DNA from: Micromonospora tarapacensis
GTDB lineage: Bacteria > Actinomycetota > Actinomycetes > Mycobacteriales > Micromonosporaceae
NCBI RefSeq assembly: GCF_019697375.1
Contig: NZ_JAHCDI010000004.1
Location: 2,467,324 to 2,531,323, forward strand
DNA: 64,000 nucleotides
Reading direction: 5' to 3'
The notes below the pieces were generated by a model. The model worked only from the letters and a program-made list of their open reading frames with translations, had not been told where the DNA came from and made no database searches. Each line of letters begins with the position of its first letter. The stretch's first letter is position 1. This document shows, in pieces, positions 1 through 64,000 of the stretch. Made by a program: the position numbers and the translations under genes.

Positions 1-1
1 C

Positions 2-562
2 GGCTGGTACATCAAGACCTGCTATGACCCGGCCACCGACGAACTGGCCTTCGGCGGCACCGTCTTTCTGACCAACCCGCCGACAACCCTGGACATCATG
101 GTTCAACGAGCGTTGTCGCAGCTCACCTTCCCCAAACCGGTCATGGCCTCCAACCCCCGGCTGGACAAGCCACAGGTGGTGCACGTGCCCGTGTGGTGGT
201 GGGTCCAGCCGGGCCTCTGGAAGACCCACACAGCCACGGCGTCGCTACCCGGCATCAGCATTACCGCGCGGGCCGAACCGACAAAGATCACCTGGTATGC
301 CGGCGACGGCAGCTCCAAGGTATGCCACGGCCCTGGCACCCCATGGACCGGAGGCGCACCACCGCTGTCCGAATCGGACTGTAGCCACACCTACACGACC
401 ACATCACGCGAAGCCCCGGGCGGAAAGTTCACCCTACGCGCTGTCGTCACCTGGCACATCGCCTGGTCCGGTGGCGGCTTCAGTGGAACCGAGCCCCCGG
501 CGACGACCGCTGACCAAGCCACCATCGAAGTAACCGACAACTGGCCCGTCATCACTGGCTGA
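2..562 (+). CDS. Partial ICE-associated secreted-type protein (C-terminal part)
   Basis: The reading frame is open from the window edge to the TGA at 560-562, giving the last 186 residues of a longer protein whose start lies outside. It contains a Trp-rich VPVWWWVQPG stretch, followed by an all-beta region with a GDG/CxGPGTPW segment and scattered cysteines. This resembles a family usually annotated only as ATP/GTP-binding protein in actinomycete integrative conjugative elements (the label is historical; no P-loop is visible here). Function is unknown; the composition suggests an extracytoplasmic Ig-like or PKD-like fold. A strong terminator follows at 601-640. It belongs to the same inserted element as the recombinase at 1368-2825. 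Confidence 0.6.
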   Translation, partial: GWYIKTCYDPATDELAFGGTVFLTNPPTTLDIMVQRALSQLTFPKPVMASNPRLDKPQVVHVPVWWWVQPGLWKTHTATASLPGISITARAEPTKITWYAGDGSSKVCHGPGTPWTGGAPPLSESDCSHTYTTTSREAPGGKFTLRAVVTWHIAWSGGGFSGTEPPATTADQATIEVTDNWPVITG

Positions 563-1043
563 CAGCCATTCTGGCCGCAGGCCGACAATCTCTATCTCGA
601 CACAGCTCGCCGAGCGCGCATAGGCGCTCGGCGAGCTGTGTTTGCGCCCACACCTGTTGTGGGCTGCCGAGCCGTCTTCCCCGCCCGCCATGATGGCGAA
701 GCGGTCGAGCCGATCCACCCCGATTCCGACAGAGGAGGTCCCTGACAGCCATGCCTCAAACCGTTTCAGGTCTGCACCATCCACCACGACAGCCAGGAGT
801 CCTATGCCAGAAGTCAGCCCGCGGGTACCCGGCCCGCTCCACAACGTGCCGGGCTCGCGACGGGCCAGCAACCCACCACAGTGGAAAGGCATGGCCACAA
901 GCCACGACGCGAACGCTTCACGCCGTCGCCCGTCTGTAGGCGACCGGTCGGCCACCGACGCGGCCACCCCGCCCGGCACCGACCCCACCCCCGACGCCAT
1001 CCAGCACCACCCCGGCCATCAGGACGAGCGGGGAGAGCCACCG
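563..1043. other. Intergenic stretch, no supported gene
   Basis: After the terminator at 601-640 I see no gene that I can defend. Both strands carry open frames, but they are arginine/proline-rich or low-information and have no recognisable domain. A GAGGAGG at about 733-739 lies 12 bases before an ATG at 751 that opens a 62-codon frame ending at 939, so an unrecognised short peptide cannot be excluded. Confidence 0.4.
601..640 (+). terminator. Intrinsic terminator after the first gene
   Basis: A perfect 17-bp inverted repeat (cacagctcgccgagcgc at 601-617, its complement at 624-640) with a 6-base loop is followed by TTTG. It lies 39 bases after the stop of the partial gene ending at 562. Confidence 0.85.
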
Positions 1044-1271
1044 ATGGCCCGCCCCTCCACCGATACCACCCCAGCCCGGCGACGCCGGGCCGCCGGTGAC
1101 CGGCGGACAACCATCGACGCGCGCACCCAACAGGCGGCCGATGACTCAGGGACGTTGACCGTGATCGTCCAACCTCGGGATTTCAGGCTCCCTAACGTGC
1201 TCAGGCACATCGAGGCTGGAAAGATTGTGCTCGTCATTCCGCAACACAACGGCCCGACTAGTTTCGAGTGA
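1044..1271 (+). CDS. Small Phd-antitoxin-like protein
   Basis: A 75-residue protein with a basic N-terminus (Arg-rich around residues 10-20). Its C-terminal half, around RDFRLPNVLRHIEAGKIVLV, loosely matches the Phd/YefM antitoxin pattern (an acting-on-residue segment, a leucine-rich helix, then EAGxxVVV). The start at 1044 is chosen because GGGGAG lies 8 bases upstream; longer in-frame starts exist at 804 and 894, but the added sequence is low-complexity. No toxin partner of the PIN/Doc/RelE type is seen downstream; the next gene is the convergent recombinase. Within an integrative element, such a protein could be an orphan antitoxin or a small regulator. The fold assignment is tentative. 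Confidence 0.4.
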   Translation: MARPSTDTTPARRRRAAGDRRTTIDARTQQAADDSGTLTVIVQPRDFRLPNVLRHIEAGKIVLVIPQHNGPTSFE

Positions 1272-1320
1272 TGCTGGTTGCATTATCAGAGGGACCGTAG
1301 CCGCCGATCCTGCAACAAAA

Positions 1321-1353
1321 GAGGCTCACCCGGTGAAATGCCGGGTGAGCCTC
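1321..1353 (-). terminator. Terminator of the serine recombinase gene
   Basis: A 13-bp perfect stem (gaggctcacccgg at 1321-1333 and its complement at 1341-1353) with a 7-base loop is followed by TTTTG when read on the minus strand. It lies 15 bases beyond the recombinase stop. Confidence 0.85.
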
Positions 1354-1367
1354 TGCCGTTCCGCGTG

Positions 1368-2825
1368 CTAACGCCGGAAACACAAGCCGTTGCCAAGGTC
1401 GACAATCCCCATCGCGCCCGCCGGGCCGTTTTGGCCTACCGTCCCGACGGCGATTCCCCACCACCCATCATGCTCCGCGAGAACCATTCCCCAGGACGCC
1501 TTGACCGCGCGGACCATTCCGCGCTTGACAGTGTCATCACCGGCATTCCACATCTGCGCCACCGTCTGCCCCGTGGGTGCATAGTCGAACTGGTCGGGAA
1601 CGATCACGAATCCCTCGATGCGCGCCTTGATCGCCTTACGCTCCGCCACCAACGTGTCCAGCTCGTCATCATCCTCGGTGGCGGAGAGTCGAGCCTGTAT
1701 CTTGCGAAGCCCGGCGTGCAGCTCGTCCAACTCGTGCGCGTTTCCCGCCACTCGCTGAAACGCGAGAATGTCTGTCGTGTCGCTGGCGAACATACCGGCA
1801 ACGACGTCGATGACGGGTTGCGCTTCGACCCCCTTGAAATCGCCGCAGGACAGGCGCCGTTTGGCATGACCACCACAGCGGAGCTTCGGCGTGCGTGGCT
1901 TCGGTACGCGTGGCTTGCCCGTGCGCGAGTTCTTTGCCGGCGTCAGACCCGCGTTAAGGAACAGCTTCCCCGCGCATTCAGGGCAGTCGAGAATGCCGGA
2001 AATCCAGTTGGCCGGGCTGGCGACCGGCCGACCGCCCTTGTTCGCGCGGCTCTCGCCCATGTTCGCGTCCAGAACCTTGTTCGCACGCCACCACAACGCG
2101 GAATCGACAACAGGCTCAACCTCGTGCGCCCACGTCTCGGTCTGACCCTCGTGCGTATAGGAACACTCGACAACGCCCGTGTGGTTCGCGGCGAAGCGGA
2201 TGACGTTCTTGACCGAGTTCGGGTAAAGGTCGTAAGCACGCCCCACGCTGGAAAGGGACTCGGCGCTAGCGACCCGCTCGTAAATGTCCACAACAGCAGC
2301 AGGGTCCTGACACCGCGCCTGCTTGGCGTACCGAACACCCTCCGTCGCCCAGAACGCGGGCAACGCCCCATGATGCGCCTTATTGTCACGGATCATCATG
2401 ATTCCACGATACGTCGTACGCTTGACCGTCTTCGACTTCTCGGCATTCGCGTGCTGCGCAACGAGCGTCACGATACGACCCGCAAAATCGGTCCGCCCGA
2501 ACTGCGGCTCACTGACGGAGACGATGTCGCCACCAGCGGACCGGATAGCCAGCAGAATCTCAGCCTGAGCGTCCAAATCCTCCCGCCGGTCAAGCCGCGA
2601 CGACTCAGTGACAATCAAGGTCGAGTAGTCGCCACGCGCAATGTCCGCGATCACCTCACGCAACGCCGGTTCCTGCGTCCCATGGCTCGCCGAATAGCCA
2701 TGGAGCCTGAACCACTTCACGATCGTAATACCACGCTCAGCAGCATCAACCTCGACCACCTTGATCTGAGACGCCTCGTCCTGACTACCAGTGCTGACCC
2801 GTACGAACCCTGCGCCGAGTGCCAC
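1368..2825 (-). CDS. Large serine recombinase (integrase) of the mobile element
   Basis: This 485-residue protein catalyses site-specific integration and excision through a serine nucleophile. The N-terminal resolvase domain (about residues 5-145) begins GFVRVST, which places the catalytic Ser at residue 11, and has the conserved ESSRLDR motif. A recombinase domain follows, then a zinc-ribbon region (CPEC near residue 280 with further Cys residues near 330), then a coiled-coil-like segment rich in Glu/Lys near residues 380-425. The length fits the large serine integrase family. The start codon is about 50 bases from the host junction, the usual position of an integrase beside its attachment site. 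The gene reads toward the element interior and ends at a clear terminator. Confidence 0.93.
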   Translation of the reverse strand: MALGAGFVRVSTGSQDEASQIKVVEVDAAERGITIVKWFRLHGYSASHGTQEPALREVIADIARGDYSTLIVTESSRLDRREDLDAQAEILLAIRSAGGDIVSVSEPQFGRTDFAGRIVTLVAQHANAEKSKTVKRTTYRGIMMIRDNKAHHGALPAFWATEGVRYAKQARCQDPAAVVDIYERVASAESLSSVGRAYDLYPNSVKNVIRFAANHTGVVECSYTHEGQTETWAHEVEPVVDSALWWRANKVLDANMGESRANKGGRPVASPANWISGILDCPECAGKLFLNAGLTPAKNSRTGKPRVPKPRTPKLRCGGHAKRRLSCGDFKGVEAQPVIDVVAGMFASDTTDILAFQRVAGNAHELDELHAGLRKIQARLSATEDDDELDTLVAERKAIKARIEGFVIVPDQFDYAPTGQTVAQMWNAGDDTVKRGMVRAVKASWGMVLAEHDGWWGIAVGTVGQNGPAGAMGIVDLGNGLCFRR

Positions 2826-2839
2826 GCGTAGCTCCCTTC

Positions 2840-2890
2840 AGGAAAACCAGCTACGTGTGCATACTACCCGACAACCGTTGACCCGATGGT
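2840..2890. mobile_element. Probable element/host junction (attachment site)
   Basis: Just upstream of the recombinase, a methyltransferase reading frame becomes recognisable from about 2877 and lacks its N-terminal half. In intact DUF574-family genes the segment reads Val-Asp-Asn-Asp-Pro-Met-Val; here the sequence runs cgacaaccgttgacccgatg, so homology resumes at or next to this motif. I therefore place the recombination point in this interval. The exact core cannot be set without the other end of the element, which lies left of the window. Confidence 0.6.
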
Positions 2891-3350
2891 GCTCGTGCAC
2901 GCCCGGGCCCTGTTGTCGAGCACGACCTCCGAGGGGGTCACCACCTACGTTCCCGCCGACTACCACGACCCGGAGACGATCCTCGCCGAGGCGGCGGAGA
3001 CGCTGGACTTCGACCAGCCCGTCGCCGTGATGTTCATGGGCGTGATGGGGTACGAACCCGACCTGGCGGTGGTGCGCTCCATCGTGGCGCGGGTCATGGA
3101 CGCCACCGCGTCCGGCAGCCACCTGGTGCTCTGGGACGGCACCGACACCAGCCCGGAGGTGGTTTCCGGGGCCGACCGGCTGGCCCAGAGCGGCGGCGTG
3201 CCGTACATCCTGCGCAGCCCCGAGCAGCTCGCCAGCTGCTTCGAGGGGTTGACCCTGGTGGAGCCCGGCCTGGTGCCGATCCCGCTGTGGCGTCCGGAGC
3301 CCGACGCCGAGGCGATCGACGCGTATGGTGCCGTGGCCCGCAAGCCATGA
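2871..3350 (+). pseudogene. DUF574-type SAM methyltransferase, 5' end replaced by the inserted element
   Basis: The frame gives about 158 residues matching the C-terminal part of the actinobacterial DUF574 (S-adenosyl methyltransferase, Methyltransf_19) family: VDPMVLVHARALL, a Tyr-Asp-Pro-rich segment, then a long hydrophobic strand VAVMFMGVMGY. Family members are about 260-280 residues and carry a SAM-binding DLGSG motif upstream; that half is missing. The first ATG (2886) has no ribosome site. The gene appears split by integration of the element at 1-2880 and is probably not functional while the element is present. Confidence 0.8.
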
Positions 3351-3363
3351 CCGGCCGGCGGTC

Positions 3364-4578
3364 GTGACGGTGAATCCGCTGAACCAGCTGACGCTCGCCG
3401 AGCTTCGGTGCCGCACCAGCGTCAAGTGGCGCACGTACGACTCGGACGTGCTGCCCCTCTGGGTCGCCGAGATGGACGTCTCCCTGGCCGCACCGGTCGC
3501 CGGGGCGCTGCGCGACGCGATCGACCGCGGTGACACCGGCTACCCGTGCGGGACGGCGTACGCCGAGGCGCTCGGCGGCTTCGCCGCTCGCCGGTGGGCG
3601 TGGCCCGACCTGCGGGTCGACCACACCGCCGTGGTGCCGGACGTCATGCTCGGCATCGTCGAGGTGTTGCGGCTGCTGACCGACCCCGGCGACGCGGTCG
3701 TGGTCTGCGCCCCGGTCTACCCGCCCTTCTACGCCTTCGTCGGCCACGACGGCCGGCGGGTGATCGAGGCACCTCTCGCGCCGGACCTGCGGATGGACCT
3801 CGCGGCACTCGACGAGGCGTTCCGCCGGGCGCGCGCCGGCCGACGCCGGGCGGTGTTCCTGCTGTGCAACCCACACAACCCGACCGGTGTCGTCCACCGA
3901 CGCGAGGAACTCGACGCGGTGGCCGACCTCGCCCGACGGCACGGGGTGCGGGTGGTGTCCGACGAGATCCATGCCCCGCTGGTGCTGCCCGGAGCGCACT
4001 TCACCCCCTACCTCACGCTGGCCGGCGCCGAGGACGCGTTCGCCGTACTCTCCGCCTCGAAGGCCTGGAACCTCGCCGGCCTCAAGTCGGCGCTGGTCGT
4101 CGCGGGCCGACAGGCCGTGGCCGACCTGCGCCGGCTGCCGGAGGAGGTCGGCCACGGGCCGAGTCACCTCGGCGTCATCGCGCACACCGCCGCCTTCCGC
4201 GACGGCGGAGGTTGGCTCGACCAGCTGCTCGACGGCCTCGACGCGAACCGTGACCTGCTGGGGACGCTGCTGGCGGAGCACTGCCCGACAATCGGGTACC
4301 ACCGGCCCGAGGGCACTTACCTCGCCTGGCTGGACTGCACCGCGCTGGGCACCGACAGCGGGCCGGGCACCGGCGAGCCCGGCGTGGTCACCGACGTCGC
4401 CGGGCCGGCGAAGCTGTTCCTCGACCGCGCGAGGGTGGCTCTCAGCTCCGGGCACGTCTTCGGCACCGGAGGCACCGGCTTCGTCCGGCTCAACTTCGCC
4501 ACCTCCCCCGCGATCCTGACCGAGGCGGTCAGCCGGATGGGCCACGCCGTCACCGAGCATGCGACGCCGGCACACTAG
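3364..4578 (+). CDS. PatB/MalY-type PLP-dependent C-S lyase / aminotransferase
   Basis: A 404-residue fold-type I PLP enzyme. The opening ([18 protein letters not shown]) is the signature of the MalY/PatB cystathionine beta-lyase branch rather than of ordinary transaminases. Further motifs are [15 protein letters not shown] (the PLP-contacting Asp) and [10 protein letters not shown], which contains the Schiff-base lysine; RLNFA near the C-terminus supplies the carboxylate-binding Arg. The predicted reaction is cleavage of cystathionine or related thioethers to a thiol, pyruvate and ammonia. The GTG at 3364 is chosen because family similarity begins within a few residues of it; an ATG at 3325 would overlap the methyltransferase remnant. 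The 3' end overlaps the convergent DUF4184 gene by 29 bases. Confidence 0.88.
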
Positions 4579-5296
4579 TCCCGAACCGGACGGCGAGGCC
4601 GCCGGCGAGCAGCGCCAGGCCGGCGACGTGCAGCAACCTCACGACGGTCGCGGCGAGGACGCTGGCACCGGGCAGCAGCGGCACCACGGCCAGCCCCACG
4701 ACACCGATCACCGCGGTGACGCCCCAGAACAGCCCGGGTCGGCGAGCGAGGTCCGGTGCCGCCGCCGGGCTGCCGCGCCGGCCGAGGCGGGCGGTGAGTA
4801 CGACGGCAGCCACGGCACCCACGGCCGTACTCGTCAGATCCGAGACGCTCCACCACGCGACATCGGTGACGGCGGACCAGCGGATGCCGAAGAGCGTTCG
4901 TAGCCAGTCGTCGGTGTGCGTGAGCCGGTCCCAGCCGAGGTGACTCGCCGCGCCGACGAGCGCCGAACTGACGGTGATCCACCAGCGGTGGGGCCACCGT
5001 GCCAGCGAGCCGTGGCGGCGCCAGCCGAACCGGCGGTCGCCGGGTAGGTGGGCCGCGATGCTGTCGGCACCGATCCGGAACGCCGCCGCGTACGCCAACG
5101 CCACCGGCAGGCACCACCAGAGCAGCGCGGGCCAGGCATGGGTGTCCGGGAAGCTGCTGCCGACCGGTCCGGACGTCAGGTAGGCGACGTCCGGGGCCAC
5201 CGCACCGGTGCACAGCGCGACACCGTCGAACCACCGGGGACGCCACATCTTCAGCGCCAGCGCCGGGGCCAGGTGCGAGGGAAAGGTCAGCGGCAC
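4550..5296 (-). CDS. DUF4184 family membrane protein
   Basis: A 248-residue integral membrane protein. The first residues ([10 protein letters not shown]) and the following AVAPDVAYL match the DUF4184 family, whose members begin with a conserved PxTxxHxA motif and an APD motif. About five to six hydrophobic segments follow, and a conserved SHLGWD histidine/aspartate motif occurs near residue 115. The chemistry is unknown; His/Asp conservation in membrane-embedded positions recalls metal-dependent membrane hydrolases, but that is speculative. The GTG start at 5296 is set by the family start motif. It is convergent with the C-S lyase gene. Confidence 0.8.
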
Positions 5297-5427
5297 GGTG
5301 CGGAGCCTAGGCCAGGTGTCGCCGGTCGATCTGCGGCCGGGCGGCGGGGGAGCGTCGGTGTGCACGTTCGGCTGACGCGGGGGCCGGGGGTGGATCCCGG
5401 TCGAGGTCCACCCCCGGGCCCTGCTGC

Positions 5428-6774
5428 TCAGCCGATCGTGCAGGCCGCGCCATTGAGGGTGAACGAGCTTGGCCTGGCGGTGTCGCCGGTGTGGGTGGCC
5501 TGGAAGCCGATGCTGACCGACGCGTTCGGGGCGATGGTGGCGTTGTAGGAAAGGTTCCGGGCGGTCACCTGGCCCGACGTCGGCGAGTAGCTGGCGTTCC
5601 AGCCGCCGGTGATGTTCTGCCCGCCGGGCAGCGTGAAGACCAGCGACCAGCCGTTGATCGTGGAGTTGCCGGTGTTGGTGATGGTGATGTTCTCGGTCAG
5701 GCCGGTGTTCCAGGCGTTGACCGCGGCGGTGACCCGGCACGCGCCGCCGGGCGGCGGAGTGGTCGGGCTCGGCGGCGGGGTGGTCGGGCTCGGCGGCGGG
5801 GTGGTCGGTGACGGCGGCGGGGTGGTCGGGCTGGGCGGCGGGGTGGTGCCGCCGAACTGGGTGAAGAAGCGCCACGTCTCCCCCGGCAGCCAGGTCCGGG
5901 AGCCGCTGTCACCGGCGGCGCCGTCCTGCGGTGCGGCGATGTGTCCCTCGTCGAACGCCGCCCACACCACCGGGTAGCCGGCCGCGCAGCCGGAGTAGGT
6001 GGTGCTGATGTGCCGCAGGCTGCCCTGCGCCGGTTCCGGCGGGTTCTGGGCGGTGCAGCCGTTGTTCCTGACGAACCGGTCGCGCAGAGATCGTCCGTTG
6101 GAGATGTTGAGCACGCCGTCCCGGATGCCGTGTGCCCCGAAGTAGGCGACGCGCTGGGTCCCGCCGCTGCACCCGCTCAGTTGTGCACCGCCGTAGACCG
6201 CGACGGCCCGGAAGATGTCCGGTCGGGCGCACGCGAGCGCGTAGCTCATGGCGCCGCCGTAGCTGAAGCCGAGGGCGAATCGCTGTGTCGTCTCGACGCA
6301 GAGGTCCGCCTCGATCCGCCGGAGCATGTCGTCGACGAAGGTGACGTCCTCCCCGCCGGAGTTGGCCCAGCCGTTGTTGATGCCCTGCGGGGCGACGAAG
6401 ATCGTGCTGTTGTTCGACAACGGCAGGAGGCCGTAGTAGGCCCAGGCGTCGCGTTGCACGGTCTGGCCGGTGGCGACGTCGGTGGCGGTGCCGCTGAGCC
6501 AGTGGAACCCGAACACCAGCCGGTACGGGTGGTTGTTGTCGTAGTTGTCGGGGACCCGCAGGATGAAGCTGCGGTTCTTCCCGTTGCTCTGGATGGTGTG
6601 CGTGCCGCTGCGCAGCGTCGGCGCCGTGCCGCAGCCGGCGGTCGCGGCGAGGGCTCCCGCCTGGGCGGTCGGGACGGTGTCGCCGAGCCTGCCGCTCAGC
6701 GCGGTGCCGGCGGCGGCCAGCACCATCAGGGTCGCGAGCGCGACGGGTCCGAGAATCGATCTACGCCTGGACAT
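5428..6774 (-). CDS. Secreted feruloyl-esterase-like (CE1/PHB depolymerase type) with C-terminal CBM2
   Basis: A 448-residue exported enzyme. Residues 1-40 form a signal peptide (MSRRRS, a hydrophobic core, then an Ala-rich cleavage region). Residues 45-310 are an alpha/beta-hydrolase of the LpqC/PHB-depolymerase family: RSFILRVPDNYD, the nucleophile elbow GFSYGG, and a late DEGH histidine. A linker of four PPPSPTT repeats leads to a cellulose-binding CBM2 (about residues 350-448; NAWNTGLTENITITNTG, conserved Trp residues, and the Cys pair at both ends). The likely role is to release ferulic or acetyl esters from plant cell-wall polysaccharide outside the cell. The start at 6774 has GGAG 7 bases upstream. 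Confidence 0.92.
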   Translation of the reverse strand: MSRRRSILGPVALATLMVLAAAGTALSGRLGDTVPTAQAGALAATAGCGTAPTLRSGTHTIQSNGKNRSFILRVPDNYDNNHPYRLVFGFHWLSGTATDVATGQTVQRDAWAYYGLLPLSNNSTIFVAPQGINNGWANSGGEDVTFVDDMLRRIEADLCVETTQRFALGFSYGGAMSYALACARPDIFRAVAVYGGAQLSGCSGGTQRVAYFGAHGIRDGVLNISNGRSLRDRFVRNNGCTAQNPPEPAQGSLRHISTTYSGCAAGYPVVWAAFDEGHIAAPQDGAAGDSGSRTWLPGETWRFFTQFGGTTPPPSPTTPPPSPTTPPPSPTTPPPSPTTPPPGGACRVTAAVNAWNTGLTENITITNTGNSTINGWSLVFTLPGGQNITGGWNASYSPTSGQVTARNLSYNATIAPNASVSIGFQATHTGDTARPSSFTLNGAACTIG

Positions 6775-7395
6775 CGTGAACTCCGTTCCGCGTCTTGACG
6801 ACGCGCGGGTGCGAAGCATCGCTGGTGGCGGATAGGCGGATACGGCCCGCTGCGGCGGCCCGACCGGAGCACCGAGGCCCGGTGGGAGGCCGCGCAGGAT
6901 GGCGGTCTGGTCGGCGCACCCGGCTCCCGCGGTGAACGCCCCGGCCTGCGCCGGCACGTGACACGTCCCGGACGGGGCCCGCATGCCCGTCAGCCGGCGC
7001 TGCTCGTCCGGCCACACCTGGTCCTCGACCCGGTGGGGACGCCGGAGCGTGCCCTTCGCTCCTGCACCGGCAAGGTATCCCGTGAGCGATAACATCGCAA
7101 GATGTAGATGTATCGCTCTTGCGGCGAGTCGCCGCGAGATCGGTGAGAACCCGCCTGTAAGGGGTAACTCGGCCGGCGGCCAAGGCCACTGGAACCCTGG
7201 GCTTCCACCGGGCCGAGGTACCGTCGGCGGGCATCTGCTGCGCGGCGAGGTGTGGCCCACGCTGGAGGTGATCATCACCGAGGTTGGCGGGAAGCTCGCC
7301 AAGACGTTCGACCCGGAGACCGGGCTCGCCCTGCTCAACGGCAGCGGCCGGGGCTGACGACGGACGGCCGGGCCGAGGCACCGGCCCGGCGAGGC
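6775..7395. other. Long intergenic region, promoter side of the esterase
   Basis: Both flanking genes are on the minus strand. The region holds a palindromic site at 7084-7118 and no gene I recognise. A plus-strand frame from 6983 to 7357 ends with a hydrophobic, protein-like stretch (TLEVIITEVGGKLAKTFD and so on), but its first two-thirds look random. It may be a decayed gene remnant; I cannot name it. Confidence 0.4.
7084..7118. promoter_or_regulatory. Nested palindrome, candidate operator upstream of the esterase
   Basis: gagcgataacatc (7084-7096) is mirrored by gatgtatcgctc (7107-7118) with one unmatched base, and the centre holds a second repeat, acatc-gcaa-gatgt (7092-7105). The position, about 310 bases before the esterase start, suits a regulator-binding site such as that of a LacI or TetR protein. 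The regulator is unknown. Confidence 0.45.
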
Positions 7396-8235
7396 TCAGA
7401 ACTCCTCGTACACCGCCGGATCCTGACCGGCGGTCCGCCCGTCCGGGCGGCCCAGGGCGGTGATGGCCTCGATCTCCGCCTCACTGAGCGCGATGCCGAA
7501 GACATCCAGGTTCTCCCGCTGGCGCTCGCTGCCGGCGGCCTTCGGCAGCGGGATCACCTGCCGGGCCACGTGCCAGGCCAAGACGGTCTGCGCCGGGCTG
7601 ATCCCGTGCTCCCCCGCGATCGCCGTGATCGTCGGGTTCCCCAGCAGGTCGCTGCGGCGGCCCAGCGGGCTCCACGCCTGTACGAGGACACCGAGCGTGC
7701 GGTGGTGGTCGAGCGCCTCCCGCTGCGGGAAGTACGGGTGGATCTCGATCTGGTTGACCACCGGGACCACACCGGTCTCGGCCACCAGCCGGTCGATGTG
7801 TTCGGGCAGGAAGTTGGAGACGCCGATGTGCCGGACGAGGCCACGCTCGCGCGCCTCGATCAACGCGGTCCACGCCTCGACGTACCGGTCCACCTTCGGA
7901 TTGGGCCAGTGGATCAGATAGAGGCCGATCCGGTCCAGGCCGGTGCGGTACACGCTCTCCTCGATGGTGGCCAGCGCCTCGGCGTACCGGTGCCGCCGAC
8001 CGGGCAGCTTCGAGGTCACCACGAGTTCGTCCGGCACGCCGGTGGCGGAACTCGCGGCCCGCCCGACCGCGCCCTCGTTCTCGTAGTTCACCGCCGAGTC
8101 GAGCAGGCGGTATCCCGCCCGGATCGCCTGGGCGACCGACGCCACACCGGCCGACCCGGTCAGCTTGTAGGTGCCGAAGCCGATCGCCGGCAACACCGTG
8201 CCGTCACCGGCCGTCAGGCTGGGCACACCCATCAC
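7396..8235 (-). CDS. Aldo/keto reductase
   Basis: A 279-residue NADPH-dependent carbonyl reductase of the AKR superfamily (TIM barrel, cytoplasm). The catalytic tetrad is visible: Asp46 and Tyr51 in LLDSAVNYENE, Lys76 in VTSKLPG and His109 in LIHWPNP. GVSNF and the C-terminal IPLPKAAGSERQRENLD nicotinamide-adenine dinucleotide phosphate-binding motif are present. Similarity is to the AKR5/2,5-diketo-D-gluconate-reductase group. The substrate cannot be read from the sequence. The start (GTG at 8235, next codon ATG) has AAGGGGG 7-8 bases upstream. Confidence 0.92.
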   Translation of the reverse strand: MMGVPSLTAGDGTVLPAIGFGTYKLTGSAGVASVAQAIRAGYRLLDSAVNYENEGAVGRAASSATGVPDELVVTSKLPGRRHRYAEALATIEESVYRTGLDRIGLYLIHWPNPKVDRYVEAWTALIEARERGLVRHIGVSNFLPEHIDRLVAETGVVPVVNQIEIHPYFPQREALDHHRTLGVLVQAWSPLGRRSDLLGNPTITAIAGEHGISPAQTVLAWHVARQVIPLPKAAGSERQRENLDVFGIALSEAEIEAITALGRPDGRTAGQDPAVYEEF

Positions 8236-8409
8236 CTATCCCCCTTGAAGCTGCTCCGGACCACCACCGCACCCGACCGTACCCGCAGCCCTACCGGACC
8301 GCCGCGGGTGCCCGGGCAACCGGTGCAGCGCCGGCCCGCCCACCCGGACGCCGAGATCCGTCCAGGTCCGTTCCCGGTAGGGCGGGCGGGCCCGGCGCCG
8401 GCAGCCGCC

Positions 8410-9624
8410 TCACGACGGTCCGGACGTCCGCATGGCGACCTCGCCGGAGCCACGGTGGGGGCCGAGCCCGCTCTCGTAGCCGACGAGGACGACGACGAAC
8501 GCGGTGAGCAGGCCGAGCGCGGCCAGGCCGGGCAGGAACCGGCCGGCGGGCAGGAGCGCCAGCGCCGCGGCGGGGGCGAGGAGCTGCACCAGGGTCACCG
8601 ACCGCACGCTGAAGGCGAGAAACATCGCCCGGCCCGCGAGATACAGGGCGACGCCGCCGAACAACGCGGCCGCCGACGTCCACACCAGACGTACGCCGGC
8701 CGCGTCCCGGGGAGCGTCGTGCGCCAGGGTGTCGATCACCTCATGGACCCCCAGCGCCAGGTAGATCGTCCCGGCGATCAACGGGAAGTGCGCGAGGGTG
8801 TAGGCGTTGGCGGCGAGCCGGCCCTGCCTCGGGCGGGGCTCTCTCGTCAAGGCCGCGGCCGCGGCCGCCGAGTTCACCACGTACAGCCGGAACAGGCAGG
8901 TCGTGATGACCAGCGTCAGCAGCGCGGCCAGCAGGATCGGGCCCCGGATCATCTCGGTGCCGATCCCGGCGCCGACCGAGATCAGGGTCTCGCCGAGCGC
9001 GATGATCACCACCAGGCTGTGCCGTTCCGTGAAGTGTTCCGCGCTGCGCAACGGCCACCCGCTCAGCAGGGAGGCGACCAGTCCGCCGGAGAAGTCGACG
9101 GCGAGCGCCACCGCCCAGAGCAACAGCTGCACGGAGCCACCGAGCACGGCGCCGAGGACGAGCGGGATCCAGGACAGCCCGGTGGTCAGGGTGTAGATCC
9201 GGATCGTGCGGTGCAGTCGTCGATCGTCACCCGCCGCCCGGTGGTAGAGGATCAGATGGACCACCCGCACCACGACGTAGGCCAGCACCAGGATCATCCG
9301 CGGTCCCGGGGCGGAACCCCAGACGTCGGGGATGACCAGGGCGACCAGGAAGACGGCCGCCATCGCCACGGTGGTCCCGGCGCGGATCAGGCCGACGTCG
9401 GCGCGGGCCTGGTTACCGAGCCAGGAATAGACCACCCAGGAGATCCACAACAGCATGAGTACGACGAACCCCTGCATCAGGGACAGCGGCCCGGGGCTCG
9501 CACTCATGTACTCGGTGATCCTGATCAGCGCGAAGACGAACACCAGGTCGAAGAAGATCTCGTACGTCGTCGCCCGGTGTGCCGGCCCGGTGGCCACCAC
9601 CCGCGCCCGGAAGATCCGCCCCAT
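8410..9624 (-). CDS. Low temperature requirement protein A (LtrA) family membrane protein
   Basis: A 404-residue polytopic membrane protein of the LtrA family, first named from a Listeria mutant. The family hallmark TTYEIFFDLVFVFALIRIT lies at residues 19-37 (conserved ELFFDLVFVxA type), followed by about ten to eleven hydrophobic segments. The conserved RHSLVVIIALGE motif (ERxxLxxIIxLGE) is near residue 205. The molecular function is unproven. The gene stands between an aldo/keto reductase and a Nudix gene on the same strand with gaps of about 70-170 bases, so shared transcription is possible but not evident. Confidence 0.9.
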   Translation of the reverse strand: MGRIFRARVVATGPAHRATTYEIFFDLVFVFALIRITEYMSASPGPLSLMQGFVVLMLLWISWVVYSWLGNQARADVGLIRAGTTVAMAAVFLVALVIPDVWGSAPGPRMILVLAYVVVRVVHLILYHRAAGDDRRLHRTIRIYTLTTGLSWIPLVLGAVLGGSVQLLLWAVALAVDFSGGLVASLLSGWPLRSAEHFTERHSLVVIIALGETLISVGAGIGTEMIRGPILLAALLTLVITTCLFRLYVVNSAAAAAALTREPRPRQGRLAANAYTLAHFPLIAGTIYLALGVHEVIDTLAHDAPRDAAGVRLVWTSAAALFGGVALYLAGRAMFLAFSVRSVTLVQLLAPAAALALLPAGRFLPGLAALGLLTAFVVVLVGYESGLGPHRGSGEVAMRTSGPS

Positions 9625-9693
9625 TGCCCCATCCTCGCCCCGGCACCCGCCGCGATCCTGGCGATTGCCCCCAAGCTAGACGGGAGAGGGAGG

Positions 9694-10239
9694 TTACGCC
9701 CGAAATCCGCCGGTAGAACGCCGTGCCTGCCGAAGGTATCGACCGAGGGTGGCCCGCCCGTCCGGTACGAAGGCCCAGGCCGGGTCCGCGAGACGGGTGA
9801 CCAGGTCCGCCGTGCTCAGCCACCACCCCGCCGCCACCTCGCTCGGCTGGTGGACCACCGGGCCGCAGCGGTGTTCGTCGTAGCGAGCCTCGTACACGTA
9901 CGCCAGATAGCTCGCGTGCTCGTCCGCGTACCAGTACCGCAGGCAGGGCCGCAGGTCGCAGTTGCGGACGCCCAGTTCCTCGGAGAGTTCCCGGGCCGCT
10001 GCCCCGGACGGATCCTCACCGGCCAGCACGACACCCCCGGCGAAGACGTCGTGCATGCCGGGATAGAGATCCTTCGTGTCGGTGCGCCGGTGGACGTAGA
10101 GGTGGTCCCGCTCGTCGCGCAACAGCACCGCGGTCGCGGCGTGCGGCAGGTTGCCGGCCCGGACGGCGCTGCGGGCGGCCACGCCGGTGACCCGTCCCGA
10201 CAGGTCGCCCTCGGCGTACAGCGCCACGAGTTCGTCCAC
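9694..10239 (-). CDS. Nudix hydrolase
   Basis: A 181-residue cytoplasmic hydrolase of nucleoside-diphosphate-linked or isoprenoid-diphosphate substrates. The Nudix box is complete: GGVVLAGEDPSGAAARELSEELGV fits GX5EX7REUXEEXGU (about residues 68-91; two halves GGVVLAGED and RELSEELGV). The preceding VHRRTDTKDLYPGMHDVFAGG pattern is that of the IPP-isomerase-like/YfcD Nudix group. The GTG start at 10239 is the first in-frame start after an upstream stop and has no strong ribosome site, so the true start may be a little downstream. Confidence 0.9.
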   Translation of the reverse strand: MDELVALYAEGDLSGRVTGVAARSAVRAGNLPHAATAVLLRDERDHLYVHRRTDTKDLYPGMHDVFAGGVVLAGEDPSGAAARELSEELGVRNCDLRPCLRYWYADEHASYLAYVYEARYDEHRCGPVVHQPSEVAAGWWLSTADLVTRLADPAWAFVPDGRATLGRYLRQARRSTGGFRA

Positions 10240-10392
10240 CCGGCCACCGTAGCCGGCCGGTGCCGTCCCGGCCCGAGCAGCCGGAACGCGATGAGGCCGG
10301 GTGACCGTTCCGAAGCCGGCCGCCCGGCGGGCGGTGCCGGCGGGACCGGGGACGCCCCGGCTCCGATCCCGCCGGCCGCGCGGACCGGGCGG

Positions 10393-11286
10393 TCAGCGGT
10401 TGGTCGTCAGGTCGGCGCAGTCGGTCTCGTCGGGCAGCAGCGGTCGGAGGCTGACCGTCCAGCGCTTGCCGTCCGAGGTCCACGGAGTCACCGCGGTGGC
10501 GCTCGCCGCGGCGGTCAGCAGTTGCCGCGCCTCGTCACCGGTGGCGGTGACACAGCCCAGCCCGAGGTTCTTGCCGAGTTCGGTGCCGGGCAGCGCCGGC
10601 CCCGGCCAGGCCACCTCGGGCTGCTCGCCAAGCTCGCTGTTGGCGACCCAGGGCTCGGCGACGGCCGCGACGGCGGCCGGCACGTACGGCTGCGACTGCG
10701 CCTGCGCCTGTGCCCCGGCGAGTGGACCCGACCCGGCGGTCAGCGAATCGGCGAACTGCCGCAACCTGTCCCGGGCCGCCTGCTGGTCGGCGGTCAGCCC
10801 GGTCCCTGCTCCGCCGGCCTCGGCGAGGGCGTACACCTCGAACTGTTCGACTCCGTCGTCACCCAGCACGGTGAACCGGGTCGAGGGCGCGTCGGCGACC
10901 GGCGGCGTGCCGAGGTCGGCCTCGCCGCCGACACCCGCCGCGCGGGCCGCCTTGATCAGATCCTCCACCTCGGTGGCGCTGATCGTGCCCACTTGAAGGT
11001 TGGGCAGGGCCGGACCCGGATAGATCATGGGCACCGGCCCCTGGGTGATCACCCGTCCGTCGCCGTAGACGCTGATGGCGGGAAGCCGGGTGGCCAGCAT
11101 GGCCGGCGTGACGAACCCGCCGGTGTGGTCCATCCGGAACACCACCGCGTCGGCGGCGTAGGACCGCTCGGGAGAGTCGGAACCTTCCGGGCCGGCGTCG
11201 CCGGCCTGCTGGGCACAGGCCGCGGAGGTCAGCAACAGCAGGGGGACGACCGCCAGCCGCCCGCTTCGACGAATCCTCATTCCCAT
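10393..11286 (-). CDS. Hypothetical secreted lipoprotein
   Basis: A 297-residue exported protein. The N-terminus has two arginine pairs, a hydrophobic core (LAVVPLLLL) and a lipobox-like SAAC placing the lipid-modified Cys at residue 24. The mature part begins with a Gly/Ser/Glu linker. A beta-rich segment contains ISVYGDGRVI and a WxVSLRPLLPDE-type end, and two cysteines near the C-terminus (GLGCVTATG and ETDCAD) may pair. Similar unnamed proteins occur in Micromonosporaceae; I do not know a function. ATGs at 11286 and 11280 are both possible starts. Confidence 0.75.
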   Translation of the reverse strand: MGMRIRRSGRLAVVPLLLLTSAACAQQAGDAGPEGSDSPERSYAADAVVFRMDHTGGFVTPAMLATRLPAISVYGDGRVITQGPVPMIYPGPALPNLQVGTISATEVEDLIKAARAAGVGGEADLGTPPVADAPSTRFTVLGDDGVEQFEVYALAEAGGAGTGLTADQQAARDRLRQFADSLTAGSGPLAGAQAQAQSQPYVPAAVAAVAEPWVANSELGEQPEVAWPGPALPGTELGKNLGLGCVTATGDEARQLLTAAASATAVTPWTSDGKRWTVSLRPLLPDETDCADLTTNR

Positions 11287-11371
11287 CGGACGTCGGCGGA
11301 GGCGAATCGGTTGCGTCCAACCGTCGCGGGTCTGCTCCGGCCCGCCGACGAGGCACGCTCGCCCGGCGCCC

Positions 11372-12421
11372 TCAGGCCAGGTTGATCGTGAACTCCGCGG
11401 TGTGCACCTTCCCGTCGACCTGGAAGTCGAGGAACGCCCGGTAGCGGCCCGTGCTGGGAGCGGTCAGCCAGAACTTGACCGCCCCGTCGACGATTTCCGG
11501 CTCCGGGTGGACGTGAACGTAGCCGAGGTCGCCCTCGCGCACCACGACCAGGTGCCCGTACGCGCCCAGGTAGCGCTCGGGGGCGACCGGCCCGGTGGCG
11601 CCGGCGCGGCTGATCGTGAAGTCCATCGGCACGGTCACTCCGACCGTGGGCGTGCCCGTCATGGACACCGTGTACGGCCCGGCCGTCGTCCCCGGTTGCG
11701 GTGGCGGCAGCCCGGCGGGGTCGTACCCGCCCGGCACGTGGTGGTCGACGCCGAGCACCAGCGGGACCTGCCGGCCCTCGGGCGTGCTGGCGGAAAAGTC
11801 GGCGTAGACGCGGTAGCTCCCGGCCCGGGACAGGGTCAGCGGCACGCTCCAGGTGCCGTCGTCCGCCATCGACGGGTGCAGATGCTGGAACCCGCTCAGA
11901 TCTCGGCCCACCACGATCAGGTGCAACGGCTTCTCGTGGACGACCGCGAAGCGGGTCACCGCCTGCCCGTCCGGCCCGACGATGCGGAACCGGTAGTCCG
12001 CCGGTTCGTCGGCCGGCTGGGTCCGGAGCACCGGCCGCAACGTGTAGCCGGCGGCGCTGACCGTGGTTCCGGTGGCCTGCTGGCCCGTGTTGCCGTCTCC
12101 GGGATGGGTGTGTGCCCCGGTTCCCGGCGGGTGCTGGTGCCCGTCCGCCGCCGCCGCTCCCTCGGCCGGCGGCTCGCCGGCGGACGCGAAGGCCTGCGGT
12201 GCTCCGCTGGCGGGCCGCTGGTCTGCGGCGCCGAGCCGGCCGAGCCCGAACCCGGCCAGCAGCGCCACCACCAACCCGCCGACCAGCAACGCCAGGCGCG
12301 TGTTGCCCAGGCGGGGGCCGGGTGTCGGCGCGGGTTCGACGACCGGCGGCTCGGTCCGGACCGGGGTCGTCGTCCGGGCCGTTACCGCCGCCTCGCCCTG
12401 CCGGGCGGCCGGGACGGTCAC
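11372..12421 (-). CDS. Membrane-anchored secreted protein partnered with CopC
   Basis: A 349-residue protein. A Pro/Thr-rich cytoplasmic start is followed by one membrane segment (LALLVGGLVVALLAGFGLG, about residues 45-63), a His-rich stretch (DGHQHPPGTGAHTHPGD) and two beta-sandwich-like repeats, each with HLHP/HVHPEPE-type histidine motifs. The histidine clusters and position directly after copC suggest extracytoplasmic copper handling; this is inference. The GTG at 12421 is chosen because it overlaps the TGA that closes the copC frame (GTGA). The same frame is open further upstream to 12697 and there encodes what looks like copC's membrane anchor, see the copC entry. Confidence 0.65.
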   Translation of the reverse strand: MTVPAARQGEAAVTARTTTPVRTEPPVVEPAPTPGPRLGNTRLALLVGGLVVALLAGFGLGRLGAADQRPASGAPQAFASAGEPPAEGAAAADGHQHPPGTGAHTHPGDGNTGQQATGTTVSAAGYTLRPVLRTQPADEPADYRFRIVGPDGQAVTRFAVVHEKPLHLIVVGRDLSGFQHLHPSMADDGTWSVPLTLSRAGSYRVYADFSASTPEGRQVPLVLGVDHHVPGGYDPAGLPPPQPGTTAGPYTVSMTGTPTVGVTVPMDFTISRAGATGPVAPERYLGAYGHLVVVREGDLGYVHVHPEPEIVDGAVKFWLTAPSTGRYRAFLDFQVDGKVHTAEFTINLA

Positions 12422-13290
12422 CGGTCGCCGCTTGCCGCTGGAGCCGGGCGAGTCGCGGCGGTTGCCAGTGGCGGCACGCGGGGCGGTCCTCGGTCTGCCC
12501 CCGGAGCGGGAGCCGCCACCGGGTCGGCGAGCCGCCGACTGCCGGACCCGCTCGACGCCGGGCCGGCGGCACCGCCAGGCGACCAGGCCGGCGACCGCGG
12601 CGATGGCCGCTGCCACACCGGTCCAGGCCAGCGGGCCGGCGCCGGCCGTGTCGGCCGGGGACGGCGCAGCGACCGCCGCCGACGGGACCGGTGACACCGG
12701 CGGTGCCGCCGGGGCACCTGACGCCGGCTGCTGCCCGGAAGTCCCGTGCTGCTCGGCGGCGGCCAGCAGGGCCGGCTCCGGCTGACCGGTCGGGGCTGCC
12801 AGCCCGGCGGCGCCGCCGTCGCCTTCCCCGTGTAGCGGAAACTCACCGTGCCACGAACCGGGTCGCCGTCCAAGGCCACCGACAGGTAGCTCACCGAGTA
12901 CTGGCCGGTGGCGGGCAGCTGCGCGAGCGTCACCAGCGCGGGAAAGCCGGTCGTGTACTCGCGCGGCTCGAAGACCCCGTCCACCAGGAAGTACTCCCGT
13001 ACCGGCTGGTCCAGCGGCTTGGGCGTGCCGTGTGTCCAGCCGTTGTCGACGCGCCCGCCGCCGGGCGCGGTGACGGTGAAGTAGGCGTCGTCGCGGACCT
13101 TCTCGGTGAAGTACAGCTCGACCGTCGCCACCGGCTTCTCGACGGTGGCGCCTTCGGCCGGTGTGGACATCGCCAGGGTGCCGTGCGCCGCGGCGGGCGA
13201 GGGAGGCCAGAGGAGGGCGACGGCGGCGGTGAGGACCAGCGCGAGCAGACCCGAGGCCAGGCGGCCGGCAGGCCGAGGGGGACGACGCAT
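12418..13290 (-). pseudogene. copC: CopC copper-resistance protein, frame-disrupted
   Basis: Residues 1-35 are a signal peptide ending in AAA, after which the mature protein begins HGTLAMSTPAEGATV, with His directly after the cleavage site as in copper-binding CopC proteins. The CopC beta-sandwich runs to about residue 155 (VELYFTEKVRDD, VSFRYTGKATAA). After that the frame turns into an Arg/Pro/Ser-rich tail, while the next frame (-1) carries a typical CopC ending: GLAAPTGQPEPALLAAAEQ, a linker, and a membrane anchor AWTGVAAAIAAVAGLVAW (around 12590-12650). One base appears to be missing near 12805-12835. The original frame then ends in TGA at 12418, overlapping the next gene's GTG. The start at 13290 has AGGA 8 bases upstream. 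Confidence 0.75.
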
Positions 13291-13330
13291 CCGATCATCC
13301 TCGCGACGTTGTGGCTTTATTCAATGGCTC

Positions 13331-13352
13331 GCCATCTTTTTGTTCAGATGGC
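13331..13352. promoter_or_regulatory. Inverted repeat upstream of copC
   Basis: gccatct (13331-13337) and agatggc (13346-13352) form a 7-bp inverted repeat with an 8-base, T-rich spacer in an unusually AT-rich patch, 41-62 bases before the copC start. It may be an operator, or the terminator of the GH43 gene upstream on the same strand; the position between the two genes allows either. Confidence 0.35.
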
Positions 13353-13486
13353 AAAAGTTCTGCCTTCCGCGGCCGAAAACCGGAGCGCTGGTCCGGCCAC
13401 CTCGTCAGCCGCCGGTGACTGGCCGTACACGGTCTCCAGGACGATGCCCACCGGGGCGTCGTGGTCGTTGCGGGCCTGCACCGCCA

Positions 13487-14950
13487 CTACACGGTGCCAC
13501 CGACACACGGCGCCTGGACGCTGGCCGTGACGGGCGGTTCGGCGCCGGCACCGGCCTCGAAGGCCCAGGTGTCGAGCTCGAAGAGGTCGACACCGTCGGG
13601 CCCGGCGTAGGTGAAGTAGACGTCGTGCACGTCGGCGACGCCGTCGAGTTCGGCGGTCGACTCCGTCCAGTCGCCGTTGTCGATGTCACTCACCACCAGG
13701 TTCGGTGCCGAGCCGCCGAACTGCGCGGAGCCGCCGTCGATCTTTCTCGTCGCGATGCCCGTGCTCCAGCCGAAGGTCTCCGCCTCGAACACCCGGAACG
13801 GGTCGAAGTCGCGGACCTGTGCCACGCCGGCGTAGGTGCCGACCACCTGCTGGATCGTGCCGTCCGGGTTGAAGGCCAGTTCCTCGATGTGCGGGCTGCG
13901 GTACCCCTGGGTGTTGTCCCCGGTGATGCGCTTGTTCAGCGTCGGGGCGTGGTGGGTGAAGTAGTACCTGCCCTCGAACTCGAACACCGACTGGTGGTTG
14001 TTGCCGCCGGTGCCGGCGCCGAAGAACTGCGACTGGTTCGGGAACAGCACGCCCGCGTAGGTCTCCTTCGGCCACGTCATCGGGTCGTCGGAGACCATGT
14101 AGCCGATCTGGCCGCCGCCGGGGTAGCCGGGCAGCGGGGTCTGGTTGCCGCCGAAGTCGTTCCCGCCGAAGTGCGCGGAGTAGGAGAGGTAGTACCGACC
14201 CTCGCGCTTGAACACGTGGGCCGCCTCGAAGGCCACCGGGGCGTCCACGACGGCCGCCGTCCCCTCGGTCGACACCATGTCGTCGCCGAGCTCGATCGCC
14301 CGGATGTTCTTCGGGTTGTTGAAGCGCTCGGCCGCCGGCCTGCTCGTCGAGGCGGGACCGCCACCGAAGTAGAGGTACGGCTCGCCGTCGTCGTCCACGA
14401 ACGGCGCGGGGTCGAACTTCCACGCGACCGCCTCGGCACCGGGAGTACGGTCGCCGATCAGCGTGCTGGTGCGCTCGCTGGTCCACGGACCGAGCGGCGA
14501 CCCACCGGTGATGACGTTGCTCGATCCACCGCCGTTGGCGTAGTAGAGGAAGAACCTCTCCTCGCCGTCCACCACCTTGCGGGCCATGCCGGGCGCCCAG
14601 GAGTTGTTGGTGAACGGTGCCACGCCGTTCGGCCCGGCGACCTGGATCTCGCCGTGGTCCGTCCAGTTCACCAGGTCCTCGGAGGAGATCACCGTGATCT
14701 GGTTGATGTCGCCGTAGTTGATGCCCGGCGAGATGCCGGTGACCGGGTCGGGCGCGAAGCCCTGGGTGTCATTGGTCAGGTACATGTACACCCGGCCGTC
14801 GTGCGCGAAGCCGAAGCCGTCGGCACCGAACTTGTGCCCGATCAACGGGTTGTGCTCGCCGGGCAGCTTGCCGACCACCTCGATCGTCTTCGACGGCGCC
14901 GCCGACGGCACGGCACCGACCACCGACACGTCGTCGCGCTTGAAGTCCAT
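13487..14950 (-). CDS. Glycoside hydrolase family 43 with CBM6-like domain, C-terminus cut by a frame break
   Basis: A 487-residue five-bladed beta-propeller hydrolase of arabinan/xylan side chains. The N-terminal propeller begins NPLIGHKFGADGFGFAHDGRVYMYLTND (residues 33-60, split here as NPLIGHKFGAD and FAHDGRVYMY), the usual Asp base region of GH43, with the SWAPGMA motif near residue 120 and an EAAHVFKREGRYYL motif carrying the general acid Glu. A CBM6-like domain (FEAETFGWSTG and on) ends near residue 470. The start has GGAGG 8 bases upstream, but no signal peptide precedes the catalytic domain, which is odd for this family. Past the TAG stop, another frame continues as VAVQARNDHDAPV, see findings. 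Confidence 0.82.
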   Translation of the reverse strand: MDFKRDDVSVVGAVPSAAPSKTIEVVGKLPGEHNPLIGHKFGADGFGFAHDGRVYMYLTNDTQGFAPDPVTGISPGINYGDINQITVISSEDLVNWTDHGEIQVAGPNGVAPFTNNSWAPGMARKVVDGEERFFLYYANGGGSSNVITGGSPLGPWTSERTSTLIGDRTPGAEAVAWKFDPAPFVDDDGEPYLYFGGGPASTSRPAAERFNNPKNIRAIELGDDMVSTEGTAAVVDAPVAFEAAHVFKREGRYYLSYSAHFGGNDFGGNQTPLPGYPGGGQIGYMVSDDPMTWPKETYAGVLFPNQSQFFGAGTGGNNHQSVFEFEGRYYFTHHAPTLNKRITGDNTQGYRSPHIEELAFNPDGTIQQVVGTYAGVAQVRDFDPFRVFEAETFGWSTGIATRKIDGGSAQFGGSAPNLVVSDIDNGDWTESTAELDGVADVHDVYFTYAGPDGVDLFELDTWAFEAGAGAEPPVTASVQAPCVGGTV

Positions 14951-15089
14951 CAGGTGCACCTCCGGGTCCTCCGACGGCGTCCGTCGTGGGCGACATCGTG
15001 GCGCTGTCGTGGCGCGGCGACCCGCTCGCCACGACGCTTCACCCGGCCCCTGACCGACCGGAGCCGGCGACTGCCGGCGCCGTGGCGGG

Positions 15090-18000
15090 TCACGGAAAGT
15101 CGTCGGGAGTGGTACCCGGCAGCGTCGCCAGCAGTTGCCCGGCCAGCCCTCGTACCGTCGCGTCGTCCTCCTGGCGGGCCAGCCGGACGAGAATCGGTCG
15201 GGTCCGCGAGTCGCCACCGTAGTGGCGGGCCAACGCGAGCAGCGCCGTCCGGCGGATCTCCCAGTCCTCGTCGTCCACCAGTCGCATCAGCAGCTCCCGT
15301 ACCTCCGCCCGGCCGGCCAGGGTGGCCGCGAGCTGCTCCACGGCCCGACGCCGGACCTCCAGGTCCGGATCGTCGCGAACCAGCCCGACCAGCAGCACCC
15401 GCACCTCCGGGTCGCCGGCGAAGTGCTCGCCGAGCGCGGCGGCGATCCGGGCCCGGATCGCCGGGTCCTGATCGGCCAACCGGCGCATCAGCCGCAGTGT
15501 GACCGCCATGGACGTCGACGTCCGCCCGGTCAGACACCGCACCGCCGCGTCGAAGGCCGCCGGGTCGGTGTCCGACTCGATGCACTCCAACAGCACGTCC
15601 GTCACCACGTCGGGACTCCCGTACGCGCAGAGGGTCTGCACGGCGGCCAGCCGGATGCCGGCGTAGCTGTCCCGGCGGGCCCGGCGCGACAGCGTCTCCA
15701 CCAGTGGGCCGGAGCCGCCGTCTCGGGCCAGCGCCTGCGCCGCCGCGCGCAGCACGTTCGGATCCGGATCGCGGCGGACCTGCTCGGCCAGGCACTCCCC
15801 CACCTGCACGTCCAGCGGGTCGGCGAGGCAGGCCAGACTGCGGGTGACCCGCAGCCGGACGATCGGGTCCCGCTCCCGGGATGCCCGGCTGATGAGCAGG
15901 TCGCGGGTGGCATGACCGAGCAGCGGTCGGCCGGTGAGCAGGTCGACCGCGGCGAGCCGGACACCGGCGGTCGGGTCCTGGCGGGCGCGCTCCAGCAGCA
16001 ACTCGCCGGTGCGGTGATCCGGATACGCCTCGGCCAGCGCACGCACCGCGGCCAGCCGGACCGTGGCGTCCCCGTCGACGCGCGCCGCGCGCGCCGCCAC
16101 CGCCCATCCGGCGTCGTCCATGCGGTACCGGTCGGTCAGCGCGGTCACCGCCGCGGCCCGCACCGAGGCGTCCTCGTCCTGCTCGACCCGGTCCACCAGC
16201 CGGTCCAGGCAACGCCCGTGCGAATCGCTCACCAGCGCCAGCCGCTGCACGGCGACCGCACGGACCAGTGCGGAGGTGTCCGAGCCGGCCAGTTTGAGCA
16301 GCAGTTCGGTGCCCTCCGCGAGCGGCTGCCCGGGGAGCAGCTCGGTCACCAGGCAGCGCCGTACCTCGTCGTTGGTGTCGCCGGTTATCCGCGAGAGCGC
16401 ACGGCCACGGGCCGCCTCGGCGTGCTCGGGTAGCGCCAGGAGGCGGCCCAGCGCGCACTGCACCACCCCCGGGTCGCTGTCGGTGGCCAACAGCCGCTGC
16501 AGGCCCTCAGGGACACCCGACAGGTCGGCGCAGCGCTCGGCCAGCACCGCCACGGCCGCCCGCCGTACGCCGGTGTCCCGGTCCTCGGTGGCTCGCGTCA
16601 ACAGCAGCCGGCGGACGTCCTCGGTCAGGTCGGCCCGCGCACCGAGGGACTGCACGGCGAGGGCGCGCACCGCCGGGTCGGGTGAGCCGGAAAGTTCGGG
16701 TAGCACGCCGATGAGGTCGGGGCCGGTGCCGTAGTTGGCGACCAGCGCACGTACCGCTGCCTGCCGCACCGCGGTCGAACCCTCCGCCCCCGCTTGGGCG
16801 AGCAACAGATCGTGGCAGTATCGGCGGCCGTGGCTGGTGGCGTCCAACCGGCCGGCCGCCTCGCCCAGGCCGGCGACCAGCGCGATCCGCGCCTGCCGCT
16901 CGCGGCCCTGCCCCAGTTCCCGGACCAGCAACTCCTCCACCTGCTCCTCGGCGGTGGACAGCACCGCGGCGGCCCGGGTGGCGAACGTGGAGCCGGTGCG
17001 CCAGCTGGTGCGTACCCCGCGGCGGCGGTACCAGTGCAGAAAGGCGGCCCGGCCGGGCCACTGCGATCCGAGCGCCCGGATCGAGGAGAACAACTCCTGC
17101 TCGGTGACCTCGACGAGGTTCGGGTCGTCGGTGGAGATGCCGTGCTCGATCAGCAGTACGACCTGGCGCAACACCGCCTCACCGGCATTCGTCAGCCCGG
17201 CCGGTTGGGGCGCCTCCGCGACGCACTGCGCGGCCAGTACGAGGCTCCACGGCGGGCTGGTCAGGCTCAGCGGCGGCCAGGGTTGGTTGACCTCGGTGGC
17301 GAGCAGGACGACCAGATCGTCGGCGGCGTCGGCGGGCAGTGCGCCGGCGACCAGCCGCAGCACCTCCCGCCAGGATGGGTCGGCCCAGTGCTCGCGGAAC
17401 AGCGCACGCAACTGGTCGAGCCCCCAGGCGTCCGGATCATGCTCGAACCTGTCCACGATCTCCTCGGCGCAGAAGAATTCCAGGAAGGTGCGATGCACGA
17501 ACCCGAACAGCCGCAGGCCGTACCGTTCCAGGAGAAAACTCCGTTGACGCAATCTGTCGATCATCGAGTAGGCCATGGCATGCGCCCGCTCGTTCTCGAA
17601 ACCGTAGAACTCCACCAGGTGATCCCGGAAGATGCGCGACAGATCATCCGATTCAATGTAATTTCCGGCCGGGCCGGACTCCCGACACTGCATCCAGAAC
17701 GCCAGGTGGCGCAGGAGCCGCAGTTTCGCCTGCGGATCCAGCGGCGGCACGTCGCCGTGGCTTTCCCGCAGCTGCTTGGTCACGTCCCATTCGGAGATCA
17801 GCACGTCGGTGACGTGCGCATAGAGCCGGCGCCGATTGCGTGGCAACGGGCGATCCCGGCCGACGATCGCCATGAGCATCAGCAGCAACGGGTTTCCGGC
17901 GATCTCGTGCATGGCACGGGAACTGCGCACCACGTCGAGGATCTGGCGCCGCTGCCGGTCCGCCTCGGCCGACGGGGTCGGCATCACGTAGCGGTACCAG

Positions 18001-19307
18001 TTGCCGAGAAACCGTTCGATCCGCTCGTCGTCGAGATCCTCCAGGGTGAAGTGGTCGAAGCCGGCGTTGGCGAAGGTGTGCCGCAGGTAGCCGGCCGCCC
18101 GCGAGGTGACCACCGTGCGCACCCCCGGGTACTCGTTGGCGAAGGTGGCGATCTGCGCGGCCATCTCCTCCCGCTGTGCCGGGTCGAACACCTCGTCCAG
18201 GCCGTCGAAGAGGAACAACGCCTGGCCGCCCTGGCGCAGGTACGCCTCCAGCACGTCCCGGTCGATCCCGGCGAGCCCCTGCTGGTGCCGGTGCCCGACG
18301 TAGTCCAGCAGCCCGTCGCACCGACCGTCACCGCGATGCGCGGCGTAGGAGCGAAGCTCGACCAGGACGGGAAGGTACCGGTCCAGTGCCGCCAGCCGCG
18401 GCTCGTCGCAGACCCCGGCCAACGTCAGCGCGAGGTATCGTGCGGTCGCCGACTTGCCGGAGCCGGGGTCGCCGAGCAGCACGATCGCCCGCCTGGCCGG
18501 GTCGCAGACCACGTCGAACAGCGCCGACGCCTCCTTGGCCGCGTACTCCTCCCACAGCCGCTCCACCTCGCGCGGGTCCACCACACCGGGCAGCCCGCCG
18601 GCGTCACCGTCCGGACTGGAACCCGCCCAGCGCCACCAGGCCAGCGGCATCTCGGGCCGGGCGTCCTCGTGGACCCGCGGTTCGACGAACACGTTGGACA
18701 GGCCGACCGTCAGGTACCCGATGGTGGGCCGTGGCGAGACCGCGTCCAACGGTACGGCCTGGTACCTCAGTCGCAGCTGCTTGTGGTACTGGCTGCGTAC
18801 CGCCTCCGGCAGGTGGGTGCCCGGGTCGGCGGGCTCGCGCGCCGGGGACCGGCCGCTCCGCACGTCGGCCAGCGCCGCCGTGACCTTGGCCGCCAGGTCG
18901 TCCACGCTGGAGAAGAAGGCGCACAGGTGGCGCTCCTTCAGCTCCTGCCGCAACGCGACCACCTGCTGCCAGTCGCCGTTGCGGTCGACCATGTCCACCG
19001 GCCACGGCGTGTCGTCGGCGAGCAGGAAGATCAGACAGGGCTTACCGGCCGCCAGCGCCTCGCGGTACTCCAGCTCGGTGATGGAGGACTCCTGGCCGGG
19101 CGGCCGGTAGCCGTATCGCCAGGCGAAGACCCCCACATAGAGATCGCACCGGCGGACGTCCGCCAGGCAGCGTTCCAGGGGCGGGCGGACGTCGGCGCCG
19201 TAGGCCTCCATGGCGACGTCCTCGATCTCCAGGCGCCGCGCCGCGGCGTGCACGGCCGCGCGATATTCGAGCAGGTCCTTTTGGGTGGCCGAAATGTAGA
19301 CCTTCAT
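15090..19307 (-). CDS. DUF4062-NACHT-HEAT STAND ATPase
   Basis: A 1405-residue multidomain signal-transducing ATPase, probably cytoplasmic. Residues 1-95 are a DUF4062 domain (KVYISATQKDLLEYR, CDLYVGVFAWRYG, ITELEYREA), related to TIR-like/nucleotide-processing folds found in front of NACHT modules. A NACHT NTPase follows with Walker A GDPGSGKS (279-286), Walker B LFLFDGLDE (364-372) and sensor-like TSRAAGY. Winged-helix/helical segments include EIAGNPLLL and VHRTFLEFFCAEE. From about residue 850 to the end, many HEAT-like repeats of about 32 residues (VRxxAVxAL-type) form a probable ligand-sensing solenoid. The start at 19307 has GGAG 10 bases upstream. It is divergent from the SCO2521-family gene. 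The architecture is that of NLR-like defence or signalling proteins. Confidence 0.92.
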   Translation of the reverse strand: MKVYISATQKDLLEYRAAVHAAARRLEIEDVAMEAYGADVRPPLERCLADVRRCDLYVGVFAWRYGYRPPGQESSITELEYREALAAGKPCLIFLLADDTPWPVDMVDRNGDWQQVVALRQELKERHLCAFFSSVDDLAAKVTAALADVRSGRSPAREPADPGTHLPEAVRSQYHKQLRLRYQAVPLDAVSPRPTIGYLTVGLSNVFVEPRVHEDARPEMPLAWWRWAGSSPDGDAGGLPGVVDPREVERLWEEYAAKEASALFDVVCDPARRAIVLLGDPGSGKSATARYLALTLAGVCDEPRLAALDRYLPVLVELRSYAAHRGDGRCDGLLDYVGHRHQQGLAGIDRDVLEAYLRQGGQALFLFDGLDEVFDPAQREEMAAQIATFANEYPGVRTVVTSRAAGYLRHTFANAGFDHFTLEDLDDERIERFLGNWYRYVMPTPSAEADRQRRQILDVVRSSRAMHEIAGNPLLLMLMAIVGRDRPLPRNRRRLYAHVTDVLISEWDVTKQLRESHGDVPPLDPQAKLRLLRHLAFWMQCRESGPAGNYIESDDLSRIFRDHLVEFYGFENERAHAMAYSMIDRLRQRSFLLERYGLRLFGFVHRTFLEFFCAEEIVDRFEHDPDAWGLDQLRALFREHWADPSWREVLRLVAGALPADAADDLVVLLATEVNQPWPPLSLTSPPWSLVLAAQCVAEAPQPAGLTNAGEAVLRQVVLLIEHGISTDDPNLVEVTEQELFSSIRALGSQWPGRAAFLHWYRRRGVRTSWRTGSTFATRAAAVLSTAEEQVEELLVRELGQGRERQARIALVAGLGEAAGRLDATSHGRRYCHDLLLAQAGAEGSTAVRQAAVRALVANYGTGPDLIGVLPELSGSPDPAVRALAVQSLGARADLTEDVRRLLLTRATEDRDTGVRRAAVAVLAERCADLSGVPEGLQRLLATDSDPGVVQCALGRLLALPEHAEAARGRALSRITGDTNDEVRRCLVTELLPGQPLAEGTELLLKLAGSDTSALVRAVAVQRLALVSDSHGRCLDRLVDRVEQDEDASVRAAAVTALTDRYRMDDAGWAVAARAARVDGDATVRLAAVRALAEAYPDHRTGELLLERARQDPTAGVRLAAVDLLTGRPLLGHATRDLLISRASRERDPIVRLRVTRSLACLADPLDVQVGECLAEQVRRDPDPNVLRAAAQALARDGGSGPLVETLSRRARRDSYAGIRLAAVQTLCAYGSPDVVTDVLLECIESDTDPAAFDAAVRCLTGRTSTSMAVTLRLMRRLADQDPAIRARIAAALGEHFAGDPEVRVLLVGLVRDDPDLEVRRRAVEQLAATLAGRAEVRELLMRLVDDEDWEIRRTALLALARHYGGDSRTRPILVRLARQEDDATVRGLAGQLLATLPGTTPDDFP

Positions 19308-19523
19308 GGACGGCAAACTCCAGGGGTGGCTGGCGACCGCATTCTTCAAAATATCAGCCGCCTTCACATCCATCCGCCCTCGTGAACGTCCGATGTCCCG
19401 GAGCCGCATTTCTGCCCCCCGCACCCGGTGGGCCTATGATGGCCGCAGGACGACGTCGGGCCCCGTCACCGACCGCAGGCCCGTGCCTGCCGGGCGTCCC
19501 GGTGCTGCCGATGCGGAGGAACC
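19308..19523. promoter_or_regulatory. Divergent promoter region between the NACHT gene and the SCO2521-family gene
   Basis: A 216-base gap separates two genes read away from each other. It includes an AT-richer patch (ttcttcaaaatatcagc, about 19342-19358), which is plausible promoter sequence. No clear palindrome was seen. Confidence 0.4.
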
Positions 19524-20480
19524 ATGCTCACGGTGGGCGAGGTGCACACCAGCCTGCTACAGCACAGCACGGCCCTGGCACAGGAACAGAGCTCCGAGGT
19601 GCTCAGCCTGGTGGAGGGCGAGGCCGTCCTCACCTCGCGACGCCCGTCGCTCTACGCGGTGTCGCCCGACGTCCGCACCGGGGTGGACTGCTGGCTGCCC
19701 AGCGCACGAAAGCGCCAACTGCGCGGAGTGGGCGCGGTGGTCACCCGGGGCGTCATCACGGGCGGCCGGATCGTCCAGGCGTCCTCGATCATCCAGGTCG
19801 TCGCCGGGGAGCGGCGCCGACCGTGGTCGCACTACCTGGCCAACTCCGGGATGCTGGAGACCGTCGGCAAGCTCGACGCCGAGGATCTGGCCACGGGTTT
19901 CCTCTACGGCAACGCCGCCGACGTACTCAACCTGGACGCGATCACCGGCCGGGTGCTCGACAGCGTGCAGATGTCCGACCTGCTGGACCGCCGCCCGCCG
20001 CTGCGCGCGGCGCGCACCCGGCTGCGGTGGACCGCGCAGGTCGACCAGACAGCGGACCACGCCGGCACCGCGGTGGTCGCCGTGGACTCCCCGACGCTGC
20101 GCACCGTCCGGCTCACGGTCGGCCCGCAGGACGTGCCGGCCGCGGTCGCCGGCCTCTGTGAGGATCTCGCCCTGCACGACTGGCTGCTCACCATGCTGTC
20201 CGCCCTGGTGGAGGCCGCGGTGACCCGGACCGGCTCGACCCAGGAGCACATCGAGCGGCTGCGCCCGGTGCTGGAGCACCTGTTGCACCTCTGGCTGCCC
20301 GGTGCACGGGTCGATCCGCGGCTGCGGCCGATCTGGGACCGGCTGGAGCAGGTGCCCGGTTTCAGCCGGCAGTGGCAGTCCTCGGTCAACTGGATCCGGG
20401 ACCAGATCACCGTGGGCAACATGGCCCTGCTCCGCGACCTGGCCGGCCGGGTGGCGGCCGACCAGCCGTGCCTGCGCTGA
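19524..20480 (+). CDS. SCO2521 family protein
   Basis: A 318-residue soluble protein matching the actinobacterial family known by its Streptomyces coelicolor member SCO2521. It is recognised from overall sequence (MLTVGEVHTSLLQHS at the start, RRPSLYAVSPDVRTGVDCWLP, then an ALHDWLLTMLSALVE helix) and from its place beside SCO2522-2525 homologues. No catalytic motif is visible. The ATG at 19524 has GGAGG 4-5 bases upstream (gcggaggaacc). It converges on the SCO2522-family gene with only 6 bases between stops, so it is transcribed opposite to the other four members. The function is unknown in all organisms I know of. Confidence 0.85.
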   Translation: MLTVGEVHTSLLQHSTALAQEQSSEVLSLVEGEAVLTSRRPSLYAVSPDVRTGVDCWLPSARKRQLRGVGAVVTRGVITGGRIVQASSIIQVVAGERRRPWSHYLANSGMLETVGKLDAEDLATGFLYGNAADVLNLDAITGRVLDSVQMSDLLDRRPPLRAARTRLRWTAQVDQTADHAGTAVVAVDSPTLRTVRLTVGPQDVPAAVAGLCEDLALHDWLLTMLSALVEAAVTRTGSTQEHIERLRPVLEHLLHLWLPGARVDPRLRPIWDRLEQVPGFSRQWQSSVNWIRDQITVGNMALLRDLAGRVAADQPCLR

Positions 20481-20486
20481 GCGTCC

Positions 20487-21455
20487 TCACTCGCCGATGA
20501 ACACGTAGCTCAGCCGGTCGACCAGTTCGTCGGGCAACTCCACGCCCTCGCTCCCGGCCCGCTTGGCGACCTGTCGCGCGACCGCCGGCGGCACCGCCAC
20601 CTGGCCGAGGATGGTTCGCACGGCCAGCTCGACCGGGAGGTACCGGGTGTCCATCAGGGTCACCGTGCGGTACCCACAGAACGGCGCGGCGTCCGGATTC
20701 AGCTGGACGATCGCCGGCAACCGGTCCCAGTCGTCGGGCAGCGGCTCGTCGGGCGACAGCCGGTAGGGTTGGGCGACCGTCTGCCCCCGGTGTCGCAGCA
20801 CCCCGAGCCGCGTCATCTGCCAGACCGAGGCGAGCAACGCGCAGGCCCACACCCGACGCTCCGGCTCGTCGGACCACAACTCGATGTCGACGAAGATGGA
20901 GTGCGGGGCGTCGCCGGACTGCAACGGCGGGGACCACGGCACCGGCAGGGTCATCGCCGGCGCGTCGGCATGACCCGGGGAGCGCTTGCCGTTGGACAAC
21001 CAGCCCGACTCGCTCAGCGGCGGACGGCTCCCGTTGGTGTGCCGGGGCGGCTCCACGACCAACGTGTCGACCACCAGCCGGGCCAGCTCGACATCGTCGT
21101 GCCGGGCGAAGCTGGACTCCCGGGCCACGTAGTCCAACACCAGGCCCTGCTCCGTCGCGGCCTGCTGCACCTGCGGGATGATCTCGCGCGGAGTGGCGAA
21201 CCGGTGGAAGTAGTCGTCCACCAGGAAGCAGGTGCTGATCCGGGGTTGCCGCTGCGGGCGCAACCCTCGACGGGCCAGCGCCGGTATCACCTGGGCCCAG
21301 TCCGCGATCCGCTCGAACTTGCGCCGCAGATCCCGGCACCCGTCGCCGAAATCCTCCGCGTACACGTGCCCCAACTCCACCGACAGGTGCGAGTACGCCA
21401 CGCTCTCCGTTCGACGCACCGCGGCTGCCTCCTGGAACCTGACATCCACGCTCAT
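20487..21455 (-). CDS. SCO2522 family protein
   Basis: A 322-residue soluble protein of the SCO2522 family. Conserved parts include YSHLSVELGHVYAEDF near the N-terminus, ISTCFLVDDYFHRFATP (about residues 70-86), an SIFVDIELWSDEPERRVWACALLAS region and a C-terminal NPDAAPFCGYRTVTLMDTRYLPVE stretch (two parts: CGYRTVTLMDTRY and LPVELAVRT). FVDDYF recalls metal or nucleotide contacts but is not a known motif. It is translationally coupled to the upstream P-loop gene: that gene's TGA and this ATG share one base (TGATG at 21453-21457). It is the last gene of the minus-strand operon. Confidence 0.85.
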   Translation of the reverse strand: MSVDVRFQEAAAVRRTESVAYSHLSVELGHVYAEDFGDGCRDLRRKFERIADWAQVIPALARRGLRPQRQPRISTCFLVDDYFHRFATPREIIPQVQQAATEQGLVLDYVARESSFARHDDVELARLVVDTLVVEPPRHTNGSRPPLSESGWLSNGKRSPGHADAPAMTLPVPWSPPLQSGDAPHSIFVDIELWSDEPERRVWACALLASVWQMTRLGVLRHRGQTVAQPYRLSPDEPLPDDWDRLPAIVQLNPDAAPFCGYRTVTLMDTRYLPVELAVRTILGQVAVPPAVARQVAKRAGSEGVELPDELVDRLSYVFIGE

Positions 21456-22384
21456 CACACGGTCTCCCATGCCGTCTCGTCGAATATCTTGTCGGTCAGG
21501 TCCACGAAGGCGTCGACCGTCCTGGCGTTGGCGATCTTGGTCTGCACGTCGTGGTCCGAGATCAGCTGCTCGCGCCATTGCAGCATCGGGTCCAGCGGCA
21601 CCGTGCCGAGCAGCGTGGTGCGCCCGGTGCCCTTCTTCCGGGCCAGCTCCGACAGATCCGCGTCACACTTGCGCAGGAATGCCTGCTGCGCCAGATCGAG
21701 GTGGCCGACCTCCGGGCCGCGTGAGTCGATCACCGCCGTCCGGACGAACCGGAGCGACTCCCGCAGCCGGTCCGGTTCGTGGCCGTATTCCTTCCCCATG
21801 GCCAGGATCCCACCGGCCTCGAAGGCCAGGTCCGCGGCCGCCGTCACGTGTTGCGGGGTCCACCGGTGGAAGACCAGCCAGCGAACGGTCACCTTACGCA
21901 GGGTCGGGGTGGCGGTGGCCGCCAGGGCGATCTGGCTGGCGTAGGAACGACCGGCGCTGAGGTCCACCAGGGTCAGGTCGAACTCCTCCTCCAGCCGGAG
22001 GAAGAGTTCCGCACAGCGCCGGCCGATGTCGTTGGTGAAGCCGAATTCGCTGCCGTTGCGCTGCCCGGGCAGCAGCACCAGCGAGCCGGACCGGGTGGGC
22101 CGCTGGCGCAGGCTGACCTGCTCCGAGGTGGCCCAGACGTCCAACTGTTCCGGCGACGGAATCTCACCGCGCAGGTATCGGTGCAGACCGCCACCGTTCG
22201 GCCCGGCGCCCTCGACGCCGTTGGTCGCCTGCGGGACGTGGAAGGTGATGCCGGCTGTCGGCGAACCGAAGTCGTAGTCCAGATAGCAGGTGGGGCGGCC
22301 GGCCAGCGCACTGCGGTAGGCCATGTTCGCCGCGGTCACCGACCGCCCGGTGCCGCCCTTGTGCGAGGTGACGAAGACCAGCAT
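21455..22384 (-). CDS. SCO2523 family variant P-loop ATPase
   Basis: A 309-residue SIMIBI-class NTPase resembling MinD/ParA. The deviant Walker A is SHKGGTGRS (residues 7-15): the signature Lys9 is present, but the usual P-loop lysine is Arg14, hence the family label variant P-loop. CYLDYDFGSPTAG is the switch I-like Asp region, and LTLVDLSAGRSYASQ takes the place of the ParA DxxAG Walker B segment. Such ATPases dimerise on ATP and organise or deliver partner proteins; the partner here is presumably one of its cassette neighbours. Its start directly abuts the SCO2524-family stop (TGAATG) and its stop overlaps the SCO2522-family start, so the three are one translational unit. Confidence 0.88.
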   Translation of the reverse strand: MLVFVTSHKGGTGRSVTAANMAYRSALAGRPTCYLDYDFGSPTAGITFHVPQATNGVEGAGPNGGGLHRYLRGEIPSPEQLDVWATSEQVSLRQRPTRSGSLVLLPGQRNGSEFGFTNDIGRRCAELFLRLEEEFDLTLVDLSAGRSYASQIALAATATPTLRKVTVRWLVFHRWTPQHVTAAADLAFEAGGILAMGKEYGHEPDRLRESLRFVRTAVIDSRGPEVGHLDLAQQAFLRKCDADLSELARKKGTGRTTLLGTVPLDPMLQWREQLISDHDVQTKIANARTVDAFVDLTDKIFDETAWETV

Positions 22385-24226
22385 TCAGATCCCCTCGCTG
22401 GCCTTCTGCTGGCCGGTGGTGACGTCGTTGAGCAGCAGCAGCAGGGTGCCGGCCAGGGCGGCGGCCGTGCCCGGGCGGTCGTCCACCAGCGACTGTGCCT
22501 GGCGCAGGCTGGCGCGGATGCTACGCATGCTGCGCTGCATCGCCTCACCGGCGAACGTGCCGCGCATCAACTCCCGGTCGAAGAGGTACTCGGCTTCGTC
22601 GATGAGATCCTGCGCGTACGCGGCGAGTCTGCCGGCCCGGGGGAACGGGCGCTCCCAGAGCAGCTGACCGGCGGTGACCAGCGCGTGCACCACCCGCTCG
22701 GTGAGGTACCAGGAGGGCGCCACCGGCGGCGGCGCGAGCCCGGGGAAGGCGCCGCCGGCGTGATCCCACAGTCCTGCGTACCGGCTGTCCGGGATGCGAC
22801 GGAGCAGCAGGTGCTCCCAGACCTCGTCGGCCAGCTCCAGCAGCTCGCTGCGCCGCCGGGCATTGTTCAGCAGGCCGGCGACGGTGGTGGCCCGCAGCAG
22901 CAGGACCGTGGAGAACTCGTTCACGTTCCACGTCATGATCGGCTTCGACGTGGCGTCGTTGAGCGTCACCTGCTTGCCCGGTGCGTGCACGACCAACGCC
23001 GACTCGTCGGGCGAGGCCCGCCGGGTGATCCGTGCCCGCTGCGCCAGCTCCACCAGGACGCTGGCGATCCGGCCGAGCTCCTCGTCGCCGCCCCGCCCGC
23101 CGGCGATCAGGCCCTTCACCGCCAGCGAGGTGGCCTGGAGGGTGTAGTAGTCGGTCCGGTCGCCGTCGGTGGTCCGCCAGGGAATGTCCTCGATGGGCCA
23201 GCGCCGCCGGTTGGCGAAGGTCGCCACCGTGGCCCAGTACGTCCGGGTCAGCTCCCAGCGCAGTTGCAGGGCCCGGGACAGCCGCTGCTGCTCCTCGTTG
23301 AGCAGACCGAGCAGGCGGGTGCGCTCGGAGTTCAGGTCGTCGATGGCGTCCATCGCGATGACCGTGAAGTAGAGGTAGGGCGCGTTCTCCGCCGAGCCCA
23401 CACGCTGCGGGCCGATCGGCTCGGTGGTCGGGACCTCCTCGGCGTCGGCGATCGTCCCCCACGACCACCCGCACTCGAACAGCATCTCGCTGTTGTCCAG
23501 GTCCTCCGTCACCCGACCGGAGCCGATGACGACGCTGCGCAGGCTGGCCATCGTGTCCCGCAGCTGCTCGCGTAGTGCGGCCACCACCTCCCGGCGCGGC
23601 AGCTCGTCCTGGTTGACCATGTCGCAGAGTCGGACGCCGAACTCGTCGGTCGAGGCGAAGACGGAGGTGCTGAAGCTGCGCAGCAGGCCGACCATGGCCG
23701 CGGTGAGCCGCACGCTGGCCATCGTCTCCAGCACGTCGAGCTGGGACAGCAGGTCGCGCCGCTGGGTGGAGCCGCGGTAGATCTTGACGAAACCGATCGT
23801 CGCCAGGGTGAGTGTGACGGACACCGCGAACGAGTCGACGATGTCCAGGGAACGCTGCTCCTCGGTGAGATCCGGACCGCCGTCCACCGGGGTGAGATAG
23901 GTGCCACCGGCGAAGATCGGTGCACCGGCCTCGTCGGTGTACCGGGTGAAGTAGTCGGACATCAGGCCGACCAGGCGGCGCGGGATCTCGATCGCGCCAC
24001 CCATGGCGCCGAGCGCCTCGATGACCTCCTCGTCGATGCCGTCCGGGTCGTCCAGCGACAGCATCGGAATCTTGGTCGCCGGGAGCAGCAGGGTCAACAG
24101 TTGCTCGGCGTCGCTGATGGAATTCGTCGCGCTCCGGCCGCCCCAGTGCCATTCGCCGTTCTGCCAGCAACTGCGCACCGTGGCCCGCCAGATGTCGAGG
24201 ATCTCCTGGCGCGGCTGTATCCGCAT
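22385..24226 (-). CDS. SCO2524 family protein
   Basis: A 613-residue largely helical soluble protein of the SCO2524 family. The N-terminus RIQPRQEILDIWRATVRSCW and WGGRSATNSISDAEQLLTLL is characteristic. A hydrophobic segment (VSVTLTLATIGFVKIYRG, about residues 150-168) could be a membrane or core helix. A YFTVIAMDAIDDLN segment is near residue 290, and PDESALVVHAPGKQVTL-type beta sequence near residue 420. Two further helical blocks follow. No enzyme motif is recognised; the size and helical content suit a scaffold or an isoprenoid-synthase-like fold, but this is conjecture. The start at 24226 is favoured by the family N-terminus; no strong ribosome site is visible. Confidence 0.85.
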   Translation of the reverse strand: MRIQPRQEILDIWRATVRSCWQNGEWHWGGRSATNSISDAEQLLTLLLPATKIPMLSLDDPDGIDEEVIEALGAMGGAIEIPRRLVGLMSDYFTRYTDEAGAPIFAGGTYLTPVDGGPDLTEEQRSLDIVDSFAVSVTLTLATIGFVKIYRGSTQRRDLLSQLDVLETMASVRLTAAMVGLLRSFSTSVFASTDEFGVRLCDMVNQDELPRREVVAALREQLRDTMASLRSVVIGSGRVTEDLDNSEMLFECGWSWGTIADAEEVPTTEPIGPQRVGSAENAPYLYFTVIAMDAIDDLNSERTRLLGLLNEEQQRLSRALQLRWELTRTYWATVATFANRRRWPIEDIPWRTTDGDRTDYYTLQATSLAVKGLIAGGRGGDEELGRIASVLVELAQRARITRRASPDESALVVHAPGKQVTLNDATSKPIMTWNVNEFSTVLLLRATTVAGLLNNARRRSELLELADEVWEHLLLRRIPDSRYAGLWDHAGGAFPGLAPPPVAPSWYLTERVVHALVTAGQLLWERPFPRAGRLAAYAQDLIDEAEYLFDRELMRGTFAGEAMQRSMRSIRASLRQAQSLVDDRPGTAAALAGTLLLLLNDVTTGQQKASEGI

Positions 24227-24449
24227 GGTCCACCGCCGTCTACTGTCGTCGTCGAGCTGCTCAAGTCGTCGAAACGGAACTGCCGGTGTTGCCTGGCACA
24301 CGATGATCCACGGTGACGTGCGCCCTCATCGTATCCCTGTCGGGGCTTCGCCTGAACGTCCGCGTGGACCTGTGTTGCCGGAGAACCGGGCACCGAGCGA
24401 CGCGGCACCATTCCTGGTCGTGGCCCGGTGAACGGTTCCGGACAGCGCG

Positions 24450-25244
24450 TCAGCCCCGGCTGCGGCCGGTGACCAGCAGCATGCCCAGGTAACCGTCGCG
24501 CAGCGACGGAGTGGGCCGCACCTCGTGCAGGTCCACGTCGTACGCGCCGGCCGCGATGCTCGTCAACACCTCCGCCCGTTGCAGGGCCACGGCCGGGAAC
24601 CAGTGCTGGCCGACGCGGTAACCGTGCGAGCCGAGCATGAACGCCGCGGCAAAGGGCGAGCTGGGCCGCAGCGCTCCGAGGAACCGGCCGATGGCGTGCT
24701 CGGACTCCGTTCGGTCACCCGAGATCGAGCACGCCACGAAGAACATCGTGCCCGCACCCCAGGCGTGCCTGGGCAGGTCGAAGACGCTGAGTTGCGACAC
24801 GCGGCCCACCCGCGCCAGGCGATGCCGCGGATCGGCGAGCGTGGCGTAGGCCGGATGCTCGGCACACACCTGCCAGTACGCGTCCCAGCAGGCGTCGTAG
24901 CTCTCGATCTGGGTGCGCAGCCAGCCGACATTGGCCGTGGACCATTCGCACAGTTCCATACTTCGCGCGAATGGCAGAAGGGACAAAGCCGGGTAGAGGT
25001 TTGCGCCCGACCCCACGTCGACACAGTGCGCGCCGGAAACACTCGCACCACCGAAAAAGTCCCTGATCCGACAGAGAATTTCGCGATCGTCCTCACGCAG
25101 CACCGAGTAGTTGTGCTGGACGTATGCCCAGGGGTCGAAGCCGTCCCACTCGACCTCGGAATTGGCCGGCCTCTCGGCATCGACTCGTGACGGCGGGGTC
25201 GGTGGCCCGCTACAACCTGAGCCGGCCGCCGGAATCAATGTCAT
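24450..25244 (-). CDS. SCO2525 family SAM-dependent methyltransferase
   Basis: A 264-residue methyltransferase related to the NNMT/PNMT/TEMT group. The start of the domain, WDGFDPWAYVQHNY (about residues 33-46), is like the PNMT-family opening, and motif I is CVDVGSGANLYPAL (residues 74-87). MELCEWSTANVGWLRTQI is the acidic-loop region, and LPRHAWGAGTMFFVACSIS follows with FVAC in the post-II position. The substrate is unknown; small-amine or protein N-methylation would fit the fold. It is read 223 bases upstream of the SCO2524-family gene on the same strand. The ATG at 25244 has GGAGG 7 bases upstream. Confidence 0.88.
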   Translation of the reverse strand: MTLIPAAGSGCSGPPTPPSRVDAERPANSEVEWDGFDPWAYVQHNYSVLREDDREILCRIRDFFGGASVSGAHCVDVGSGANLYPALSLLPFARSMELCEWSTANVGWLRTQIESYDACWDAYWQVCAEHPAYATLADPRHRLARVGRVSQLSVFDLPRHAWGAGTMFFVACSISGDRTESEHAIGRFLGALRPSSPFAAAFMLGSHGYRVGQHWFPAVALQRAEVLTSIAAGAYDVDLHEVRPTPSLRDGYLGMLLVTGRSRG

Positions 25245-25521
25245 GGAGGTGCCTCCACTGAGGTCGGCAGGTCACTGAACCCTTTTCAACCTGAACCGCG
25301 CGGCACTTGCGCACCGTCCGACCCTGCGGTCCGTCGTACCGCGAGGGGAGGTTGAAAAGGGCTCACCATGGTCGTCCTCCGACGCGCTCAGTCCATTGCC
25401 CATTATGCATCGGTCGCGATGCCGACTCGCAAGTGGCGAGGTCGGCGTCAACTCCGGTCGGACCGCTGCCGATCACGGCACCCGGCAAGGCACGCGGACG
25501 GGTCGGGTGGCGGCGCGACGG
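25245..25521. promoter_or_regulatory. Promoter region of the SCO2525-2522 operon with a 13-bp inverted repeat
   Basis: cccttttcaacct at 25280-25292 has an exact inverted copy, aggttgaaaaggg, at 25349-25361, with 56 bases between. The nearer arm is 36 bases upstream of the methyltransferase start codon on the minus strand. A repeated site spaced by several helical turns suggests cooperative binding of a regulator. No gene is supported in the rest of this gap. Confidence 0.5.
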
Positions 25522-26199
25522 TCACCCGCCGGAGCCCTCGGTCGATCCGTCCGGGGTGAGGGCACCCTCCACCTCGCCGGCATCGAGGTGCACGTGCCGA
25601 TGGCCGTGCCCCGCATCGATGTTGATCTGGTCGAGCTGGGTCGCCGCCACCGACCAGGTGGTGACCGCGAGGGTCGCCTGCCGGGCCGCCAGTGCCAGCT
25701 GCTCGGGGCGGTCGGCGGCGGGTCCGGCCAGTGCCAGGGCGACGGAGTCCACCGCGACGGCCGCCTGTTCCACGGCGCTGCGCAGCCCGCCCCGGGCGAC
25801 GTTGGTGGCGGTCATGCCCGACGGCGGGTCGGCGAACTGGGCGGTCAGCCGGCCCATGATCTGCTGCCACTGGCTGACCTGAGTCGCCTCGGGAGTGCGT
25901 CCGGCCTCGGCGTCCTGCTTGACGGCGCGGATGATCGGCGAAAGCTCCTCCCCGGTCCGCTGCGCCATCTCGGTGAGCTCGACGATCTGCTGCGCGTCGC
26001 GCTCGACGTCGGCCTGTTGCAGCGCCGCGATGCTCGCCTCGGTCGGGCCCGGCCGTCCCACGGCGTGCCCCACCAGCCCACCGGCCGGGGCCGCCACCAG
26101 CACCGCCGCGGCGGCGACCGCGAGCATCCAGGTCTTCGACCGTCCCTTGCCGGCCGACGGGGTCAGCAGGTAGGAGGGCCTGCCGGTTCGACGGGACAT
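25522..26199 (-). CDS. Hypothetical single-pass membrane protein
   Basis: A 225-residue protein with a basic cytoplasmic start (MSRRTGRPSYLL), one membrane helix (about residues 25-45, TWMLAVAAAAVLVAAPAGGL) and an extracytoplasmic part made mostly of helices (QQIVELTEMAQRTGEELSPI and SQWQQIMGRLTAQFADPPSG), ending in a His-rich GHGHRHVHLD motif and a Gly/Ser tail. The periplasmic helical part resembles DUF305-type or sensor-like four-helix bundles, but I cannot assign a family. The terminal histidines could bind metal. The start at 26199 has GAGGGG about 5 bases upstream. Confidence 0.75.
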   Translation of the reverse strand: MSRRTGRPSYLLTPSAGKGRSKTWMLAVAAAAVLVAAPAGGLVGHAVGRPGPTEASIAALQQADVERDAQQIVELTEMAQRTGEELSPIIRAVKQDAEAGRTPEATQVSQWQQIMGRLTAQFADPPSGMTATNVARGGLRSAVEQAAVAVDSVALALAGPAADRPEQLALAARQATLAVTTWSVAATQLDQINIDAGHGHRHVHLDAGEVEGALTPDGSTEGSGG

Positions 26200-26348
26200 G
26201 GCACCCCTCACATCGACGGTTGCTTGGCTGGGAGATTAGCCGTTCCGCCACGCGGCGTCGATAGTTCTGCCCGCACGCGGGGAACTTTCCTCGGAAACAC
26301 ACGAAAGATGGGTGGTCGGCCCGGGCGGTGGGCGCCGGCCCTCGGGCC

Positions 26349-26981
26349 TCACTGCCCGGCGCCGCCCCGCCGGTCTCCGCCCCGGCGGAACGGGTCGCGA
26401 TCGGCCTCGGTGTCGATGTCGCCGCCGGTGGCGACATCGCCGCAGGGCACGATCCGGAGGTCCGCCGCCCGCTCGTGCAGGTACCTGCGGGCACCCACGT
26501 CACCCGAGGCCGAGGCGACGACGCCGTCCCAGTGGACCCGACCGAGCAGCACCGGGTGGCCTCGCTCACCGCCGTAGCCCGCCATGGCCAACGCGTCCGG
26601 CGCGGCGAGCGCGACCAGCCGGCGTACCGCCTCGGGGGTGACGCCGGGCATGTCGACCAGCAGCACCACGACGGCGATCGAACGGGTCGCCCGCAGCGCG
26701 ACGAGGCCGGCCCGCAACGACGAGGCCATGCCGGTGGCCCACTCGGGATTGTCGAGCACCATCACACCACCGAGGTCGACGCGATCCCGGACCGCCCCGG
26801 CCTGCGCACCGAGCACCGTCACCACCGGGTGACACCCGCCGGCCCGGGCGGTGACCACCGACCGTTCCACGAGCAGCCGGCCGTCGAGTTCCACCAGCGC
26901 CTTGGGACACCCGTACCGCCGGCCCGCGCCGGCCGCGAGCACCAGCCCGGCGACGGTTGTCCGCACCCCGCCCGCCCGCAT
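26349..26981 (-). CDS. MobA-like NTP transferase (molybdenum cofactor nucleotidyltransferase type)
   Basis: A 210-residue Rossmann-like nucleotidyltransferase. The signature LAAGAGRRYGCPKALVEL (about residues 15-32) is the nucleotide-binding loop of NTP_transf_3 proteins such as MobA/MocA, and VVVLLVDMPGVTPEAV is the metal-binding Asp motif. GHPVLLGRVHW is the conserved late motif of MocA. The likely role is transfer of CMP or GMP to the molybdopterin cofactor for a xanthine-dehydrogenase-type enzyme, but no molybdenum genes are adjacent. The C-terminus is Arg/Gly-rich. Confidence 0.85.
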   Translation of the reverse strand: MRAGGVRTTVAGLVLAAGAGRRYGCPKALVELDGRLLVERSVVTARAGGCHPVVTVLGAQAGAVRDRVDLGGVMVLDNPEWATGMASSLRAGLVALRATRSIAVVVLLVDMPGVTPEAVRRLVALAAPDALAMAGYGGERGHPVLLGRVHWDGVVASASGDVGARRYLHERAADLRIVPCGDVATGGDIDTEADRDPFRRGGDRRGGAGQ

Positions 26982-27087
26982 CGCCGCACGTTAACATCGC
27001 CCGCATCCACCAGGACGGACGCTTCGCCGAACCGGCTCGACACCGGCCCGCCGAAGCGGCAGGGGCGGACGGCGGCCCGGCCCGAGA

Positions 27088-27113
27088 GCGCCCGCCCCGG
27101 ACGGGGCGGGCGC
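27088..27113 (-). terminator. GC-rich hairpin, terminator of the RICIN remnant
   Basis: gcgcccgccccg (27088-27099) pairs exactly with cggggcgggcgc (27102-27113). It sits about 20 bases past the stop codon of the RICIN-like remnant on the minus strand. There is no T-tract, as is common in high-GC actinobacteria. Confidence 0.6.
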
Positions 27114-27132
27114 ATTGCCGATCGCCGGGTCG

Positions 27133-27186
27133 TCAGCCGACCCGGACGAGTTGCCACTGTTGGTTGGCGCCGTTCCAGACGCCCGG
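27133..27186 (-). pseudogene. C-terminal remnant of a RICIN (beta-trefoil) protein
   Basis: On the minus strand the last codons before the TGA at 27133-27135 read VWNGANQQWQLVRVG, which is the closing strand of a ricin-type carbohydrate-binding repeat (the NQQW motif). Upstream of about 27186 the similarity disappears, so only some 15-17 codons remain. Followed by its own hairpin terminator. Confidence 0.55.
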
Positions 27187-27223
27187 CCGACCCGATCACC
27201 CCTCGCCAGGTCGGCGCTGCCGG

Positions 27224-27871
27224 TCACCGACCGACCGTCGGACCACCGTCCTGGGCGAACCGGGCCGGGTCACCGGCGCCGACCCGGACGATCTCCGGCT
27301 CACCGTCGGAGAAGTCGACCACCGTGGTCGGTTCGATGCCGCAGTCACCCGCGTCGACCACCGCGTCGACGGCGTGGTCGAGACGCTCCTTGATCTCCCA
27401 GCCCTGGGTCATCGCCTCGTCCTCGCCGGGCAGCAGCAGCGTGCTCGACAGCAACGGCTCACCCAGCGCGTCGAGGAGCGCGCGGGTGACCGGATGGGCG
27501 GGGATGCGTACGCCGACGGTCTTCTTGCGTGGGTGCAGCAGCCGGCGCGGCACCTCCTTCGTCGCCGGCAGGATGAACGTGTAGCTGCCCGGGGTGGCCG
27601 CCTTTACCGCGCGGAACACCGCGTTGTCGAGCTGCACGAACTGGCCGAGCTGGGCGAAGTCACGGCACACCAGCGTGAAGTGGTGCCCGCTGTCGAGGTG
27701 GCGGATCTCCCGGATCCGGTCCATGCCGTCCTTGTTGCCCAGCCGGGCACCCAACGCGAAGCAGGAGTCCGTCGGGTAGGCGATCAGCCCGTCCGCGCGG
27801 ACGATGTCGATCACCTGTCCGATGCTGCGTGGTTGCGGGTTGTCCGGGTGTACGTCGAAGTACCTCGCCAT
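27224..27871 (-). CDS. Threonylcarbamoyl-AMP synthase family protein (YciO type)
   Basis: A 215-residue YrdC/Sua5-fold protein. The start ARYFDVHPDNPQPRSI and IAYPTDSCFALGARL match the YciO branch; the Sua5/YciO substrate-binding lysines and GxxSTLL motif are seen in LGNKDGMDRIREIR, PATKEVPRRLLHPRKKTVGVRIP and LSSTLLLPGED. The family makes threonylcarbamoyl-adenylate for tRNA t6A; the YciO subgroup is less well characterised. The start at 27871 is chosen because the family begins at this point (MARYFDVHP); a longer frame begins at 27892. Confidence 0.9.
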   Translation of the reverse strand: MARYFDVHPDNPQPRSIGQVIDIVRADGLIAYPTDSCFALGARLGNKDGMDRIREIRHLDSGHHFTLVCRDFAQLGQFVQLDNAVFRAVKAATPGSYTFILPATKEVPRRLLHPRKKTVGVRIPAHPVTRALLDALGEPLLSSTLLLPGEDEAMTQGWEIKERLDHAVDAVVDAGDCGIEPTTVVDFSDGEPEIVRVGAGDPARFAQDGGPTVGR

Positions 27872-27956
27872 GGGCGGAAGATTACGCCGCACCCGATCCT
27901 GTCACCTTGCCGACAGTGCCCACCCATCCGGGAGTTCGACGCCCATCGTTGTCTGT

Positions 27957-28355
27957 ATGGCCGTGCGCGCTGACCGAGGCGGCTACCGGGCCACGCCCCG
28001 GTCCCCCGCGACGCCCACCCAGGTCCGGGTCACCGTGCTCACCTTCGCGCTGCTGTCACTGCTGTTCGCCCTGGCGACGGTGCACCGCCTGCTGGCCGAG
28101 ACGGGCTCGCTCGGCGCCGTCGCCTTCTTCGCCGTCATGGCCGCGGCGTGCGCCCTGGTGGCGGTCAGCCTGGCCGGCCGCCGGCCGTGGGCGCCCTACC
28201 CCGCGTACGCGCTGGCAGGTCTGCTGGCCGCCGCCTCGCTCGGTCTTTTCGGCGCGATCACGATCGTCGGCCTGGGCCTGCTGGCGTGGGTGGTCCTGGC
28301 CCTCAACGTCCGAGCCTCCCGGGACTGGTTCGGCGGGCGCGGCCGGCTGCGTTGA
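27957..28355 (+). CDS. Small hypothetical membrane protein
   Basis: A 132-residue protein with a basic, Pro/Thr-rich start and four predicted membrane helices (about residues 23-46, 52-72, 80-96 and 98-117), ending RASRDWFGGRGRLR. Common in actinobacteria without a known role. No clear ribosome site precedes the ATG, so it may be leaderless. The 3' end overlaps the convergent DUF1275 gene by 53 bases. Confidence 0.7.
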   Translation: MAVRADRGGYRATPRSPATPTQVRVTVLTFALLSLLFALATVHRLLAETGSLGAVAFFAVMAAACALVAVSLAGRRPWAPYPAYALAGLLAAASLGLFGAITIVGLGLLAWVVLALNVRASRDWFGGRGRLR

Positions 28356-29016
28356 CCTCCCGCCGGCGGACGCGGGCGGCCATCGCCGTACCGGTCGCCA
28401 ACATCACGCCGGCCAGCAGCAGTGCCGCCGCCCCGCTGACCCGCGTGGTCAGGATCGCGGCGACGAGGGCGCCGGATCCCATCGCGACGAGCGCGCCGAT
28501 CCGCCTGGGCCACCCCCTCGAGGTGCCGCCGGCGATCCGGCTGTCGGTGCAGAGGCTCACGAGCGTCGACGTCACGACCACCGTGGAGAGGCCCGGGACA
28601 CCGATCCTCCTGGCCACCGCGGCCTGAGCGCCGAGCACCAGGGCCAGCAGCCCGGTCGTGCCGAGCATCGCCGGCCCGTGCGGTGCTCCGGCGGCCGTCC
28701 AGAGCCCGGCCAGGGCCCACGTCAGCGTGGTGCCGCCGGCCAGCACGGTCAGCCCGGAGCGGGACAACCTCGCCAGCCCGGATGCATCCCGGGTCACCCG
28801 GCCGGCCAACACCGCGCCGATCGCGAACGCGAGCAGCGCCACCGCGTTGTTGAGCGCCGGGATTCCGGGAACGCCGGCCAGCCCGAAGCCGAAGAGCAGG
28901 ATGTTCCCGGTCATGTTGCCGGCGAAGACCTGGCCCAGGGCGAGGAAGCTGACCCCGTCGATCGCCCCCGTGCCCACCGTCAGCACCAGCAACGGCACGT
29001 CGTACGTCCTGGCCAT
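28303..29016 (-). CDS. DUF1275 (YoaK) family membrane protein
   Basis: A 237-residue protein with about six membrane helices. The motif VGTGAIDGVSFLALGQVFAGNMTGNIL, given here in its two parts GAIDGVSFLALG and FAGNMTGN (residues 17-40), is the hallmark of the YoaK/DUF1275 family. The physiological role is unknown. The C-terminal tail is Arg-rich. Convergent with, and overlapping, the small membrane protein gene. Confidence 0.88.
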   Translation of the reverse strand: MARTYDVPLLVLTVGTGAIDGVSFLALGQVFAGNMTGNILLFGFGLAGVPGIPALNNAVALLAFAIGAVLAGRVTRDASGLARLSRSGLTVLAGGTTLTWALAGLWTAAGAPHGPAMLGTTGLLALVLGAQAAVARRIGVPGLSTVVVTSTLVSLCTDSRIAGGTSRGWPRRIGALVAMGSGALVAAILTTRVSGAAALLLAGVMLATGTAMAARVRRREVNAAGRARRTSPGRLGR

Positions 29017-29164
29017 GGCCCTTCCGAGGCTCGCCCACCGACGGCCGGCTCGCCGAGCGGCGAGCCGGTGGGATCGGGGTGAGCCGGGGCGGTCGTCCTG
29101 GCCGGAGTCTAGTGCGGCAGGTCCGGCAACGCGGGCGAATCGCCGGGCCCCGCGTCCGCCAGGG

Positions 29165-29206
29165 CCTGCCGGCGCGTCACCACCCCGGGCCGGGGCCGCC
29201 GGCAGG
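29165..29206 (-). terminator. Possible terminator after the sigma-GH128 gene
   Basis: cctgccggc (29165-29173) pairs with gccggcagg (29198-29206) just past the stop codon at 29211 on the minus strand. The 24-base loop makes it a weak candidate. Confidence 0.35.
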
Positions 29207-29210
29207 GCGA

Positions 29211-31031
29211 TCAGCGGGCCGCCTGGAAGGCCCGCCCGACGGCGGTGGCCTGGCTGCCGGTGCGGAACAGGCCGGAGCGGTCCTGGTCGGAGGCGGGCAG
29301 ACCGAACCAGGCGTAGCGCTGGACGTAGGGCAGGCCGGCGAGCATGGTGGTGGCGGCGGTGAGGAAGGCGGCCTGCTGGGTCTCGGTGGGAAACCGCGGC
29401 TCACCCCCGTCGAAGCGGATCAGGGCGAACTCGGTGAGCCAGATGGGCTTGCCGTAACGCCGGTGGACCGCCTGGATGTACTGCTTGAGCTGGTTGACCG
29501 CGTTGGTCGTGGTGAAGTCGCCGCCGTACCAGTGCAGCGTGATGAAGTCGACCCGGTGGCCGCGCTCCCGCGCCCCGGTCATGAAGCGGTCCAGCCAGCC
29601 GCCGGCGTCGGCACCACCCCAGGCGACGGCCGGGCTGCCCAGCGTGCTGCCCGTGGCCATCAGCCTCGGCCACAGCTCCAGCGCCCGTCCGACCGTCATG
29701 TTCGCCTGTTCCGGCAGGTCCGGCTCGTTGAACGCCAGCAGGTACGGCCCCGCCGCCTTCGCCCGGGCCAGCTCGTCGGCCGTCACGTTCTCCTCGGCGC
29801 GGATCATCGGCACGAACGTCGCACCGGGCGGGGTGGCGATGCCCGGGTGCCGGGTTCCCCAGGTGTGGTACCAGCCCGCGTTCGAGTTCGCCAACGCCTG
29901 GCTGGCGCCGGCGAAGTTCCACACCCCGACGCCCTTTCGGGCCGACGTCGACGCCGGCACCTGCGGCGCCGGCCGGGCGGCCGGCGGCCGGCTCGCCGAG
30001 GCGGTGGCCGACGGGGGTGGCGTACTCGGGGCGGGGGCCCGGCCGAAGCTGGGGCCGGCGGGGCGGGGTCGCGGCCGGCGGGGCGGCGAACGACGGCGGC
30101 GGCGGATCGTCCGGCCGGGTCACGACCACCGCGGTGACGCCCAGGACGAGGGCGGCGATGCCGGCGGTGACCGGCGCGAGCCTTCCCTCGGTCGGCCCAG
30201 CGCCGCCCGGGCGGCATCCGGCGGTGGGCCCGTCCCCGGGAACCGGAGGGCGAGCGTGGCCGGCAACGGCAGCAGCGGGAGGTTGGCCACCAGCCGGTCG
30301 ATCGGCAGGAGCGGGCCACCCGGCTGCCCGCAGGACGGGCAGTCGCGGACGTGCCGGGCGAGGCGCTTGCGCCACCGGGGCGTCGGCAGCCCGTCCCAGT
30401 GGGCGGTCACCACCCGCAGGTCGGGACAGCCGGGATCGGCCCGCAGCGCACGCAGCACGACCCGGGCGCTCTGGATCTGCTCCTTCATCCGGTGCACCCG
30501 CACCGCGACGTGCCCGGTGGACAGGCCGAGCGCGCCGGCGACCTCGGACCGGTCCAGGTCGCCGGTCTCCTCCAGCCACCAGAGCGCGAGTAGTTCCTGG
30601 TCGCCCCGGTCCAGCCAGCGGGTCGCCTCGGCGACCTCGCGTCGTTGGTCGGTCAGCCCGAGCCGCAGGATGGTCACCGCCGCGAAGTCGGCACCCGGAT
30701 CGGGAACGTCGTCGACCGCCTCCAGCCCGGCGAGGCGGTCCAGCGCCGCCCGGCGGTGCTGTTCCCAGTCGCGTACCTGCCGGATGGTGATCGCCACCAG
30801 CCAGGACCGGAACGCGGCCGGGTCGCGCAGGTCACGCAGGTGCCGGACCACCCGCACCAGGGTCTCCTGGACCACGTCGTCGACGTCGGCGTGGCCGCGC
30901 AGCGCCCGTCCCACGATGTTGTAGACCAGCGGCAGGGACCCCCGCACCACCTCGTCGAGCGCCTGCCGATCGCCGTGTCGGGCCGCGCTGACCCGCCCCG
31001 CCTCGGGCAGCCCCTGACCGGTTGACGACAT
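29211..31031 (-). pseudogene. ECF sigma factor fused to zinc-finger, membrane segment and GH128-like domain (two indels)
   Basis: Taken as one gene, it would encode about 606 residues. Residues 1-180 are an ECF sigma factor: region 2 (ALRGHADVDDVVQETLVRV) and region 4 (ELLALWWLEETGDLDRSEVA, then GHVAVRVHRMKEQI). An HVRDCPSC motif near residue 225 is an anti-sigma-type zinc finger. A membrane helix (PVTAGIAALVLGVTAVVVT) and a Pro/Ser/Ala linker precede a glycosidase domain (about residues 365-606; GVGVWNFAG, FNEPD acid/base Glu, LTEFAL nucleophile Glu) of the Glyco_hydro_cc/GH128 type. Sigma and GH parts share a frame, but the membrane helix is in another: one base is missing near 30195 and one extra near 30040, so a TGA at 30120 truncates the product. 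AGGAGG precedes the start. Confidence 0.75.
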
Positions 31032-31064
31032 GTCCTTGTCCCTCCTGAGCTCGACTACGCGTAC

Positions 31065-31109
31065 GTCCCCCTGAAGGGGGACGGTCGGCGGCAGGTCGGA
31101 TTACGTAAT
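31065..31109 (-). promoter_or_regulatory. Palindromes upstream of the ECF sigma gene
   Basis: gtccccc-tgaa-gggggac (31065-31082) is a perfect 7-bp inverted repeat, and attacgtaat (31100-31109) is a perfect 10-bp palindrome. Both lie 34-78 bases upstream of the sigma-factor start, where promoter or operator elements are expected. Confidence 0.4.
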
Positions 31110-31171
31110 TCTCTCGACCCGGGCCGGGCGACCGCCGCCCGGGGCGGCGGCCGGAGCGGGTGACGGCGGAC

Positions 31172-31210
31172 TTGACACCGGAGCATTTACACAGCGATTA
31201 TTGAGTCAAT
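31172..31210 (+). promoter_or_regulatory. Promoter and candidate ArsR operator
   Basis: TTGACA (31172-31177) and GATTAT (31196-31201) are spaced by 18 bases, immediately before the arsR-fusion start codon. attga-g-tcaat (31200-31210) is a palindrome overlapping the -10 box and the ATG, as expected for an autoregulated ArsR operator. The short leader implies an almost leaderless transcript. Confidence 0.6.
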
Positions 31211-32084
31211 GAACGTTGAGCCTTCTCCCCTGATCCGGCGGGCGCGGCTCCACGCCGCGCTCGGCGACCCGGCGCGGCTGGCGATCGTGGACGCGCTCAT
31301 CCTGGGTGACGCCTCCCCGGGGGAGATCGCCCGCCGACTCGACCTGCCGACCAACCTGGTCGCCCATCACGTCAAGGTGCTCACCCACGCCGGGCTGGTG
31401 GCGAGGGTCCGCTCCGAGGGCGACCGGCGGCGCAGCTACCTCCAGCTGCGACCCGAAGCCCTCGCCACCCTCGTCCCGCCACGACTGGCCGGGGTCCACC
31501 GGGTGGTCTTCGTCTGCACCCACAACTCGGCCCGCTCGCAGCTGGCCGCCGCACTGTGGAGACATCGCACCCGCGGCGCCGCCGCCTCCGCCGGCACGAA
31601 ACCGGCGGCCCGCGTCCATCCCCGGGCGATCGCCGTGGCCCACCACCACCAGCTGGATCTCGACCCCGCCCATCCCGTGAGCGACAAGCCCAGCGTCCTG
31701 TTCGTCTGCGTCCACAACGCCGGCCGCTCCCAGATGGCCGCCGGCTGGCTGCGCCACCTCGCCGGCGACACCGTCGAGGTCCGCTCCGCCGGCTCCGCGC
31801 CCGCCGAGACGGTCAACCCGGCCGCCGTGGAGGCCATGCGGGAGGTCGGCATCGACATCACCGACCAGAGCCCCAAGCTTCTCGAGTACGCCACCGCCGA
31901 GTCCTCCGACGTGATCATCACAATGGGCTGCGGCGACGCCTGCCCCGTCTTCCCGGGCAAGCGCTACGAGGACTGGAAGCTCGCCGACCCGGCCGGCAAG
32001 GGCGTCGACGCGGTCCGGCCGATCCGCGACGAGATCCGTACCCGGGTCGAGAAGCTGCTGACCGAGCTGCCCGCTGCGGCCTGA
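31209..32084 (+). CDS. ArsR regulator fused to two LMW-phosphatase/arsenate-reductase domains
   Basis: A 291-residue fusion. Residues 1-92 are an ArsR winged helix (ALGDPARLAIVDALILGD, the PTNLVAHHVKVLTHAGLV recognition helix). Residues 96-156 are the first half of a LMW protein-tyrosine-phosphatase/arsenate-reductase domain with CTHNSARSQ; it stops before the catalytic Asp region. A complete second domain follows from residue 160 (SVLFVCVHNAGRSQMA, Cys loop CVHNAGRS, late GCGDACPVFPG and YEDWKLADPAGK Asp region) and looks like a thioredoxin- or mycothiol-dependent ArsC. The join is at VSDKPS, where a GTG (31677) could once have been an independent start. It probably senses and reduces arsenate; an arsenite exporter is not present nearby. 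Confidence 0.88.
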   Translation: MNVEPSPLIRRARLHAALGDPARLAIVDALILGDASPGEIARRLDLPTNLVAHHVKVLTHAGLVARVRSEGDRRRSYLQLRPEALATLVPPRLAGVHRVVFVCTHNSARSQLAAALWRHRTRGAAASAGTKPAARVHPRAIAVAHHHQLDLDPAHPVSDKPSVLFVCVHNAGRSQMAAGWLRHLAGDTVEVRSAGSAPAETVNPAAVEAMREVGIDITDQSPKLLEYATAESSDVIITMGCGDACPVFPGKRYEDWKLADPAGKGVDAVRPIRDEIRTRVEKLLTELPAAA

Positions 32085-32124
32085 CCCGGCGGGGGTCGTG
32101 GCACCGGGTGCTACGCGGCCAGTT

Positions 32125-32156
32125 GCACCGGGAGTGCAGAATTCCACTCCCGGTGC
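32125..32156 (+). terminator. Hairpin after the arsR fusion
   Basis: gcaccgggagtg (32125-32136) and cactcccggtgc (32145-32156) form a perfect 12-bp stem with loop cagaattc. It lies 41 bases after the arsR-fusion stop and 63 before the next start. It is followed by ATT only, so it might instead be an operator. Confidence 0.55.
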
Positions 32157-32218
32157 CATTGACGGCGCCACCGTCCGGACCGGAATACTGCTTCCAACCC
32201 GGAGATCGGAGAGCAGCG

Positions 32219-32611
32219 ATGGCGGTAGACCCGAGCGACGACGTTCTCGCCGACTTCCTCGCCGACGAACCCGACGGCCCGGTGGTGATGCTCAACCTGC
32301 TCCGGTTCGCCGACGGCGGTCGCCCGCGGTACCAGCAGTACGCGAAGGCCTTCGGTGAGACCGTCGCCCCCCGCTACGGGGTGGAGGTCGTCTACGCCGG
32401 CGACGGCAGCGCGGCTCTCGTCGCCGAAGCGGGCCAGCAGTGGGACGCCGTCCTGCTGGTGCGGTATCCGACCCGCCACGCGTTCGGCCGGATGCTCGCC
32501 GACCCGGAATACCAGCAGATCGCCCACCTCCGGCGGAACGCGTTGAGCGAGGCCGTGCTCCAGCCGACCCGCCCGTGGGGCCGCCACCGGCCCGGGGCCG
32601 GCCGTTCGTGA
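32219..32611 (+). CDS. DUF1330 family protein
   Basis: A 130-residue dimeric ferredoxin-like alpha/beta-barrel protein (DUF1330). GPVVMLNLLRFADGGRPRYQQYAKA (in parts: VVMLNLLRF, RYQQYAKAF) and the late WDAVLLVRYPTRHAFGRMLADPEYQ are typical, with the RYPSxxAF motif conserved in the family. The role is unknown; related proteins act as small-molecule binding or monooxygenase-like domains. The ATG at 32219 has GGAGAG 6 bases upstream. Confidence 0.85.
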   Translation: MAVDPSDDVLADFLADEPDGPVVMLNLLRFADGGRPRYQQYAKAFGETVAPRYGVEVVYAGDGSAALVAEAGQQWDAVLLVRYPTRHAFGRMLADPEYQQIAHLRRNALSEAVLQPTRPWGRHRPGAGRS

Positions 32612-32689
32612 CCGGCACCCGGGACGGGTGATCGACGGGTCCGCGGGACGGGAGCGCGAGACAGGGACTTGCCCGAGTGCCGCCATCCT

Positions 32690-32707
32690 GGTTAGGTATG
32701 CCTAACC
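32690..32707 (+). promoter_or_regulatory. IdeR/DmdR iron box
   Basis: ggttagg-tatg-cctaacc is a perfect 7-bp inverted repeat matching the DtxR/IdeR/DmdR1 operator consensus (TTAGGNNNNCCTAA core). It lies 20 bases before the first gene of the siderophore operon, so iron-loaded repressor would block transcription. Confidence 0.85.
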
Positions 32708-32726
32708 AAACTTTGGGGAGGGCTCG

Positions 32727-33302
32727 ATGTCGTCGTCGGTTGCCGCCACCGAGGCGTCCGGCAGCCTCGACAGCAGCACGGTCGTCACCGACCAGGTCGA
32801 CGTCGAGGCACTTGCCGAGGTCTACCGTCGCGTGCACGCGAACGACCTGCACCTGGTCGACCATCAGGTTCCGACGGCGCGGGAGCGTCTTCGGTGGACC
32901 GCCGAGGCAGCCGGCTTCGAGGCGGCGCTCGGGTACGTCGACGGCCGTCTGGTCGGAACGGTGATGGGTTGTCCGCTGCCGCCGGAGACCCTGTGGTGGC
33001 GTGACCTGACCGCGACGGACGACCCCGACCTCGCAGTCGAGTGGGCGGGGCGCACCTTCGCCGTGTGCGAGGCGTTCGTGCTGCCCGAGTTCCGTCGGCA
33101 CCGCCTCGGCCTCCGGATGACGACCGACCTGCTGGCCCGCCGCCGCGAGGAGCGGGTCGCGCTCGCGGTCGCCGAGACGAACACCCGGGTGTGGCACGCG
33201 CTGCAACGGGTCGGATTCGACCACGTCGGCGACCTCGTCCCGTTTCCGGGCTGGCGCCCGCACCGGATGCTGGTACGGGCGCTGCCGCTGAACACCCGGT
33301 GA
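32727..33302 (+). CDS. GNAT family N-acetyltransferase (siderophore operon)
   Basis: A 191-residue acyl-CoA-dependent N-acyltransferase. The acetyl-CoA binding part is CEAFVLPEFRRHRLGLRMTTDLL (parts CEAFVLPEFRR and HRLGLRM, motif A of GNAT, about residues 113-135) and the late TNTRVWHALQRVGFDHVGDLV is motif B. As the first gene behind the iron box, it most likely acylates an amine or hydroxylamine of a siderophore building block. GGGGAGG lies 5 bases before the ATG. Confidence 0.88.
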   Translation: MSSSVAATEASGSLDSSTVVTDQVDVEALAEVYRRVHANDLHLVDHQVPTARERLRWTAEAAGFEAALGYVDGRLVGTVMGCPLPPETLWWRDLTATDDPDLAVEWAGRTFAVCEAFVLPEFRRHRLGLRMTTDLLARRREERVALAVAETNTRVWHALQRVGFDHVGDLVPFPGWRPHRMLVRALPLNTR

Positions 33303-33423
33303 GCGGCGGGAAGACCAACGACGGCCGGCACCGCGGGCAGCCGCCGCCCAGCGACGACCGGCACCCGTCGTCGCCGATCGACAAGCTCTTCGTCACCCGA
33401 ACGCAGCCATGGTGGAGGCACAC

Positions 33424-34137
33424 GTGAAACGAAACTGGGAAGCTCTCGTCCTCAAGGCGTTCGGAGGCAGGAACTTCCAGCTGACCGTGCTCGACAGCGA
33501 GCCGATCGGCGACCACTACCGGCGACTTCTCGTCGACGGGGGCGATCTCCTGCGGGTCTGCGGCCTCCACCCCACCATGTGGATCCGATTGTGGTTCGAC
33601 AACGACGGCCGGCCGCACCAGCGGGCGTACACCCTGGTCGATCCGGACCCGGACAGCGGTCGCTTCCACCTCGTGTTCGCGCTGCACGACGGCTGTGCCG
33701 CGCGGTGGGCCACGACGGCACGGCCCGGCGACACCATCGAGGCCACCGTGCAGGGCAGTTCCTTCACCCTGCCCGAGCCGGCACCGGCCCGCCTCTACCT
33801 GGTCGGAGACGCGGCGTCGCTGCCGGCGGTCAACAGCCTGCTCGACGCCGCCGGGCCGGTGTCGGCGACGATCTGGCTGGAGTACGCCCACGACGGCGAG
33901 CGGAGCCTGCCGCTGCGCACCCGCCCGCACGACGACCTGGTGTGGCTGCCGCGCCGCGACGAGGGCCAGCATCTGGTGGACACCGTCACCGCCGCGCTCG
34001 GCACCGCGCACGACGACGCGCTGTACTGGGTGGCCTGCGAGGCGGCCAGCACCCGGAGCATCGCCAAGCACCTGCGACGGGGGCTCGGCGTCGGCAAGGA
34101 GCAGGTGGCGGCGCTCGCCTACTGGCGCGCCGGGTGA
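33424..34137 (+). CDS. Siderophore-interacting protein (FAD-dependent ferric-siderophore reductase)
   Basis: A 237-residue ViuB/SIP-type flavoprotein that reduces iron in imported siderophores. The FAD-binding barrel contains PTMWIRLWFDNDGRPHQRAYTLVDPD (parts WIRLWFD and RAYTLVDPD; RxYTxR/V-type FAD motif), with FALHDGCAARWATTARPGD and then the NAD(P)H-binding half with LVGDAASLPAVNSLLD. The GTG at 33424 is preferred over the ATG at 33409 because GGAGG (33414-33418) lies 5 bases before it. It is in the siderophore operon and probably recovers iron from the same compound. Confidence 0.92.
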   Translation: MKRNWEALVLKAFGGRNFQLTVLDSEPIGDHYRRLLVDGGDLLRVCGLHPTMWIRLWFDNDGRPHQRAYTLVDPDPDSGRFHLVFALHDGCAARWATTARPGDTIEATVQGSSFTLPEPAPARLYLVGDAASLPAVNSLLDAAGPVSATIWLEYAHDGERSLPLRTRPHDDLVWLPRRDEGQHLVDTVTAALGTAHDDALYWVACEAASTRSIAKHLRRGLGVGKEQVAALAYWRAG

Positions 34138-34162
34138 CGGTCCACCGCCCAGCCGGCTCGTG

Positions 34163-35332
34163 ATGCTGTATCTGACCGCCCTCAACCCGACCGACGCCGT
34201 GCTCGACGGCCTGCTGCCGGCGGCCGACTCGCTCGGCGTGCCGGTCACCGTGCTGACCGACCGGCCCGCCGACTGGCCGCGGGCGGCACCGGTGCGGTCC
34301 TGCCCGGTGCGGGACGCGGACGCCGTCGCCGGGGCGGTCCGGGAGGGTCCCGCCGCGGCGGGTCTGCTCTCCAACAGCGACCACCTGCAGGAGGCGACCG
34401 CCCTCGCGGCCCGTCGCCTCGGCCTGCCCGGAAAGGATCCGAGGGCGGCGCGGCGCTGCAAGGACAAGGCCGCCACCCGGCGGGCCGTCGCGGACGCCGG
34501 CCTCGACCTCGTCCGCGCCCGGACGCTGGAACCGGGTCGGACGCCGGTGTTCGACGCCTTTCCCGCCGTCGTCAAGCCGCGTGACGGTGTCGCCAGCGAG
34601 GACGCCTACCTGGTGACCGACAGCGGCGACCTGGCCCGTCGGGTCGCCGAGATCCGTCGGCGACGCCCGGACGTGTCCCTCGTGGTGGAGGAGTACCTGC
34701 CCGGCGAGGTCCGGACCCACGACACCCTGGGCGACGCGCAGACGCTGAGCGTGCTCGGCGGTTGGCGCACCACACTCGGCCCACCGCCCACCTTCACCGA
34801 GCGGTGCCTGGAGTGGGCACCGGCCCCGCCGGCCGTCTCCGCGGGACTGCACGCCCAACTGGCCGCGCTCGGCGTACGGTTCGGCGCCTGCCACACCGAG
34901 TTCGTCGTGCAGGACGGGCGGCCCCGGCTCATCGAGGTCAACGACCGGCTGATCGGCGACCGGATGGATCTGGTCCTGGCCGAACTGCTCGGCGTGCCCC
35001 TGTTCGAGTACGTCATCCGGCTGCACCTCGGCGAGTCCGTGGCCGCCCTCGGTCTGCCCGACCCGGCCACGGTCGCCCGGTCGGCCCGGGTCGAGTACGT
35101 CTGCGCCGACCGCGGCGGCACCCTCGTCGCCGCTCCCGGCGCCGTCGACGCGCTCCGCGACGGCGTACGGCTCGGCTGCCGCCCGATGCGTCCGGTGGGG
35201 ACCACCGCCGAGTGGACCGGCACCAACCGGGACTACCTGGCCGTCCTGCACGGCATCGGACCGGAACCGGTCGGCGTACGCGGCGCGCTGGCCGGTTTCC
35301 GGGCGGACCTCGACTGGATGATCGCCGAGTGA
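34163..35332 (+). CDS. ATP-grasp ligase of the siderophore operon
   Basis: A 389-residue carboxylate-amine ligase. The pre-ATP-grasp part ends near residue 95 (GLPGKDPRAARRCKDKAATRRAV contains the start of the nucleotide fold). ATP-binding motifs are FPAVVKPRDGVASEDAYLV (Lys near residue 137), SLVVEEYLPGEVRT and the metal-binding RLIEVNDRLIGD near residue 260. Similar enzymes link amino acids or hydroxy acids in small peptides. In NRPS-independent siderophore pathways this chemistry is normally done by IucA/IucC enzymes, so its presence here suggests an extra or alternative coupling step. GTG 34160 is an equally possible start; the gap from the SIP gene is about 25 bases. Confidence 0.88.
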   Translation: MLYLTALNPTDAVLDGLLPAADSLGVPVTVLTDRPADWPRAAPVRSCPVRDADAVAGAVREGPAAAGLLSNSDHLQEATALAARRLGLPGKDPRAARRCKDKAATRRAVADAGLDLVRARTLEPGRTPVFDAFPAVVKPRDGVASEDAYLVTDSGDLARRVAEIRRRRPDVSLVVEEYLPGEVRTHDTLGDAQTLSVLGGWRTTLGPPPTFTERCLEWAPAPPAVSAGLHAQLAALGVRFGACHTEFVVQDGRPRLIEVNDRLIGDRMDLVLAELLGVPLFEYVIRLHLGESVAALGLPDPATVARSARVEYVCADRGGTLVAAPGAVDALRDGVRLGCRPMRPVGTTAEWTGTNRDYLAVLHGIGPEPVGVRGALAGFRADLDWMIAE

Positions 35333-36948
35333 CCGATCCCGTCGAGCGGGAGGTGTTCCGCCGCGTGCTGGACGCCCTGCTACGAGAGGACCATCTCGGC
35401 CTGAGCAGTGCCGGCGGTCCCGACGGCCCCGGCTGGTGGCAGGCACCCCACCGCGACGGCCGGCTACGCCTTCCGGTCCGTCCCGACGGCTTCCAGCACG
35501 CCGTGCGCCTCGCCCGCCCGGAGTTGCACGTCCATCCGCCCGGCCACCGGCCACGCCGGGTCGGCACGGTGGCGGAACTGCTGGATCTGCTCGGGCCCCG
35601 GGACGACGCCGACGCCGAGGAGGGCTGGCGCGCCTTCACCGTCGAATGCCACGGTGATCTGCTGGCCCGCCGGCTGGCCGCCGCGACCCGCTCCCGCACG
35701 TACGCCGGGGTCGCCACCGCGCGGGCCGCCGCGCCGACCGGTCCGGCCGCCGCGCTGCTCGACGACGTCCTCGCCGCCCATGGCGGCCACCCCGTCTACC
35801 CCACCGACCGGTGCCGCCACGGCCTCGACGGCGGTGACCTGCGCCGGTACGCACCCGAGCACGCCCCCACGTTCGCCCTGCGGTGGCTGCCCGTGCCGGC
35901 CCGGACGCTGCGACTGAACGGCTCGCTGCCCGACTGGTGGCCGGCTTCCCGACGCGACGGCGAGGTGCTGCTGCCGGTGCACCCGCTCACCGCCGAACGG
36001 GCCGCCCTTCCGGTCCTCGACCACCCGGCCGTCACCGTACGGCCCACGCTGTCGATGCGGACGGTCGCTCTCGACACCGACCCCGCGACGCATCTGAAGC
36101 TGCCGCTGCCGACCGCCAGCCTGGGCGCCCGCAACCGCCGCACGCTGGCACCCGACTCGTTGTCGGACGCGGCGGCGATGGCCCGGCTGCTGGACCGCAT
36201 CGCCGCCGGCGAGCCGCGCTTCGCCGGCCGGATCATGCAGGCCGACGAGAGCACGTTCGGCCACTGTGACGACGAACTGCGGTCGTTCCTGCTGCGCCGC
36301 CTGCCGGCCGGACTGGACCAGGCGACGATGGTGCCGGTGGCGGCCCTCGCCGCGACGGATCCCACCGCCGGCACGGTGGCCCAACGGGTCGGCGGCAGCG
36401 ACCCGTCCCACCTGCTCGGGTCCTATCTGGATCTTCTGCTCGACTGGCACGTGTTCCTCTGGTTACGGTACGGGGTGGCGTTGGAAGCACATCCGCAGAA
36501 CATCCATCTGGTCGTGCCCGTCGACGGCCCGGTCCAGCTGCTCTACAAGGACAACGACGGGGCGCGCCTCGATCCGCGCCACGCGGGCCGGGTGCGGTTG
36601 CGCGACGAACGGATGTGGGTTCGGCACCCTCGGGAGTTGGCCGACATGTTCGTCACGATCACCGTCCACCTGGCCGCGGCGGCTCCCCTGCTCGGCCTCG
36701 CGGAGCAGGGGGTCGACGTGCCCTCCCCCGTCGAGGCGCTCCCGCCACGGCTGCGGGCCGCCCGCGACAGGTGGGGCGACCGGCCCGCCGCCCGGCACCT
36801 CGTCGACCAGGTCCTCACCGCCGACCGGCTGCCGGTCAAGGCGATGCTCACCGCCGGTACGCTGCTGCCCAAGCATCGGCTCGGCTGCACCGACGTCAAC
36901 AAGTACTACCGTCACACCGGCCCCAACTACCTGCGGGGCGACTCGTGA
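35329..36948 (+). CDS. IucA/IucC family siderophore synthetase, first copy
   Basis: A 539-residue NIS synthetase that adenylates a carboxylate (typically citrate or its monoamide) and condenses it with an amine or alcohol. Family landmarks: GHPVYPTDRCRHGL (about residue 150), LLPVHPLTAERA, THLKLPLPTASLGARNRRTL (nucleotide/citrate-binding Lys and Arg), and ALEAHPQNIHLV with the catalytic HxxN, followed by YKDNDGARLDP. The C-terminal FhuF-like part ends KHRLGCTDVNKYYRHTGPNYL in pieces KHRLGCTDV and KYYRHTGPN. The GTG start overlaps the previous stop (GTGA) and the stop overlaps the next GTG, so the operon is tightly coupled. Confidence 0.93.
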   Translation: MTDPVEREVFRRVLDALLREDHLGLSSAGGPDGPGWWQAPHRDGRLRLPVRPDGFQHAVRLARPELHVHPPGHRPRRVGTVAELLDLLGPRDDADAEEGWRAFTVECHGDLLARRLAAATRSRTYAGVATARAAAPTGPAAALLDDVLAAHGGHPVYPTDRCRHGLDGGDLRRYAPEHAPTFALRWLPVPARTLRLNGSLPDWWPASRRDGEVLLPVHPLTAERAALPVLDHPAVTVRPTLSMRTVALDTDPATHLKLPLPTASLGARNRRTLAPDSLSDAAAMARLLDRIAAGEPRFAGRIMQADESTFGHCDDELRSFLLRRLPAGLDQATMVPVAALAATDPTAGTVAQRVGGSDPSHLLGSYLDLLLDWHVFLWLRYGVALEAHPQNIHLVVPVDGPVQLLYKDNDGARLDPRHAGRVRLRDERMWVRHPRELADMFVTITVHLAAAAPLLGLAEQGVDVPSPVEALPPRLRAARDRWGDRPAARHLVDQVLTADRLPVKAMLTAGTLLPKHRLGCTDVNKYYRHTGPNYLRGDS

Positions 36949-38602
36949 GGGGTCGGATGGCCGAGGCCGCCACCCGAGCGGCCGACCAGCCGGTGGAGTG
37001 CGCGGCCGACCTGGCCGCCGCGCACCGGCTGCTCTCCTGCTATCTCCGGGAGGTCGCCGCTCCCGACGGGGACACCGGAACCTCCGGCGGAGTCGTCCGG
37101 ATCCGGCTGCCTCGCCTCGGGCTGACGCTGTCCTGCCGGCTGGCGCGGGTCTCGCCCATTCTGGCGCACCGCTACGACGGCGTCGTCCGGTGCCGGCCGA
37201 CCTCGGCGCACGCCCCGGGCACCCGCGCGCGGCGGGCGCCGGCGCGGGCACCGGACCACCCGACGCTCCGGTCGACGCCGGGCAGCTCGCCCGGCTGCTC
37301 GCCGCCGAGCTGACGGCCCGCACCGGTCTGGCCAACGACGAGTTCGTCGAGCAGGTGCTCGGCAGCCGCGACGCCCTCGCCACACTGCTGCACCACCGTC
37401 CGCCGGCCGACCCCACGCCGACCGGCGACCGGGTGCTGGACGGCTACGTCGACTCCGAACAGTCCCTGGTGCACGGTCATCCGCACCATCCCAGCCCGAA
37501 GTGGCGCAGCGGCGACCCGGCGAGTTGGCGCCGCTACGCCCCGGAGCTGCGGAGCACCTTCCAGCTGAGTTGGCTCGCCATACCCAGCGAGCTGCTGGCG
37601 GGCGACGGGCCGTTCGACGAGCTGATCGCGCCGCTGGAACCGCCGACCGCACCACCCGGGCACCACCCGTTGCCGGTGCACCCGTGGCAGTTGTCCCTCG
37701 TGCCGCCGACGGACGACCGGCTGCGCCGGCTCGGTCCGGCCGGCGTGCCGGTGCGCCCCACCGCGAGCGTCCGGACCCTCTACGCGCCGACCGCCGACCT
37801 GTTCCTCAAGACCAGCCTGCACGTACGCATCACCAACTGCCTGCGCAAGAACGCCCGCTACGAGTTGACCGGTGCGGTGGCGCTGACCCGGTTCCTGGCC
37901 ACCGTGCCGCTCCCGGCACACATCGGCCTGCTCGCCGAGCCCGGATACCGCACCGTCGACCTGTCCGGGCCGGACGAGGCGTACGGCACGATCCTGCGTA
38001 CCGGTGTGCGCGAGCACCTGCGACCCGGCGAGACGGTGGTGCTGGCCGCCGCGCTGGCCGCCGCGCCGCTGGCCGTGCCGGACCCGTTCGACTGGTGGCG
38101 GGCCTACGTCGACCTGCTGGTCCCGACGGTCCTGCGATTGTGGCTGCTGCACGGTGTCGTGCACGAGGCGCACCTGCAGAACGTGCTGGTGGTGCTGGAT
38201 CCGGACGGCCGCCCGGTGCGGCTGCTGCTGCGTGACCTGGAGGGTCTCAAGCTCGACACCGGCCGGCTGTCCGGCTGGCCCGACCGGGTGCCCCGCCAGG
38301 TCGCCTACACCTCCGCCCAGGCCGCCCGGCGGGTCACCTACTGCCTGTTCGTCAACCATCTGGCCGGTCTGGCCGGTGCGCTGGCCGACGCTCACCCGGG
38401 CAGCGAGGCACGGCTGTGGCGCCGCGTACGCCGAGCCGTCGAAGCGACGTACGCGCAGTTGGGCGAGCCGGCCGAGCTGGCGCCGCTGCTCGACGGGGCA
38501 CCGCTCGCGGCAAAGGCCAACCTGCTGGTCCGCTGGCGCCGGGCACCCGACCAGCAGGCGCCGTACGTCGCGGTGCCGAACCCGCTGGGCGGTGGCGGGT
38601 GA
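36945..38602 (+). pseudogene. IucA/IucC family siderophore synthetase, second copy, with a one-base frame break
   Basis: It starts with GTG at 36945 overlapping the previous stop. The first frame gives a normal N-terminus (AADLAAAHRLLSCYLREVA, RIRLPRLGLTLSCRL) to about 37190; from about 37210 to the TGA at 38600-38602 a frame shifted by -1 carries the rest: VHGHPHHPSPKWRSGD (substrate-binding His motif), LPVHPWQLSLVPP, LFLKTSLHVRITNCLRKNAR and VVHEAHLQNVLVV with the catalytic HxxN. The span is 1658 bases, one short of 553 codons. All catalytic regions are intact once one base is restored, so an assembly error or a recent mutation is likely. The stop overlaps the next gene's GTG. Confidence 0.85.
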
Positions 38603-39725
38603 CCCGGCCGACGTACGTCTACGACCTCGCCGCCCTGGCCGCCCACGCCGCCGCCGTCCGGGCGGCCCTGCCCGGCCGGGTCGAGCTGCTCTACGCCGTC
38701 AAGGCCAATCCGGACCCGGGCATCCTGCGGACCCTCGCCGCCACGGTGGACGGTTTCGAGGCCGCCAGCCGCGGCGAGCTGAACCACCTCGCCACCGTGC
38801 TGCCCGGCCGGCGGCCGGCGGCCTTCGCCGGCCCGGGCAAGACCGACGCGGATCTCGACGCGGCGCTGGCCGCCGAGGTGGGCCGGGTACACGTCGAGTC
38901 CGCCGCGGAGGTGGGCCGCCTCGCGGCGCTGGCCCGCGCCGCCGGGCGCACCGTCGACGCGCTGTTGCGGGTCAACCTGCCCGTCGCCACGCCGGGCGCG
39001 AGCCTGGTGATGGGCGGCCGGGCGAGCCCGTTCGGGATGGACCCGCAGGAGGCGCTCCGGCTCGCCGACGACCCGCCGGCCGGGATCCGGATCCGGGGCG
39101 TGCACGCCCACCTGGCCAGCGGGCTCGACGCGGTGGTCGCCGCCTCGGTGGCGCGCGTGTGACGCGGTGGGCGGTGCGGCACCTGCGCGCCGAGGAGGTG
39201 AACGTCGGCGGCGGCATGGCCGTCGACTACGCCCACCCGGATCGCCGCTTCGACTGGCCCACCTACGGCCGCCTGCTCGGCGACGTGCTCGCCGAGCATC
39301 CGACGGTCCGCCTGCGGATCGAACCCGGCCGGGCGGTGACGGTCTACTGCGGCTCGTACCTCACCGAGGTCGTCGACGTGAAGCGGTCCCACGGCCAGTG
39401 GTTCGTCATCGTCGCCGGCGGCACCCACCACCTGCGTACCCCGGCAGCCAAGGGCCATTCCCAGCCGTTCGTGGTGGTGCCCCGGCATGCCGGCGGGCCG
39501 CGCACCGACGGCGGCCCGGTCACCGTCGTCGGTCAACTCTGCACGCCCAAGGACGTCCTCGCGCGCACCACCGACGGCCCCGCGATCGCGGTCGGCGACG
39601 TGCTGGTGTTCGCGATGGCCGGTGCGTACGCGTGGAACATCAGCCACCGCGACTTCCTCCTGCACGAGCCGCCCGACTTCAGGACCGGAGATCCGCTGGC
39701 CCTCGCCGATCGCTGGGGCCGCTGA
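38599..39725 (+). pseudogene. PLP-dependent decarboxylase (fold III, SbnH/LysA-like), with a one-base frame break
   Basis: It starts with GTG overlapping the synthetase stop. The alanine-racemase-like barrel reads VELLYAVKANPDP (PLP Lys near residue 35), FEAASRGEL, RVNLP and GVHAHLASGLDA in the first frame, to the TGA at 39160-39162. A frame shifted by -1 continues with RWAVRHLRAEEVNVGGGMAVDY (PLP phosphate Gly loop) and IEPGRAVTVYCGSY through to 39725. The span of 1127 bases is one short of 376 codons. By analogy with SbnH of staphyloferrin B synthesis it would decarboxylate a citryl-diamino-acid intermediate or supply a diamine. The last gene of the operon. Confidence 0.85.
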
Positions 39726-39885
39726 TCTTCCTGACGAGAGGCCAGCGGCGCCGGAACCGCTGTCCGGCCCCACTTGCTTCGGTGACCGCCGTCCCGGACG
39801 CTGGGCACGGTGGATCGGCTGGCGGACGGCGGCGCAGGTCGCGGCGTCCGCACTACGGGACACCGCGACCCGCGTCCGTCGCCGC

Positions 39886-40935
39886 TCAGAAGTCGTCGTC
39901 GAACGAGACGCTGCCGCTGACGCCGACCTGGTACGCCGACACCCGCCGCTCGAAGAAGTTGGACAGCTCCTGCACGTCCTGCAACTCCATGAAGGCGAAC
40001 GGGTTCTTCGAGCCGTACAGCGGTTCGATGTCCAGCTGCGCCAGCCGCCGGTCGGCCACGTGCTGGAGATATTCGCGCATGTCCGTCAGGGACAGACCCG
40101 AGACGCCCTGTTCGAGCAGGTCCTCGGCGAACTGCACCTCGCACTCGACGGCCTCGGCCAGCATGTCGCGCACCTGGCCGGCCATCTCGTCGTCGAACAG
40201 GTCGGGCTCCTCCCGGCGCACCGTGTCCACCACGTCGAAGGCGAAGGCCATGTGCATCGACTCGTCGCGGAAGACCCAGTTGGTGCCGGAGGCCAGACCG
40301 TGCAGCAGCCCCCGGGACCGCAGGAAGTAGACGTAGGCGAAGGCGCCGTAGAAGAACAGCCCCTCGATGCAGGCGGCGAAGCAGATCAGGTTCAGCAGAA
40401 ACGCCCGCCGGTCCTCGCGGGTCCGCAACTCGCGCAGCTCGAAGATCGAGTCGATCCAGCGGAAGCAGAACTCGGCCTTGCGGCGGATCGACGGGATGTT
40501 CTCCACCGCGTCGAACGCCGCGAACCGTTCCTGCTCGTCGGGTACGTAGGTGTCCAGCAGGTTGAGGTAGAACTGGACGTGCACCGCCTCCTCGAACAGC
40601 TGCCGGGACAGGTAGAGCCGGCCCTCGGGGCTGTTGACATGCTGGTAGAGGTTCAGCACCAGGTTGTTGGCGACGATGGTGTCACCGGTGGCGAAGAACG
40701 CCACCAGCCGGCTGACCAGGTGTCGTTCCGCCGGCGACAACCGGGCCAGGTCGGCCAGGTCGGAGTGCAGGTCGACCTCCTCGACGGTCCAGGTGTTCTT
40801 GATCGCGTCGCGGAAGCGGTCGAAGAAGTGGGGATAGCGCATCGGCCGCAGGGTCAGGTCCATGCCCGGGTCGAGCAGCATCTGCTGCGCACGCGGGTCG
40901 GTGCTGCTGGTGCGGGTTTCCGGGACGGTGGTCAT
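39886..40935 (-). CDS. nrdB: Ribonucleoside-diphosphate reductase class Ia, small (radical) subunit
   Basis: A 349-residue diiron protein that houses the radical used by NrdA to make deoxyribonucleotides. Diiron ligands are in the helices LSRQLFEEAVHVQFYLNLLDTY (EExxH, shown in parts FEEAVHVQF) and FRDESMHMAFAFDVVD (ExxH). ATGDTIVANNLV and CIEGLFFYGAFAYVYFLRS are typical of the NrdB ferritin-like core, and the C-terminal tail ends SVSFDDDF, the NrdA-binding peptide. The ATG overlaps the nrdA stop by 4 bases (ATGA), so it is translated together with nrdA. Confidence 0.95.
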   Translation of the reverse strand: MTTVPETRTSSTDPRAQQMLLDPGMDLTLRPMRYPHFFDRFRDAIKNTWTVEEVDLHSDLADLARLSPAERHLVSRLVAFFATGDTIVANNLVLNLYQHVNSPEGRLYLSRQLFEEAVHVQFYLNLLDTYVPDEQERFAAFDAVENIPSIRRKAEFCFRWIDSIFELRELRTREDRRAFLLNLICFAACIEGLFFYGAFAYVYFLRSRGLLHGLASGTNWVFRDESMHMAFAFDVVDTVRREEPDLFDDEMAGQVRDMLAEAVECEVQFAEDLLEQGVSGLSLTDMREYLQHVADRRLAQLDIEPLYGSKNPFAFMELQDVQELSNFFERRVSAYQVGVSGSVSFDDDF

Positions 40936-43322
40936 TGGCAGGCCTCGCAGCTTTCGGGGTTCTCCAGGGAGCAGGCCAGCGCCGCGTCGTCGCCGACCGC
41001 GACGATCGGCTTGACCGTCGGGGTGAGGGCGACGGTGGCCTGCTGGATGCGGGTCGCGGGACGCGAGCGCAGGTAGTAGGTGGTCTTCAGCCCGGACTTC
41101 CAGGCGTACAGGTACATCGAGGAGAGCTTGCCGATGGTCGGTGCGCTCATGAACAGGTTCAGCGACTGCGACTGGTCGATGAACGGCGCGCGGGCGGCGG
41201 CCAGGTCGACCAGGGCCCGCTGCGGCAGTTCCCACGCGGTACGGAACAGCTCCCGCACCTCCGTCGGCAGGTCGGTGATGCCCTGCACCGACCCCTCGGC
41301 CCGCTTGATCTGCTCGCGGACCGGCGCCGTCCACAGCCCGCGCGACTTCAGCTCACGCACCAGGTAGGTGTTGATCTGGAGGAACTCCCCGGACATCGTC
41401 TCCCGCTTGAACAGGTTGGACACCTGCGGCTCGATGCACTCGTAGCAGCCGGCGATGGAGGCGATCGTGGCGGTCGGGGCAATCGCCACCAGCAGCGAGT
41501 TCCGCAGGCCGTGGGCGGCGATCGTCTCGCGCAGCGCGGCCCACCGCTGCACCTGTGTGACCTCGGCACCCCAGAGGTCCGGATGCAGCCTGCCCTGCGC
41601 GGCCCGCGTCTGCGGGTACGCCGGATGCGGGCCGGACCGCTCGGCGAGCCCGGCCGAGGTCTCCAGCGCGGTCAGGAAGATCTCCTCCTGCACCCGGGTG
41701 GACAGCTCCCGGGCCGGCGCCGAGTCGAACGGAAGGCGCAGGGTGAACAGCGCGTCCTGCAGGCCCATCAGCCCGAGCCCGACCGGGCGCCAGCGCGGGT
41801 TCGACGCCGCCGCCTGTTCGGCCGGGTAGTAGTTGATGTCGATCACCCGGTCGAGGAACACCACCGCGGTGCGGACGGTGGCGCGCAGCCGGTCCCAGTC
41901 GACACCGGCCGCACTCACGTGCGCAGCCAGGTTGATCGACCCCAGGTTGCACACCGCGGTCTCGGTGTCGCTGTTGACCTCCAGGATCTCGGTGCACAGG
42001 TTGGACAGGTGGATCGTGTTGCCGGGCGCGCCGGTCTGGTTGGAGAGCCGGTTGGAGGCGTCCTTGAAGGTCATCCACCCGTTGCCGGTCTGCGCGAGGG
42101 TACGCATCATCCGCCCGTACAGCTCCCGGGCCTTGATCGTCCGGACGGCCTTCTTCTCCGCCGCCCGGTACGCCTCGTCGAAGGCGTCGCCGAACAGGTC
42201 GGGCAGCTCGGGCGCGTCGGAGGGGTCGATCAGCGACCAGTCGCCGTCCGCCTCGACGCGCCGCATGAACTCGTCCGGGATCCAGTTGGCCAGGTTGAGG
42301 TTGTGCGTACGCCGGGACTCCTCGCCGGTGTTGTCGCGCAGCTCCAGGAACTCCTCGATGTCCGGATGCCACGGCTCCAGGTAGACGCAGGCCGCGCCCT
42401 TGCGCCGGCCGCCCTGGTTGACCGCCGCCACGCCCGCGTCGAGCGTCCTGAGGAACGGCACGATGCCGTTCGACCTGCCGTTGGTTCCCCTGATCAGCGC
42501 ACCGCGGCCCCGGACCCGCGCCCAGGAGATGCCGATACCGCCGGAGAACTTCGACAGCTTCGCCACCTGGTGGTAACGCTCGTAGATCGAGTCGAGTTCG
42601 TCGCGCGGCGAGTCGACCAGGAAACACGACGACATCTGGGTGTGCCGGGTTCCCGAGTTGAACAGCGTCGGCGAACTCGGCAAATACGCCAGGCTGGACA
42701 TCAGCCGGTAGAACCCGATCGCCTCGGCCGGCGTCTGCGACAGCCCGCAGGCGACCCGCAACAGCCAGTACTGCGGGGTCTCCACCACCAGCCGGGTCTG
42801 CGGATGCCGCAGCAGGTACCGGTCCGCGACGGTGCGCAGGCCGAAGTACTCGAACCGGAGGTCGCCGTCCGGGTCGACCGCGTCGTCCAGCTTGCGCGCG
42901 TTACGGGCCACGAACTTCGCGGTGGCGTCTCCGATCAGTCCCAGACCGTGCGCGTAGCGGATCGACTGGCTGAAGCTCGCCACCTGCTGCCCGCGTACCT
43001 CCTTGTCCACGTACGCGGCCAGCAGCCGGGCGGCCAGCTTCGAGTACTGCGGTTCCTCGCCGATCAGTTCGGCGGCCGTCTGGATGGAGAGCTTGTCCAG
43101 CTCGGCGGTGGTGGCGCCGTCGTACAGGCCGCTGATGGTCTTGGTGGCCACCCGCAGCGGGTCCACCTCGTCGAGGTCGGTCACCCACCGCTCCACCGCC
43201 CGGACGATCTTGTTGACGTCCACCGGCTCGGCATCGCCGTTTCGCTTACGGACCTGCATCACGTGCCGGCGCTGCTCCGACACACCTGGGCCGGACGCGG
43301 ACATCTCTTGTACGACCGTCAC
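40932..43322 (-). CDS. nrdA: Ribonucleoside-diphosphate reductase class Ia, large subunit
   Basis: A 796-residue catalytic subunit. An N-terminal ATP-cone (VRKRNGDAEPVDVNKIVRAVERWV region, about residues 18-105) gives dATP control. Active-site landmarks are MSSCFLVDSP (first redox Cys), NLCTEIL (radical Cys), AVCNLGSIN (second redox Cys), SPSSPTLFNSG and YLYAWKSGLKTTYYLRS. The C-terminus ESCEACQ gives the CxxC that hands over electrons. The GTG start at 43322 has GGAGAGAG about 6-9 bases upstream. It lies downstream of a cobalamin riboswitch and NrdR boxes, as in the streptomycete nrdAB(S) operon, where vitamin B12 represses the B12-independent enzyme. Confidence 0.95.
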   Translation of the reverse strand: MTVVQEMSASGPGVSEQRRHVMQVRKRNGDAEPVDVNKIVRAVERWVTDLDEVDPLRVATKTISGLYDGATTAELDKLSIQTAAELIGEEPQYSKLAARLLAAYVDKEVRGQQVASFSQSIRYAHGLGLIGDATAKFVARNARKLDDAVDPDGDLRFEYFGLRTVADRYLLRHPQTRLVVETPQYWLLRVACGLSQTPAEAIGFYRLMSSLAYLPSSPTLFNSGTRHTQMSSCFLVDSPRDELDSIYERYHQVAKLSKFSGGIGISWARVRGRGALIRGTNGRSNGIVPFLRTLDAGVAAVNQGGRRKGAACVYLEPWHPDIEEFLELRDNTGEESRRTHNLNLANWIPDEFMRRVEADGDWSLIDPSDAPELPDLFGDAFDEAYRAAEKKAVRTIKARELYGRMMRTLAQTGNGWMTFKDASNRLSNQTGAPGNTIHLSNLCTEILEVNSDTETAVCNLGSINLAAHVSAAGVDWDRLRATVRTAVVFLDRVIDINYYPAEQAAASNPRWRPVGLGLMGLQDALFTLRLPFDSAPARELSTRVQEEIFLTALETSAGLAERSGPHPAYPQTRAAQGRLHPDLWGAEVTQVQRWAALRETIAAHGLRNSLLVAIAPTATIASIAGCYECIEPQVSNLFKRETMSGEFLQINTYLVRELKSRGLWTAPVREQIKRAEGSVQGITDLPTEVRELFRTAWELPQRALVDLAAARAPFIDQSQSLNLFMSAPTIGKLSSMYLYAWKSGLKTTYYLRSRPATRIQQATVALTPTVKPIVAVGDDAALACSLENPESCEACQ

Positions 43323-43333
43323 GTCTCTCTCCT

Positions 43334-43347
43334 CACACCATCTGGTG
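43334..43347. promoter_or_regulatory. Third NrdR-box-like element beside the nrdA ribosome site
   Basis: CACACCATCTGGTG is the exact reverse complement of the 14-base core CACCAGATGGTGTG at 43686-43699. It lies 12 bases upstream of the nrdA GTG and next to the Shine-Dalgarno sequence, on the far side of the riboswitch from the promoter-side boxes. Confidence 0.55.
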
Positions 43348-43464
43348 AAGGCCCTCGGACGCACAGGAGGACGCCACCGGATCCACGCCCGACGGCGCGT
43401 GCCCGGTTGGTGGCGTCGACCGTCCCGCGCGGCCTGCGGCCGCCGCCCGCGCTCGCGGGCGGCG

Positions 43465-43625
43465 TGCTGGCAGGTCTTCGGACTCGTGGGCGTGCTCGCG
43501 CATTCCTACTGGCCGTCGCTTCCCAGACCTGGCGGGTCCAGTGCTGTGTGACGGCGGTCGTTCCCACTCACCGCTGCGGGGCAGTTCCGGTTTCGCACCG
43601 GATTCCCTCTTGCCTCGGCCGCCCT
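43465..43625 (-). ncRNA. Cobalamin (AdoCbl) riboswitch upstream of nrdAB
   Basis: Read on the minus strand the leader contains the ordered B12 riboswitch elements: GGGAATCCGGTGCGAAACCGG, shown as GGGAATCCGGTG and CGAAACCGGAACTGCCCCGC (P3/P4 and B12-box side), a CACTGG segment, CTGGGAAGCGACGGCC (P5/P6), and the closing CCACGAGTCCGAAGACCTGCC (given as CGAGTCCGAAGACCTGCC). The order and spacing match the Rfam cobalamin class. It ends about 140 bases before the nrdA start. AdoCbl binding is expected to lower nrdAB expression when a B12-dependent class II reductase can work. Confidence 0.93.
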
Positions 43626-43653
43626 GGATGGACGTCCGAACCAGCTACGAGTG

Positions 43654-43700
43654 ACACCATATATGGGCCACCCGATACTGCAAGACACCAGATGGTGTGT
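43654..43700. promoter_or_regulatory. Pair of NrdR boxes
   Basis: ACACCATATATGGGC (from 43654) and ACACCAGATGGTGTGT (from 43685) match the NrdR-box pattern and start exactly 31 bases apart, the three-helical-turn spacing typical of cooperative NrdR repression upstream of ribonucleotide reductase operons. They lie upstream of the riboswitch on the nrdAB side, 17-63 bases from the stop of the methyltransferase gene. Confidence 0.8.
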
Positions 43701-43716
43701 CGGCGTGTCTCTGAGA

Positions 43717-44586
43717 TCACATCGGGCTGCCCGGCCGGCGGGTGACCACAGTGGTCTCCTCGGCGGCGGGCGTCGCGACGGTGATCCAGAAGGTGGTCCT
43801 CAGGCAGAGGCCACCGTCGGCGGTGCGGGCACCGTCGAGCGCTCGCGCGGCGCCGGCCGTCGCGGCGTCGAGCCGGTCGGCCGGGACGCGCCCCAGCAGC
43901 GCCCGACCGGCGTGCGACCACATCCATTCCGTCCAGTGGTCGACGTCGCGGAACCGGCTCTCGATCCGATGCTTCCCGATCTCGGTCACGGTGAGCCCCG
44001 CCGCGGCCATCGTCGCGCCGATCCTCGTCTCGTCGGCGAAGGGGTCATCCGAGGGAGCCGGTCGCGGTTGGTCGGCCGGCAGGTGCGCCGCCAGTGCGGC
44101 CATGGCGGCGTCGAACGCCGGGTCCTGGGCCGCGAAGGTGCTGACCGCCAGGCGCCCGGAGGGCCGCAGCAGCCGGGCGTAGGACCGCAGCGCCCGCTGC
44201 GGCTCGGACAGCAGAAAGACCACCAGGCCCGCCAGGACGACGTCGAAGCTGCGGGGCGGGAAGCCGGGCTGCTGGGCGTCGTCCACCAGGACGTCGACCT
44301 GGGTCAGGCCCGCCCGCGCGGCGTCCTCGGCGGTGAGCGTGACCATGGCGGGGGCGAGGTCGGTGCCCGTGACCTGCCCGGTCGGTCCGGTGGCCTCGGC
44401 CGCCGGGAAGAGGACGGCACCCCGGCCGCAGCCGACGTCGAGGACCCGGTCGCCGGGCCGGATGCCGGCCCGCCGGACGAGTTCGGCACCGAGCGGGCCG
44501 AAGAAGGAGACCCCGGTGCGGTCGTAGGTCGGAGCCGCCCGCTCGAACACCTCGGCGGTCGAGCCCGGCTGGGTCGCGCTCGTCAT
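43717..44586 (-). CDS. Class I SAM-dependent methyltransferase
   Basis: A 289-residue UbiE/COQ5-like small-molecule methyltransferase. Motif I is DRVLDVGCGRGAVLFPAAE (about residues 44-62), followed by GTDLAPAMV (acidic loop), SFDVVLAGLVVFLLSEP (motif II) and LLRPSGRLAVSTFA (post-motif III). The N-terminal AEVFERAAPTYDRTGVSFF fits the Ubie opening. The substrate is unknown. The start at 44586 has GAGGAGG 9-12 bases upstream. It ends just before the NrdR boxes of nrdAB, and a functional link is not implied. Confidence 0.88.
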   Translation of the reverse strand: MTSATQPGSTAEVFERAAPTYDRTGVSFFGPLGAELVRRAGIRPGDRVLDVGCGRGAVLFPAAEATGPTGQVTGTDLAPAMVTLTAEDAARAGLTQVDVLVDDAQQPGFPPRSFDVVLAGLVVFLLSEPQRALRSYARLLRPSGRLAVSTFAAQDPAFDAAMAALAAHLPADQPRPAPSDDPFADETRIGATMAAAGLTVTEIGKHRIESRFRDVDHWTEWMWSHAGRALLGRVPADRLDAATAGAARALDGARTADGGLCLRTTFWITVATPAAEETTVVTRRPGSPM

Positions 44587-44788
44587 CGATGATCCCCTCC
44601 TCGTCGTGGTCCGGCCGGAGCGGGTCGCGGTTCGGGTAACAGGTCGGCCGTCCGGCCGCAACCCCCCGGTGGATATGAAAACCCTAACCGAAAGGCCGAC
44701 CTACCGCTCCCCGAAACGTGGACGGGCCGCCGGGGGCGGGCCGCCCACGTCGCGGACGACGAGCCGGAGGATCCGGCGAGGGGGTCGG

Positions 44789-45421
44789 TCAGCAGCTGTT
44801 CAGCATGGTGCCCAGCGCCGACTTCTCGGCGCTGTTGACGGACATCCCGTAGTACCACTTCACCTGGATCCAGGCCCGCGCGTAGGTGCAGTGGAACGCG
44901 GTGCGCGGGGGCTTCCACGCCGCCGGATCCCGGTCACCCTTGGACGAGTTGACGCTGCCGGTGACCGCCCACAGCTCGGGGCCGCCGAGGTCGTTGGCGT
45001 AGGTCCGGCGCCGCGAGGTGGACCAGGCCCACGCCCCGGACCGCCACGCCTCGGCGAGCGGCACCACGTGGTCGACTGAGATGTCGGCGGGATTGGTGCG
45101 GGTCACGCCGTCGTACGGGCTGTACCAGGACCCGGACGTCGGGTAGCAACTGGAGTTGACGACGACGTTGCTGCCGTCGCGCTTGAGGACCTGCTCGCGG
45201 GTGTTGCAGGCCCCGGTGATCGTGATCCAGTGCGGAAAAAGGTCGCGGCTGTAGCTGGACTGGTGGGACTCGGCCGCGACGCTGAGCGAGTTCAGCCGGC
45301 TCACCGCCGTGCTGTACGAGGGGATGTTGGGCGGGGTGGCGTGGGCCGGCGGCGGGGCCAGCACCACGGACAGGACGACGGCGGCCACCGTGGCGAGGGC
45401 GGCCTTGGGTACGCGAGCCAC
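44789..45421 (-). CDS. Secreted HNH nuclease (DUF1524 type)
   Basis: A 210-residue exported nuclease-like protein. A signal peptide (about residues 1-29; ALATVAAVVLSVVLAPPPAHA) is followed by a small domain with cysteines (GACNTREQVL, NSSCYPTSG, and others near the C-terminus) and the beta-beta-alpha-metal motif ISVDHVVPLAEAWRSGA with the catalytic His, NDLGG/NSSKGDRDPAAWKPP, and CTYARAWIQVKWYYG. This is the common actinobacterial secreted HNH/DUF1524 arrangement, possibly for extracellular DNA use. The GTG at 45421 has GGAG 8 bases upstream. Confidence 0.9.
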   Translation of the reverse strand: MARVPKAALATVAAVVLSVVLAPPPAHATPPNIPSYSTAVSRLNSLSVAAESHQSSYSRDLFPHWITITGACNTREQVLKRDGSNVVVNSSCYPTSGSWYSPYDGVTRTNPADISVDHVVPLAEAWRSGAWAWSTSRRRTYANDLGGPELWAVTGSVNSSKGDRDPAAWKPPRTAFHCTYARAWIQVKWYYGMSVNSAEKSALGTMLNSC

Positions 45422-45563
45422 TTGGCGACTCCTGACTGTCCGCTGCCACGGCGGGTGGGGGATCCCGACTGGGGGCATGGCAGCGACGGCACGATTGTCG
45501 CAGCTACGGCGATCGATAGATTCCGTCCCGACGGAAGGCGCCGTGAACGCCGTGTAAAGACCA

Positions 45564-46238
45564 CTACCCCGGGCGTCCGGGGCCCGGCCTGGCGCGCCCG
45601 CTCTCGTGCGCCCAGATGGCGATCTCGACCCGGTTACGGGCACCGAGTTTGGCCATCAGGCTGGCGATGTGGGTCTTGACGGTGCTGAGGCTGATGTACA
45701 ACTCCTCGGCGATCTCGGTGTTGGTGCGTCCGCGCGCGACGGCGACGAGCACGTCCTCCTCCCGGTCCGTCAGCGCGTCGATCGGCTGTCTCGGTGGCGT
45801 GGCCGGTCCGGCGTCGGCGAAGGCCCTGAGCAGCCGCGTGGTGATGCTCGGCGCGATGAGCGCGTCCCCCTCGGCGGCGGCCCGCACGGCCTGGGTGAGC
45901 AGGGCGGTGCCGGCGTCCTTGAGCAGGAATCCGCGCGCTCCCGCGCGGAGCGCGGCGTAGACGTACTCGTCGAGGTCGAACGTGGTGATGACGACGACGG
46001 CGAGCGGGTCCGCGACGGCGGGGCCGGCCAGGTGGCGGGTGGCCTCGATGCCGTCCACGGCGGGCATCCGGATGTCGAACAGGCACACGTCCGGGCGCAG
46101 GCGCTTAGCGAGTTCGACGGCGCGCCGGCCGTCGGCGGCCTCACCCACGACCTCGATGTCGGGCTGGGCGTCGAGGATCATCGTCAGGCCGGTACGAACG
46201 ATCTCCTGGTCGTCGGCGACGACCACGCGGATGGGCAT
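45564..46238 (-). CDS. LuxR/NarL family response regulator
   Basis: A 224-residue transcription factor. The receiver domain has VVVADDQEIVRTGL (acidic pair), Asp54-type phosphorylation site in VCLFDIRMPAVDGIEA, VITTFDLDEYVY and LLKDAG (conserved Lys). The NarL-type helix-turn-helix is ALTDREEDVLVAVARGRTNTEIAEELYIS then TVKTHIASLMAKLGARNR (parts LTDREEDVLVAVARG and TVKTHIASLMAKL). It lies 7 bases downstream of a histidine kinase gene on the same strand, so the two form a two-component pair. Targets are not known; the divergent DUF2306 gene is an obvious candidate. Confidence 0.93.
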   Translation of the reverse strand: MPIRVVVADDQEIVRTGLTMILDAQPDIEVVGEAADGRRAVELAKRLRPDVCLFDIRMPAVDGIEATRHLAGPAVADPLAVVVITTFDLDEYVYAALRAGARGFLLKDAGTALLTQAVRAAAEGDALIAPSITTRLLRAFADAGPATPPRQPIDALTDREEDVLVAVARGRTNTEIAEELYISLSTVKTHIASLMAKLGARNRVEIAIWAHESGRARPGPGRPG

Positions 46239-46245
46239 ACCGCGA

Positions 46246-47382
46246 TTATGCGGCCGTCGGCGTGCGGGGCAGCGCCACGGCCACCGTCCAGCCCCGGCCG
46301 GCGTCGGGACCGGCCTCGCAGGTGCCGCCGAGCAGGCCGGCACGTTCCGTCATGCCGACGATGCCGAATCCGCCGGCCCCGGCGGGGCGGGTCGAGCCGG
46401 TGTCGCCGTCGTCGCTGACCCGCAGGCGCACCGACCCGGCGTCGGCGGCGACGCGGACCTCGATCCGGGTCGCGTGCCGGGCGTGCCGCCGGGCATTGGT
46501 CACCGACTCCTGGGCGAGCCGGTAGACCGCCGTGCCGACGGTCGCGGGGATGTCGTCGAGGTCGCCGAGCAGTTCCACGTCGACCACGGGGCCGGGCGGC
46601 GACCAGCCGGCCAGCCGGGCGATGTCCGGGATGCTCGGGTTGGGTGCCAGGTCCGCCGGTTCGGCCCGGCGCAGGACACGCACCATCGCCCGCATCTCGG
46701 CGAGTGCCCGCGCCGCCTCGGCCTCGATCACCCGCAGCGCGTCGACCGCGGCGTCCGGCCGTGCCTGCGCCACGGCGATCCCGGCCTGGGCCCGGATCGC
46801 CATCGCCGAGACGTGATGCGCCACGGTGTCGTGCAGGTCGCGGGCGAGCCGCTCGCGTTCCAGCAGCTTGGCCTGGTCGAGCCCGCGAGCCAGCAGCCGC
46901 GCCCGGTATCGGAAGGCGGTGGCCAGGGCGAACGCCGCGAACATCACCACGAGCCCGACGAGCGCGTCCGCCAGGCCGAGGTGACCGAAGGCCGCCGACA
47001 GACCGATCTTGGCGAGGATGAGCGCCGCACCGGCCGCCGCCTGCTGGCCGGACCCCCAGCGGAACAGCGCGTACGGCAGGATCAACACGTACACCATGGT
47101 GACCAGTTCCGGCTCGTGGCCGACGAACAGCGGCGCGACGCCGGTGACGGTGAAGACGATCGCGACCATCAGCAGCGGCCTGGTCCGGCGCCACAACAAG
47201 GTGGACACCAGCGCCAGGGTGATGACGGTCGAGTAGACCGGCGCCACGAGGTCGGGCCGCAGCAGCCCCTCGAGTATGGCGAGCGGCACGACGACGCCCA
47301 CGAGCACCCAGTCCCGCCAGGACCGTACCGGCGGCGAGGGGGCCCGGGGCTCGGCCCACACGGAGTGGAGAAGCTCGCGCAC
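46246..47382 (-). CDS. Sensor histidine kinase (NarL/DesK type)
   Basis: A 378-residue membrane kinase. About five to six membrane helices (residues 20-155) precede the HisKA_3 dimerisation helix RERLARDLHDTVAHHVSAMA with the phospho-acceptor His near residue 185. The ATPase part contains YRLAQESVTNARRHA (N box), VSDDGDTGSTRP (G1), and GFGIVGMTERAGLLGG (G2). The GTG at 47382 is chosen because similarity and the first membrane segment begin here; a longer frame reaches 47490 but would cross the probable promoter. Partner of the response regulator just downstream. Confidence 0.92.
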   Translation of the reverse strand: MRELLHSVWAEPRAPSPPVRSWRDWVLVGVVVPLAILEGLLRPDLVAPVYSTVITLALVSTLLWRRTRPLLMVAIVFTVTGVAPLFVGHEPELVTMVYVLILPYALFRWGSGQQAAAGAALILAKIGLSAAFGHLGLADALVGLVVMFAAFALATAFRYRARLLARGLDQAKLLERERLARDLHDTVAHHVSAMAIRAQAGIAVAQARPDAAVDALRVIEAEAARALAEMRAMVRVLRRAEPADLAPNPSIPDIARLAGWSPPGPVVDVELLGDLDDIPATVGTAVYRLAQESVTNARRHARHATRIEVRVAADAGSVRLRVSDDGDTGSTRPAGAGGFGIVGMTERAGLLGGTCEAGPDAGRGWTVAVALPRTPTAA

Positions 47383-47510
47383 GTACCCGATCGTACGCAG
47401 CCCGCAGATCCACCGGACCAGCCCAAAGTACGGCCGGCGCCACCGACCATCGGCCGAGGAGATTCGGGCCCGCGCGGCGATGAGTCCCACCCCGCCCGGC
47501 GCGAGGATCG

Positions 47511-48218
47511 GTGTCTGACAACCGCACAGGGAGAAGGGACGTCCCGGCCGTGAAGCCTTCCACCAGGTCGAACTGGCTCATCCCCACCGGCCTGCTCGTG
47601 CTCAGCGCCGTGCCGGTGCTCGCCGGCGGCCTCCGGCTGGCCGAGCTGGCCGGTGGCGCTCAGGCGCTGCCGGACGGCGATCGGATCGCGTCGGCACCCG
47701 CACCCGTGGTGCTGCACATCGTCAGCGTCACGGTGTTCAGCGTCCTCGGCGCCTTCCAGTTCGCGCCCGGCTTGCGCCGACGCCGTCGGGGCTGGCACCG
47801 GGCCGCGGGACGGCTGCTGGTCCCCTGCGGGCTGCTCACCGCGCTGAGCGGCCTGTGGCTGACGCTGTTCATGCCCCGCGCCGCACTCGACGGCGATGCG
47901 CTGGCGGCCGTCCGGGTGGTGGTCAGTGTGGTGATGGCCACGTCGATCGTGCTCGGCTTCGTCGCGGTCCGGCGCCGCGACTTCGCCCGGCACCGCGCCT
48001 GGATGATCCGCGGCTACGCGATCGGCATGGGTGCGGGTACGCAGTTCTTCACCCAGGTGGCCTGGATGGCCGCGGTCGGCCCGCTGACCATGTCGAGCAA
48101 GACCGGCACCATGGCCGCCGCCTGGCTGATCAACGTGGCGGTCGCGGAGTGGATCATCCGTCGCCGTCCGGCCCGCGCCGGACGCCCGATGCCGGTGGCG
48201 GTCGCCCCGGTCGGGTGA
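47511..48218 (+). CDS. DUF2306 family membrane protein
   Basis: A 235-residue protein with six or so membrane helices. The conserved APVVLHIVSVTVFSVLGAFQFAPG region and WHRAAGRLL, then RHRAWMIRGYAIGMGAGTQ, match DUF2306, a family related in pattern to cytochrome b-like proteins with conserved His residues. The role is unknown. It is divergent from the kinase gene (128-base gap). A second start, GTG at 47550, is possible; both have purine-rich sites upstream. Confidence 0.82.
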   Translation: MSDNRTGRRDVPAVKPSTRSNWLIPTGLLVLSAVPVLAGGLRLAELAGGAQALPDGDRIASAPAPVVLHIVSVTVFSVLGAFQFAPGLRRRRRGWHRAAGRLLVPCGLLTALSGLWLTLFMPRAALDGDALAAVRVVVSVVMATSIVLGFVAVRRRDFARHRAWMIRGYAIGMGAGTQFFTQVAWMAAVGPLTMSSKTGTMAAAWLINVAVAEWIIRRRPARAGRPMPVAVAPVG

Positions 48219-48291
48219 TCCCCGTGCCGGCGGCGAGCGACGTGGCCGGCCCGGCGCGATCCGGGCCGGCCCCGCCGGCGGTGGTGGTGGT

Positions 48292-51200
48292 TCAGCTCGG
48301 GTAAGCCTCCAACTCCCAGAGCGAGTGGCCCCACGCCGTGCCCCGGGTGGTGCCGTAGATCCGCAGGTAGCGGCCGTTGGCGCCGAGCGCGGTGTGCTCG
48401 TCCACCCCACCGTCGGCCCCGGTCACCGTCTTCACGTCGACCCAGCTGGTGCCGTTGGTCGAGGTCTGGATGACGTACGAGCTGCTGTACGCCGCCTCCC
48501 AGGTCAGTTTGACCCGGCCGATCGCCGTCGGGCCGCCCAGGTCCACCCGGATCCACTGCGGGTCGGAGAACTCGCTCGACCAGCGGGTGGTGAGGCTGCC
48601 GTCCACCGCCTCGGCGCCGGACATGCCGGCCCCCTCGTCACTGGAGGTCAGGGTCGGCTTGTTCAACAGCAGGTTGGTGCCGGGCGGGCCGGTGGGATCG
48701 CCGGCGTCGCCGTACACCTCGAACTCGAACAGCGAGTAGCCCCAGGCCGTTCCCCGGGCGGTGCCGGTGAGCCGGACGTAGCGCCCGGAGCCGACCAGAC
48801 CGGTCAGGTCGTCCACGCCACCGTCACCTCCGGTCACCGTGCGGATCGTGGTGAAGTCGACCCCGTCCGGCGAGGTCTGGATCTGGTACCCGCTGCCGTA
48901 CGCCGCCTCCCAGGTCAGCTTGACCCGACTGATGTCGTACGTGGCGCCCAGGTCCACGTCGATCCACTGCGGGTCGCCGAACTCGCTGCTCCAGCGGGTG
49001 CCCGGTGCGCCGTCGAAGGCGTTGGCGGCGACGAAGGCCCCCTCGACGCTGGACGACCGGGCCGGTTTGCCCTGCGCCAGGTTGGCACCCGGGTCCGGGT
49101 CGGGGTCGGGGTCCGGGTCGCCGCCGGGGCCGGTGAGGAGGGTGAACTCGTCGAGGTCGTACATCGCGCCGCCACCGGAGAACACCAGGAACAGGGTGCG
49201 GGTGCCGGTCGGGGCGGTGACCCCGCCGGTGACCGTGGCGAACGTGGCGTACCCGCCGGTGGGTACGACCGTGGCCGAGCCGACCAGCGGCCCGGTCGGC
49301 GAGTCGACCCGCAGTTCCAGCGTGCCGCCGGCACCGGCCGGGGCACCGACCCGCGCGCTGAACGACTGGACGCCGGTCAGGTTGTACGGGTGGAACGAGA
49401 TCCAGTCGTTGTTGTCGATGTATCCGATGGCCGCTCCGCCGTGCGCGCTGTCCGGCGTGGTGACCTGGATGCCGGACGAGTCGCCGAAGTGCTCGGCCTG
49501 GCGGGTCCGGGGCTGCAGCACCGCCTGGGTGTGCGTGGTCAGCGGTGGCTGGCCGCCGCCGCCGAGGTCGGTGTACTCGGCGTCGATGATGCCGAAGATG
49601 TTCGCCGCGGTGTCGTGCTCGCCGTCGGCCGAGGTCTGGATGACCCCCGTGCAGCCCTGCACGCTGCCGAGTTGGTGGCCGTGCGAGTCGTGACCGAGGA
49701 CGTAGTTCACCGTCACCCGGGCACAGTCGATCGCGCCGTCCTGGGCGTCGCTGACGGTGACGCTGAACGGCACCGCGTCCCCGAAGTTGAAGGTCTGCCC
49801 GTTCAGCGGGGTGTTCACGGTGACCACCGGGGCGCCGTTGCCGACCGTGACGACGGTGCTCGCGGTGGCGGTCTTGCCGGTGCTGTCGCGGACGGTCAGC
49901 GTCGGGCTGCGGACCCCGTCGGTGGTGTAGGTGTGGCTGGGGTTCGCGGCCGTGGAGTCGGTGGTGCCGTTGTTGTCGAAGTCCCAGGCGTAGGTGATCG
50001 GATCACCGTCCGGGTCCAGCGTGCCGGCCGACGAGAACTGCACGGTCAGCGGTGCGACGCCGCTCGTCGGGTTGGCCGAGACCTGTGGCCGGGGTGCCCG
50101 GCCCTCACGGGCGTACTCGATCCGGTACAGCGCGGAGTTGGCGTCGCCGTTGAACCACCCGGTGCCGTAGTCGAGCACGTAGAGCGCGCCGTCCGGGCCG
50201 AACTCCATGTCCATGACCTGGGTGCCGGACCACGGGAACGGGTTGATCTTGAGTGGCTCACCGGCCGGGTCGAGCTTGACGTTCTTGATCCAGCGGCGGC
50301 CGAACTCGCCGGCGAAGTAGGTGCCGTCGAAGTACTCCGGGAACGCCACGTCCGAGGTGCTGTCCGGGTCGTACCGGTACACCGGTCCGCCCATCGGGGA
50401 CAGCCCGCCGCCGGTGAACTCGGGCGGTGAGCCGGAGCCACCGTACGGCAGCCAGGCCGGGACGGCCGGCGGCAGCTGGGTGATGCCGGTGTTGTTGGGC
50501 GAGTCGTTCACCGGCCCGTTGGCGCAGTCGAACTTCGGCCCCGACGGGCCGGACGGGAACGTGTAGTCGTTGTAGGCGTCGTTGCGTGCGGTGCAGTACG
50601 GCCAGCCGTAGAAGCCCGGCCGGTCGATCCGGGCGAACTCCACGTTGCCCGCCGGTCCCCGGTTCGGGTCGGCCGTGCCCGCGTCCGGACCGTAGTCACC
50701 GAGGTAGACGACGCCGGTGGCCTTGTCCACGCTCATCCGGAACGGGTTGCGGAAGCCCATCGCATAGATCTCCGGGCGGGTCCGGGCCGTCCCCGGTGCG
50801 AACATGTTGCCGGCCGGGATGGTGTAGCCACCCGCCGCGCTCGGCCTGATCCGCAGCACCTTGCCGCGCAGGTCGTTGCTGTTGGCCGAGGTGCGCTGGG
50901 CGTCGAAGGCCGGGTTGCGACCGGGCCGCTCGTCGATCGGGGTGAACCCGGCCGAGTCGAACGGGTTGCTGTCGTCGCCGGTGGAGAGGTACAGGTTGCC
51001 GGCCGCGTCGAAGTCCATGTCACCGCCGACGTGGCAGCACATCCCCCGGCTGGTCGGCACGTCCAGGACCAGTGTCTCACTGGCCAGGTTGAGGGTGTGG
51101 TCCGCGTCGACGGTGAACCGGGACAGCCGGTTGACGCCGTCCCAGGGGGCGAAGTCGGCCGGGGTTCCGGTGGCCGGTGCGCCACCACCCGGGGTGTCCA

Positions 51201-52233
51201 GCGGCGGGGCGTAGAACACGTACACCCAGCGGTTGGTGGCGAAGTTCGGGTCGACCTTGATCCCCTGTAGGCCCTCCTCGTCCCCGGTGTACACCGGCAG
51301 ACTCGCGGCGATCTTGGTGTTGCCGGCCGCGTCGGTGTACCGGATCACGCCGCTGCGCGAGGTGTGCAGCACACCTCGGTTCGGCAGCACGGTGAGGCTC
51401 ATCGGCTCACCGGTCTCGGCCGCCCCCCTGGCCAGCTCCACCTGCTGGAAGTTGCTGTCCACGGTGGCACCGCACTCGGCCCCGGTCGCGCCGGCCGCGC
51501 CCATGATGCCGCCGAGCAGGTGCTGCCGGAAGTTCGGCTCGGCGTACGACTCGTCGGTGTGGCCGAGGCCGGTGTACCAGGCCCGGCCGCCGGAGTAGTT
51601 GTGGCACCAGGAGATCGGGTGGTCGTACCCCATGCTCCCGCCGCTGTAGGTGCTCTCGTCCAGGGTCGCCAGCACGTGCACGCTGCCCCGGGGATTGGTG
51701 CGGTAGTTGTACCACTCGTCCAGCCTGGTCCACCGCTGCGGCAGCGTCGCCGTGGACGGGTGCACCTGGTCGGCGACCTTGATGGTGGCGGTCTGGTTGG
51801 CCGGATGCGAGGCGAAGTACGCCCCGACGAGGCCGCCGTACCAGGGCCACTCGTACTCGGTGTCGGCGGCGGCGTGCACACCGACGTAACCGCCGCCGCC
51901 GGCGATGTAGCGCTCGAACGCGGCCTGCTGGGCGGCGTTGAGGACGTCGCCGGTGGTGGACAGCCAGATCACCGCGGCGAACCGGTCCAGGTTGGCGTCG
52001 GTGAACTGTGCCGAGTCCTCGGTGGTCTCGACGGTGAACCCGTTGGCGGCGCCGAGCTGCCCGATGGCGGTGATGCCCGGGCCGATGGAGCCGTGCCGGA
52101 ATCCGGCGGTCTTGCTGAACACGAGCACGCTGAACGGTGCGGCGCTGGCTGCGGGTGGCAGGGCGGCGATGCCGCCCGCCACGAGGATCGCACTCAGCAG
52201 GGCGCCGAGGCACGATCTCAGGGATCTGCGCAC
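48292..52233 (-). CDS. Secreted ThuA / sugar-dehydrogenase multidomain protein with two F5/8C domains
   Basis: A 1313-residue exported protein. Signal peptide about residues 1-31. Residues 32-250 are a ThuA-like glutamine-amidotransferase fold (SVLVFSKTAGFRHGSI, VGVHAAADTEYEWPWY). Residues 265-690 are a glucose/sorbosone-dehydrogenase beta-propeller (GLQGIKVDPNFATNRWVYVFY in part, NPFRMSVDKATGVVYLGDYGPDA, CHVGGDMDFDAAGNLYLSTGDD). A PKD domain (DPDGDPITYAWDFDNNGT) follows near 710-780, then a CBM6-like domain (about 880-1020), a DPDPDPDPG linker, and two similar F5/8-type C discoidin domains of about 130 residues (GTRWSSEFGDPQWIDVDLG; TTRWSSEFSDPQWIRVDLG). It probably binds and oxidises a complex glycan outside the cell. 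Confidence 0.93.
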   Translation of the reverse strand: MRRSLRSCLGALLSAILVAGGIAALPPAASAAPFSVLVFSKTAGFRHGSIGPGITAIGQLGAANGFTVETTEDSAQFTDANLDRFAAVIWLSTTGDVLNAAQQAAFERYIAGGGGYVGVHAAADTEYEWPWYGGLVGAYFASHPANQTATIKVADQVHPSTATLPQRWTRLDEWYNYRTNPRGSVHVLATLDESTYSGGSMGYDHPISWCHNYSGGRAWYTGLGHTDESYAEPNFRQHLLGGIMGAAGATGAECGATVDSNFQQVELARGAAETGEPMSLTVLPNRGVLHTSRSGVIRYTDAAGNTKIAASLPVYTGDEEGLQGIKVDPNFATNRWVYVFYAPPLDTPGGGAPATGTPADFAPWDGVNRLSRFTVDADHTLNLASETLVLDVPTSRGMCCHVGGDMDFDAAGNLYLSTGDDSNPFDSAGFTPIDERPGRNPAFDAQRTSANSNDLRGKVLRIRPSAAGGYTIPAGNMFAPGTARTRPEIYAMGFRNPFRMSVDKATGVVYLGDYGPDAGTADPNRGPAGNVEFARIDRPGFYGWPYCTARNDAYNDYTFPSGPSGPKFDCANGPVNDSPNNTGITQLPPAVPAWLPYGGSGSPPEFTGGGLSPMGGPVYRYDPDSTSDVAFPEYFDGTYFAGEFGRRWIKNVKLDPAGEPLKINPFPWSGTQVMDMEFGPDGALYVLDYGTGWFNGDANSALYRIEYAREGRAPRPQVSANPTSGVAPLTVQFSSAGTLDPDGDPITYAWDFDNNGTTDSTAANPSHTYTTDGVRSPTLTVRDSTGKTATASTVVTVGNGAPVVTVNTPLNGQTFNFGDAVPFSVTVSDAQDGAIDCARVTVNYVLGHDSHGHQLGSVQGCTGVIQTSADGEHDTAANIFGIIDAEYTDLGGGGQPPLTTHTQAVLQPRTRQAEHFGDSSGIQVTTPDSAHGGAAIGYIDNNDWISFHPYNLTGVQSFSARVGAPAGAGGTLELRVDSPTGPLVGSATVVPTGGYATFATVTGGVTAPTGTRTLFLVFSGGGAMYDLDEFTLLTGPGGDPDPDPDPDPGANLAQGKPARSSSVEGAFVAANAFDGAPGTRWSSEFGDPQWIDVDLGATYDISRVKLTWEAAYGSGYQIQTSPDGVDFTTIRTVTGGDGGVDDLTGLVGSGRYVRLTGTARGTAWGYSLFEFEVYGDAGDPTGPPGTNLLLNKPTLTSSDEGAGMSGAEAVDGSLTTRWSSEFSDPQWIRVDLGGPTAIGRVKLTWEAAYSSSYVIQTSTNGTSWVDVKTVTGADGGVDEHTALGANGRYLRIYGTTRGTAWGHSLWELEAYPS

Positions 52234-52479
52234 GGTGGGGTCCTTCCACTCGGGTGGTGGGGCGTGCGCCGATCACGCCTGGTGGTGTGCGGGAGGTGGT
52301 GGTGGTGCCGTCGCGGTCGCGGCTCGCCCGACGCGCCGTCGCCGTCGCGAGCATGAGGCATGTAAGTACATCGTTACGGTTGGATCACCGGCCCGTCAAG
52401 CCTTCCGACGCAATCCGAGAGAGCGTTATCTCCGCACGTCAGAGCGACCCTGTAAGGTAAGATCGAATTACCGTTTCCG

Positions 52480-52875
52480 GTGCCCGCGATCGGCCTGGGC
52501 GCCCGGACCACGATGGGCATGCCGCCGCTGACCACCAGCGCCTTCGTCACGCTCTTCGCGGCCACCTCGTTCGCGGCGGTGGGAACCGGCACCGGCACGC
52601 TCGGGTTCGACTTCGCCGCCGACGCGTGGATACCCATCCTCGGCGTCACCGTCGTCTCCACCGTGGTGGCGATCGGCGCCTTCTTCGCGGGTATGAGCGT
52701 CATCGGTCCCACCCGGGCCTCGATCATGAGCATGGTGGAGCCGGTCGTCAGCATCCTCGCCGCCTGGCTGCTGCTCGGCGAGACGATGACGCCCAGGCAG
52801 GCGCTGGGCGGGGCGGTGGTGCTGGCGGGAGCCGTCTGGGGTGTCACCGGCACCGGCCGGGCCACCTCGACCGAG
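52480..52875 (+). pseudogene. EamA/DMT transporter, C-terminal remnant
   Basis: About 120 codons encode the last four membrane helices of a drug/metabolite transporter (FVTLFAATSFAAVGTG, WIPILGVTVVSTVVAIGAFF, GPTRASIMSMVEPVVSILAAWLLLGE, QALGGAVVLAGAVWGV, the EamA repeat signature). Family proteins have about 300 residues and two EamA repeats; the first is absent and a TAA in frame at 52453 closes the upstream side. The tail after about 52875 is low-complexity and overlaps the stop region of the convergent beta-helix gene. It appears to be a truncated relic. Confidence 0.75.
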
Positions 52876-52899
52876 GCACCGGGCGACGGACGCCCGGGA

Positions 52900-53979
52900 T
52901 CAACCGGGGCCGGCGGCACGCAGCGAGCAGCAGGCACCGCCCGCGAGGTCGGTCCGGCCCGGCAAGCCCTGCCGGGAGTCGATGCGGATCCCGTCCAGGA
53001 CCACGCCGGCCGCCTGCTCGATCACGACGGGCGAACGCGGACGTAGTGGATCGCCGGACCCGGACGTGGTCACCGGCAGCGGCACCAGGGTGCAGTCCCG
53101 CACCACCACGTCCCGGTACTCCAGCACCCGGATCGAGTGGTCGATCTCGCTGCGGCCCCAGCCCGCAACCCGCACCGCGTACAACGGACCGTTCCAGGAC
53201 ACGCAGGCACCCGACACCCGGATCCGCTCGCCGACCAACTTGGCGCCGTCGGAGTGGAAGCGGTCCGTGTTGTCGCCGGGCAGCAGCCGGAAGCCGATCT
53301 CGACATCCGACAGGCAGACCCGCTCCACCTCGACGTCGTGCACCGAGCTGAGGTAGAACCCCTCGAAGGCGTCGGACACCCGCAGATCGGAGATGCCGAG
53401 GTGGTGCGGGTGGTACGACGGCCCGGCGATCGAGTCGACGCCCTCGCCGACCGCGCCCCAGTGCACGGCGATCCCGGTGCAGCCACCCACGATCGAGACG
53501 TCGGAGATGGCGATGTCCCGGACCGCACCGACCACCGCGATGCAGTTGGCGGCGCGGGCGTCACGGCGCTCGACCTGGACCCGCCGGACCTGGATACCCT
53601 CGATCCACTCGGCTTCCGCCGGGTAGAGGTACCGCCCGATGGTGATGGCGGTGCCCAGGTCGCCGCCGTGTTCGCCGGGTGAGGCGGGCGGCGGGAGGAA
53701 GCCGACGTCCTCGATCGTCACCCGTGAGCCCAGCACCTGGACGACGGGCTGACCGTCCGTCGCCGACGAGGTCAGCCAGGTCGTGACGGGCCCGTCGCCG
53801 TGCTCCGCGCCGGCGAGCGTCCAGCCGGGTCCCAGGACGATCCCCCGGTCGAGCGGAAAGGTGCCGGCCGGCAGGCGCATCGTCCCGCCCGGCCGGGACG
53901 CCAGGAGCCGGTCGACCGCCTCCTGGTTGGCCGCCGCGTCGTCGGTGAGCACCAGCTCGGAGGATCGGGAATCAGTCAA
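52900..53979 (-). CDS. Right-handed beta-helix protein
   Basis: A 359-residue protein with a pectate-lyase-like opening (NQEAVDRLLASRPGGTMRLPAGTF, parts DRLLASRPGGTM and LPAGTFPLDRGIVLG), followed by irregular repeats of about 22-25 residues rich in Val, Ile, Asp and Gly (IEDVGFL, ISDVSIVGG, ISDLRVSDA, VERVCLSDV, RDVVVRDC), as in parallel beta-helix carbohydrate enzymes. There is no signal peptide. TTG at 53979 is the only upstream start, 3 bases after the previous gene's stop, so it is probably co-translated. It may act on a polysaccharide made or modified by the operon. Confidence 0.7.
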   Translation of the reverse strand: MTDSRSSELVLTDDAAANQEAVDRLLASRPGGTMRLPAGTFPLDRGIVLGPGWTLAGAEHGDGPVTTWLTSSATDGQPVVQVLGSRVTIEDVGFLPPPASPGEHGGDLGTAITIGRYLYPAEAEWIEGIQVRRVQVERRDARAANCIAVVGAVRDIAISDVSIVGGCTGIAVHWGAVGEGVDSIAGPSYHPHHLGISDLRVSDAFEGFYLSSVHDVEVERVCLSDVEIGFRLLPGDNTDRFHSDGAKLVGERIRVSGACVSWNGPLYAVRVAGWGRSEIDHSIRVLEYRDVVVRDCTLVPLPVTTSGSGDPLRPRSPVVIEQAAGVVLDGIRIDSRQGLPGRTDLAGGACCSLRAAGPG

Positions 53980-53982
53980 CGG

Positions 53983-55061
53983 TCAGCACTCCAACTCGAC
54001 GACCTGGCAGACAAGCTCGGAGACCCGCCGCCGCATCACGGTGGCCTCGGGGTCGGTCAGCCCGACCAGCACCGGTCCGGTGGTGGTGCGCCCGATCACC
54101 ACGTCGAGCGTGTCCTGGGCCGGTGCCGTCGCGCTGACCGGGCACTCGGTGCCGTCGACCAGGCTCGCCGCGCGTACGACGAGGTGGTCCGGCTGCGGCG
54201 GCCGGGTGAACGGCGACGCCTCGAACAGCGCGTATCCCGCCCCGCGCTGGGCCACCCGGATCGCCTTCAGCACGTTCTGGCCCTGCTGGCGACGCAACCA
54301 GGCCTGGCTGGGTTGGCGTACCGCGGCCGGCGGCGCCGACGCGGTCGCGATCCGCAGTCGGCACCGGACCTCGGCGGCGCCGGCGTTGACCACGAGGAAC
54401 CTGGACCGGGCCTGACCCTGGCCGCGGCCCCGCGCGCCCACCAGTCCCCGGCGCTGACCAGGCCGGCGAGCTGTGCGGCCGGGCCGGCGAGGCGCACCGG
54501 AACCTTCGCCTCGTCGCCGTCCTCGATCGCGGCGATCTCGACCCGGTTGATGCGTACGCCGACAGCCGCCAGCGAGCTGAGCGACGATGCCGCCCACTCC
54601 GGGAGCGCGGCGTCGGCCAGTTCGACGATCAGCAGGCCGTCCGGGCCCACCTCGTCGGCGCGCAGGTCGAATTCCACCCAGGCGTGGGCCTCCATCATCC
54701 GCAGCCGCCCCCGCTGGCGACTGATCACGGCGGCGGCCCGTTCCGTGCCCTGTGCCCTCAGCACCACCAGGCGCGGCAGCTCACGCATGCCGCGCGCCGG
54801 TGTGGCGACGCGGGACCAGGCCGCCTGCGAGGCACCGTCGACATGAAGATCGACGCGAACGCGGACCGGCCGACCGCCGGTGCGCAGCTTCAGCACGACC
54901 GCACCGGACGCGCCCTGCACCCGCCCCACGATCGCCACGCCCCGCGCCATCTGGTCGGCGACCAGCACTTCGGGTTCGCCGCCCGAGGCGAACACCGCGG
55001 GCAGTTCGCGCGACGGCACCGGATCGTCGAACTCGGTGCCGAACCAGGTGCCGATGGCCAC
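53983..55061 (-). pseudogene. Unrecognised gene of a polysaccharide operon, with a one-base frame break
   Basis: The first frame, GTG at 55061, encodes about 215 residues (TWFGTEFDDPVPSRELPAV, VRVDLHVDGASQAAWSRVA, then an AAVISRQRGRLRMM beta-rich stretch). Near 54430 the coding signal passes to a frame shifted by -1 that continues RSRFLVVNAGAAEVRCRLRIA, HLVVRAASLVDGTECPVSA and GRTTTGPVLVGLTDPEATV to the stop at 53983. The span of 1079 bases is one short of 360 codons. I do not recognise a family; repeated beta-strand patterns suggest a carbohydrate-binding or sandwich fold. The start overlaps the upstream TAG by one base. Confidence 0.6.
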
Positions 55062-56716
55062 TATCGGACCTCCCCGGGCAACTGGAGGTCCGTCCGGGTC
55101 AGCACCGGCTCACGGCGGGTCCACATGCGCTCGACGGCCTCGAAGAGCGGATCCGCGTCGCTCTCGATGTGCCGGAACGCCGTCCGCACCGCTCTGAGCA
55201 GGTAGTCGGCCGGCCAGACCTCCCAGTGCGGCACCTGCGGGGTGAACAGGTCCGTGGCGCTGCGGTAGAACCACAGCCACAGCCGGGCGCGCTCGACCTG
55301 CTCGGCCGAGATGATCTCTTCGCCGTTCAGCATGGCGCTGATCGCGCCGTCGAGGGCCTTCCAGTACGCCTCCGGGTCGTTCACCACGGTCGACAGGCCG
55401 CACTCGCTCCACTCGGACCAGCCCGCCTGGAGCACCGGGATCCCGTACGCGGGAAGCTCGTTGCTCACGCTGCCACGGACGGTCACGCCGAAGTCGACGA
55501 GGCTCCACAGGCCGTTCTTGCTGAGGTCCTTGCTGGGCTGGAACACCATGTGCCGGTGCCGGGCGTAGCGTCGGGCGACCGAGTCGAAGAAGTCGGTGCT
55601 GTCGTAGCGGAACTGGCTCGGATGGTCCTGGAACAACCACTGCACCTCGGTCGAGGTGCTGGCGAACTGCGCCGTCTCCTCGAACCAGTCGGCCAGGGTG
55701 GGAAAGGACTGATGATTCGTCCCGGGCGCGTCGGAGACGGCATGGTTGAAGACCGCCACCACCGGCCGCGACGGGTCGAAGCCCAGGCGCGCCGCGTAGT
55801 GGGTACGCAACCGGGCCCGTTCCTCGCTGTTGTTGATGTCGACGGAGGCACTGGCACCCCCCCGCCACCAGCTGGGCCGGCCCAGGTTGACCTTCGACCG
55901 CCAGGCGACAAGTTCCGCGTTGCGCCGCACCTCGTCGCGCCGCGGCAACACCCGCTGTTCGAAGAACGCGCCGATCTGGTGGGTCAGCTCGCCGCGGAAG
56001 GTGTGCTCACCGGTGTCGTTCTCGGGGAACAGCGCGTACGCCTTGAGGCAGCCCGTCTGCTGGGTGTGCACGACGGGTATGCCGGCCCGCCGGGCGGAGT
56101 CCACCGCCAGGCCCCAGTGATCGTAGTCGACGTGGCTGGTCACCAGCGCCACCACGGACCCACTGCCCAGCAGTGCGTCGTAGAACGACGAGATGGACCG
56201 GCCCAGCGCCTGTCGCCGCGCGTAACGCGGGTCGGCGGCGGGGTCCTCGGGCGCCCGGGGCCGCTTCGTCACCCGGCAGTAGGTGGCGCTGACGAACTCC
56301 TCCAGGGTCTCCGCACTGATGGACCGGCCGGGGGCGAGCGTCCGCCCGAACAGCTCCACCGGCACGGCACCCGGCGTGGCGGACCGGGCCGGACCCTCGA
56401 TCAGGCGATAGAGGTCGATGACCTCGCTGGCGCCGTATGCCTCCGCGACCCGCTCGACCAACTTCACGTCGAACTCGGTCCACAGCGCCTCGTGCCACAT
56501 CTCCTCGACGCCGGTGACGACCACGAGCTGCGCGGGCACCAGCCGGCGGATCGCGTTGGCGACCGCCAGGTTGCGCATGGCCACCCGGATGTCCTGGTGG
56601 AACACCTCGACGATGAGGTAGCGCTGGGACGGCGTGGACCCCAGGTTCTTGCGCCAGTAAACAGAAGCGGAGTCGAGGAATGCCTCGAACTCCTTCTTGT
56701 CAGCCCCGAGCCACAC
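55061..56716 (-). CDS. Capsule-polysaccharide-synthesis-like glycosyltransferase (GT-B type)
   Basis: A 551-residue cytoplasmic protein. The late region QPSKDLSKNGLWSLVDFGVTVRGSVSNELPAYGIPVLQAG, seen in parts as LVDFGVTVRGSVSNELPAYG and IPVLQAGWSEWSECGL, has the GT-B donor-site pattern of capsule/Kdo-transferase-like proteins (a Gly-Ser-Val-x-x-Glu motif followed by GxPVL). Earlier landmarks are VVALVTSHVDYDHWGLAVDSAR and VVHTQQTGCLKAYALFPEND. Likely builds or transfers sugars in a surface polymer. The start is a GTG at 56716. Co-transcribed with the two genes downstream. Confidence 0.7.
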   Translation of the reverse strand: MWLGADKKEFEAFLDSASVYWRKNLGSTPSQRYLIVEVFHQDIRVAMRNLAVANAIRRLVPAQLVVVTGVEEMWHEALWTEFDVKLVERVAEAYGASEVIDLYRLIEGPARSATPGAVPVELFGRTLAPGRSISAETLEEFVSATYCRVTKRPRAPEDPAADPRYARRQALGRSISSFYDALLGSGSVVALVTSHVDYDHWGLAVDSARRAGIPVVHTQQTGCLKAYALFPENDTGEHTFRGELTHQIGAFFEQRVLPRRDEVRRNAELVAWRSKVNLGRPSWWRGGASASVDINNSEERARLRTHYAARLGFDPSRPVVAVFNHAVSDAPGTNHQSFPTLADWFEETAQFASTSTEVQWLFQDHPSQFRYDSTDFFDSVARRYARHRHMVFQPSKDLSKNGLWSLVDFGVTVRGSVSNELPAYGIPVLQAGWSEWSECGLSTVVNDPEAYWKALDGAISAMLNGEEIISAEQVERARLWLWFYRSATDLFTPQVPHWEVWPADYLLRAVRTAFRHIESDADPLFEAVERMWTRREPVLTRTDLQLPGEVR

Positions 56717-57110
56717 CCGAAGAACCGTCCCTCTCCCGTTGGAAGAGCAGTGTCGGGACGCTCACCCTGACGGGAGTCCGCACCGCGCGGCCACCCTGGC
56801 GGTGGCCAGCCGGTGAGGACCGTGCCGCCGGCCCCGACCACTGCATGCACATCTGAACGAACATGTCCGAATTCTGGTACCGCCCGCAACACTGGCCGGC
56901 GTGTCCAATACACGCCGCCCACACCGCACGAGGATCGCAACGTATCGGCACTGGGCGTAGTCTACGTTGACAGAACATGGACAGCAGGTTGCGACCCGGC
57001 ACCGGCGGCGGTCGACCGAGGCCGCCGGCGCGGAGGGCGGGCGGCACGCCGGGCAGCGACCCGACACCCGGGTGGGGCCGCGCCGGCGCGGCCCCACCCG
57101 GCGCCCGGGG
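56717..57110. other. Intergenic region upstream of the polysaccharide operon
   Basis: No gene is supported in about 390 bases. It has an inverted repeat ggcgtgt-ccaat-acacgcc at 56898-56916, an AT-richer stretch around 56940-56975 containing TTGACA (56967-56972), and the terminator at 57071-57098 that closes the neighbouring minus-strand gene. The promoter for the operon reading left is probably in this gap. Confidence 0.45.
57071..57098 (-). terminator. Terminator of the beta-helix/RICIN gene
   Basis: ggtggggccgcgc (57071-57083) and gcgcggccccacc (57086-57098) form a perfect 13-bp stem 13 bases past the stop codon at 57111 on the minus strand. There is no T-tract. Confidence 0.7.
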
Positions 57111-59549
<2,439 letters not shown>

Positions 59550-59550
59550 T

Positions 59551-59566
59551 CATCATACGAATGATG
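59551..59566. promoter_or_regulatory. Palindromic operator candidate
   Basis: catcat-acga-atgatg is a perfect 6-bp inverted repeat, 44-59 bases upstream of the beta-helix/RICIN start, where a sugar-responsive repressor of the LacI, ROK or GntR type would bind. A tRNA or gene is not seen here. Confidence 0.55.
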
Positions 59567-59643
59567 TCTGGGCAAGGATCGATCGAACGGCCCCGAGTCG
59601 GCCGGCTCCGCGCCGCGGTCCACACCGGACCTGGTGGCCGGTG

Positions 59644-60495
59644 TCATCGAAGGAGCCCGCGCAGATATGTCAGGCCGTCCAGGGCGAGCCGGTCCTGCGA
59701 GGGAGCCAGCGGGCGCCAGATCGACGCGGCGGCGGCGATCGTCTCGTTCTCGACGGTGAACGACTCGATACACACCGCACCCCGGTAGCCCGTCGTGGCC
59801 AGGGCGGCGAGGAACCGGGGCCAGTCGAGGTGGTCCGCGCCGGGCGCACCCCGGTCGGTGCCACTGACCTGGACGTGCTTGATGTACGGGCCGGCGAGGA
59901 CGAGGGCGGCGTACGGGTCGGCCTCCTCGATGTTCATGTGGTAGGTGTCGATCATGATGCCGACGTTCGGGGGCAGGCCGTCGATCAGCTCGACGACCTG
60001 CTCCATGGTGTTGACGACGCTCGTCTCGTATCGATTGAGCGCCTCCACACCGAGGGTCACCCCCCGCTCGCCGGCATGGTGGGCGACCGGCGTGAGCGAC
60101 CGGCGGAACTCCGCGTAACAGGCGGAGCGCGCCGCCCCCGACATCCGCCAGGTCCGGCCGACGGAGGCGTAGACCGGACCCCCCACGCACGGCGCGCCGA
60201 CGGCCGCCGCGCTGTCCACACACCCCTTCAGGTACGCCACCGTCGCCTCGACGACGGCCGGCGCGGCGGCCACCAGGTCACGCCCGGGCGGCGTGACCGC
60301 GCAGACGCCGGCCGCGGCCAGGCCGTGCGCCGCCAGCAGGTCGCGGGTGCGGTCCGGATCCCAGTCGCCGGGGTTCTCGATCGGCAGTTCGACCGCGTCG
60401 AAGCCCATCGCGGCGATCCGCGGCACCAGTTCCGCGAGAGCCCGATCGTCGACCGGTGAGGTCCAGACCCACGGGTTGACACCGATGTCGTACAC
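59644..60495 (-). CDS. Sugar phosphate isomerase/epimerase (ketose 3-epimerase type)
   Basis: A 283-residue TIM-barrel enzyme (AP-endonuclease/xylose-isomerase-like family). Metal-binding residues appear in VTLGVEALNRYETSVVN (Glu of the D-psicose/tagatose 3-epimerase group), IMIDTYHMNIEE (Asp-x-x-His), IKHVQVSGTDRGAPGADHLDW (His and Asp/Arg) and VCIESFTVEN (last catalytic Glu). This is the motif set of ketose 3-epimerases. It follows the solute-binding-protein gene by 6 bases and is the last gene of the transport operon, so it likely acts on the imported sugar. Confidence 0.9.
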   Translation of the reverse strand: MYDIGVNPWVWTSPVDDRALAELVPRIAAMGFDAVELPIENPGDWDPDRTRDLLAAHGLAAAGVCAVTPPGRDLVAAAPAVVEATVAYLKGCVDSAAAVGAPCVGGPVYASVGRTWRMSGAARSACYAEFRRSLTPVAHHAGERGVTLGVEALNRYETSVVNTMEQVVELIDGLPPNVGIMIDTYHMNIEEADPYAALVLAGPYIKHVQVSGTDRGAPGADHLDWPRFLAALATTGYRGAVCIESFTVENETIAAAASIWRPLAPSQDRLALDGLTYLRGLLR

Positions 60496-60501
60496 CGACC
60501 C

Positions 60502-61686
60502 CTACTTCCAGCGTTGCGGGTAACCGGGCAGGTCGGTGCAACCGCACATCGCGTAGTGCAGTGGCGGCATGGTCGGGTCGAGATAGCTGTCCAGGTTCTC
60601 CTGGTCGATCGTCGGCTGCGGCAGCTTCCACGGGTCGGACACCTGCTGGCCGTCGAGGATCCGCAGCGCCGCGATGATCGGCGTACGCCACTGGTAGGTC
60701 GGGTAGGTGGGCGCGATCGCGGTGAGGTTCTTCTCCTTCCAGAGCTTCAGAAAGTCGAGCTGGTCCTCACCGTTGATCGGCGGCACCGGCTGGCCCGCGT
60801 CCTGGAACGCCTCGACCGCCGCGACGGCGACCGCACCGGCGTCCATCCACACGCCGTCGATCGTGCCGTACCGCTGGATGTAGTCGTCGACGATCTTCTT
60901 GGTCTTGGCCGGGTCGCCGTCGGTGAACTCGACCCCGACGACATCCACCTTCGCCTTGTCGAACGCCACCTTCGCCGCGGACCACCGGGTCTCCAGCACG
61001 TCGACGCCGGGCAGGATCCGCAGGGCGAGCACCTTGCCGCCGGGCTTCATCCGCTGGCTGACGAACTCGGCACCGACGTGACCGAAGCCGTAGCCGCCGA
61101 TCGGGTTGATGAACGTCACCGGGCACGCCGTGTTGACGCCCCGGTCGAAGACGATGACCGGCAGGCCCGTCGCGCAGGCCGCTTCGACGGCCGGGGTGAG
61201 CGTGGCGGTGGTGTTGGGCGAGACGATGAGCGCGTCGCAGCCCCTGCCGAGCAGGTCGTTGATGTCCGCGATCTGCTTCTGGTCCCGGCCTTCGGCGTCG
61301 ACGTGCACGAACTCCTTGATCTTGCTCTGCTGCGCCTCGACCTCGGCCTGCATGGTCTTGAATCCGACCTGCCGCCACGGGTTGTTCAACGCCGCGTTGG
61401 AGAAGCAGATCTTGTACGGCCCGGCCTTCCGGAACGTCGCGGTGTCCACCATCGCCGGTTCGAGCACCTGCTCCCACGGCCGGTCGGCGGGCCCCGTCGG
61501 GGTGGCGTCGAGCAGCGCCAGTTCGTTGTCGTAGTCGGCCTGGACGAAGAACTTCGACTGCTCGCCGGTGCCCGAGCCGGCCCCGGCGGAGGCGGTGCCG
61601 TCGGGGCCCGCGACCGGATCGTCGGTGGCGCAGCCAGCGAGCGACAACAGAGTCAGGGCGGCCAGCGCCGCCATGGAACGTCGCAC
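60502..61686 (-). CDS. Sugar ABC transporter substrate-binding lipoprotein (CUT2)
   Basis: A 394-residue lipoprotein of the periplasmic-binding-protein I family (ribose-type). The signal ends LSLAGC, with the lipid-anchor Cys at residue 19, followed by a Gly/Ser/Ala linker. The binding lobe has KICFSNAALNNPWRQVGFKTMQ (in part NAALNNPWRQVGF), GCDALIVSPNTTATLTPAVEAA, LPVIVFDRGVN and GVEFTDGDPAKT. The GTG at 61686 is chosen by GGGGAAA 7 bases upstream; its GTG overlaps the stop of the permease gene upstream (TAGTG). The sugar cannot be told from the sequence. Confidence 0.93.
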   Translation of the reverse strand: MRRSMAALAALTLLSLAGCATDDPVAGPDGTASAGAGSGTGEQSKFFVQADYDNELALLDATPTGPADRPWEQVLEPAMVDTATFRKAGPYKICFSNAALNNPWRQVGFKTMQAEVEAQQSKIKEFVHVDAEGRDQKQIADINDLLGRGCDALIVSPNTTATLTPAVEAACATGLPVIVFDRGVNTACPVTFINPIGGYGFGHVGAEFVSQRMKPGGKVLALRILPGVDVLETRWSAAKVAFDKAKVDVVGVEFTDGDPAKTKKIVDDYIQRYGTIDGVWMDAGAVAVAAVEAFQDAGQPVPPINGEDQLDFLKLWKEKNLTAIAPTYPTYQWRTPIIAALRILDGQQVSDPWKLPQPTIDQENLDSYLDPTMPPLHYAMCGCTDLPGYPQRWK

Positions 61687-62687
61687 TATCTTTCCCCTTG
61701 TCTTGACGATTGACGTGTTGCCGAGACCGCCACGGCGAGCAGGATGATCGCGCCCTGGACGGTCGATCTGAGGGCGCCGGAGACGCCGTAGAAGTTCATC
61801 AGCGCGAACAGGAGTTCCAGGGTCAGCGCACCGAGCATCGCGCCGACCACCGAACCCCGACCGCCGCCGAGGACGACGCCGCCGAGCACCACCGCCGTGA
61901 TCGCGCCGAACTCCAGGCCGGCGCCGGCCTGGAACGAGACGCCGCTGTACCCCCCGAGCAGGATCGCCGCCACGGCCGCCGCGAGCCCGCTGAGGATGAA
62001 GGCGATGGTCCGGGTACGCCAGACGCGCACCCCGCTCAGCTCGGCGGTACGCGGGTTGTCCCCGACCGCGATCAGGGTCCGCCCGAAGTCGGCGCGCATC
62101 AGGACCACGGCCAGCGTCGCGAGGACCAGCAGGACGAGCAGCGCGTACGGTACCCGGCCGAGCACCGGCACGTCCTCGAACGCCCGCCGGCCGAACCGGC
62201 GGAAATCCTCGGAGAGGCCGCCCTTGGGTGCGCCGTCGGACCACAGGTAGACCGCACCGACGAGGATCAGGAACATGCCGAGGGTGGTGATGAACGACGG
62301 CACCCGCAGCCGCGTCGTGATCAGGCCGTTGACCAGCCCGACCACCGCCCCGAAGGCGAGCAGCAGCAACACCACCGGCCAGGTGCGCGACGGGTCGCTG
62401 TCGATGAGCCGGGCGGCGACGACCACCTGCGCGGTGACCAGGGATCCGATCGACAGGTCGAACTCGCCGGAAACGATCACGAAGTACTGACCGGCGGCGA
62501 GCAGGATGATCGGGGCCGAACGGCCGAGGAAGGACATCAGCGACGGCGGGGCGAGGAAGTCGGGCTGCCGGAGGGCGACGAGGACCAGCAGCACCGCGAG
62601 GATCGCGACGATCGGCAGCAGACCACCGGGACGCAGTCGCGGCAGCCGGGTCGGCAGCGGGCGGCGCGCGCCGATCTGCGTACTCAC
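61686..62687 (-). CDS. Sugar ABC transporter permease (first downstream)
   Basis: A 333-residue integral membrane protein of the BPD_transp_2 (RbsC-like) family, with about ten membrane helices. The signature GEFDLSIGSLVTAQVVVAA and the cytoplasmic loop VGDNPRTAELSGVRVWRTR (ABC-coupling motif, AxGxNxxAxxxSGI type) and the late LGGVVLGGGRGSVVGAMLGA are typical. It overlaps the second permease gene by 4 bases and the substrate-binding gene by 1 base; all are co-translated. Confidence 0.93.
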   Translation of the reverse strand: MSTQIGARRPLPTRLPRLRPGGLLPIVAILAVLLVLVALRQPDFLAPPSLMSFLGRSAPIILLAAGQYFVIVSGEFDLSIGSLVTAQVVVAARLIDSDPSRTWPVVLLLLAFGAVVGLVNGLITTRLRVPSFITTLGMFLILVGAVYLWSDGAPKGGLSEDFRRFGRRAFEDVPVLGRVPYALLVLLVLATLAVVLMRADFGRTLIAVGDNPRTAELSGVRVWRTRTIAFILSGLAAAVAAILLGGYSGVSFQAGAGLEFGAITAVVLGGVVLGGGRGSVVGAMLGALTLELLFALMNFYGVSGALRSTVQGAIILLAVAVSATRQSSRQGER

Positions 62688-63658
62688 CCGGCCTCCCTTC
62701 GCATGGCCCGGCGGGCGTAGACGGCGACGGCCGCGATGATGATGGCGCCGCGGATCACCTGCTTGAAGAAGGCGTCGACCTCGATCTGGTTGAAGATGGC
62801 GTCGATGCTGGCGAGCAGCAGCACGCCGCCGACGGTGCCGATGACGCCGCCACGACCGCCGGCCAGGGCGGTGCCACCGAGGACCACCGCGGCGATCGAC
62901 TCCAGGTCGTAGAGGCCCTCACTGCCGACCCGCGGGGCGCCCGCACCGAGGCGGCTCGCCAGGTAGATTCCGGCGAGTCCGGCGCACAGCGAACAGAGCA
63001 CGTGCGCGGCGACCAGGACACGGTCGTTGCGTACGCCGGAGAGCCGGGCGACCTGCGGGTCACCGCCGACGGCGATGAGGTGGTGGCCGAAGCGGGTGCG
63101 CGAGAGCAGGAACCAGGCCGCCCCGGTGACGACCACCAGCAACAGGAACGACAGCGGCACGGGCCCGACGCGCTGGTAGCCGAGGGTCTGCACGAGGCTG
63201 GGCGCGGTCGTACCGGCCGGGCCGTCGTAGCCGTTGTCCAGGTATCCCTTGAGCAGCAGCCCCACGCCGAGGGTCGCGATGAACGCGTTGATCCGCAGCT
63301 TGGTGACGAGCAGTCCGTTGCACAGCCCGACGCCGGCACTGACGGCGAGCACCAGGCCGATCGCCGGCACCAGCGCGGCGTCACTGCCGTTCATCGTCTC
63401 GGCCGCGACGAGGGTGCTCAGGCTGACCACATACGCCACCGACAGGTCGAGTGAACCGCCGAGGATGACCAGCGTCTGACCGATGCCGACGAGGCCGAGA
63501 CCGGCGGCGACGTGCAACAGGCTCACCGTCGTCGGTTGGTTGAGGAGCTGACCGCCGTCGATCATGACGACCAGCCAGCCGATCACCAGCGTGGCGGCCA
63601 GGGCGACGAACACACCCGGGATCGCCCGGCCGGCCCGCAGGGTCGGGGCCACGTTCAT
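62684..63658 (-). CDS. Sugar ABC transporter permease (second)
   Basis: A 324-residue BPD_transp_2 family permease similar in plan to its neighbour: [21 protein letters not shown], the coupling loop [20 protein letters not shown], and [21 protein letters not shown]. Having two different permease genes implies a heterodimeric membrane channel. The ATG overlaps the stop of the ATP-binding-protein gene by 4 bases (ATGA). Confidence 0.93.
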
Positions 63659-64000
63659 CCGGCCGCCTCCCGCACGGCACCGACCGCCAGCGCCATCACG
63701 TCTTCCTCGGCCGCACCGGCGGGCAGTTCGCCCGCGACCCGGCCGTCGCGCATCACGATGATCCGGTCGCTCATGCCGAGCAGTTCCGGCAGCTCGGACG
63801 AGATCAGCAAGACGGTCGCGCCTTCGCGGGCGAGACGGCGCACGAGGTCATGGATGGCCGACTTGGCGCCGACGTCGATGCCGCGGGTGGGCTCGTCGAA
63901 GAGCAGGATCCCGGGACGCAGCGCCAACCACCGGGCCAGTACGACCTTCTGCTGGTTGCCGCCGGACAGGAAGCGGATCTCCTGGTCGTCACCGGCGGCG
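63655..64000 (-). CDS. Sugar ABC transporter ATP-binding protein, C-terminal part
   Basis: The last 114 residues or so of a CUT2-type (RbsA/MglA-like) ATPase; the gene continues past the window. The second nucleotide-binding domain shows the signature [15 protein letters not shown], Walker [21 protein letters not shown] and the switch-region histidine position SSELPEL. The D-loop and the RgIDVGA motif are specific to two-domain sugar ATPases. Beginning gene of the operon within the visible part. Confidence 0.92.

Follow-up and report, generated by a model that had tools for sequence, protein, structure and literature searches.

A long STAND ATPase encoded beside the SCO2521-SCO2525 cassette raises the question of whether the two belong to one system and, if so, how they share its work. 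Within the 64-kb window (the whole stretch of DNA analyzed here), Pfam and NCBIfam searches confirmed the gene set proposed in a preliminary description of the locus, namely a DUF4062-NACHT-HEAT gene together with SCO2521-SCO2525 (Table 1). The frame at 15090-19424 (-) matches DUF4062 (PF13271, 8e-21), NACHT (PF05729, 1.4e-10), and HEAT_2 over their cut-offs, and all five NCBIfam equivalogs of the cassette exceed theirs in one cluster. The length first given for the NACHT protein, 1405 aa, matches the ATG start, and orthologous frames in loci where this gene is linked to the cassette are mostly 1404-1519 aa long. Originally described as divergent from the cassette, the NACHT gene diverges from SCO2521, across a presumed two-way promoter, but lies on the same strand as SCO2522-SCO2525. 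Similarly, of the overlap described for SCO2522-SCO2524, tight coupling stands, whereas a long overlap does not: SCO2523 and SCO2522 have one base in common (TGATG), and SCO2524 and SCO2523 abut (TGA directly followed by ATG). The longest SCO2522 ORF spans 20487-21578 (-) with a likely start at residue 42. ORFs in the compared loci were called with a simple composition script, which may mis-start or miss genes. A tRNA or mobile-element anchor for the unit was considered and rejected, as the 64-kb window holds no tRNA and a serine-resolvase gene 12 kb away has no tie to the unit.

Table 1 Positions of the genes and protein features of the unit in the window.
Feature	Position	Strand	Remarks
DUF4062-NACHT-HEAT STAND protein	15090..19424	-	1444 aa with the first GTG as start, 1405 aa with the ATG at 19307
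DUF4062 domain, residues 41-123	19056..19304	-	Predicted TIR-like NADase; PF13271
Candidate catalytic Glu E119 in TELEY	19068-19070	-	Within DUF4062 domain
NACHT domain, residues 312-476	17997..18491	-	PF05729
Walker A GDPGSGKS	18450-18473	-	Within NACHT domain
HEAT-repeat solenoid, presumed sensor end	15117..16800 (approximate limits)	-	HEAT_2, seven stretches, 8e-47
Intergenic region between divergent NACHT and SCO2521 starts	19425..19523	.	99 bp, from coordinates
SCO2521 family protein	19524..20480	+	NF040565, 364 bits vs cut-off 150
SCO2522 family protein	20487..21455	-	SCO2522_fam, 453 bits vs cut-off 200; start at ATG of TGATG junction
SCO2523 family MinD/ParA-like protein	21455..22384	-	NF040564, 426 bits vs cut-off 200; P-loop KGGTGRS
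SCO2524 family protein	22385..24301	-	SCO2524_fam, 788 bits vs cut-off 300; (alpha/alpha)6-toroid model
SCO2525 family SAM-dependent methyltransferase, NNMT/PNMT-like	24450..25244	-	NF040568, 299 bits vs cut-off 240

The NACHT protein has the layout of a STAND/NLR-like protein, with DUF4062 (74.4 bits against a curated cut-off of 24.7) as the N-terminal effector, followed by NACHT (41.7 bits against 26.7) and C-terminal HEAT repeats that extend to residue 1433 by Pfam. Both nucleotide-binding motifs described as intact, Walker A and Walker B (FDGLDE), are so in the sequence. Among the 49 distinct linked loci (70 raw NACHT-positive loci less 21 duplicates), Walker B is found in all 49 and Walker A in 47, the two absences being due to broken NACHT frames. 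The column of E119, the second Glu of TELEY, is kept in 49/49 (45 TELEY, 3 THLEY, and 1 TEAEY), and from its position in the motif we infer that E119 is the equivalent of E97 of KpSwz. According to the accessible text of a 2026 preprint, phage defence makes use of DUF4062 as a TIR-like NADase, and the domain serves as an antiphage effector in other proteins (PMC13174449). NAD+ loss is the predicted output of the NACHT protein. Its dN/dS is 0.15-0.24 in five comparisons.

The DUF4062 gene adjoins the cassette in 32 of the 35 cassette-bearing genomes of the genus Micromonospora. Among other Micromonosporaceae, linkage was seen in 30/131 genomes from eight further genera (matched by hand), which is a lower bound, since five DUF4062-bearing genomes with unlisted cassette positions (G767, G822, G846, G891, and G895) were counted as unlinked and extra cassette copies are not all listed. 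No linkage was found in 18 genomes of the order outside the genus, nor any NACHT relative at the 20 class-level cassettes fetched from 34 cassette genomes outside the order. Starting from the other partner, 43 named loci have a match that covers at least 1200 residues, and the cassette is present in 37 of these (80 of 114 loci being kept). The linkage counts are far above chance, so that chance linkage is ruled out, although they are not independent, because replacement of another partner (X, below) by the NACHT gene was probably a single evolutionary event. In a tree of 100 cassettes (49 linked, 51 unlinked), all 49 linked cassettes form one clade with support of 1.0, the same result as in an earlier 68-cassette tree (37/37 linked in one clade) that left out the window and ten genus loci without a named twin. 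Distances between NACHT proteins correlate with those of SCO2521, SCO2523, and SCO2524 at r 0.988-0.992, values inflated by shared descent, across 43 of the 49 linked loci; the window and loci outside the compiled locus list were left out, and L033, L057, L098, L146, and L148 were removed here and from the NACHT tree because of a broken NACHT frame (two loci), a wrong start in the extraction (two), or an incomplete contig (one). All 29 strong NACHT splits are compatible with all 18 strong SCO2524 splits. Linkage counts, a single linked clade, and congruent trees together support the proposal that the sensor gene is part of the cassette in this Micromonosporaceae lineage. The opposite picture, a constant cassette with an independently varying NACHT gene, is half true: the cassette is far wider, with no linkage seen in 101/131 family genomes outside the genus, and at loci that lack the NACHT gene it mostly has a different partner (X). 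No account of this union was found in the open-licence PMC literature searched, consistent with its having been put forward as undescribed.

The cassette of Streptomyces and other actinobacteria (NF040564-NF040568) comprises the same five families and usually has a different neighbor, a TM-DUF6879 membrane protein (X), where the NACHT gene stands here. X occurs at 39 of the 51 unlinked cassettes and at none of the 49 distinct NACHT-linked ones; 12/51 unlinked loci have neither. Full-length X was absent genome-wide from all 20 linked own-genus genomes searched, and an X-like paralogue (32-40%) lies elsewhere in the genome in five of 38 linked genomes. This mutual exclusion looks as if an output module had been exchanged. 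We therefore propose, giving it an even chance, a two-part control system in which the SCO2521-SCO2524 core takes in or relays a signal and an exchangeable output acts on it, with the NACHT protein executing by NAD+ depletion. It is built on what was observed: which genes are present, their linkage and co-inheritance, the exclusion with X, and the retention of the residues expected at the active site. The caspase plus HATPase extensions of the cassette-less relatives L115 and L132 count in its favor as well. An old actinobacterial core, often joined by the SCO2525 methyltransferase, would take in or process the signal; the slot beside it would be filled by an exchangeable protein, TM-anchored X in most unlinked cassettes examined; and one Micromonosporaceae lineage would have lost X and received the DUF4062-NACHT-HEAT protein in its place as an equivalent output, which, upon a presumed biological trigger, would oligomerise and then deplete NAD+. 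The linked unit may act in phage defence through this NADase mechanism. Tying the cassette to a predicted NADase, in place of a missing membrane partner, yields a concrete, testable hypothesis on the function of the core. More tentatively, SCO2521-SCO2524 could be the constant core of a general actinobacterial plug-in system, regulatory or immune, whose outputs are exchanged between lineages: membrane DUF6879 in most, an NAD-destroying NLR-like protein here, and perhaps other STANDs. One Micromonospora cassette (G333/L051), without X and DUF4062, has a WD40-repeat STAND-like gene directly beside it and next to that a SAV_2336/NA-iREase3-NACHT gene. On such a plug-in reading, the core would be an undescribed signal-transducing machine that combines an (alpha/alpha)6 toroid with a variant MinD and a fold like that of a synthetase.

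Co-inheritance fits equally well with a NACHT protein that guards the cassette, SCO2521-SCO2525 being a module that serves housekeeping or development (growth, sporulation, or small-molecule metabolism) and is attacked by phages or rivals, with NAD+ loss triggered upon attack. The wider distribution of the cassette (SCO2524 is present in 37/394 class and 154/300 family genomes) is in keeping with this, as is the statement in the accessible text of PMC11472566 that SCO2525 is 'necessary for normal growth' in Streptomyces (S. coelicolor). Such guarding leaves the absence of X from all NACHT-linked loci unexplained, and we consider it unlikely. Lower still is the probability that the cassette holds off a self-toxic NACHT NADase in the manner of an antitoxin or immunity protein. 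Tight linkage and the head-to-head arrangement with SCO2521 would suit such restraint, and in the sole genus genome with a reduced cassette (G372/L053, a lone SCO2524 frame with a stop), the NACHT protein has an added caspase and HATPase region. However, some relatives from archaeal and other bacterial genomes (L140, L142-L144, and L150) have no cassette in the fetched stretch, L124 and L132 lack it even within the linked clade, and STAND proteins are usually self-inhibited.

Our analysis of the individual cassette proteins bears on the two-part control system and on a variant of it, in which the cassette makes or modifies a small nucleotide or amino-acyl signal by means of its synthetase-like fold, toroid, and methyltransferase, the HEAT or NACHT part reads that signal, and a TrkA-RyR protein reads or clears ADP-ribose. 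A TrkA_N-RyR gene flanks 15 of the 44 linked loci scanned, and RyR-type proteins of phages recognize ADPR-based signals by binding them (PMC13232231). The SCO2522 model weakly resembles the class I aminoacyl-tRNA synthetase catalytic fold (best Foldseek E of 0.032), a fold that by itself shows no activity. The class I signature is HIGH, and at residues 68-71 the SCO2522 ORF of the window reads ELGH instead, lacking the first His of HIGH or HxGH. Twenty-four members of the family gave no convincing Pfam match, with no synthetase family among the weak ones, and hhalign probabilities against six proteins from the ArgRS search and 19 from the CysRS search were at most 1.3% with shallow profiles, so that SCO2522 could not be assigned to the synthetases by sequence. 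The small-signal variant embellishes the two-part control system and does not exclude it; as an explanation in its own right, we regard it as quite improbable. SCO2524 is modeled as an (alpha/alpha)6 toroid, in favor of which a weak YacP sequence match (0.006) was set aside. SCO2525 matches PF01234 (NNMT/PNMT/TEMT; 1.7e-9, 37.7 bits against a cut-off of 25), with a PNMT match at 1.8e-4, and SCO2521 has no sequence match in the PDB. MinD/ParA proteins carry the deviant Walker A signature KGGxGK[ST], from which the KGGTGRS of SCO2523 departs by a K-to-R change. Because this change is invariant in 16/16 aligned sequences, SCO2523 may not be an ordinary ATPase. The literature searched yielded no biochemistry for SCO2521-SCO2525, the growth requirement for SCO2525 being the sole phenotype found. 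In Streptomyces, the SCO2521-2526 operon is given a developmental link, through the HupS regulon, in the accessible text of PMC11472566, which was counted against a defence role.

In layouts A and B alike, the NACHT gene adjoins and diverges from SCO2521, except where an FAD oxidase gene lies between; the oxidase (PF01266) is also found at most unlinked family cassettes fetched. Hitchhiking of the NACHT gene in an inherited neighborhood without functional meaning, conceivable because all linked cassettes form one clade and a single insertion could thus be kept by descent, is very improbable, since the layout changed at least once within the linked clade (or twice, should a node with weak support, 0.58, be correct) and yet the unit stayed together, since it is intact among 11 and 18 different flank contexts at 31 loci of one genus (called by DNA matches of at least 400 nt, by which old shared flanks may be split), and since its presence is patchy (35/160 genomes) and mostly all-or-none.

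The suggested defence-island setting found little echo in the flanks. PADLOC returned 12 member-family matches at 1e-5, from nine families and with no control set, on 124 flank ORFs of the 44 linked loci (at most two per side of the unit; ORFs of more than 650 aa, those reaching a locus end, and those that matched the unit were excluded, and the window did not contribute), and because these matches are only scattered, the linked loci form no clear defence island. On eight window proteins, PADLOC gave no fitting model (best 0.002). Among known systems, Swarozyc has the same effector domain, PF13271 with the conserved Glu; in the accessible text of PMC13174449, DUF4062 of the characterised Swarozyc protein is joined to an auxiliary winged-helix domain, which binds to the portal of the phage, whereas here it sits on a NACHT-HEAT chassis accompanied by five other genes. 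Pfam shows NACHT and HEAT after DUF4062 and no winged-helix portal-binding domain in the window protein, which was therefore not filed as Swarozyc. The VMAP/FxSxx-type actinobacterial conflict systems likewise combine a variant, inactive-looking MinD/ParA-like domain with STAND ATPases and death-type effectors, as far as the accessible text of PMC7159879 describes them, but the window genes scanned include no MoxR/vWA or radical-SAM peptide gene, and a radical-SAM/FxS peptide reading was dropped. Bacterial NACHT/STAND antiphage proteins (EruA, HyoA) and TEP1/NWD1 share the order of N-terminal effector, NACHT ATPase, and repeat sensor; the window protein scores 33 bits against the EruA model NF058535, whose cut-off is 1000. 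To our knowledge, none of these families has a multi-gene cassette. Human TEP1 and NWD1 carry DUF4062 adjoining NACHT, according to the accessible text of PMC13174449, and the locus described here thus presents a bacterial DUF4062-NACHT protein of TEP1/NWD1 architecture with a conserved multi-gene partner.

All six genes claimed in the preliminary description, the DUF4062-NACHT gene and the five members of the SCO2521-2525 cassette, are present in the window as described. The NACHT gene runs leftward from 19424 and SCO2521 rightward from 19524, leaving a gap of 99 bp, and the leftward strand also carries SCO2522-2525. Because SCO2523 and SCO2522 have one base in common (TGATG) and SCO2524 and SCO2523 abut, these three genes are probably co-translated. 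The scanned neighbors of the unit are unremarkable (GH43, MobA-like, Sua5, and DUF1275), and the genome yields one DUF4062 match. About 12 kb from the unit, a gene encodes a 485-aa protein whose N-terminal domain is of the serine-resolvase type.

The suggested association of this sensor with the cassette proved real in a co-occurrence survey. Within Micromonospora, SCO2524 occurs in 35 of 160 genomes, with DUF4062 within ~6 kb in 32 of the 35; the exceptions are two divergent cassettes (G333 and G369, 44-54% identity) and G372, whose fetched stretch yielded just a broken SCO2524 frame. Some DUF4062 gene is found in 10 of the 125 cassette-less genomes of the genus, and in the two compared (G209 and G349) it aligns to only about one-tenth of the window NACHT protein. 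In the family sample, SCO2524 is present in 154 of 300 genomes; outside the genus, DUF4062 lies ≤10 kb from the cassette in 30 of 131 genomes (positions paired by hand), spread over eight genera (linked fractions: g209, 2/2; g216, 6/6; g230, 7/7; g227, 11/51). An evenly drawn order-level sample of 298 genomes contained DUF4062 in 48 and SCO2523, counted above the cut-off, in 29; DUF4062 was a few kilobases from the cassette in each of the 11 Micromonospora genomes that have one, and beside it in none of the 18 cassette genomes from other genera, seven of them from the same family. Of the relatives found by NACHT profile (80 loci retained from 114), 43 match over ≥1200 residues, and the cassette is present at 37 of these; the named linked relatives belong to Dactylosporangium, Asanoa, Plantactinospora, Actinoplanes/Paractinoplanes, and Micromonospora. 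The union, put forward earlier as undescribed, is not described in the open-licence PMC papers that the literature searches listed. Six g216 genomes (G779, G811, G829, G843, G854, and G861) each hold 8-15 DUF4062 matches, mostly frames of ~850-1000 aa, the cassette-linked one included.

The NACHT gene and the cassette are a real co-inherited unit. In a tree of 100 cassettes, all 49 distinct linked ones form a single clade (support 1.0) that excludes every unlinked one, and a smaller tree agrees (37 linked among 68, one clade). Across 43 loci, NACHT distances correlate with those of SCO2521, SCO2523, and SCO2524 at 0.988-0.992, values inflated by shared descent, and none of the 29 strongly supported NACHT splits conflicts with any of the 18 strong SCO2524 splits. 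Two layouts occur, A (2524>2523>2522> <2521 NACHT>) and B (<2521 NACHT> <2522 <2523 <2524), so that at least one rearrangement within the linked clade is needed, or two if a node supported at 0.58 is correct. The flanks vary as well, with 11 kinds past NACHT and 18 past the opposite end (31 loci, one genus). Persistence of the unit through these changes is more telling than the distance correlations. Purifying selection acts on NACHT (dN/dS 0.15-0.24) and the core genes (0.10-0.29; five comparisons), and NACHT frames are broken in two linked loci (L033/G185 and L057/G389).

A 2026 preprint describes DUF4062 as a TIR-like NADase and antiphage executioner in bacteria, active in human TEP1, where it is located before the NACHT domain; the same preprint reports no activity from three further human DUF4062-NACHT proteins (PMC13174449). 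Given these inactive proteins, the NADase activity predicted for the window-type protein is not assured. The candidate catalytic Glu of the TELEY motif in DUF4062 (E119 in the window protein) is conserved in 49/49 linked loci, as is Walker B, and Walker A in 47/49. A putative phage-defence role of the unit is plausible.

In cassettes without NACHT, SCO2521 usually adjoins a gene, here X, whose product carries DUF6879 after one or two hydrophobic segments (DUF6879 scores above, at, and below the cut-off in the three proteins scanned); from gene order, X may be SCO2520. Of the distinct loci, 39 of the 51 unlinked ones have X, against none of the 49 linked ones. Genome-wide, full-length X was absent from all 20 linked own-genus genomes searched, with weak partial matches in nine; of 38 linked genomes searched in all, 5 of the 18 others carry 32-40% X paralogues away from the cassette, and X was found in 4/4 unlinked controls. 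A FAD oxidase gene (Y, PF01266) occurs in 21 unlinked loci, divergent from SCO2521 in 19. Eight linked loci also have it, five with the arrangement 2521< Y> NACHT>. This placement suggests that NACHT came in beside the FAD oxidase and that X was lost afterwards. Since all linked cassettes form one clade, the exchange was likely a single replacement event; the NADase-like arm appears to have displaced the membrane partner X. Of the 26 NACHT-free family cassettes fetched, 20 have a FAD-dependent D-amino-acid/glycine-oxidase-like gene alongside (L183-L202 and L042). In L047, L048, and L049, which lack both X and NACHT, a homologous 274-288-aa gene adjoins SCO2521; both copies checked encode hydrophobic segments, and it is possibly another slot gene.

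A TrkA_N-RyR gene, with a small homologous partner (~170-205 aa), adjoins NACHT in 12 Micromonospora loci and SCO2521 in L137-L139; in L058 the same pair lies beside a DUF4062 protein that is unrelated and has no cassette. According to PMC13232231, the RyR (R12) proteins of phages act on cyclic ADP-ribose immune signals, which they either bind or cleave.

Coordinates of features in the window and in extracted loci
Feature	Locus and position	Organism or genome
Resolvase-domain protein	window 1368-2825	Micromonospora tarapacensis
1941-aa single chain: caspase, HATPase_c_4 region, DUF4062, NACHT, HEAT	L054 5607-11429 (also L115)	Micromonospora sp. RP3T
TrkA_N-RyR and partner beside DUF4062-NACHT units, cassette present or not	L031 16363-18646; L058 3354-5748; L137 5351-7776	
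Possible slot gene	L047, L048, L049 ~12440-13496	
Divergent cassette with two adjacent STAND-like proteins	L051 3-8738	G333

Three cassette-less proteins nest within the linked clade of the NACHT tree (support 0.918), and in two of the three, L115 and L132, the N-terminus carries caspase and HATPase regions. The only cassette trace found in Micromonospora sp. RP3T (L054/L115) is a broken SCO2524 frame on a separate contig. The divergent G333 cassette, without X and DUF4062, adjoins two other STAND-like proteins. One has WD40 repeats and weakly matches antiphage NACHT models; the other combines SAV_2336-N, NA-iREase3, and NACHT domains.
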